The notes under the pieces were generated by a model, which made no database searches, was not told the DNA's origin, and saw only the letters and a list, made by a program, of their open reading frames with translations. Of a stretch of 26,201 bases of DNA, positions 1-26,201 are shown in pieces. The stretch comes from a virus: positions 1-26,201 of IMG/VR virus record IMGVR_UViG_3300027714_000106; one strand, written 5' to 3'. How positions within the stretch are numbered: position 1 is the stretch's first letter; each line of letters starts with the position of its first letter. The position numbers were made by a program, and so were the translations under genes.

Positions 1-1
1 A

Positions 2-130
2 CTTTTATACGAACCAGACGCTTCAGATGCTAGTGACGATACTCCAAATGTAAAAGGAGCAGCAGGTAGTAAAAAAACTACACACGTTGCAGCCGTTACT
101 ACTGGAACAAATTACATCGCAGCTAACTAA
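2..130 (+). CDS. C-terminal fragment of an unidentified protein
   Basis: This open frame enters from the left edge and stops at TAA 128-130, giving 42 residues rich in Ala, Thr, Asp and Ser and ending in GTNYIAAN. The composition resembles the C-terminus of a phage structural protein. No domain can be assigned because the start lies outside the window. It is followed after 25 bases by a gene with a good ribosome-binding site, so it appears to belong to the same + strand transcription unit. Confidence 0.6.
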   Translation, partial: LLYEPDASDASDDTPNVKGAAGSKKTTHVAAVTTGTNYIAAN

Positions 131-155
131 GTTTATAAACCCATAAGGAGAGAAT

Positions 156-413
156 ATGGAAAAAAAAGAAGAGAATACGGCAACATTGCCTGATGGAACA
201 GAGGTACTTGAATCAGCAATGACTCAAGAACAGATTAATTCTATTAGGCATATAAAAAGTTTGAGAGATAAGGTCGCAAAACTAGAGTATGAAATAAACG
301 AACTATTACCTAGTTTGCGTTTTTATGAAAATTCTTTTGTTGAGTCCGCTAAAGGATTAGCAGAAGAAGTTATGGATGATAAATCTGATAATACCAAAGG
401 GGGTAAAAAATGA
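156..413 (+). CDS. small predicted coiled-coil protein
   Basis: An 85-residue soluble protein. The start is supported by AAGGAG about five bases upstream of the ATG. Residues 22-60 are predicted helical and heptad-like (QEQINSIRHIKSLRDKVAKL and onwards), and the tail is hydrophilic, Asp/Lys-rich and ends GGKK. There is no signal peptide or membrane segment. Its stop overlaps the start of the next gene (ATGA), so the two are probably translationally coupled. The family is not recognised. Size and context fit a minor virion protein or an accessory protein of the lysis region. Confidence 0.7.
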   Translation: MEKKEENTATLPDGTEVLESAMTQEQINSIRHIKSLRDKVAKLEYEINELLPSLRFYENSFVESAKGLAEEVMDDKSDNTKGGKK

Positions 414-568
414 TTGCAGATATAGTAATGTGGATAACCACTATAGTAACAATAAGCAGCTTAATAGCAGCTAGTACACCAACACCAAAAGACGATGTTT
501 GGATTGGCAAACTATATAAATTTATAGATATTCTTGCTTTAAATGTCATGAAGGCAAAAGATAAGTAA
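410..568 (+). CDS. small single-pass membrane protein, holin-like candidate
   Basis: A 52-residue protein whose ATG overlaps the upstream TGA by four bases. Residues 3-21 form a hydrophobic segment (IVMWITTIVTISSLIAA). A proline-rich turn TPTPKDD and an amphipathic C-terminal part ending LNVMKAKDK follow. This layout of an N-terminal membrane helix, TPTPKDD turn and basic tail is one I associate with small proteins near phage lysis genes, so a holin or holin-accessory role is inferred. The sequence itself shows only the membrane segment and charge pattern. Confidence 0.65.
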   Translation: MIADIVMWITTIVTISSLIAASTPTPKDDVWIGKLYKFIDILALNVMKAKDK

Positions 569-599
569 ATAGAATTTGTAAATTAACCCAAATAAAATC

Positions 600-950
600 A
601 TGGATGCAGCAGTACAGCTTATTACTGAACTAGGTTTTCCTATTGCTGCTGCTCTAGGATTGGGTGCTTTTGTCTGGAAGCTTATTAATAGAATTATTGA
701 TGGCATGGAAGTGAAAGTAGATGTCTTAGACGAAAAGCTAGGGACAATTATTAATTCTATGGAAGGCAGACTAGGTGGCAAACTTGACAGTCAGCATGGT
801 ATTTTAGTAGCATTGATAGATAGGGTGCGTTCATTGGATAACGAAATCATAAGACAAGACACTATGATTAAGACAATTCTAGGCGTTCCGCAATTAATCA
901 ATATTGATAAAATAGCGAAGGCAGACAGAGATGACCAAAGGAAAGACTAA
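600..950 (+). CDS. membrane-anchored coiled-coil phage protein, holin-like
   Basis: A 116-residue protein with one membrane segment at about residues 11-29 (LGFPIAAALGLGAFVWKLI) followed by a long charged helix and the segment LIDRVRSLDNEIIRQD, typical of a coiled coil. I recall similar short proteins in marine phages near lysis genes; a holin or membrane-anchoring role is inferred. No clear ribosome-binding site precedes the ATG. Its 3' end overlaps csgF by 20 bases, which links the curli-like genes physically to a phage gene and argues against a chimeric junction here. It could also be a partner of the secretion module. Confidence 0.7.
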   Translation: MDAAVQLITELGFPIAAALGLGAFVWKLINRIIDGMEVKVDVLDEKLGTIINSMEGRLGGKLDSQHGILVALIDRVRSLDNEIIRQDTMIKTILGVPQLINIDKIAKADRDDQRKD

Positions 951-1437
951 CAAGGATAAGGAAGAAGCGGCAAAGGTAAGAATATTTGCTTTTCTAGTTT
1001 TTGCTTTTGGTATTATGATGGCCTTTATAATAGCTCAAAACGCTCAAGCAGATCAGATTACACATAAGTTTAAATCTCCTTCATTCAATGGAATGAATAC
1101 CTCTAGTCATTATTTAACTATTGAAAACCAGGAATTTAATAGAAGAAAGACTATTAAAGACGAGATCAAGGCCGCCCTAGAAGAGGCTGAGAGAGACAAA
1201 GAAAACTCTACAGTTCAAAGGTTTTTAAGAAACTTTGAGAGTCGTGTATACGCTGAATTAAGCAGGCAGTTAATTGCTAATCTGTTTGGTGAAACACCGC
1301 AAACAAGTGGAACTATAACCTTAGAAGGTAATACAATAGTTTACAGTTCAGACGGAACATATCTAACTTTAACCATAACCGAAGCCGATGGAACAATTAC
1401 CACTATCAAGATTCCTCTGGGTTCCTTTACTTTTTAG
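931..1437 (+). CDS. csgF: CsgF-like curli assembly factor
   Basis: A 168-residue secreted protein. Residues 1-40 form a signal peptide with a long charged n-region, a hydrophobic core and an AQA cleavage site. The mature N-terminus DQITHKFKSPSFNGMN matches the CsgF start, the segment that in E. coli binds inside the CsgG channel and forms its second constriction. The rest also fits CsgF: the helix FESRVYAELSRQLIANLFG (102-120), SGTITLEGNTIVY, and a terminal beta region with LTITEADGTITTIKI. In bacteria CsgF couples the CsgG pore to fibre nucleation at the cell surface. The F-then-G order matches csgDEFG operons. The gene overlaps its upstream neighbour by 20 bases and csgG by 50. Confidence 0.9.
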   Translation: MTKGKTNKDKEEAAKVRIFAFLVFAFGIMMAFIIAQNAQADQITHKFKSPSFNGMNTSSHYLTIENQEFNRRKTIKDEIKAALEEAERDKENSTVQRFLRNFESRVYAELSRQLIANLFGETPQTSGTITLEGNTIVYSSDGTYLTLTITEADGTITTIKIPLGSFTF

Positions 1438-2266
1438 TATATCTAGCTGCTCAATCTTTGATCAGTATCAAGATACTATAGATCAAAGACACAAAGCAGG
1501 TGATGTAGTAAAGATAAGTGATCTTCAATCAAAAGAATTAAAAAATGTAAACATACCTGTTAGTAGGCCTATAGTAGCGGTATATCCAACATCATTCACA
1601 GATCAAACAGGACAACGTAAAAGTAATAGCTCGTTTGCTTTGTTCTCTACAGCTATAACTCAGTCTCCAAATGCACTATTAATAAGGGCCTTAAAACACG
1701 CAGGAGATGGCCAATTTTTTAGAGTGGTTGAAAGGATTGGCTTAGATAACTTAGTAAAAGAAAGACAGCTAATTAGATCGGCAAGAGAAAAGTTTGCAAA
1801 AGACGATGAAAGTAAAAACGTTCCACCCCTACTATTTGCAGGTGTCTTGCTAGAAGGTGCTGTAATAAGTTATGATAGTAACTTGACCACGGGTGGGATG
1901 GGTGCTAGGTATCTAGGAATAGGAACAAGCATTCAGTATAGAGAAGACAATATAACAGTTAGTCTTCGTATGGTATCAGTCGCAACTGGTGAAATACTTA
2001 TAGAAGTATTAACACAAAAGACAGTTTTTAGTTACGGTAAATCAGAAGACGTATTCAGGTTTATTGAGGCAAATACAGAATTAGTTGAAATTGAGTTAGG
2101 TAACTCAAACAACGAATCAGCAACAATAGCGCTTATGAAAGCTATAGAGGCTGCCGTATTAGAAATTATAAATATCGGTTACGATAGGAGCTTTTGGAAT
2201 GAACAAATTGAAATTAAAGAGCCTGATTGTGTTGATGATGACTGTATCACTTCAATCGGCAGATAA
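1388..2266 (+). CDS. csgG: CsgG-like curli secretion pore lipoprotein
   Basis: A 292-residue outer-membrane lipoprotein. The N-terminal signal has lipobox ISSC with acylated Cys21. Family blocks are clear: VAVYPTSFTDQTGQRK (63-78), FSTAITQSPNALLIRALK, VVERIGLDNLVKERQLIR, LLFAGVLLEGAVISYDSN (148-165), GGMGARYLGIGTSIQYREDN, and VSLRMVSVATGEIL. Mature length (about 272) is near that of bacterial CsgG. CsgG forms a nine-subunit outer-membrane channel for unfolded curlin. By eye, F86 aligns with the constriction Phe of E. coli CsgG, while the neighbouring Tyr/Asn positions differ. The signal peptide is encoded inside the 3' end of csgF in the +1 frame. Ribosome-binding site is weak, so coupled translation is likely. 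Confidence 0.93.
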   Translation: MEQLPLSRFLWVPLLFSISSCSIFDQYQDTIDQRHKAGDVVKISDLQSKELKNVNIPVSRPIVAVYPTSFTDQTGQRKSNSSFALFSTAITQSPNALLIRALKHAGDGQFFRVVERIGLDNLVKERQLIRSAREKFAKDDESKNVPPLLFAGVLLEGAVISYDSNLTTGGMGARYLGIGTSIQYREDNITVSLRMVSVATGEILIEVLTQKTVFSYGKSEDVFRFIEANTELVEIELGNSNNESATIALMKAIEAAVLEIINIGYDRSFWNEQIEIKEPDCVDDDCITSIGR

Positions 2267-2930
2267 CGAAATATTCGTAGATCAAAGCGGTGTGTCAGCT
2301 AATATAGATTTAGAACAGCTAGGCATATCAAACATTATTGCAGGTCTTGGTTCTTCAGCAGGAAGTCTTACAGCTTTTGATCTTGACGGAACAAGTATGA
2401 CACTTGACGTTAATATGATTGGTGCGACCAATAAGTTCTTTGGTGATATTTGGGCAGATAGCTTTACTGGTGCATATAACTTTATAGGTTCTACCAACAC
2501 CTTCACAATCCAGATAGATCCCAGCAATACTTACGGAGCAGACAGCTCTAACCAAAACGTAGCTGTTACAGGTACTGGTAATACTTTTACTTTAAATCAA
2601 GGGACATCTGCATTAGCAGCTACTTTAGATTTAGATTGGATCATTCAAGGATCTAATAACACTGTTGTTTCTAATATCAATATTGATAATGCTACTAACT
2701 ATATGGATATAGATGGTAGTGATAATACAGTTAACTATACAGGCACAGGCGTATCTGCAAGTGCTGGTGGGTATTTTTGGCTAGATCACACAGGTGGTCA
2801 AAGAACATTTAACATTAAACAACTGAGTACCCAAGACAATGATTGGCTTAAGATTATTTCTGTTGGCGGCAATGCTTCTAGTTCCGTTTGCGTTATCCAA
2901 AACGATCAAGGAACCTCAATCGGCTGTTAG
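2199..2930 (+). CDS. secreted curlin-like repeat protein, candidate CsgG substrate
   Basis: A 243-residue protein with a signal peptide at 1-21 (cleavage near SLQSA-DNE) and AGGAG eight bases before the ATG. The mature protein is low in charge and rich in Asn, Gln, Ser, Thr and Gly. It shows irregular curlin-like turns with a G-x-x-N core: LGISNII, IGATNKF, IGSTNTFTIQ, GTGNTFTLNQG, IQGSNNTVVSN, DGSDNTVNY. In curlins such units stack as strand-turn-strand rungs. Repeats are less regular and more widely spaced than in CsgA, so this is a divergent curlin or beta-solenoid. Two Cys residues (231 and 243) lie near the C-terminus. It follows csgG with a 68-base overlap, so it is the natural candidate cargo. 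Identity as an amyloid subunit is inference. Confidence 0.7.
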   Translation: MNKLKLKSLIVLMMTVSLQSADNEIFVDQSGVSANIDLEQLGISNIIAGLGSSAGSLTAFDLDGTSMTLDVNMIGATNKFFGDIWADSFTGAYNFIGSTNTFTIQIDPSNTYGADSSNQNVAVTGTGNTFTLNQGTSALAATLDLDWIIQGSNNTVVSNINIDNATNYMDIDGSDNTVNYTGTGVSASAGGYFWLDHTGGQRTFNIKQLSTQDNDWLKIISVGGNASSSVCVIQNDQGTSIGC

Positions 2931-3957
2931 TATTGGTGGTATATCTGAGCTAAATGGCTCGGCACAAATAGTAAGAGATGAGCCACTAGACGCAGAATTA
3001 GAATTATCTATACAAAGCAACGATGAAGCTGTTACTACCAATGGTAGGATGGCAATCAAGTTTCTTGACGACTCAGTAGTAAGGCTTACAGAACACTCAC
3101 AACTCTTAATAGATGAATATATCTATGATCCAGATCCAAGCAAATCTAAGATGGCTCTTACCTTTGGACTTGGTACAGCTAGGTTTATTACAGGCAATCT
3201 AAATCGTATAGATAAGAAAAACATTAGCTTACGAACCCCTACAGCTAATATAGCCATAAGAGGTACAGACTTTACAGCTACAGTAGATGAGCTAGGCCGC
3301 AGTCTTATAATACTTTTACCTGATGCCCTGGGATTATCTAGTGGTGAAATACTAGTAACTACTGCAATGGGTACAGTAACCTTAAACAAACCATTTCAAG
3401 CAACTACAGTATCTGTATTTGAATCAAGCCCTAGCAGTCCAGTGATCTTAGATTTAACCTTAGACATTATTGATAACATGCTTATTGTTAAACCACCTAA
3501 AGAAGATATGGAGATTAACCAAGAGGTATCAACTGTCTCTGAAAAAAACATCTTAGACTTTAATGATCTTGATATAGATTATTTAGCAGAAGACTATCTT
3601 GGGGACGATGAGCTTGAGTTTAACGAGTTAGACATCAATTGGTTAGATGTTAACTACTTAGAAGACCTGCTTAATATATTAGATGCGCTCGCTGTAGATG
3701 ACGATAAAGATTCTTTAGCAGAAGCATCTGCCACCAATATAACAGGTACTTTGCTTGGTAGAGATGCAGAGACTCAGATAACAACTCTAATAACTGGCAA
3801 TATTGTAAGCATGAGAAGGGCAGTAAATGACTATGCTAGATTAGACCTCAATGGAAGTGACAGCTATACTGTTATTATTATTCAAGATGGTGTTAGTAAT
3901 GTTGTTAAAATTAACGGCGGAGGGGACTCGGTTATAACCATAACTCAAGGCGAATGA
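2839..3957 (+). CDS. periplasmic/secreted FecR-domain protein with C-terminal curlin-like repeat
   Basis: A 372-residue protein with a clear signal peptide (1-20, ending FALS). Residues about 60-185 form a FecR-like domain: TNGRMAIKFLDDSVVRLTEH, FGLGTARFITG, LRTPTANIAIRGTDFTATVD. Residues 235-285 form an acidic segment with internal repeats of the type LDIDYLAEDYL / LDINWLDVNYL. The last 32 residues (SYTVIIIQDGVSNVV then INGGGDSVITITQGE) look like one curlin rung with Q-x-G-x-x-N and a closing I-T-Q-G. FecR domains are known from periplasmic signalling, and FecR-like proteins occur near CHASE2 cyclases. The start sits 92 bases inside the preceding gene, and the signal peptide makes this start convincing. 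Function is inferred: sensor, nucleator or secreted partner. Confidence 0.85.
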   Translation: MIGLRLFLLAAMLLVPFALSKTIKEPQSAVSIGGISELNGSAQIVRDEPLDAELELSIQSNDEAVTTNGRMAIKFLDDSVVRLTEHSQLLIDEYIYDPDPSKSKMALTFGLGTARFITGNLNRIDKKNISLRTPTANIAIRGTDFTATVDELGRSLIILLPDALGLSSGEILVTTAMGTVTLNKPFQATTVSVFESSPSSPVILDLTLDIIDNMLIVKPPKEDMEINQEVSTVSEKNILDFNDLDIDYLAEDYLGDDELEFNELDINWLDVNYLEDLLNILDALAVDDDKDSLAEASATNITGTLLGRDAETQITTLITGNIVSMRRAVNDYARLDLNGSDSYTVIIIQDGVSNVVKINGGGDSVITITQGE

Positions 3958-5705
3958 ATAAGTTAATACTTCCGATTCTTGCAATACTATCCTTGCCATT
4001 AGTATTCCAATCAACACCTACAGAGATACTTAAATTAAAAATCTTTGATGCCTTTGTAACAACTCCAGAGCCTAGTGGTAATTTTGTAGTATTAAATATT
4101 GAAGAGGGAGATGTAGCTAGAGAAGGAGGTTGGCCTATACCAAGAAGAAGTCTTGCTCAAATACAAGTTGATCTTATTAACAAGGGAGCCATAGGAGTTG
4201 GCTGGGTTATAAGCTTTCCTCAAGCAGATAGGATGGGAGGCGATGAAGTCTTTGCACAAACCCTAGGCTACACTAATTCTGTATTAGCAATGTTTGAAAA
4301 TCCAAACGGACAATACCCAAAAACTACAGGCACAGTTATTAAAGGAAAGAATCCTGGTGGCATACCCACTCAAGGAGTGGTTCAAAACATTAAGATACTA
4401 CAAGAAAATTCATCTCAAGGAATTGCATCTGCTCCAGTAGATATAGATAACCTGGTTAGAAGAATACCTTTGTTATTAAAAACTCCAGATGGATATGTCC
4501 CTGCTTTTGGAACAGAAGTATTAAAAGCATTAACAGGAGCAAAAACTTACATTATCACTACAAATGATAATGGTATCCAAGAGATATCAGTCAGAGGAAT
4601 ACCACCAGTTAAAACAGATAGTCTTGGTCGTAAATGGATTAGCTGGGTAGACACACCACAAACTAATTTAAAAGACATGGACGTTGCAAATAAATTTGTT
4701 TTCATTGGAACAACGGCCAATGGAATTATGCCTCAAGTGGCAACTCCAGTTGGATTATTAGAACCTCATAAGATTCAAGCTGCATTATCTGAGTCAATTC
4801 TTATAGAAAACTCTCCACGTATTCCAGACTTTGCTCTAGCGTTGGAAATTTTAATTTTTACAATTTTCGTGTCATTGACATGGTTTGTGATTAACTATCT
4901 AGGTATAACTAAGGGCGTAAGCATAGCTATTATTTTACTCTTCACTACGGCGCTCTCAGGAGTTTTTAGCATCCAAAAGGGCCTTTTAATAGACTTTTCA
5001 TGGACTTTCATCTCACAATTCATAACTGGAGCTATTGCCTTCTATTTAAACTTTAGAAAGCAGTTTAAATTGCGTCAACAGATCAAAAAACAATTTGAAC
5101 ATTACTTAGACCCAAGACAAGTTAAGAGATTACAAGACAATCCAGAGCTACTAAAACTTGGTGGCGAGAAAAGATACGCTACATTTTTATTTACAGATGT
5201 CAGAGGCTTCACTAGTCTTTCAGAAAAACTACAACCAGAAGAAGTTACTGAGATTATGAATAAGGCATTAACAGTACAAGTAGAATGTGTGCAAAGAAAT
5301 GGAGGCATGGTAGATAAATTTATAGGAGATGCTTGTATGGCAATTTTTAATGCTCCCATGGATTTAGAAGACCATGAAAACAAAGCAGTAAAGACTGCTA
5401 TTGAAATGCAAGAAGCAATAAAAGAACTTAACAAAGAACTATCCCATGAAATAGCAATTGGAGTAGGGGTAAATACTGGCGAAGCAGTTATCGGCAATAT
5501 GGGTTCAAGCACTAGATTTGATTATTCTGCTATAGGAGATGCAGTTAATACAGCAGCTAGGTTAGAGTCTGCAACCAAAGAAGCAGGAGTGGATATATTA
5601 ATTGGCGAAAATACTGCCCAAAGTGTTAATTATAAGTTAAAATCTTTAAAGGCAATGAAAGTTAAAGGTAAGGCAAAAGCTTTAAAGATATATACAATAG
5701 AATAA
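3954..5705 (+). CDS. CHASE2-domain adenylate cyclase (class III)
   Basis: A 583-residue inner-membrane protein. An N-terminal helix (3-18) leads into an extracytoplasmic CHASE2 domain (about 25-285; VVLNIEEGDV, WPIPRR, FVFIGTTANGI). Three membrane helices follow (about 292-314, 318-338, 344-366), then a linker and a class III cyclase domain (407-583). Catalytic residues are present: metal ligands D415 (FLFTDVRGFT) and D459 (DKFIGDA), base-recognising K455 and S525 (YSAIGDAVN), and transition-state N532 and R536. Lys with Thr/Ser at these places is typical of class IIIb adenylate cyclases, so cAMP is the expected product. CHASE2 is a known periplasmic sensor domain of unknown ligand. The start overlaps the FecR gene (ATGA). 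Confidence 0.93.
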   Translation: MNKLILPILAILSLPLVFQSTPTEILKLKIFDAFVTTPEPSGNFVVLNIEEGDVAREGGWPIPRRSLAQIQVDLINKGAIGVGWVISFPQADRMGGDEVFAQTLGYTNSVLAMFENPNGQYPKTTGTVIKGKNPGGIPTQGVVQNIKILQENSSQGIASAPVDIDNLVRRIPLLLKTPDGYVPAFGTEVLKALTGAKTYIITTNDNGIQEISVRGIPPVKTDSLGRKWISWVDTPQTNLKDMDVANKFVFIGTTANGIMPQVATPVGLLEPHKIQAALSESILIENSPRIPDFALALEILIFTIFVSLTWFVINYLGITKGVSIAIILLFTTALSGVFSIQKGLLIDFSWTFISQFITGAIAFYLNFRKQFKLRQQIKKQFEHYLDPRQVKRLQDNPELLKLGGEKRYATFLFTDVRGFTSLSEKLQPEEVTEIMNKALTVQVECVQRNGGMVDKFIGDACMAIFNAPMDLEDHENKAVKTAIEMQEAIKELNKELSHEIAIGVGVNTGEAVIGNMGSSTRFDYSAIGDAVNTAARLESATKEAGVDILIGENTAQSVNYKLKSLKAMKVKGKAKALKIYTIE

Positions 5706-5706
5706 T

Positions 5707-5928
5707 ATGAAAAGAGATTATAAAAAAGAATACAAGAATTTTCACAGCAAGCCTGAAGAAAAAAAGAATAGAGCTATGAGAAATGCAGCTAGAGCAATCA
5801 TGAAAAAACTTGGCAAAGCATTTACTGGTGATAACAAAGATGTTGCACACAAAGACGATAACCCAAAAAATAATAAAAAATCTAATTTAAAAATGCAGAG
5901 CAAGTCTGCAAATCGTTCAAGAAAGTGA
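5707..5928 (+). CDS. small basic HNH-like phage protein
   Basis: A 73-residue, strongly basic protein starting one base after the cyclase stop. The C-terminal half, GDNKDVAHKDDNPKNN and SNLKMQSKSANRSRK, resembles the core of HNH-type folds (D-H-x-D-x-N-P-x-N-N...SNL), but without a complete catalytic HNH set that I can confirm. I recall short proteins of this kind, with an N-terminal DYKKEYKNFHSKPE-type segment, as common in phages. It may bind nucleic acid; nuclease activity is doubtful. It marks the return to phage core genes downstream of the curli-like module. Confidence 0.65.
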   Translation: MKRDYKKEYKNFHSKPEEKKNRAMRNAARAIMKKLGKAFTGDNKDVAHKDDNPKNNKKSNLKMQSKSANRSRK

Positions 5929-5933
5929 GATTT

Positions 5934-6116
5934 ATGGCAACAACCAAAGAAGCTATTACAAAAATTGAAACGCACGAAAAAGAATGTTCTATCAGGTACG
6001 CTAATATAGAAAAAAGATTAGAAGATGGCTCAAGGCGTTTTGACAAGCTAGAGAATATGATTTGGGCAGTATATCCATTCATACTTGTTTCTTTAGTGCT
6101 ATCTAGGTTTGTCTAG
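5934..6116 (+). CDS. XhlA-like small membrane protein, holin candidate
   Basis: A 60-residue protein with an N-terminal amphipathic/coiled-coil helix (ITKIETHEKECSIRYANIEK, then RLEDGSRRFDKLE) and one C-terminal membrane segment (about 42-58, MIWAVYPFILVSLVLSRFV). This matches the layout of XhlA-type lysis proteins. ATG 5934 is preferred over the in-frame GTG 5925, which overlaps the upstream stop. Its stop overlaps the GTG start of the inner spanin. Position directly before the spanin pair and endolysin supports a holin or holin-partner role. The exact class is inferred. Confidence 0.72.
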   Translation: MATTKEAITKIETHEKECSIRYANIEKRLEDGSRRFDKLENMIWAVYPFILVSLVLSRFV

Positions 6117-6508
6117 TGAGTAAAGTTTTACTGGGTGTTGTTGGAGTTCTTTTTCTAGCCTGTATTGGACTTTGGTATCAAAACTCAAGTCTACAAGCAT
6201 TAAACCAAGCGTTTGAACTTAGAAATCAAGAACAGAAGTTAGCTATAGAGTCATTACAAAATGATTTCACAATACAAACACAAGGTTTATTGGCTATACA
6301 ATCGAGAAATCAAGAAATAGAGCAAGAAATGTCAAGGTACCTTGACATATTCAAAAGGCATAACTTAACTAAATTAGCCATAGCAAAGCCCGGACTTATA
6401 GAACCAAGAGTAAATAAAGGAACCAAAGATGTATTTGATAGCATTGAAGAAGATAGTCGTAACATCGACAGTCTTGATAATGGCTTGCAGTTGCAGCCTA
6501 ATACCTAG
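6116..6508 (+). CDS. inner-membrane spanin (Rz-like)
   Basis: A 130-residue protein starting with GTG (GTGAG overlap with the preceding TAG). One N-terminal membrane helix (about 4-22) is followed by a long predicted coiled coil (25-90) and the segment RHNLTKLAIAKPGLIEPRVN with KGTKDVFDSIEED. I recognise that KPGLIE...KGT..VFD block from phage Rz-type spanins of T7-like and related phages. Inner spanins span the periplasm with an outer-membrane lipoprotein partner and fuse the two membranes at the end of lysis. The partner is encoded in the overlapping +1 frame at its 3' end, the classical Rz/Rz1 arrangement. Confidence 0.85.
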   Translation: MSKVLLGVVGVLFLACIGLWYQNSSLQALNQAFELRNQEQKLAIESLQNDFTIQTQGLLAIQSRNQEIEQEMSRYLDIFKRHNLTKLAIAKPGLIEPRVNKGTKDVFDSIEEDSRNIDSLDNGLQLQPNT

Positions 6509-6797
6509 TAGAGAGGTAGAAATAATTACGAAGCCTATAGTAAGGACTATAGTGCAACCAATATTGCCAAGGGAGATAGATTTAAAGGACCCTTATTGGT
6601 ATGTAGTTTCTGAAAAAAACATAGATGAGTTTTTAGTAAAGATAGAAAAAGAACATGGAGACATTGTTTTTTTAGCTATGTCTGTTCCTGACTATGAACT
6701 TATGGCTTACAACATGCAGGAATTAAAGAGGTATATAAATGAGCTTAAAGAAGTTGTTGTCTATTATAGAAATGTTACTACCAAAAAAGAGGAATAA
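6429..6797 (+). CDS. outer-membrane spanin lipoprotein (Rz1-like), overlapping Rz
   Basis: A 122-residue lipoprotein that starts inside the inner-spanin gene (80-base overlap, +1 frame). The signal (MYLIALKKIVVTSTVLIMAC) ends in a lipobox-like L-I-M-A-C with Cys20, and a short Pro-containing region (PIVRTIVQPILPRE) follows. Outer spanins are usually shorter, so the roughly 80-residue extension (YWYVVSEKNIDEF onwards) is unusual and may be helical. The overlap geometry, lipobox and position before the endolysin support the call. No sequence identity to a specific Rz1 is claimed. Confidence 0.75.
   Translation: MYLIALKKIVVTSTVLIMACSCSLIPSREVEIITKPIVRTIVQPILPREIDLKDPYWYVVSEKNIDEFLVKIEKEHGDIVFLAMSVPDYELMAYNMQELKRYINELKEVVVYYRNVTTKKEE
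6725..6741 (+). promoter_or_regulatory. possible upstream ribosome-binding site and second start for the endolysin
   Basis: AAAGAGG at 6725-6731 precedes an in-frame ATG at 6739 by seven bases. The longer product would carry MSLKKLLSIIEMLLP followed by KKRNK before the normal start. The hydrophobic/amphipathic stretch is too short for a confident signal-anchor. The main start is still judged to be 6802. Confidence 0.3.
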
Positions 6798-6801
6798 AAT
6801 A

Positions 6802-7245
6802 ATGAAAATATCAGAAAAAGGTTTAGATTTAATTAAGTTTTACGAAGGTTGCGAATACAACGCATACAAATGTGCAGCTGGTGTTTTAACAATAGGTTAC
6901 GGACATACCAAAGGTGTTAAAGAAGGAGACCTAATAACTCAACAAGAAGCTGATGCTTTATTGCTACACGAGATGGATGAATACGAAGGCTACATTAATA
7001 ATATGGTTACTGTTGATTTAGAACAAAATCAGTTCGATGCTCTTGTTTCATGGGTTTTTAATTTAGGCTCCTCGAACCTATCCTCCAGCACTCTTTTGAA
7101 AAAAATAAATAACAAAGAATTTGATGCTGTTCCTGAACAAATAAAGCGTTGGAATAAAGCAGGTGGAAAGGTTCTTGATGGGTTAATTAAAAGAAGAAAT
7201 AGCGAAGCCTTGTTGTTTGAAGGCAAAGAATGGGGTAAAGTTTGA
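6802..7245 (+). CDS. endolysin, GH24 lysozyme (muramidase)
   Basis: A 147-residue glycoside hydrolase family 24 lysozyme that cleaves the glycan strand of peptidoglycan during lysis. The N-terminus holds the E-x8-C-x5-T catalytic pattern (E in FYEGCEYNAYKC, then AAGVLTIGYGHT). The Cys variant of the E-D/C-T triad occurs in several phage lysozymes. Later conserved blocks are QNQFDALVSWVFNLG, RWNKAGGKVLDGLIKRR and a C-terminal EALLFEG. ATG 6802 is preceded by GAGGA at a good distance. An in-frame ATG at 6739 with its own AAAGAGG would add 21 residues (see findings). It lies five bases after the outer spanin stop. Confidence 0.92.
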   Translation: MKISEKGLDLIKFYEGCEYNAYKCAAGVLTIGYGHTKGVKEGDLITQQEADALLLHEMDEYEGYINNMVTVDLEQNQFDALVSWVFNLGSSNLSSSTLLKKINNKEFDAVPEQIKRWNKAGGKVLDGLIKRRNSEALLFEGKEWGKV

Positions 7246-7247
7246 AA

Positions 7248-7305
7248 GACATGCTAGTTTGTGGATATTCACGAAATATCTCCTCTCTCTCTTCAAACAC
7301 ATGTC
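7248..7305 (+). ncRNA. three-part stem-loop in the terL leader
   Basis: Nested complementary segments form one elongated stem: GACATG (7248-7253) with CATGTC (7300-7305); GTTTG (7257-7261) with CAAAC (7294-7298); GATATT (7264-7269) with AATATC (7275-7280) around loop CACGA. A pyrimidine-rich bulge TCCTCTCTCTCTT separates the inner stem from the second on the 3' side. There is no following U-run, so it is not a standard terminator. It lies directly after the endolysin stop. It may be a transcript-processing or regulatory element; the class is unknown. Confidence 0.5.
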
Positions 7306-7306
7306 A

Positions 7307-7350
7307 TGGAGGGTCAACAGCCTTTTATGTGCATAGCAGTTGGCTCTCCA
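7307..7350 (+). promoter_or_regulatory. 12-bp hairpin just upstream of terL
   Basis: TGGAGGGTCAAC (7307-7318) pairs with GTTGGCTCTCCA (7339-7350) over 12 positions, two of them G-U pairs, around a 20-base loop. The G-U pairs are stable only in RNA of the + strand. The 5' arm contains the only strong ribosome-binding sequence in this leader (GGAGGG, 7308-7313), so folding would hide it. The hairpin ends four bases before terL ATG 7355 and has no U-run. Translational control of terL is the simplest reading; a DNA packaging site next to terL is an alternative. Confidence 0.6.
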
Positions 7351-7362
7351 CCTAATGCTTGA
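7327..7362 (+). CDS. possible 11-codon leader peptide overlapping the terL start
   Basis: ATG 7327 opens the frame MCIAVGSPPNA and stops at TGA 7360-7362, eight bases beyond the start of the terL ATG. It lies in the hairpin loop and 3' arm, with GGAGGG 13 bases upstream, which is rather far. terL has no ribosome-binding site of its own, so coupling through this short frame is plausible. Such short frames also arise by chance. Confidence 0.25.
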   Translation: MCIAVGSPPNA

Positions 7363-8839
7363 TTTAGAACAAATAAAGTCTTTTGATGTCTTATCTAAGG
7401 ATGAGCAGATAGAAGCACTTAAACTTATGCAGAGATGGAAGAATCTTAATGCTAGAGAAAGATGTAGAGATGACTTTTTAGAATTTGTTAAGTTTCATTG
7501 GGAAGGCTTTATTATGGGTAGACACCATAAGATATTAGCTGAAAAACTAAACCGTATAGCACAAGGCAAATGTAAAAGACTTATGGTTATGTTGCCACCT
7601 AGACACTCTAAATCAGAATTTGCATCAACCTATTTTCCTGCATGGATGATGGGACTAAATCCAAGTTTAAAAATTATACAAGCAACCCACACGGCAGAAT
7701 TAGCAGTAAGATTTGGTCGTAGAGTTCGTAACATTATTGATAGCGAAGAATACCAAACGGTTTTTCCTGATATAAGCCTATCGGGAGATAACAAATCAGC
7801 AGGTCGTTGGACCACTGACGATGGTGGTGAAGCTTTCTATTCAGGAGTAGGTGGTGCTATTACAGGTCGTGGTGCTGATTTACTTATCATTGATGACCCA
7901 CATTCAGAACAAGATGCTATGTCACCTACTGCTATGGATGCAGCTTGGGAATGGTATACATCAGGACCTAGGCAGCGTTTACAGCCCGGTGGAACTATAG
8001 TTCTTGTTATGACTCGTTGGAGTACAAAAGACTTAGCAGGTAGGCTATTAAAAAGACAATCAGAAACACATGCTGACCAGTGGGAAGTCGTAGAATTTCC
8101 TGCAATTATGCCTGACACTGATGAGCCTTTATGGGGTGAGTTCTGGAAGAAAGAAGAACTATTATCAGTAAAAGCATCATTACCAATATCAAAATGGAAC
8201 GCACAGTGGTTGCAAAATCCTACAGCGGAAAGTGGCTCTATTGTCAAAAGAGACTGGTGGCAGATATGGGAAAAAGAAGGAATACCAAAGTGTGAGTGTA
8301 TTATCCAAAGTTACGATACAGCTTTTAGCGCAAAAGAAACTGCCGACTATTCTGCAATAACTACATGGGGAATCTTTGACCCTGAAGATGGTGGTGAAAA
8401 TGCTGTCATTTTATTAGATGCAAGTAGACATAGAGTTGATTTTCCTGAGCTAAAAAAATTAGCCTTAGAAGAGTATAAATACTGGGAGCCTGATATTGTC
8501 TTGATTGAAGCAAAAGCAAGTGGAACACCACTAACGCAAGAGTTAAGAAAGATAGGTATACCCGTACAGTCTTACTCTCCAAGTAGAGGACAGGACAAGG
8601 TGGCAAGAATGAACTCTATTGCACCTATGTTTGAAAGTGGTATGGTATATGCAACAGAAGACGCTTTTGCAGAAGAGGTTATAGAAGAATTAGCAGCTTT
8701 TCCATTTGGTGAACACGATGACTTTTGTGATTCATCTACTATGGCTTTGATGCGAATTAGACAAGGTGGGTTGATTGAATTGAAGAATGATTACGAGGAT
8801 GAAGTGTCATTTGACAGAAAGGCATTAACATATTATTAA
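7355..8839 (+). CDS. terL: terminase large subunit
   Basis: A 494-residue DNA-packaging motor ATPase and nuclease. The ATPase domain has Walker A PPRHSKSE (81-88), Walker B LLIIDDP (176-182) and the motif VMTRWSTKDL. The RNase H-like nuclease domain shows its acidic residues: D321 (QSYDTAFS), E385 (IVLIEAKASG) and D455/D456 (HDDFCDSS). The motor drives DNA into proheads through the portal, encoded next. ATG 7355 is preferred to an in-frame TTG at 7340, which is buried in the leader hairpin. Neither has a clear Shine-Dalgarno. No small terminase gene was recognised in the window. Confidence 0.95.
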   Translation: MLDLEQIKSFDVLSKDEQIEALKLMQRWKNLNARERCRDDFLEFVKFHWEGFIMGRHHKILAEKLNRIAQGKCKRLMVMLPPRHSKSEFASTYFPAWMMGLNPSLKIIQATHTAELAVRFGRRVRNIIDSEEYQTVFPDISLSGDNKSAGRWTTDDGGEAFYSGVGGAITGRGADLLIIDDPHSEQDAMSPTAMDAAWEWYTSGPRQRLQPGGTIVLVMTRWSTKDLAGRLLKRQSETHADQWEVVEFPAIMPDTDEPLWGEFWKKEELLSVKASLPISKWNAQWLQNPTAESGSIVKRDWWQIWEKEGIPKCECIIQSYDTAFSAKETADYSAITTWGIFDPEDGGENAVILLDASRHRVDFPELKKLALEEYKYWEPDIVLIEAKASGTPLTQELRKIGIPVQSYSPSRGQDKVARMNSIAPMFESGMVYATEDAFAEEVIEELAAFPFGEHDDFCDSSTMALMRIRQGGLIELKNDYEDEVSFDRKALTYY

Positions 8840-8862
8840 TTTTATGGATATAATAGAAAACT

Positions 8863-11364
8863 ATGGCAATAGATAGACAACTAGGTACTGAAAACAATCC
8901 TGACATAATAGACCAAACTAAGTCTGTTGATGTTGGCGTGGATGAATTTAATATAGAAGCTCCGGAGCAAACCTTTGATGAATCAATGATTGATTCTATG
9001 GAAATTAACATTGGAGATGATGTTATTAGTTTTGATGAGCCAATGGAAGAACCACAAGAAGAGATACCATTTGATGCCAATTTGGTTGATTACATAGACG
9101 AATCAGTTTTAGGTAGCATCTCATCACAGCTTATTAATGCTGTAGAAAACGATAAAGAATCAAGAAAAGAATGGGAAAAAACATACACTGACGGTCTGAA
9201 ATACTTAGGAATGAGGTTTGACGAGCAGAGAAGTACACCTTTTGAAGGCTCTAGTGGTGTCATACATCCTATACTCGCAGAAGCAGTTACTCAGTTCCAA
9301 GCACAAGCCTATAAAGAACTTTTACCGTCACAAGGACCTGTAAAAACACAGATTATTGGTCAGAGAGACATGAACACAGAAATGCAAGCTCAAAGAGTTT
9401 GTGAGTTTATGAACTACTACATCATGAACGAAATGCCTGAATATGACCCCGATTTAGACCAATTATTGTTCTATCTACCATTGTCAGGTAGTGCATTTAA
9501 GAAAGTTTATTACGATGCAGCAAAAAACAGACCTGTATCAAAATTTATACCTGCTGAAGATATATTGGTTCCTTACGAGGCAACTGACCTATTAGGAGCA
9601 GAGAGAGTGACGCATATAGTGTCAATGAGCAGTAATGAGGTTAGGAAATTACAGCTTACTGGTTTCTATGCTGATGTAGAGTTACAAGACAACGAAACTA
9701 TTGTTCGTGACAATATATCTAAAGAAATAGACAAAATACAGGGTGTAGAGCCTGATTACACAGGTGACGAGCAGAGAAAATTGTATGAAATACATACAGT
9801 TGCAGAAATAGAAGGCTTTGAAGATTTAGATGATGAGGGCGAACCAACAGGTTTAAAAATACCTTATATCATCACAATAGACGATTCTTCACAGAAAATA
9901 CTCTCTATTAGAAGAAACTATGAGCCTGAAGACCCATTAAGAAACAAGATAAATTACTTTGTACAATACAAGTTTTTACCGGGATTAGGCTTCTATGGAT
10001 TAGGTTTATCACACATGATTGGTGGCTTATCCAAGGCATCTACATCTATATTAAGACAATTAATCGATGCAGGTACTTTAAGCAACTTACCAGCAGGTTT
10101 TAAAGCTAGAGGCATAAGAATTAGAGATGAAGCCTCACCACTACAGCCGGGTGAATTTAGAGATGTTGATGCTCCCGGTGGTGCATTAAAAGATTCTTTA
10201 ATGCCATTACCGTATAAAGAGCCAAGTAGTGTTTTATTCAGCTTGCTTGGATTATTAGTTGAATCAGGCAAAAGATTTGCATCTATAGCTGATATGAATA
10301 TTGGCGACAGCAATGCAGCTATGCCAGTAGGAACAACAGTAGCCTTATTAGAAAAAGGCACAAAGGTAATGAGTGCTATTCATAAAAGATTGCACTATGC
10401 ACAAAAAAATGAATTTAAAATATTAGCAAGAGTATTCCAAGAGTTCCTACCTCCTGTATATCCATACGAGACAGGTTCTGGTGCTAAAGAAGTAAAGATT
10501 GAAGATTTTGACAGAAAGGTTGATGTAATACCTGTATCTGACCCAAACATCTTCTCTATGAGCCAAAGAGTTATTATGGCTCAAGAGCTATTAACAATGG
10601 TGCAATCTAATCCTGAACTACATGGACCACAAGGTATTTATGAAGCATACAGAAGAATGTATGCAGCTTTAGGTGTAGATAACATTGAAACATTACTAAT
10701 GCCACCAGCTGACAATACTCCAAAACCAATAGATGTAGGTACGGAAAACAGTGGATTATTACAAGGTCTTCCTGCACAAGCTTTTGCTGAACAGAACCAT
10801 GAAGCACATGTAGAGGCACATAAAACATTGTTTTTAACACAGGCTGTACAAATGAATCCACAACTGCAATCTATAATAATTGCACACTGTATGCAGCATT
10901 TACAATTTATTGCTAGTAAAAGGGCAGAACAAGAAATACCACCTGAAGTGCAACAACAGATACAAGAATCTAATCAACAGTTGCAACAGTTGCCTCCACA
11001 AGAACAACAAGCATTACAACAGCAGATACAGAGCATTATAGAAACTTTCAGCTCTCCAATACTGGCTGAATTATCACAAGAATTTTTATCTTCGGTTCAA
11101 CCTCCACAACAACAAGACCCTCTAGTAGCTATAAGAGAACAGGAACTAGGCTTGCGTGATAAAGAGATTGATATGAAGGATAAACAATTTATGGCTAAAG
11201 AAGAACAAGATGCCATGGAAAGAGGAACTGAGCTTCAACTACAGCAACAAAAAGCTGACCAACAAGCCATGATTGGCAATGAGAAAAATGACATTGCTAA
11301 ACAAAGACTGGCACAACAAGCTGAGTTAAAATTAATAGACCTACAAGCGAGGATGAACAAATGA
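8863..11364 (+). CDS. portal protein
   Basis: An 833-residue portal, a size typical of podovirus-type portals (P22-like). After an acidic N-terminus (1-75), the core carries features seen in such portals: FEGSSGVIHPILAEAVTQFQ, YIMNEMPEYDPDLDQLLFYL, LSGSAFKKVYYD, and a YGLGLSHMIGGLSKA helix segment. The C-terminal 200 residues are Gln-rich and helical, with QQQ runs and a charged coiled coil, consistent with an extended barrel. The portal forms a 12-fold ring at one capsid vertex for DNA entry and exit. It sits 23 bases after terL and overlaps the next gene by four bases. Confidence 0.92.
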   Translation: MAIDRQLGTENNPDIIDQTKSVDVGVDEFNIEAPEQTFDESMIDSMEINIGDDVISFDEPMEEPQEEIPFDANLVDYIDESVLGSISSQLINAVENDKESRKEWEKTYTDGLKYLGMRFDEQRSTPFEGSSGVIHPILAEAVTQFQAQAYKELLPSQGPVKTQIIGQRDMNTEMQAQRVCEFMNYYIMNEMPEYDPDLDQLLFYLPLSGSAFKKVYYDAAKNRPVSKFIPAEDILVPYEATDLLGAERVTHIVSMSSNEVRKLQLTGFYADVELQDNETIVRDNISKEIDKIQGVEPDYTGDEQRKLYEIHTVAEIEGFEDLDDEGEPTGLKIPYIITIDDSSQKILSIRRNYEPEDPLRNKINYFVQYKFLPGLGFYGLGLSHMIGGLSKASTSILRQLIDAGTLSNLPAGFKARGIRIRDEASPLQPGEFRDVDAPGGALKDSLMPLPYKEPSSVLFSLLGLLVESGKRFASIADMNIGDSNAAMPVGTTVALLEKGTKVMSAIHKRLHYAQKNEFKILARVFQEFLPPVYPYETGSGAKEVKIEDFDRKVDVIPVSDPNIFSMSQRVIMAQELLTMVQSNPELHGPQGIYEAYRRMYAALGVDNIETLLMPPADNTPKPIDVGTENSGLLQGLPAQAFAEQNHEAHVEAHKTLFLTQAVQMNPQLQSIIIAHCMQHLQFIASKRAEQEIPPEVQQQIQESNQQLQQLPPQEQQALQQQIQSIIETFSSPILAELSQEFLSSVQPPQQQDPLVAIREQELGLRDKEIDMKDKQFMAKEEQDAMERGTELQLQQQKADQQAMIGNEKNDIAKQRLAQQAELKLIDLQARMNK

Positions 11365-11615
11365 CAAGTTCAATAAACGAAAAAAGAATAGAAAATATAA
11401 AAATACAGAAATCTGAAGAAAAGATAGCTGAACTAAGAATCCAAAATGCTGAAACCATGCTAGAAAAAATACTAGAAATATCACCTGAAGAAATGGAAGA
11501 AGTAGTTAAGGTAAAAAAAGAGAAAGAAAAAGTGGTCAAAAAAAAGACCGTAGATAAGAAGGTTACACCTGAAAAAGCTACAAGTAAAAAAACTAAAACA
11601 AAAAAAACTAAATAG
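11361..11615 (+). CDS. small Lys/Glu-rich protein
   Basis: An 84-residue highly charged protein. Residues 5-60 are predicted helical coiled coil (IENIKIQKSEEKIAELRIQN), and the tail is a Lys/Thr-rich run ending KTKKTK. Its ATG overlaps the portal stop (ATGA), so translation is coupled to the portal. The basic disordered tail could bind DNA or the capsid interior, as for other small basic proteins of this phage. The family is not recognised. Confidence 0.7.
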   Translation: MTSSINEKRIENIKIQKSEEKIAELRIQNAETMLEKILEISPEEMEEVVKVKKEKEKVVKKKTVDKKVTPEKATSKKTKTKKTK

Positions 11616-11624
11616 GAGAAAACA

Positions 11625-11789
11625 ATGAAAGCAAAAACTTCCATAAAGATAAAAGGACAAGGAAGCATACCTTTATCACAACCAAAGAAAGTTACAGTGG
11701 ATGCACCACATAAACCGGGTTATGGCAAAGGAGTGAGCAGAGGCAAAGGAGCTGCTCTTCGAGGAAATAAATTTAACGGCATATTCTAA
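11625..11789 (+). CDS. 54-residue basic phage protein
   Basis: A short gene with TAGGAG upstream of ATG 11625, lying between two coupled genes. The product ends PGYGKGVSRGKGAALRGNKF followed by NGIF. A Gly/Arg-rich tail of the RGxGAAxRGxxFxGIF type is one I recall from small proteins near portal genes of marine phages. It is basic, with no membrane segment. A virion or DNA-associated role is inferred. Confidence 0.7.
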   Translation: MKAKTSIKIKGQGSIPLSQPKKVTVDAPHKPGYGKGVSRGKGAALRGNKFNGIF

Positions 11790-11792
11790 ATT

Positions 11793-11993
11793 ATGGATAA
11801 ATATGATTTTATTCATGTGGTCCGTAGAGATTTAGATGAAAGGTTAGAACAAATAAGAGATATCTTAATGTCTAATGGCATTGCAGATATGGAAAAATAT
11901 CAATTTTTAATGGGAGAAATTTCTGCATTATCCTATATTCATGATAAGATAAAAGAACACTTACATGAAAAAGGAGAGATTGATGAAAAGTGA
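11793..11993 (+). CDS. small helical protein of the portal region
   Basis: A 66-residue acidic/basic helical protein (RDLDERLEQIRDILMSNGIA and MGEISALSYIHDKIKEHL). It starts three bases after the preceding stop, and its 3' end overlaps the GroES-like gene by 11 bases. The pattern of two amphipathic helices suggests a small oligomer. Its position between portal and scaffold genes suggests a head-assembly accessory; nothing more specific can be seen. Confidence 0.7.
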   Translation: MDKYDFIHVVRRDLDERLEQIRDILMSNGIADMEKYQFLMGEISALSYIHDKIKEHLHEKGEIDEK

Positions 11994-12435
11994 AAAGAAG
12001 AAAGATATTGAGATAGAGCAAGAAGATACTATTAATTTAGATAAAGCTTTTGTTGAAGAAGACACTAGAGTTTTAGACCCTAGCCTTTTAGACAAAAACA
12101 TTCTTGAAAGGATGCCTCAACCAACAGGTTGGCGTTTATTGGTATTGCCTTACAAAGGTAAGGGAGTATCAGAAGGTGGAATCCAATTAGTAAAGGAAAC
12201 CATTGATAGAGAAACCCTAGCAACTGTTGTTGCCTATGTTGTAGCCATGGGTCCTGACTGCTATAAAGACAAAAAAAGATTTGAGTCTCCGTGGTGTGAA
12301 AAAGGAAGATGGATATTAATCGGTAGATATGCAGGTTCTAGGTTTAGGTTAGCTGATGAAAGCGAAGTTAGAATTATAAATGATGACGAAGTCATAGCTA
12401 CTATTTTAAACCCTGACGATATTGTTTCAGTATAA
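11983..12435 (+). CDS. GroES-like co-chaperonin
   Basis: A 150-residue protein with an acidic extension (1-45), then a Cpn10 fold: PTGWRLLVLPYKGKGVSEGG (family start and mobile loop region), IQLVKETIDRETLATVVAYV (strand pairing), VAMGPDCY, KGRWILIGRYAGSRFRL and VRIINDDEVIATI, matching GroES GKYAGTEVK and EDDILAVI blocks. Phage co-chaperonins such as T4 gp31 replace GroES on host GroEL to fold capsid proteins. Its place between portal and capsid genes fits that role. ATG 11983 is chosen because AAGGAG (11971-11976) lies six bases upstream; an in-frame ATG 11965 precedes it. Confidence 0.88.
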   Translation: MKSEKKKDIEIEQEDTINLDKAFVEEDTRVLDPSLLDKNILERMPQPTGWRLLVLPYKGKGVSEGGIQLVKETIDRETLATVVAYVVAMGPDCYKDKKRFESPWCEKGRWILIGRYAGSRFRLADESEVRIINDDEVIATILNPDDIVSV

Positions 12436-12446
12436 GGAGTATTTAT

Positions 12447-13385
12447 ATGGAAGAAATTAATAAAGAAAATCAGGTTCAAGTAGAAGAGGAACTTATTATA
12501 GATGTAGTAGATACACCTATGGAAGATGGTAACTCCGAAACAGTCGTAACCAACTCAGGTGGTGATGATGAACTAGATAAATACACTAAAGGTGTATCAA
12601 AAAGAATAAACAAGTTAAATGACAAAATAAGGGAAGCTGAGATTAGAGCAAGCGAAGCTGAACATAAGTACAATCATTTATCTACTGAGTATTCAGCAGT
12701 AAAAAACAGAGCTAGTGTCCTAGACAAAAGTTATACTGAAGAATATGAAAACAGAGTAAAATCTCAAAGACAACAAGCAGAAGACTTATATAGAAAAGCA
12801 AGGGAGACCAATGACCCTGACTTAGAAGTAAAAAGCGTTGAGTTGTTGAATAAAGTATCTTTAGAAGAGGAAAGAGTAAGATTGGCTAAAGTTCAGTTGC
12901 AACAGCAACAAGAACAAACTTTCCAAAGCCAACCTCAACAAAGAGTGCAAAATACACAACAGCAAGTAAACACTGCACCTAAGCCTGATACTAAAGCAGT
13001 TGAATGGCAACAAGGTAATGACTGGTTCCAGAAGGATAGAGTCAAAACATATACTGCAATGGGTATTCACGAGGACCTAATAAACGAAGGTTTTGATGGT
13101 GCTGATAATGAGTATTACGAAGAATTGGACAAAAGAATGACAAAGGTTTATCCTGACTTAAGGAAACAACCTGAAGGCGTTTCAAAAGATGCTAACTCAT
13201 CTGTGCAAAGAGTTGCATCTGCTTCCACTGGAAGCCGTCAAGGAACACAAGTTAAGAGAAGCGGTATTAAGATTAATTCTAACCATGCTTCAGTGAAAAG
13301 TAACCTGAAGCCGTACGGGATGACGCAACAAGAGTGGCTGAAACGAGTAGGTAAAGAAATAGTGAAAATTGAAGGAGCAAAATAA
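12447..13385 (+). CDS. scaffolding protein candidate
   Basis: A 312-residue acidic, mostly helical protein with AAGGAG upstream of the start. A disordered acidic N-terminus (1-45) leads to a coiled coil (about 50-155), a Gln-rich linker (148-180) and a basic C-terminus (250-312) that could bind the capsid protein. This is the general layout of capsid scaffolds in podovirus-type phages, and the gene lies between portal and major capsid protein. The call rests on composition and location, not on a recognised motif. Confidence 0.75.
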   Translation: MEEINKENQVQVEEELIIDVVDTPMEDGNSETVVTNSGGDDELDKYTKGVSKRINKLNDKIREAEIRASEAEHKYNHLSTEYSAVKNRASVLDKSYTEEYENRVKSQRQQAEDLYRKARETNDPDLEVKSVELLNKVSLEEERVRLAKVQLQQQQEQTFQSQPQQRVQNTQQQVNTAPKPDTKAVEWQQGNDWFQKDRVKTYTAMGIHEDLINEGFDGADNEYYEELDKRMTKVYPDLRKQPEGVSKDANSSVQRVASASTGSRQGTQVKRSGIKINSNHASVKSNLKPYGMTQQEWLKRVGKEIVKIEGAK

Positions 13386-13861
13386 TGGATTTAGATGCAA
13401 TTGAAAATGTAACACGCGAATCTCGTGACGAAGAGCAACACGATAAAAAAGCTAGAAGAAAACCATGGCAGCCTGCAAGGATGCTTGAAACTCCAACCCC
13501 ACCCGAAGGTTATCAATACCGATGGATAAGGTCAGAGTATGTAGGAATCGAAGACAGAAACAATGTTTCTGCTAGAATGAGAGAAGGATGGGAATTTGTC
13601 CGTGAGGACGAGATACCTGATTTCCCTTTACCTACTATTGAGCATGGAAGACACGCAGGAGTCATATCAGTAGGTGGATTGATATTAGCAAAAATACCCT
13701 TAGAAACTGTAGCCGAAAGAAATGAACATTATAAAAATCGAAATGTGCAACAGAACGATGCACTAGACAATACAATGTTTAATGAATTGGATGGCAACAA
13801 TAGATATGTTAAGTATAATTCTGATAGACAATCTAAAGTATCATTTGGTAAAAAAAGGTAG
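13385..13861 (+). CDS. putative head-assembly/virion protein
   Basis: A 158-residue protein with a charged N-terminus (DEEQHDKKARRKPWQP) and a central block of YQYRWIRSEYVGIEDRNNVS and MREGWEFVREDEIPDFPLP. That block is familiar from conserved proteins beside scaffold genes of marine podoviruses. There is no signal peptide or membrane segment. It overlaps the scaffold stop by one base (TAATG). The function is unknown; head assembly is inferred from position. Confidence 0.7.
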   Translation: MDLDAIENVTRESRDEEQHDKKARRKPWQPARMLETPTPPEGYQYRWIRSEYVGIEDRNNVSARMREGWEFVREDEIPDFPLPTIEHGRHAGVISVGGLILAKIPLETVAERNEHYKNRNVQQNDALDNTMFNELDGNNRYVKYNSDRQSKVSFGKKR

Positions 13862-13868
13862 ATAAATT

Positions 13869-14453
13869 ATGGCGAATAAAGACGCTTCATTTGGTCTAAA
13901 GCCTGTAAGAATGATGGGTGGCTCACCCTATTCAGGCGGACAAAGCCGTTATAGAATTGCTGCTAACTACGGAACTAGCATTTTTCAAGGAGACTTGGTT
14001 ATGCAGGTAACTGGCGGTGGTGTAGAAATACACGCTGACGGTGGAACTGTTCCAATAGTTGGTGTATTCAACGGTTGTATGTTCACGGACCCAACAACAA
14101 AAGAGCAAAAATTTAGTAATTATTACCCTGCAAGCACGAACGCTTCAGACTTAATTGCTTTTATACACGATGACCCTAATACGGTCTTCGAAATTCAAGC
14201 TGACGCTACTTTCCCAGTAGCTGATTTACTTGGTAACTTTGACATAGTCTATACAAATGCAGGAAGCACCTTTACAGGTATTTCAGGAGCAGAGTTAGAT
14301 GTCACAACAGGTGCAACTACAGCAGGTTTGCCGCTAAAAGCTATTGACATAAGTCAAGACCCTGATAATTCAGATGTCGCTTCAGCAAACACTAATGTTT
14401 TATGCGTAATTCAAAATCACATCTGCGGTCAAAAAGGCGCAGGTTTAGCATAA
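13869..14453 (+). CDS. putative capsid decoration or head protein
   Basis: A 194-residue protein rich in Gly, Thr and Ala with beta-type blocks (YRIAANYGTSIFQGDLVMQV, VPIVGVFNGCMFTDPTT). The sequence around FQGDLVM...GGTVPIVGVFNG suggests a trimeric beta-barrel or decoration fold, as in capsid-stabilising proteins. It sits immediately before the major capsid protein candidate with a 7-base gap after the preceding gene. Cys residues occur near the C-terminus (VLCVIQNHICG). Role is inferred from position and composition. Confidence 0.7.
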   Translation: MANKDASFGLKPVRMMGGSPYSGGQSRYRIAANYGTSIFQGDLVMQVTGGGVEIHADGGTVPIVGVFNGCMFTDPTTKEQKFSNYYPASTNASDLIAFIHDDPNTVFEIQADATFPVADLLGNFDIVYTNAGSTFTGISGAELDVTTGATTAGLPLKAIDISQDPDNSDVASANTNVLCVIQNHICGQKGAGLA

Positions 14454-14464
14454 GGAGTAATTAG

Positions 14465-15382
14465 ATGGCTATAAGTAGGTCGCAATTAGCGAAAGAATTA
14501 GAACCCGGTCTAAATGCACTTTTTGGACTTGAATATGATGAGAACAAAGAAGAATACAAAGAACTTTACTCTATAGAAGACTCTGAAAGAGCTTTTGAAG
14601 AAGAAGTATTAGTAGTCGGATTTGGTGCAGCTCCTGTCAAAGAAGAAGGTGCAGGCGTTAGCTTTGATAACGCTTCAGAAGGTTATACTGCAAGATATAC
14701 ACACGAAACTGTGGCTCTTGCTTTCTCACTAACTGAAGAAGCAATTGAAGATAACCTGTATGACCAATTAGGTAGAAGATATACAAAAGCATTGGCTCGT
14801 TCAATGCAACATACCAAAGAAGTAAAAGGAGCCAATGTATTAAATAATGCATTTAACTCTAGTTTTGCTATTGGAGACGGACAGCAATTGATTTCCACAG
14901 CTCACCCTTTAGCGGGTGGTGGAACAGCGCGTAACAGAGCTGCAACAATGGCTGACTTGAATGAAACTTCTCTTGAAGATAATATAATCGATATATCAAC
15001 ATTTGTTGACGACAGAAATCTAACTATTGCAGTTAGACCTGATAAATTAATCGTTCCACCACAATTAACTTTTGTGGCTGATAGACTTTTAAACACAACA
15101 GGTAGAGTTGGCACATCAGATAATGATATTAACTCGATTAAGAATCAATCTTCAATGCCTAACGGTTTCTCAGTAAATCATTATCTAAATGACCCGGATG
15201 CATATTTCATTATGACATCGGTTAATTCAGATGGTGAAGGACTAAAAATGTTCAATAGAACAGGAATGGAAACTACAATGGAACCTGAATTTTCAACAGG
15301 TAACATTAGGTATAGAGCTAGAGAAAGATACTCATTTGGTGTCTCTAACTGGCGTGGAGTGTTTGGTTCCCAAGGAGCTTAA
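14465..15382 (+). CDS. major capsid protein candidate
   Basis: A 305-residue protein with AAGGAG nine bases upstream of the ATG. The sequence looks like an HK97-fold capsid protein: N-terminal helical part, a long helix near FSLTEEAIEDNLYDQLGRRY and TKALARSMQHTKE, and a C-terminal segment RYRARERYSFGVSNWRGVFG typical of capsid C-termini. Its size, its place at the end of the packaging/head run, and the strong terminator just after it all fit a highly expressed capsid gene. An exact family match cannot be tested here. Confidence 0.8.
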   Translation: MAISRSQLAKELEPGLNALFGLEYDENKEEYKELYSIEDSERAFEEEVLVVGFGAAPVKEEGAGVSFDNASEGYTARYTHETVALAFSLTEEAIEDNLYDQLGRRYTKALARSMQHTKEVKGANVLNNAFNSSFAIGDGQQLISTAHPLAGGGTARNRAATMADLNETSLEDNIIDISTFVDDRNLTIAVRPDKLIVPPQLTFVADRLLNTTGRVGTSDNDINSIKNQSSMPNGFSVNHYLNDPDAYFIMTSVNSDGEGLKMFNRTGMETTMEPEFSTGNIRYRARERYSFGVSNWRGVFGSQGA

Positions 15383-15400
15383 CGGTTCTTCAAACCAACT

Positions 15401-15427
15401 AAGGGAGCTTCGGCTCCCTTTTTTTTT
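15401..15427 (+). terminator. strong intrinsic terminator after the capsid gene
   Basis: Perfect 8-bp stem AAGGGAGC (15401-15408) with GCTCCCTT (15413-15420) around the stable tetraloop TTCG, followed by seven further T residues (15421-15427). It lies 18 bases after the capsid stop and is the clearest rho-independent terminator in the window. It would end, or attenuate, the head-gene transcript. Confidence 0.93.
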
Positions 15428-15534
15428 GCCTAAAAGTAATATACAATTATATGACTAGGATTAATTAACTTGTTTTATCAACTGACCTAGCAGACAAGCC
15501 AAGATGATAAGACTTATTTCCTTAGGAGGAAATT
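15428..15534 (+). promoter_or_regulatory. leader with hairpin and strong ribosome-binding site
   Basis: This 107-base gap between the terminator and the next gene should hold a promoter. TTGCCT (15426-15431) followed 16 bases later by TATATG is a weak sigma70-like candidate. A hairpin pairs GTTTTATCA (15472-15480) with TGATAAGAC (15505-15513), nine positions with one G-U pair, around a 24-base loop. AGGAGGA (15524-15530) is one of the best ribosome-binding sites in the window. The promoter assignment is weak; the hairpin and ribosome-binding site are directly visible. Confidence 0.45.
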
Positions 15535-16134
15535 ATGGCAAATTCAACATTCAGCGGTCCAGTCAGGTCCGAAAACGGTTTTGAACAAATTACAGTAGAC
15601 GCATCATCAGGTGCAATTACAACTAATTTTGATATAGATGCAAGTGGAAACATTACTGACGTAGGTTCAATCGCATCTGATGGTGCTATTTCTACTACAA
15701 GTACCGTATTAGGTAAGAAAGTAATTAATACAACTTTTAATGCTAGTGCTGCTAAATCAGAAGCTATAACAGCAGCTCAATCAGGAACTTTGTTTTTAAT
15801 TGACGGAACAAATAATAATGTAATCACTTTACCTACTGTATCTACAGCAAATGTAGGAGTTCATTATGAATTTCAACTAACTGTAGCTGTAGCTAGTGAT
15901 AAAACTACTACTATCGTGCTTCCAGGTTCTGCTGTATCAGCTTTCCAAGCAATGCTTTCTTTGGTTGCTGGAACAGCAGCTAACGCAGTAAGTGATGTAG
16001 CAGGAGATACCTTGACGCTAGTAAACTCAACCGTTCTAAACGCTAGAGTTTCTATGACTTGTGTATCAGATGATGGAACTAACTCCAAGTGGATGACTAC
16101 TGCTCTATCAACACCAATCGCTACAGTAACTTAA
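15535..16134 (+). CDS. putative head/tail decoration protein
   Basis: A 199-residue Ala/Thr/Ser/Val-rich protein of predicted beta structure. It begins MANSTFSGPVRSENGF, a start I associate with head-fibre or decoration proteins of marine phages, and continues with repeated short strands (GTLFLIDGTNNNVITLPTVS). It is the first gene after the capsid terminator, with a very strong ribosome-binding site, so high expression is likely. No enzymatic motif is visible. Confidence 0.7.
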   Translation: MANSTFSGPVRSENGFEQITVDASSGAITTNFDIDASGNITDVGSIASDGAISTTSTVLGKKVINTTFNASAAKSEAITAAQSGTLFLIDGTNNNVITLPTVSTANVGVHYEFQLTVAVASDKTTTIVLPGSAVSAFQAMLSLVAGTAANAVSDVAGDTLTLVNSTVLNARVSMTCVSDDGTNSKWMTTALSTPIATVT

Positions 16135-16147
16135 TAGGGAGTAAATT

Positions 16148-16765
16148 ATGTCAGGATATTCAGATGTAAAGGCAGTTACTATAACTGCAGATACAGTAGC
16201 CTTAGATGCAGATGGAATATCAGTAGCAGCATCAGTTGGAAATAACGCAGCACTTACTATAGGTGGTGCGTTAGCTTCAGGTGGTGCAGTTGCACTCAGT
16301 CATGGAAGGATTGTAACGATTCTTTCTGCTGGTAATGATGCAGCTAAATCATTCACTGTTGTAGGTACTGATATTAATGGAGACTCTCAAACAGAATCCA
16401 TTACAGGTGCTAATGCAGGTACAGCTACTGGAGCTGTGTTCTTTTTAAGTATTGCTTCAATAACTGCTGTGGGTAACCCAGCAGGTAATGTCTCAGCAGG
16501 AGTTAATGCTTCAGCAGCAGATGTTATTTTTTCAGGCAGAAGCAGACTAAAGGGCATTTACTTAACTAGTACAGCTACGGCAGGTACTGTAGATTTCCTA
16601 AATACCTCTCCTAGTGGAACAAGTATTATGGGATTAAGTTCTGTTGGTGATGCCGATGCTACTAGAGATGTGGTTATACCCGAAGAAGGTGTTTTATTTA
16701 CTGATGGTATTTTTATTGAATACACAGTATCAACATTCTTAACCATGACAGTGTTTCATGCGTAA
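16148..16765 (+). CDS. putative virion structural protein, beta-rich
   Basis: A 205-residue protein with GGGAG upstream of the start and composition like its upstream neighbour (Ala, Gly, Thr, Ser). Blocks such as IVTILSAGNDAAKSFTVVGT and RLKGIYLTSTATAGTVDFLN suggest a beta-sandwich of the kind seen in capsid or fibre decoration proteins. Its stop overlaps the next ATG by one base (TAATG). The function is not recognised beyond likely virion structure. Confidence 0.65.
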   Translation: MSGYSDVKAVTITADTVALDADGISVAASVGNNAALTIGGALASGGAVALSHGRIVTILSAGNDAAKSFTVVGTDINGDSQTESITGANAGTATGAVFFLSIASITAVGNPAGNVSAGVNASAADVIFSGRSRLKGIYLTSTATAGTVDFLNTSPSGTSIMGLSSVGDADATRDVVIPEEGVLFTDGIFIEYTVSTFLTMTVFHA

Positions 16766-17058
16766 TGGTTGTAAAAAAGAAAGCCATACCGAAAACAACA
16801 GGTAAAGGCGGAAATTACCGTTCCACTAAAAGTGGAGCGGGAATGACTAAAAAAGGAGTTGCTGCGTATAAACGCAAGAACCCCGGTAGTAAGTTACAAA
16901 CAGCAGTAACAGGTAAGGTAAAGAAAGGTAGCAAGGCAGCAAACAGACGAAAGTCTTATTGTGCAAGGTCTTTAGGACAACTAAAGAAAAGCTCTGCTAA
17001 AACTAGAAATGACCCTAATTCAAGAATTAGGCAAGCAAGAAAAAGGTGGAAATGCTAA
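16765..17058 (+). CDS. conserved basic phage protein (DUF6321-like)
   Basis: A 97-residue, very basic protein. The segment KSGAGMTKKGVAAYKRKNPG with SKLQTAVTGKV, and the C-terminal RRKSYCARSLGQLKKSS and NDPNSRIRQARKRWKC, are a pattern I recognise from a conserved phage family (DUF6321, assigned from memory). It is probably a DNA-associated virion protein. It overlaps both neighbours by one base, forming a coupled set of small basic genes. Confidence 0.75.
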   Translation: MVVKKKAIPKTTGKGGNYRSTKSGAGMTKKGVAAYKRKNPGSKLQTAVTGKVKKGSKAANRRKSYCARSLGQLKKSSAKTRNDPNSRIRQARKRWKC

Positions 17059-17192
17059 TGGCTAAAAAAGGATTGTACGCAAATATAAACGCTAGAAAAA
17101 AGAAAGGAATCAGTAGACCTAAAAGCAAATCTACTATTACTGCTAAAGCATTTAAAAACATGAAAGCAGGATTTCCCAAAAAGAAAAAGTGA
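17058..17192 (+). CDS. 44-residue basic protein (KKGLYANI family)
   Basis: A tiny basic protein starting at ATG 17058 within the upstream TAATG. The sequence begins MAKKGLYANINARKKKG and ends AFKNMKAGFPKKKK. This KKGLYANI start is one I recall as widely conserved in small proteins of cyanophages and other marine phages. It is Lys-rich, without a membrane segment, and likely binds nucleic acid or the virion interior. The stop overlaps the GTG start of the next gene (GTGA). Confidence 0.75.
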   Translation: MAKKGLYANINARKKKGISRPKSKSTITAKAFKNMKAGFPKKKK

Positions 17193-17683
17193 TTAGCCAA
17201 GAGTTAATTAAAGAAGAAATAAGAGATTGGTCAAAAGAAGTTTTAGAAACTGAAGAACCAGTTTGTCCTTTTGCCAAGAAAACTTGGGAAGCAGAAAGGG
17301 TAGACATTGTCTTATCAAACTGTATTTATTGGGAGGACCTAATAGATATTGGTAAAGACTTCCCCAAAGACAAACACGTTGTAATATATTGTGATACAAA
17401 CATGGACATGGATATGTTTCATTTTGACAGTAGAATATCTATGTTAAATAGTTTTCTTAATCCATTAGACTTATGGGTTATGGGTTATCATCAGGACCAT
17501 GAAGAGAAAGAAGTAGTAGCACAAGAACATTTTGAGCCACACTTTGAAGAAAGCTACAACATGTTGTTTATGCAAAGATTAGATGAATTAAATAAAGCAT
17601 CTGAAAGATTGGAAAAAATAGGGTATTATAATAATTGGAATCAAGAAGATTTCCAAAAAATTCTAAATAGAAGGAGTAAATGA
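17189..17683 (+). CDS. conserved protein with N-terminal CPFAKKTW motif, unknown function
   Basis: A 164-residue acidic protein starting with GTG overlapping the preceding TGA. Near residue 25 it carries VCPFAKKTWEAERVDIVLSN, a distinctive motif; the middle (HVVIYCDTNMDMDMFHFDSR) has several Asp residues and a Cys; the C-terminal 45 residues are helical and charged. The CPFA-type motif recalls some small uncharacterised bacterial families (DUF1415-like), but I cannot confirm it. There is no signal peptide. It sits among small basic virion genes, so it could be a packaged or assembly factor. Confidence 0.7.
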   Translation: MISQELIKEEIRDWSKEVLETEEPVCPFAKKTWEAERVDIVLSNCIYWEDLIDIGKDFPKDKHVVIYCDTNMDMDMFHFDSRISMLNSFLNPLDLWVMGYHQDHEEKEVVAQEHFEPHFEESYNMLFMQRLDELNKASERLEKIGYYNNWNQEDFQKILNRRSK

Positions 17684-18039
17684 TGGCAAAATCATTAAAA
17701 GGTTTAAAAAAATTAGTAGGTAGTTTGTCTAGTTCAGACAAGTCAGAAATTGCAAAATCAATGAAAAACAGCAAGGCTATGAAAATGGCAGGCGGTGGAG
17801 CTGTACCAAAATCAGGCATTGTAAAATTGTCTATGGGTGGCGGAGCTAAGTCAGGCGTTATGAAAAGAAATATGGGTGGACCAGCTAAGTCAGGTGTCAT
17901 GAAAAGAAACATAGGCGGACCAGCTAAAGCAGGCGTTAAGAAAATGATGGGTGGCGGTAAAGCAGGCGTTAAGAAAATGATGGGTGGCGGTAAAGCAGGC
18001 GTTAAGAAGTTTGGTAGAGGCGGAAAGGCTAAGAAGTAA
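17683..18039 (+). CDS. Gly/Lys-rich repeat protein
   Basis: A 118-residue low-complexity basic protein. A short helical N-terminus (1-35) is followed by tandem units of about 11-13 residues: MGGGAKSGVMKRN, MGGPAKSGVMKRN, IGGPAKAGVKK, MMGGGKAGVKK, MMGGGKAGVKK. ATG 17683 is six bases after AGGAG, better than the ATG at 17680. The minus-strand shadow frame is a by-product of this repeat. Such GGG/Lys repeats could bind DNA or membranes. The family is unknown. Confidence 0.7.
   Translation: MAKSLKGLKKLVGSLSSSDKSEIAKSMKNSKAMKMAGGGAVPKSGIVKLSMGGGAKSGVMKRNMGGPAKSGVMKRNIGGPAKAGVKKMMGGGKAGVKKMMGGGKAGVKKFGRGGKAKK
17926..18008 (+). repeat. 33-bp tandem repeat inside the Gly/Lys-rich gene
   Basis: Two perfect 33-base units begin at 17926 and 17959 (start AAAGCAGGCGTTAAG), and a third at 17992 matches for its first 17 bases. 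Each unit encodes KAGVKKMMGGG. Less exact units precede it. Identical tandem units imply recent expansion and possible length variation between related phages. Confidence 0.9.
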
Positions 18040-18042
18040 GCC

Positions 18043-18738
18043 ATGGCAGTATCAGGCTCAAAAGATTTTGAATTAGATGTCGCTGATTATATTGAAGAGG
18101 CATTTGAAAGATGTGGCTTAGAGCTTAGAACAGCCTATGATTTAAAAACAGCAAGAAGAAGTTTAAATCTATTATTGGCTGAATGGGCAAATAGAGGTCT
18201 GAACCAATGGACAGTACAACAAAAGACTGTAACCATGGTTGCAGGTACGACATCTTACAATGTTGATACAGTCAACACTACAGCTGCTATTGATGTATTG
18301 GACGCTTTTATGCGACAAACAGTAAATGGTCAAAACGCAGACATACAAATGTCTAGGCTATCAAGAAGTGAATATTCTGCTATACCTAATAAATCCATAA
18401 AAGGAAAGCCACTACAATTTTTTATAGACAAGCAGTTGTCTCCAACTATAAGCGTTTACCCAGCTCCTGATGCAACATCAACCTATACAGTTGTTATGAA
18501 TGTTTTAACAAGAATAGATGATGTAGATTCAGCAACAAACACATTAGATTTACCATTTAGGTTCTATCCATGTTTAGCAGCAGGTCTTGCGTATTACTTA
18601 TCAGTTAAGAAAAGCCCTGAAAGAACAGGATTACTAAAACAAATATACGAGGAAGAATTCCAGAGAGCTTTAGAGGCAGACGAGGATAGAGCTTCTCTAA
18701 GAATTACACCCGATGTGGCTTCCTACAACATAGCATAA
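18043..18738 (+). CDS. head-tail connector/adaptor-like protein (P22 gp4 or tubular-A type)
   Basis: A 231-residue protein with a helical N-terminal part (DYIEEAFERCGLELRTAYDL, ARRSLNLLLAEWANRGLNQW) followed by a beta region (VTMVAGTTSYNVDT) and a C-terminal helix ending in an acidic tail. The pattern of ARRSLNLLLxEWxNRGLNxW is one I recognise from tail-adaptor genes of podoviruses. It would dock on the portal and begin the tail. It lies three bases after the Gly/Lys gene and overlaps the next by one base. Confidence 0.78.
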   Translation: MAVSGSKDFELDVADYIEEAFERCGLELRTAYDLKTARRSLNLLLAEWANRGLNQWTVQQKTVTMVAGTTSYNVDTVNTTAAIDVLDAFMRQTVNGQNADIQMSRLSRSEYSAIPNKSIKGKPLQFFIDKQLSPTISVYPAPDATSTYTVVMNVLTRIDDVDSATNTLDLPFRFYPCLAAGLAYYLSVKKSPERTGLLKQIYEEEFQRALEADEDRASLRITPDVASYNIA

Positions 18739-19055
18739 TGTCTTTTGCGTCTAGTAAAAATGCATACGGATTATGCGATAGATGTGGTTTTAGATATGGT
18801 CTTATAGAACTTAAAAAGGAATGGAATGGTTTGAAAACATGTCCTGAGTGCTATGAAGCCAAACACCCACAACTAACGCCAAAAGCTAATAAAGCAGACA
18901 AACAAGCTGTTAGAGAGCCAAGAACTGATAACAGTGTTGTGCCAACAAACTTTACAGTTTATACAAACTTTGATTTAGGCATAATAGGTAAGAAACTAAC
19001 AATACCCAATGCCATGACAACAACCCTTGGTACAGTTACAATAACAACATCATGA
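18738..19055 (+). CDS. small zinc-ribbon protein of the connector region
   Basis: A 105-residue protein. Two CxxC pairs (C13/C16 in LCDRCGFRY and C35/C38 in KTCPECYE) form a zinc-ribbon-like unit at residues 10-42. The rest is Thr-rich and beta-like (FTVYTNFDLGIIGKK, TTTLGTVTITTS), as in a fibre or tail component. It overlaps both neighbours by one to four bases, inside the connector genes. Zinc binding is inferred from the Cys spacing. Confidence 0.75.
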   Translation: MSFASSKNAYGLCDRCGFRYGLIELKKEWNGLKTCPECYEAKHPQLTPKANKADKQAVREPRTDNSVVPTNFTVYTNFDLGIIGKKLTIPNAMTTTLGTVTITTS

Positions 19056-19696
19056 GTTTTACACTAACAACATTAAAGACAGCTATACAAGATTACTTAG
19101 AAAGTGACGAGACTACTTTTGTTAGTAACCTAAACAATATTATCTTGCAGGCTGAAGAAAGAATATTAAAGTCAGTACAGATACCTGACCAAAGAAAAAA
19201 TGTTACAGGTAATGTAACTACTAATAATAGATTCCTAGGTACGCCAACAGACTTCTTGGCACCATTTTCTTTAGCAGTAATTAGTTCAGATAATTACGAT
19301 TACTTAGACCTAAAACATAATTCTTTTATTAAAGAATTTGTATCAGACTCAGCAACAAGAGGTAAGCCTAGGTACTATGCAATATTTGACCAAGGTTCAT
19401 TCGAGGTGGCTCCTGTACCTGATACAAGTTACACAATGGAATTACATTATTTAGCAAAGCCACAATCACTTACAACAGCAGCATCAGGTACGACATATCT
19501 GTCTACAGATGCACCTGATACTTTGCTATATGGTTGTCTACTAGAAGGTTCTGTGTTTTTAAAACTTGACCCAGCAGACATTGGTTTGTATGAGGCAAGG
19601 TTTAAAGAGAGTTTACTAAGATTGAAAAATTTAGGCGAAGGTAGAGATACTAGAGACGAAATGAGGTATGATTCACTAAGAACGAATGTAACATAA
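19052..19696 (+). CDS. tail adaptor/connector protein (SU10-adaptor-like)
   Basis: A 214-residue protein with a helical start (LTTLKTAIQDYLESDETTFV), then LNNIILQAEERILKSVQIPD and a beta core (FLAPFSLAVISSDNYDYLDL, KPRYYAIFDQGSFEVAPVPD). I recognise the QAEERI...P and RGKPRYYA..DQ pattern from phage adaptor proteins that link portal and tail in SU10-like podoviruses. It starts within the overlap ATGA of the zinc-ribbon gene. The precise class is inferred. Confidence 0.75.
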   Translation: MSFTLTTLKTAIQDYLESDETTFVSNLNNIILQAEERILKSVQIPDQRKNVTGNVTTNNRFLGTPTDFLAPFSLAVISSDNYDYLDLKHNSFIKEFVSDSATRGKPRYYAIFDQGSFEVAPVPDTSYTMELHYLAKPQSLTTAASGTTYLSTDAPDTLLYGCLLEGSVFLKLDPADIGLYEARFKESLLRLKNLGEGRDTRDEMRYDSLRTNVT

Positions 19697-19717
19697 GTTT
19701 CAATTTAAGAGAGAGAT

Positions 19718-20446
19718 ATGGAACCTATCAAAGAATTAAAAGGTAAAACCGTTGCCATAGTAGGCATGGGTGCTAGTTGGTTTGATTACAATCTAGCAAA
19801 ATCACACGGCTCAGACTTCGATGAAGTATGGGCAATCAACGCAGTTGGCACAGTAATATTTCACGATAGAGTATTTATGATGGACCCACCATCTAGGTTC
19901 TTAGATAGTGACGATGCAGGTGGTCAAACACAAGGTATGCGCGATTTACTAATTGACCACAACAAACCAATATATACATGCGAACTGGATAAAAGATGTA
20001 ACAACCTACACCTATATCCAATTGATGAAATTCTAAGAGATATGGAGTGTTCCTATCTAAACAATACTGTAGCTTACGCAATAGCCTTTGCCTTATGGAA
20101 TGAGGTGGCTGTTCTAAAGTTATTTGGTATAGACTTTAGTTATCAAGGTAATTTACATTTTGCAGAAGCAGGAAGAGGTTGCGTAGAGTTTTGGCTATCC
20201 AAAGGAATGATGACGGGCATGACTGTAGAAGTAGCAAATTCAAGTGCCTTACTGGACACAGCAGTACCTTTAGATGAAAAGCTTTATGGTTACCACAGGT
20301 TAGATGACCCATTAGTTCCTGTAGTAGAGAATGGAGTTATAACAACAAAAAAAGTTAGCGAGGGTGAAAAAAAAGAAATAACACCTAAGCCAACATTGAT
20401 AGGAAGAAACGCAAAAATAAAAATAGGAGAACCTAATAAATGGTAA
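19718..20446 (+). CDS. Rossmann-fold protein, MptE/DUF115-like
   Basis: A 242-residue protein beginning with KTVAIVGMGASWFDY, a Rossmann nucleotide-binding strand-loop-helix. Further blocks are EVWAINAVGTVIFHDRVFMM and VLKLFGIDFSYQ with EAGRGCVEFWLSKG. The layout and the LFGIDFSY segment resemble DUF115/MptE-like proteins (6-hydroxymethylpterin-pyrophosphokinase-like or motility-associated sugar transferases). The C-terminal 35 residues are Lys-rich. No classical active site can be confirmed. It lies in the tail-connector genes and overlaps the next gene by seven bases. Possible roles are sugar modification of the virion or host, but this is speculation. Confidence 0.7.
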   Translation: MEPIKELKGKTVAIVGMGASWFDYNLAKSHGSDFDEVWAINAVGTVIFHDRVFMMDPPSRFLDSDDAGGQTQGMRDLLIDHNKPIYTCELDKRCNNLHLYPIDEILRDMECSYLNNTVAYAIAFALWNEVAVLKLFGIDFSYQGNLHFAEAGRGCVEFWLSKGMMTGMTVEVANSSALLDTAVPLDEKLYGYHRLDDPLVPVVENGVITTKKVSEGEKKEITPKPTLIGRNAKIKIGEPNKW

Positions 20447-20739
20447 TAAAGATTACACCTGATGGATTGCCTGAGTTGGGTATGGTAGAAATAGTCACAA
20501 CACAGTTTGGTGGTCATCCTCCAGAGTTCTGGGCAGAGCAACTAACAGACAAAATAGTAGGCGTTTCAGACAACAATGAAGAACATATTAAAGCCCAAGC
20601 TAGAGCCTATAAAGATTTAATTTACCAAGTATGTTTGATATATATCAAAAATGCTTTAAAATCTTATAAGGCTACCTTAATTCAAGATTTATCTAAAGGG
20701 GGTAGTGAGGATTTAGCAAAAATAATTAAAGGTATTTAA
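20440..20739 (+). CDS. small conserved phage protein of the tail region
   Basis: A 99-residue helical protein with TAGGAGA upstream of the ATG. The middle contains HPPEFWAEQLTDKIVGVSD, then a long helix (ARAYKDLIYQVCLIYIKNAL). The HPPE.WAE..TDKIV pattern is one I recall in small tail-region proteins of marine podoviruses. It is soluble. Function unknown; the position suggests a virion or tail assembly role. Confidence 0.7.
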   Translation: MVIKITPDGLPELGMVEIVTTQFGGHPPEFWAEQLTDKIVGVSDNNEEHIKAQARAYKDLIYQVCLIYIKNALKSYKATLIQDLSKGGSEDLAKIIKGI

Positions 20740-20740
20740 T

Positions 20741-21169
20741 ATGGCAATAACATCTACTCTCACAACAAGCTTCAAAGTAGAGCTTTTGACAGGAACACAT
20801 AACTTTACTAATAGTAGTGGCAACAGCTTTAAGTTGGCTTTATACACAAGTTCAGCAACTTTAGGAGCTACTACAACTGCATTTACTACAACAGGGCAAG
20901 CTAGTGGTACTAACTATAGTTCAGGTGGAGCTGCATTAACTAATGTAACGCCATCTGCCACAGGTACTACAGCAGTTACTGATTTTAATGACTTAACTTT
21001 CAGTACAGCTACAATTACAGCAAGAGGCTGTATGATTTATAACGACACTAATGGCGATAAATCAGTAGCAACAATTGACTTTGGTGGAGATAAAACTTCT
21101 ACAGCAGGTGATTTTACTGTTGTATTTCCTGCGAAAGCAGCAGCAACAGCTATTATTAGAATAGCATAG
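20741..21169 (+). CDS. beta-rich virion protein
   Basis: A 142-residue protein rich in Thr, Ser, Ala and Gly (FKLALYTSSATLGATTTAFT, GTNYSSGGAALTNVTPS). Such short Thr-rich proteins with a KLALYTSSA start are common minor virion proteins of marine podoviruses, probably tail or fibre-associated. It starts one base after the preceding stop. No catalytic motif is present. Confidence 0.7.
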   Translation: MAITSTLTTSFKVELLTGTHNFTNSSGNSFKLALYTSSATLGATTTAFTTTGQASGTNYSSGGAALTNVTPSATGTTAVTDFNDLTFSTATITARGCMIYNDTNGDKSVATIDFGGDKTSTAGDFTVVFPAKAAATAIIRIA

Positions 21170-21179
21170 AAGATGAAAC

Positions 21180-23042
21180 ATGCCATTTGCAAAGTTTCAG
21201 TTTAAAGCAGGAATAGATAAGGAGGGAACGGATTACACCAATGCGGGTGGATGGTTCGATGCTTCTCTTATTAGATTTCGTAAAGGTTTTGTTGAAAAAA
21301 TTGGCGGTTGGACTAAACAAACTGCAACTCAATTTATAGGCACATGTAGAAAACTATTTGCATGGACTTCTTTAGAAGGCAATAAATATCTATTTATTGG
21401 CACTCATTTAAAAGCTACTGTGCTAGAAGGCACAACACTAAACGACATTACACCTATAAGAGCTACGACAACCAATGGTATTGTATTTGCAGCTACTAAT
21501 GGTTCGGCAGTTATAACAGCTACAGATAATGCACACGGAGCAACTGTAAATGATTTTGTAACATTAGCTGGTGCAGTAAGTTTAGGTGGCACTATTACGG
21601 CTGCTGTTCTAAATAAAGAATATCAAGTCACTGGAGTTCCTAGTGCAAATACATTTACTTTCACAGCTACAGCTACAGCAAATGGTAGTGATACTGGCAA
21701 TGGTGGTTCAGCTGCTGACGCAGCCTACCAATTAAGTGCAGGACTAGATGTATACATCCAATCAACCGGTTATGGTTCAGGTTTATGGGGAGAAGGAGGC
21801 TTTGGCTCCTCAACCTCTTTATCATTTACTAACCAATTAAGATTATGGTCTGCTGACAATTTTGGTGAAGATTTGATATTACATCCAAGAGGTGGCGGTA
21901 TATTTTATTGGGATGAATCAGGCGGTACAACATCAAGAGCTGTAAACATTACATCATTATCAGGTGCTAACTTAGCACCAACAATTGGATTACAAACAAT
22001 CGTAAGTGACACAGATAGGCATGTAATTGTCTTGGGTGCTGACCCTGTATCAGGCGGAGTAAGAACAGGAGTTATTGACCCAATGTTTGTTGCTTTCTCA
22101 GACCAAGAGAGTATTGCAGAGTGGCAACCAAAAACTGATAACACAGCAGGTTCTATTAGATTATCTTCAGGAAGTGAAATAATAGGTGGTATAAGGTCAA
22201 GACAGGAAACACTAATTTGGACTGACACTGCTTTATATAGTATGCAGTTTGTAGGACCACCATTAACCTTCTCTGTAAATCTAATTAACGAAGGTGTTGG
22301 TATGATTGGTCCTAATGCCTGTACCAATTCTCCTAATGGAATATTTTGGATGGCAGACGATGGATTCTATTTATACAATGGCTCAGTGAAAAAATTACCT
22401 TGTAGTGTATTAAGTTATGTACAGGAAGACCTAAATATAGGACAGGCATTTAAAGTATTTGGATTATTAAATAGTGAATTTAATGAAGTATGGTGGTTTT
22501 ATCCAGCAGACAGTGATGGTACTGAAGAAATATCTCGTTATGTAATTTACAATTACGAAGAAGGTAGCTGGAGTATCGGTCAATTAGAAAGAACTGCTTG
22601 GGTTGATGAAGGAGTCTTTAACAGACCATTAGCTACTGCGGACAATTATATATACAACCAAGAAGATGGTGATGATGACGATGGATTACCAATGGACGGT
22701 GTTTTTGTAGAAAGCTCAGACTTTGATTTGCAAGAAGGTAATGACTTTGCATTTATAAGAAGAATTATTCCTGACATTAAATTTTATGGGACAAATGTTG
22801 ATACAGGAGTACCGCAAATTAATATCTTGGTTAAAACAAGAAACTCTCCTAGTGAATCATTAACAACAAGAGTAACCAAAGATATTTCAAATAACACAGA
22901 CCAGCTACATGTTAGAGCTAGAGGTAGGCAGGCTGTTATAAGATTGCAAAGCGATGACGATGCAGAAGTAGGAGTAAGGCTAGGATATAAGTGGAGGCTT
23001 GGATATACAAGGCTCGACATCCACCCTGACGGTAGAAGGTAA
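21180..23042 (+). CDS. tail nozzle / P22 gp10-like packaged-DNA stabilisation protein
   Basis: A 620-residue tail-hub protein. The N-terminus GIDKEGTDYTNAGGWFDASL and IRFRKGFVEKIGGW is typical of P22 gp10-like or SU10 nozzle proteins. Later blocks (FLSIGT-like FIGTHLKATV, FWMADDGFYLYNGSVK) are beta-propeller-like. Residues 100-180 have an inserted Thr/Ala/Gly-rich segment (VITATDNAHGATVNDFVTLA, FTATATANGSDTGNGG) resembling a phage immunoglobulin-like or fibre insert. It would extend the connector and close the packaged DNA. It begins 10 bases after the previous gene and ends overlapping the next by one base. Confidence 0.85.
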   Translation: MPFAKFQFKAGIDKEGTDYTNAGGWFDASLIRFRKGFVEKIGGWTKQTATQFIGTCRKLFAWTSLEGNKYLFIGTHLKATVLEGTTLNDITPIRATTTNGIVFAATNGSAVITATDNAHGATVNDFVTLAGAVSLGGTITAAVLNKEYQVTGVPSANTFTFTATATANGSDTGNGGSAADAAYQLSAGLDVYIQSTGYGSGLWGEGGFGSSTSLSFTNQLRLWSADNFGEDLILHPRGGGIFYWDESGGTTSRAVNITSLSGANLAPTIGLQTIVSDTDRHVIVLGADPVSGGVRTGVIDPMFVAFSDQESIAEWQPKTDNTAGSIRLSSGSEIIGGIRSRQETLIWTDTALYSMQFVGPPLTFSVNLINEGVGMIGPNACTNSPNGIFWMADDGFYLYNGSVKKLPCSVLSYVQEDLNIGQAFKVFGLLNSEFNEVWWFYPADSDGTEEISRYVIYNYEEGSWSIGQLERTAWVDEGVFNRPLATADNYIYNQEDGDDDDGLPMDGVFVESSDFDLQEGNDFAFIRRIIPDIKFYGTNVDTGVPQINILVKTRNSPSESLTTRVTKDISNNTDQLHVRARGRQAVIRLQSDDDAEVGVRLGYKWRLGYTRLDIHPDGRR

Positions 23043-23413
23043 TGGCTAAGTTATTACCTACTAGATTACCCATAGCATCAGATGAGGTTAATCCTGATGT
23101 GTTTAACAGGTTAATTAGAGTTTTAGAATTAAACTTAGGACAGTTTGACCCTAATAGAACACCACAGTTTAACGAGGCACAAATCGCTGAATTGAATTTT
23201 TTACAGGGTGATGTAATATGGAATACTAGTATTGGCGTATTACAAGTTTATGTAGGCAATTATTGGCTACAATTACATGAGCCAAATACTCCGAATGAAG
23301 GTTTAGAGGCAAAAGGTTTGGTTGGCATATTATCTGTGTCAACAGGTGGAAACATATCAGTCAAGATACCACCTGTAGTTACTGGTTATGGCATAGAGAA
23401 ATATTATACATAG
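23042..23413 (+). CDS. small tail-associated protein
   Basis: A 123-residue protein starting in TAATG with the nozzle gene. It has an N-terminal region (DEVNPDVFNRLIRVLELNLG) and a beta segment (GVLQVYVGNYWLQLHEPNTP) that looks like the strand pattern of tail fibre or tailspike head-binding parts, and it ends VTGYGIEKYYT. Coupled to the nozzle gene. Exact role not recognised. Confidence 0.65.
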   Translation: MAKLLPTRLPIASDEVNPDVFNRLIRVLELNLGQFDPNRTPQFNEAQIAELNFLQGDVIWNTSIGVLQVYVGNYWLQLHEPNTPNEGLEAKGLVGILSVSTGGNISVKIPPVVTGYGIEKYYT

Positions 23414-23422
23414 GAATTAGTT

Positions 23423-24616
23423 ATGAAAGATTTAGAAAGACAAATGATGGAATTAAGCAGTCGAATGGGTCCAAAACTCATAGGTCCGGGTGTTATGTCG
23501 AATAGAGAAACAGAAAAATTGGGTGGAATAATGGCAACTAATGATGGAAATTTTTTTCATAAATTAATTATTGACAATAAGGTTGTATATCGAGGAAACG
23601 GTGAATCATTGTCAGAACAAGAATTTAAAATGCTATATCCAGACGCACAACCTGTCATGCCTTCAAGAGACCAAGGTACATCACATTCAATGGATGATGG
23701 TACGTTTATGCCCGGTGCTACTCACGCAGAGTATGAAGCCATGGAGGAATATAACGAACCTAGGATGCAAGAAAGGTCTTCTAAGAACCAAATGTTTACT
23801 ATACAAAATGAAATCGACAGCCTTACAAATGAGTACGATATGAATGTAAGGAATAAACAATACGAGCAAGCGCAACAAATTGCTGATGTTATAGACCAAC
23901 TGCAACAACAGAAAATTGCCATACAAGCTAGAGTGGGTGACCAACAAATGATGTCAGAGCAATCAACTTCAGGTGGCATTGGAGCTTTTGCAGGCGGTGG
24001 TGGTGTAAGCCAAATAGGACAAGAATTGCTTAAACGAGATACTTTTTTATCTAGTAACGATAGAGAAATGTTTATAAAAGCCTTTGATAGAATCGGTACT
24101 GCAGCTACACCACAAGTTGTAGATATGATTAAACAAAATTACCCAGATGTTTCAGAAAGACAAATAAATGAATTTATGAGTTATTTCCATGAGCCGGCAG
24201 CAAGAAGAGCAGCATATCCAAATTTAAATTTTACATCAAACGAAGGTGACCCCGGATATATTAATAAAAGAAATATGGGAGGCATTATGAGTTTTGCAGG
24301 CGGAGGTGGTGTTGATGAAATGATGCCTGAGCAGATGATGTCAGAACAAATGATGCCTGAAGAAATGATGCCTGAAATGGGTCAAGAACAAGCTATGGGC
24401 GAATTTGAAATGTCAAAACAAGAGCTTATGAACGAACTGTTTATACCACTGGCTGAAAATGGCTATGAAAAAGAAGTAATGGCTATCTTAGAAAATCCAA
24501 TAGATTCAGAAGAATCTACAGAAGCACAAAGAATATTATCTCAAGTTTTAAGTCAAGAGGCTGATTTTAATGTAAATGACTTTTTACTAGCTGTCTCAAT
24601 GGTAGCACCACAGTAA
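23423..24616 (+). CDS. Met/Gln-rich internal virion protein candidate
   Basis: A 397-residue acidic protein. Three Gly-rich hydrophobic units recur: GGIMATNDGNFF (34-45), GGIGAFAGGGGV and GGIMSFAGGGGV. Between them is a Gln-rich coiled coil (QYEQAQQIADVIDQLQQQ). After the last unit comes a Met-Pro-Glu/Ser repeat of the type MMPEQ/MMSEQ/MMPEE. The C-terminal 70 residues are helical. The Gly-rich units may interact with membranes, as in ejection proteins, but this is inference. It is 9 bases after the preceding gene. Confidence 0.65.
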   Translation: MKDLERQMMELSSRMGPKLIGPGVMSNRETEKLGGIMATNDGNFFHKLIIDNKVVYRGNGESLSEQEFKMLYPDAQPVMPSRDQGTSHSMDDGTFMPGATHAEYEAMEEYNEPRMQERSSKNQMFTIQNEIDSLTNEYDMNVRNKQYEQAQQIADVIDQLQQQKIAIQARVGDQQMMSEQSTSGGIGAFAGGGGVSQIGQELLKRDTFLSSNDREMFIKAFDRIGTAATPQVVDMIKQNYPDVSERQINEFMSYFHEPAARRAAYPNLNFTSNEGDPGYINKRNMGGIMSFAGGGGVDEMMPEQMMSEQMMPEEMMPEMGQEQAMGEFEMSKQELMNELFIPLAENGYEKEVMAILENPIDSEESTEAQRILSQVLSQEADFNVNDFLLAVSMVAPQ

Positions 24617-24624
24617 GTTTTGCT

Positions 24625-25386
24625 GTGTTTGCACAAACTAAACAAGAGCAAGAATACGAATTAAAAAATTTATTATTAGGCTTTGCTTCAGACTGGTATG
24701 TTGAAAAAGATACTTTAGAGAAGGCTAAGGCTACATTGCCTCATTTAAGTGACTTCTATAATGGCGTAACTGATTCATTAGACGACTTGCCATTACAATC
24801 TATTATTGAAGAACCTCTCAAAGATGTTTATACAGTGCCTTTGTTCTCTAAAGAGCTTTGCAATCTTTTAGTTAATGAAATGCATAACATGACAGATTAC
24901 TTTGGATTCGAGCCAAATGAAGAAGAAGATGAGCTAAGACAAATACCTGAGATAGTTTTGTATGAAAAATGTCCACAGCTTTATCACTCGTTGATGCAAG
25001 TGGTAGATTCTGTAATTAATCCAATATTGTTAAGTATATGGAACAGGCATGTATCAGGTGGTAATATACAGATAGCTAACTACAATGTAAGAGATAAGAA
25101 ACAGGGAGCTTGGCATCATGACGCAAGCTCTGATATTAGTATAGTAGTGCCATTAAACACTGGAGATTACGAAGGTGGTGGTACTGAGTTTATGAAAAAA
25201 GGAACAGTTGAGCCTTTGCCTACAGGCAATGCTTTAATCTTTCCCAGTCTAACTCACATGCATAGAGGATTACCTGTAATAGATGGAGACAGGTACTTAT
25301 TGGTTTTTTGGCTTGTTTGTCATGAAGAGTCTAAGGAATATATGAAAGAATTTGTGCAAGAAGTTAGTCAAAACCATGTTAAATAG
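24625..25386 (+). CDS. 2-oxoglutarate/Fe(II)-dependent oxygenase
   Basis: A 253-residue protein starting with GTG (no better start nearby). The C-terminal part is a prolyl-4-hydroxylase-like double-stranded beta-helix: metal ligands H164 and D166 (AWHHDASSD), distal H213 (LTHMHRGLPV), and R223 (GDRYLLVFW), the usual 2-oxoglutarate anchor. The central block YEGGGTEFM matches the family's YEGGEL-type strand. The N-terminal 70 residues are an acidic helical extension of unknown role. Phages carry such oxygenases; substrates proposed for the family are protein or nucleic acid side chains. The substrate here is unknown. Confidence 0.88.
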   Translation: MFAQTKQEQEYELKNLLLGFASDWYVEKDTLEKAKATLPHLSDFYNGVTDSLDDLPLQSIIEEPLKDVYTVPLFSKELCNLLVNEMHNMTDYFGFEPNEEEDELRQIPEIVLYEKCPQLYHSLMQVVDSVINPILLSIWNRHVSGGNIQIANYNVRDKKQGAWHHDASSDISIVVPLNTGDYEGGGTEFMKKGTVEPLPTGNALIFPSLTHMHRGLPVIDGDRYLLVFWLVCHEESKEYMKEFVQEVSQNHVK

Positions 25387-25400
25387 GGTAAAATTTTAAA

Positions 25401-26201
25401 ATGATGAATAGAATCGACAACAGTGGCGAAGGCATAGCGAGACTAGGCAGAGATGAGGATAATTATTTAGCTCATGTCGCCCAAGGCGAAATGGTAGTTC
25501 CACCAGTTATAACTCCTGAAACAAGACAAAGATTAGAGCAGGAAATGTCAAGCATGGGTTTAGACCCTGCTGAATATACAGTTGGTGGTGGTATGTCAAT
25601 TAACCCAATTACAGGTAATCCTGAGTTTGGGTGGCTAAAGAAAGTGGGCAAAAGTTTAAAAAAGGTAGCTAAGAAAGTAGCGCCTATTGTTTCTGTAATC
25701 GCACCTTTTATACCGGGTGTTGGACCATTGATGTCAGCAGCCATATCGGCAGGGACTACTAAATTAGCTGGAGGCAGTTGGAAAGATGCTCTTAAAGCAG
25801 GAGCCATGAGTTATGGTGGAAGCAAGTTAAAAAGTAAGTTTGGGCAGTCAAAATTTGGTACAAAAATTAAAGGTGGTATTGGTGATTTCTTTAATCCAGC
25901 TGAGGATGCAACTGGTTTGTTTGGAGGTAAGCTTGGTCCTAACTTGAGAACTGGTATAGGTAATTTGTTTGGCGGTCAAGCCGGCGATCAAGCCGTACAA
26001 CCATATTCTGATGCAGAAATAGATGGAATGTTAGATACAATGCACCCTTCTGTTGTTGAGCAAATGGTTAATGAAAGAAATAGTTTAATATCTAAAAATT
26101 TTTTAAGTGGTGGTCAAGGAACATCAGGTTTAGAATCTGTTGGCGATGGCACTTTTATAGACCCTGTAACTAAACAAATTTTCACAACAAGCCAGTTATC
26201 A
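25401..26201 (+). CDS. N-terminal part of a probable ejection/internal virion protein
   Basis: This frame starts at ATG 25401 (ATG 25404 also possible) and remains open to the right edge, giving 267 residues. The start (RIDNSGEGIARLGRDEDNYL, AHVAQGEMVVPPVITPET) and the block GMSINPITGNPEFGWLKKVG are ones I recall from internal virion proteins of marine podoviruses. Next is a basic amphipathic stretch (SLKKVAKKVAPIVSVIAPFI) running into a hydrophobic segment (PGVGPLMSAAISAG), a plausible membrane-inserting region for DNA ejection. The C-terminus is missing from the window. Confidence 0.75.
   Translation, partial: MMNRIDNSGEGIARLGRDEDNYLAHVAQGEMVVPPVITPETRQRLEQEMSSMGLDPAEYTVGGGMSINPITGNPEFGWLKKVGKSLKKVAKKVAPIVSVIAPFIPGVGPLMSAAISAGTTKLAGGSWKDALKAGAMSYGGSKLKSKFGQSKFGTKIKGGIGDFFNPAEDATGLFGGKLGPNLRTGIGNLFGGQAGDQAVQPYSDAEIDGMLDTMHPSVVEQMVNERNSLISKNFLSGGQGTSGLESVGDGTFIDPVTKQIFTTSQLS

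Follow-up and report, generated by a model that had tools for sequence, protein, structure and literature searches.

The window analysed here, a viral stretch of 26,201 nucleotides (record IMGVR_UViG_3300027714_000106), carries at positions 600-5705 of its + strand a run of six genes in which each gene overlaps the next. The first (600-950) encodes a 116-residue protein with one transmembrane (TM) segment and a C-terminal coil. It overlaps csgF by 20 bp, and the overlaps of the later pairs are, in order, 50, 68, 92 and 4 bp. CsgF follows at 931-1437 (PF10614, E 7.5e-16, 58.9 bits against a cut-off of 25.8), and then the outer-membrane pore protein CsgG at 1388-2266 (PF03783, E 7e-49), the latter with a lipobox-like N-terminus (ISSC). 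The gene at 2199-2930 encodes the predicted cargo, a curlin-like secreted beta-solenoid protein with a signal-peptide-like N-terminus. The next one (2839-3957) encodes a secreted FecR-domain protein (PF04773, E 1.7e-9) with an acidic linker and a curlin-repeat-like C-terminal tail at approximately residues 343-371. The product of the last gene (3954-5705) is a receptor that has a CHASE2 domain (PF05226, E 4.8e-26) and three TM-like segments and is joined, in one protein, to a class III adenylate cyclase (PF00211, E 7.2e-25). A sequence-only reading of the window had named the five genes from csgF onwards as one overlapping + strand run, and the family matches place every one of them accordingly. 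The module as such is not new, since it was published in 2022 in HTVC023P-type pelagipodophages (PMC9599517) and earlier in SAR11/OM43 myophages (PMC7029224, PMC9004378).

The lineage call is based on terL and the major capsid protein, the record being a 26-kb fragment without a replication region. The terL gene (7340-8839, +) is 55-61% identical to those of HTVC023P-type phages (61% to 023Pt_psg01, 55-57% to HTVC027P and HTVC023P), and the capsid protein shows 58-60% identity to the same three. Phage DSL-LC04, the listed host of which is gammaproteobacterial, is equally close (58% for terL, 61% for the capsid protein). By these two proteins the window comes from an ocean phage that is HTVC023P-type-like and related to known SAR11 phages.

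A homologue of the 600-950 protein lies upstream of csgF in 176 out of 177 related loci, so we count this gene as a member of the module. The sequence-only reading had seen phage membrane genes ahead of the module, which has to be amended in as much as this ORF is not an ordinary flank. The protein has no match in Pfam or NCBIfam. Its family matches phrog_18771 in all 15 members and phrog_4898, annotated 'holin', in 5 of the 15, thus a holin-like nature is weakly indicated. In the HTVC023P-type account the upstream gene is labelled a histidine kinase ('HK'; PMC9599517). We reject this label, a correction that is new here: the protein is only 116 residues long, and neither it nor 14 relatives match any kinase family (HisKA or HATPase domains). 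Judged by its sequence, the gene product that was called 'histidine kinase' in print is more probably some small protein of the membrane.

Downstream of the cyclase gene there is a small HNH-like ORF (5707-5928, +). The sequence-only reading was right about its presence, but the HNH_3 match (E 9.6e-5, 22.4 bits) stays under the Pfam cut-off of 24.8, and the ORF is a variable insertion that is absent in many relatives, two of which (L002 and L005) have nothing of the kind between the cyclase gene and a 63-residue ORF. The flank outside the module continues on the + strand with an Rz-like spanin (6116-6508; phrog_739, E 3e-11), an Rz1-like spanin (6429-6797; phrog_812, E 3.2e-11) and a phage lysozyme or endolysin (6739-7245; PF00959, E 1.6e-48), i.e. 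the spanins, endolysin and terL described earlier are all there.

Given these neighbours, CsgG and CsgF might be a gated pore or a pinholin-like device that times the release of virions, as was proposed for Melnitz (PMC9004378). Rz, Rz1 and lysozyme adjoin the module in the window and in many other podophage loci, and the weak holin match of the first gene's family points in the same direction. However, homologues of these lysis genes were found near the module in 62-89 podophage loci and, within the flanks fetched, in none of the pelagimyophage loci, where the module is nevertheless fully conserved. A position inside the lysis region, which the sequence-only reading took as a clue to function, is therefore not supported as such a clue, and a dedicated role in lysis is disfavoured. 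In addition, CsgG is a pore of the outer membrane whereas holins act at the inner membrane, and a pore for lysis needs neither a curlin cargo nor FecR nor a cyclase. We regard lysis control as rather unlikely.

CsgG matches the E. coli CsgG structures 4uv2/4uv3 over residues 49-275 (E 8.5e-47), so that of a type VIII system both CsgG and CsgF are present. The cargo has degenerate repeats, and scored alone it reaches 10 bits against Curlin_rpt where the Pfam cut-off is 20.7. It is, on the other hand, homologous to the curlin-repeat protein of Melnitz (BLASTP E 2e-15), which itself passes PF07012 with 26 bits. Residues Q29, G31, Q40, G42 and N45 are invariant, as are two N-terminal half-repeats across both phage families, and with a custom curlin-repeat profile all 16 non-redundant cargos score above 5 bits as opposed to 0.7% of shuffles. 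The AF2 model of the cargo (pLDDT 80.8) consists of all-beta repeats and resembles beta-solenoid structures (Z 16-17); a Foldseek search with this model gave nothing at E < 0.001, and curlin structures were not among the matches listed. CsgE, which had not been recognised in the window before, is indeed absent there and in the other phage records (0 out of 12, window included) as well as in 117 SAR11-order genomes, while the E. coli control was positive.

As the CsgE gate is missing from both phage and host, an ungated CsgG channel could import nutrients or cofactors into the infected cell, the cargo being incidental. Such an uptake pore was suggested in PMC7029224 and PMC9599517. The proposal leaves CsgF, FecR and the cyclase unexplained, and it fits poorly with a cargo gene that comes after csgG in 209 of 212 loci and shows purifying selection. 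Divergent pairs mostly have a dN/dS of 0.1-0.2. The other genes are just as constant in viral loci that were retrieved through their homology to csgG or fecR: csgF occurs in 192/193, FecR in 172/173 and the cyclase in 112/114. We consider uptake quite improbable.

By its fold the FecR protein matches FecR/PupR-type domains (probability 1.00), and it resembles anti-sigma domains as well. According to a suggestion in PMC9599517 it regulates the module in response to iron citrate, and both the Pfam FecR domain and the fold agree with that. Regulators of this type, however, carry a cytoplasmic anti-sigma segment and a TM helix ahead of the FecR domain, and neither was found here: a hydrophobic, signal-peptide-like segment begins at residue 1 and the FecR domain at residue 65, which leaves no space ahead of the membrane segment for a cytoplasmic anti-sigma region. 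Nor does the C-terminal region, with the curlin-like tail at its end, resemble that of the sampled bacterial FecR partners. As a Pfam scan of this 31-residue tail matched nothing up to E 10, we compared 26 non-redundant tails to the custom repeat profile and to shuffles; the median score is a modest 4.8 bits, but 46% of the tails exceed 5 bits as opposed to 1.2% of the shuffles. This region of the structure model has low confidence. Ten bacterial FecR partners showed no such tail and lack the phage C-terminal region as well.

The neighbourhood of FecR in bacteria speaks against iron regulation, too. A pattern scan of genomes for bacterial relatives of the phage-type CsgG brought up one distant relative (L093) and seven contigs resembling the module, which are most likely of phage origin and came into MAGs by binning; bacterial operons were therefore sampled via CsgF. 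FecR adjoins CHASE2 in 10 out of 20 bacterial CHASE2 loci but in 0 out of 25 bacterial CsgF loci, and in Alphaproteobacteria genes of FecR proteins are often neighbours of CHASE2 receptor genes. The neighbourhood search called for by the sequence-only reading thus finds the full arrangement again in phages, while the 25 bacterial loci have csgFG without FecR and CHASE2. Such a pair was published in a Burkholderia biofilm-regulating operon (BiofilmReg, PMC5192318). What is new in the present analysis is that, by gene neighbourhood, bacteria have the FecR-CHASE2 pair without a tie to curli, and that the phage FecR has a tail which the sampled bacterial ones lack; neither this pairing nor the curlin-like tail was found in the available part of the HTVC023P-type account (PMC9599517). 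The results point to the signalling half being a receptor pair of a type familiar from bacteria, and not an iron regulator, the latter being very improbable.

The cyclase carries the residues expected of a class III adenylate cyclase, namely two metal-binding Asp, an adenine-selecting Lys with its Asp, and the transition-state Asn and Arg. Among 161 phage relatives D415, K455 and D459 are invariant, D523 is found in 147, N532 in 158 and R536 in 160. Family matches support the earlier view of a phage-borne curli-type export module, and the cyclase active site is intact. Another new observation is that SAR11-order genomes have no class III cyclases and that cNMP-binding proteins occur in only 7 of 117 such genomes; no cNMP-binding domain was detected in the 12 module-bearing phage records either, so the cyclase may lack a transcriptional receptor. 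We speculate that FecR, by means of its curlin-repeat tail, serves as a specialised sensor of export: it would bind the cargo or assemble together with it and in this way switch the CHASE2 cyclase, with export-coupled cAMP acting via a putative receptor. This is an improbable possibility; if true, the phage would run a cAMP signal inside a host without class III cyclases and mostly without cNMP-binding proteins.

The same gene order was found again in hundreds of viral contigs. The segment 578-5698 is 93.7-94% identical to two relatives (L003/L004) and 86% to a third one (L005), while the flanks are only 68-77% identical. These identity steps indicate that the segment is swapped among related phages as one cassette whose boundaries are the module ends, which is new here. 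The steps of L003/L004, falling precisely at the module ends, could also arise from a bacterial csg operon fused to a phage contig during assembly, but we reject such a join as extremely improbable, because 30-mers spanning the module ends recur in 2 and 5 other contigs, relatives align through the upstream junction without a break, and the complete isolates HTVC008M and Melnitz carry the same genes. The absence of a chimera, claimed before, is upheld, but not by the 20-bp overlap of csgF that was offered in its favour: the overlapped gene itself belongs to the module.

Late expression had also been assumed. Of 36 non-redundant pelagimyophage loci, 31 have a T4-type late promoter, TATAAATA, ahead of either csgF or the first gene, whereas permuted motifs (shifted copies excluded) reach about 5 loci at most. 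This makes late expression likely for the myophage versions; the motif was found upstream of none of 107 podophage modules, including the window, where scans for sigma-70 promoters and terminators were no richer than shuffles. The results point to a late transcription unit in myophages, and this promoter placement is new.

SAR11 bacteria rank among the most abundant cells of the ocean. We propose, with a probability of about one half, that the module is an intact cassette which selection maintains and phages exchange, and that late in infection it equips host cells of the SAR11 type with a minimal type VIII export apparatus to which a cAMP sensor of its own is coupled. The cargo and the FecR protein, having signal-peptide-like N-termini, would reach the periplasm via the host Sec pathway, and CsgG with CsgF, assigned by family membership, would assemble into the outer-membrane pore. 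The exported cargo may coat or tether the infected cell surface. Since the FecR-CHASE2 pair recurs and FecR has a curlin-like tail, FecR might inform the CHASE2 domain in the periplasm of how export stands or in which condition the cargo is, and the cAMP output would be set accordingly. The benefit would be an altered surface that holds nearby cells or virions or blocks rival phages, and such a surface change is most likely the gain, ahead of lysis itself. The Melnitz authors saw no clumping in infected OM43 cultures (PMC9004378), which counts against this proposal, as do the absence of CsgE from phage and host, the scarcity of cNMP-binding proteins, the degenerate cargo repeats, the modest score of the FecR tail with its low-confidence model, and the lack of a T4-type late promoter ahead of the podophage modules. 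SAR11 phages repeatedly retain and trade a cassette to which the host has nothing comparable. The late unit of myophages, the movement as one block, the receptor-pair nature of the signalling half and the small-membrane-protein 'histidine kinase' are all testable points, and the question is now sharpened to the role of phage-made cAMP where the cell offers no evident receptor.

It is instructive to compare the module to known systems. The HTVC023P-type T8SS, as described in PMC9599517, is closest: it shares the lineage (terL and capsid) and the order short upstream protein, CsgF, CsgG, curlin repeat protein, FecR and adenylate cyclase, and CsgE is absent. The window differs in having no second curlin gene, in the HNH-like ORF after the cyclase, and in an upstream protein without the kinase domain that the label there implies. 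The clusters of HTVC008M and Melnitz run CsgF-CsgG-curlin-FecR-curlin2-CHASE2 cyclase and have upstream one-TM proteins homologous to that of the window; these are myophages, however, and they contain the second curlin gene that the window lacks. Most pelagimyophage loci have TATAAATA and, unlike the window, their modules do not adjoin lysis genes. The E. coli csgBAC-csgDEFG and alphaproteobacterial T8SS operons have CsgG and CsgF homologues and, probably, a curlin-type cargo in common with the window, but the window has no CsgE, its cargo repeats are degenerate, and FecR and a CHASE2 cyclase stand beside csgFG in none of the 25 bacterial loci sampled. Bacterial FecR-CHASE2 pairs, in turn, are not linked to csgFG in the sample and lack the phage C-terminal region. 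The output of their receptors may be a histidine kinase, a cyclase or a domain of the SpoIIE type, and they share with the phages the essential arrangement, a secreted FecR-domain protein beside a CHASE2 receptor (e.g. Burkholderia BiofilmReg, PMC5192318).

Six overlapping open reading frames (ORFs) at 600-5705 form a single + strand run in the window ORF calls. The CsgF, CsgG, FecR and CHASE2-cyclase proteins each lie well above the curated Pfam cut-offs, and the solved structure of E. coli CsgG aligns with residues 49-275 of the window CsgG. The sequence-only reading called the fourth ORF curlin-like; alone it finds nothing above a Pfam cut-off, but it is homologous (BLASTP E 2e-15) to the 'curlin associated repeat protein' of phage Melnitz, which passes the Pfam curlin repeat. 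Residues Q29, G31, Q40, G42 and N45 of this cargo are invariant across two phage families at about 25% identity and, judged by sequence, are the curlin hallmark. AlphaFold2 predicts with confidence (pLDDT 80.8) an all-beta protein made of repeats, and structural alignment matches it to beta-solenoids, e.g. SufB/SufD (Z 16-17). The Melnitz paper reported csgA/csgB as absent (PMC9004378), contrary to the Melnitz GenBank record, where two annotated curlin repeat proteins (L083:6878-7597 and 8656-9672) both exceed the Pfam cut-off.

In 176 of 177 loci a homologue of the 116-aa ORF at 600-950 stands immediately 5' of csgF, and frequently there are two. The 2022 mSystems paper names the gene at this position a histidine kinase, 'sometimes two' (PMC9599517); from position and copy number we assume that it is the same gene. 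Family profile searches gave no kinase family match for this ORF or 14 relatives, and 5 of 15 family members weakly match a PHROG 'holin' (best 4e-5).

In the reading that we favour, the curlin-like protein would be exported late and end up on the surface of the infected cell, and the CHASE2 cyclase and FecR would form a coupled sensor. The benefits of export may include sibling capture and superinfection exclusion; the Melnitz authors saw no clumping in infected cultures (PMC9004378). In pelagimyophages, 31 of 36 non-redundant loci have the T4 late-promoter element TATAAATA (PMC2984593) just 5' of csgF or of the module's first gene, as compared to about 5 at most for motif permutations other than shifted copies. 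A 2020 study sought late promoters in these phages without success, and a general survey across pelagimyophages now looks feasible. A G+C-rich terminator-like hairpin often precedes TATAAATA upstream of these modules (L222-L301). The podophage modules have no such element upstream, so late expression of the window module is something we infer, from the myophage analogy and the neighbouring late genes. Spanins, lysozyme and terL do follow the module, as had been claimed, but a lysis role is weakened because no lysis genes adjoin the module across pelagimyophage loci.

A phage-bacterial chimera is ruled out, in keeping with the sequence-only reading, since a 30-mer spanning each junction occurs in other contigs and the relatives' alignment runs uninterrupted across the upstream junction. 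The gene set recurs almost without exception across 252 related loci, although these were retrieved by csgG or fecR homology, so that each time only the remaining genes carry information. Identity to three related loci (L003, L004, L005) is 86-94% within block 578-5698 as opposed to 68-77% in the immediate flanks, and we therefore read the whole cassette as recently exchanged. Divergent pairs mostly have dN/dS of 0.1-0.2, saturated or near-zero dS being left out. The module also occurs on contigs of Maricaulis, Neomarinimicrobiota, Rhodobacteraceae, Flavobacteriaceae and Pelagibacter MAGs (L086-L092), which are probably of phage origin and were binned with bacterial sequences. A 63-aa one-TM ORF lies at 5925-6116; relatives carry homologues upstream of the module and also after the cyclase.

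At least 158 of 161 cyclase relatives keep the catalytic Asp, Lys, Asn and Arg. Among 117 genomes of the SAR11 order (named after the title of the MAG serving as sample centre) none has a class III cyclase, 20 have CHASE2 and seven a cNMP-binding domain, in six within an 870-aa frame; this domain is absent from 12 module-bearing phage records. In one genome of this order (G105), the gene for a CHASE2-SpoIIE protein is followed, about 1.3 kb further downstream, by a FecR gene (L216).

The phage FecR has a conserved C-terminal tail (Y343, Q349, I368 and Q370 invariant). Scored with a profile built from 557 bacterial curlin repeats, tails reach a median of 4.8 bits, FecR bodies -3.2 and shuffled tails -0.6. 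The resemblance to a curlin repeat is suggestive only, because units were picked by motif, shuffling destroys strand alternation and the predicted FecR model is poor at the tail. None of ten bacterial FecR partners has a curlin-like tail.

The window record is a 26-kb virus fragment whose closest terL and capsid matches are 023Pt_psg01, HTVC023P, HTVC027P and DSL-LC04. We infer its host from relatives in culture, of which two infect Pelagibacter; for the equally close DSL-LC04 a gammaproteobacterial host is listed. The window also encodes a GroES-like co-chaperonin (11965-12435; phrog_3188, E 1.2e-14) and a 2OG-Fe(II) oxygenase-like protein (24625-25386; phrog_61, E 3.1e-31). An unannotated 1.5-kb 'Salmonella phage' record with a csgG-like gene (OR851715.1) is possibly host DNA.

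The module is known: the 2022 mSystems paper reports it in nine HTVC023P-type genomes (PMC9599517), it was described in pelagimyophages (PMC7029224) and Melnitz (PMC9004378), and the same genes are in the GenBank records of HTVC008M and Melnitz; the window module is therefore a further member and not a new type. By gene content it has the appearance of a curli export block combined with a receptor pair of an already known kind: FecR, CHASE2 and cyclase genes are all missing from the neighbourhood of csgFG in 25 bacterial CsgF loci, 10 of 20 CHASE2 loci from Alphaproteobacteria have a FecR gene no more than a few kb away (a biased rate, the loci being mostly among the strongest CHASE2 matches), and a FecR-CHASE2 pair is carried by a Burkholderia biofilm operon (PMC5192318).
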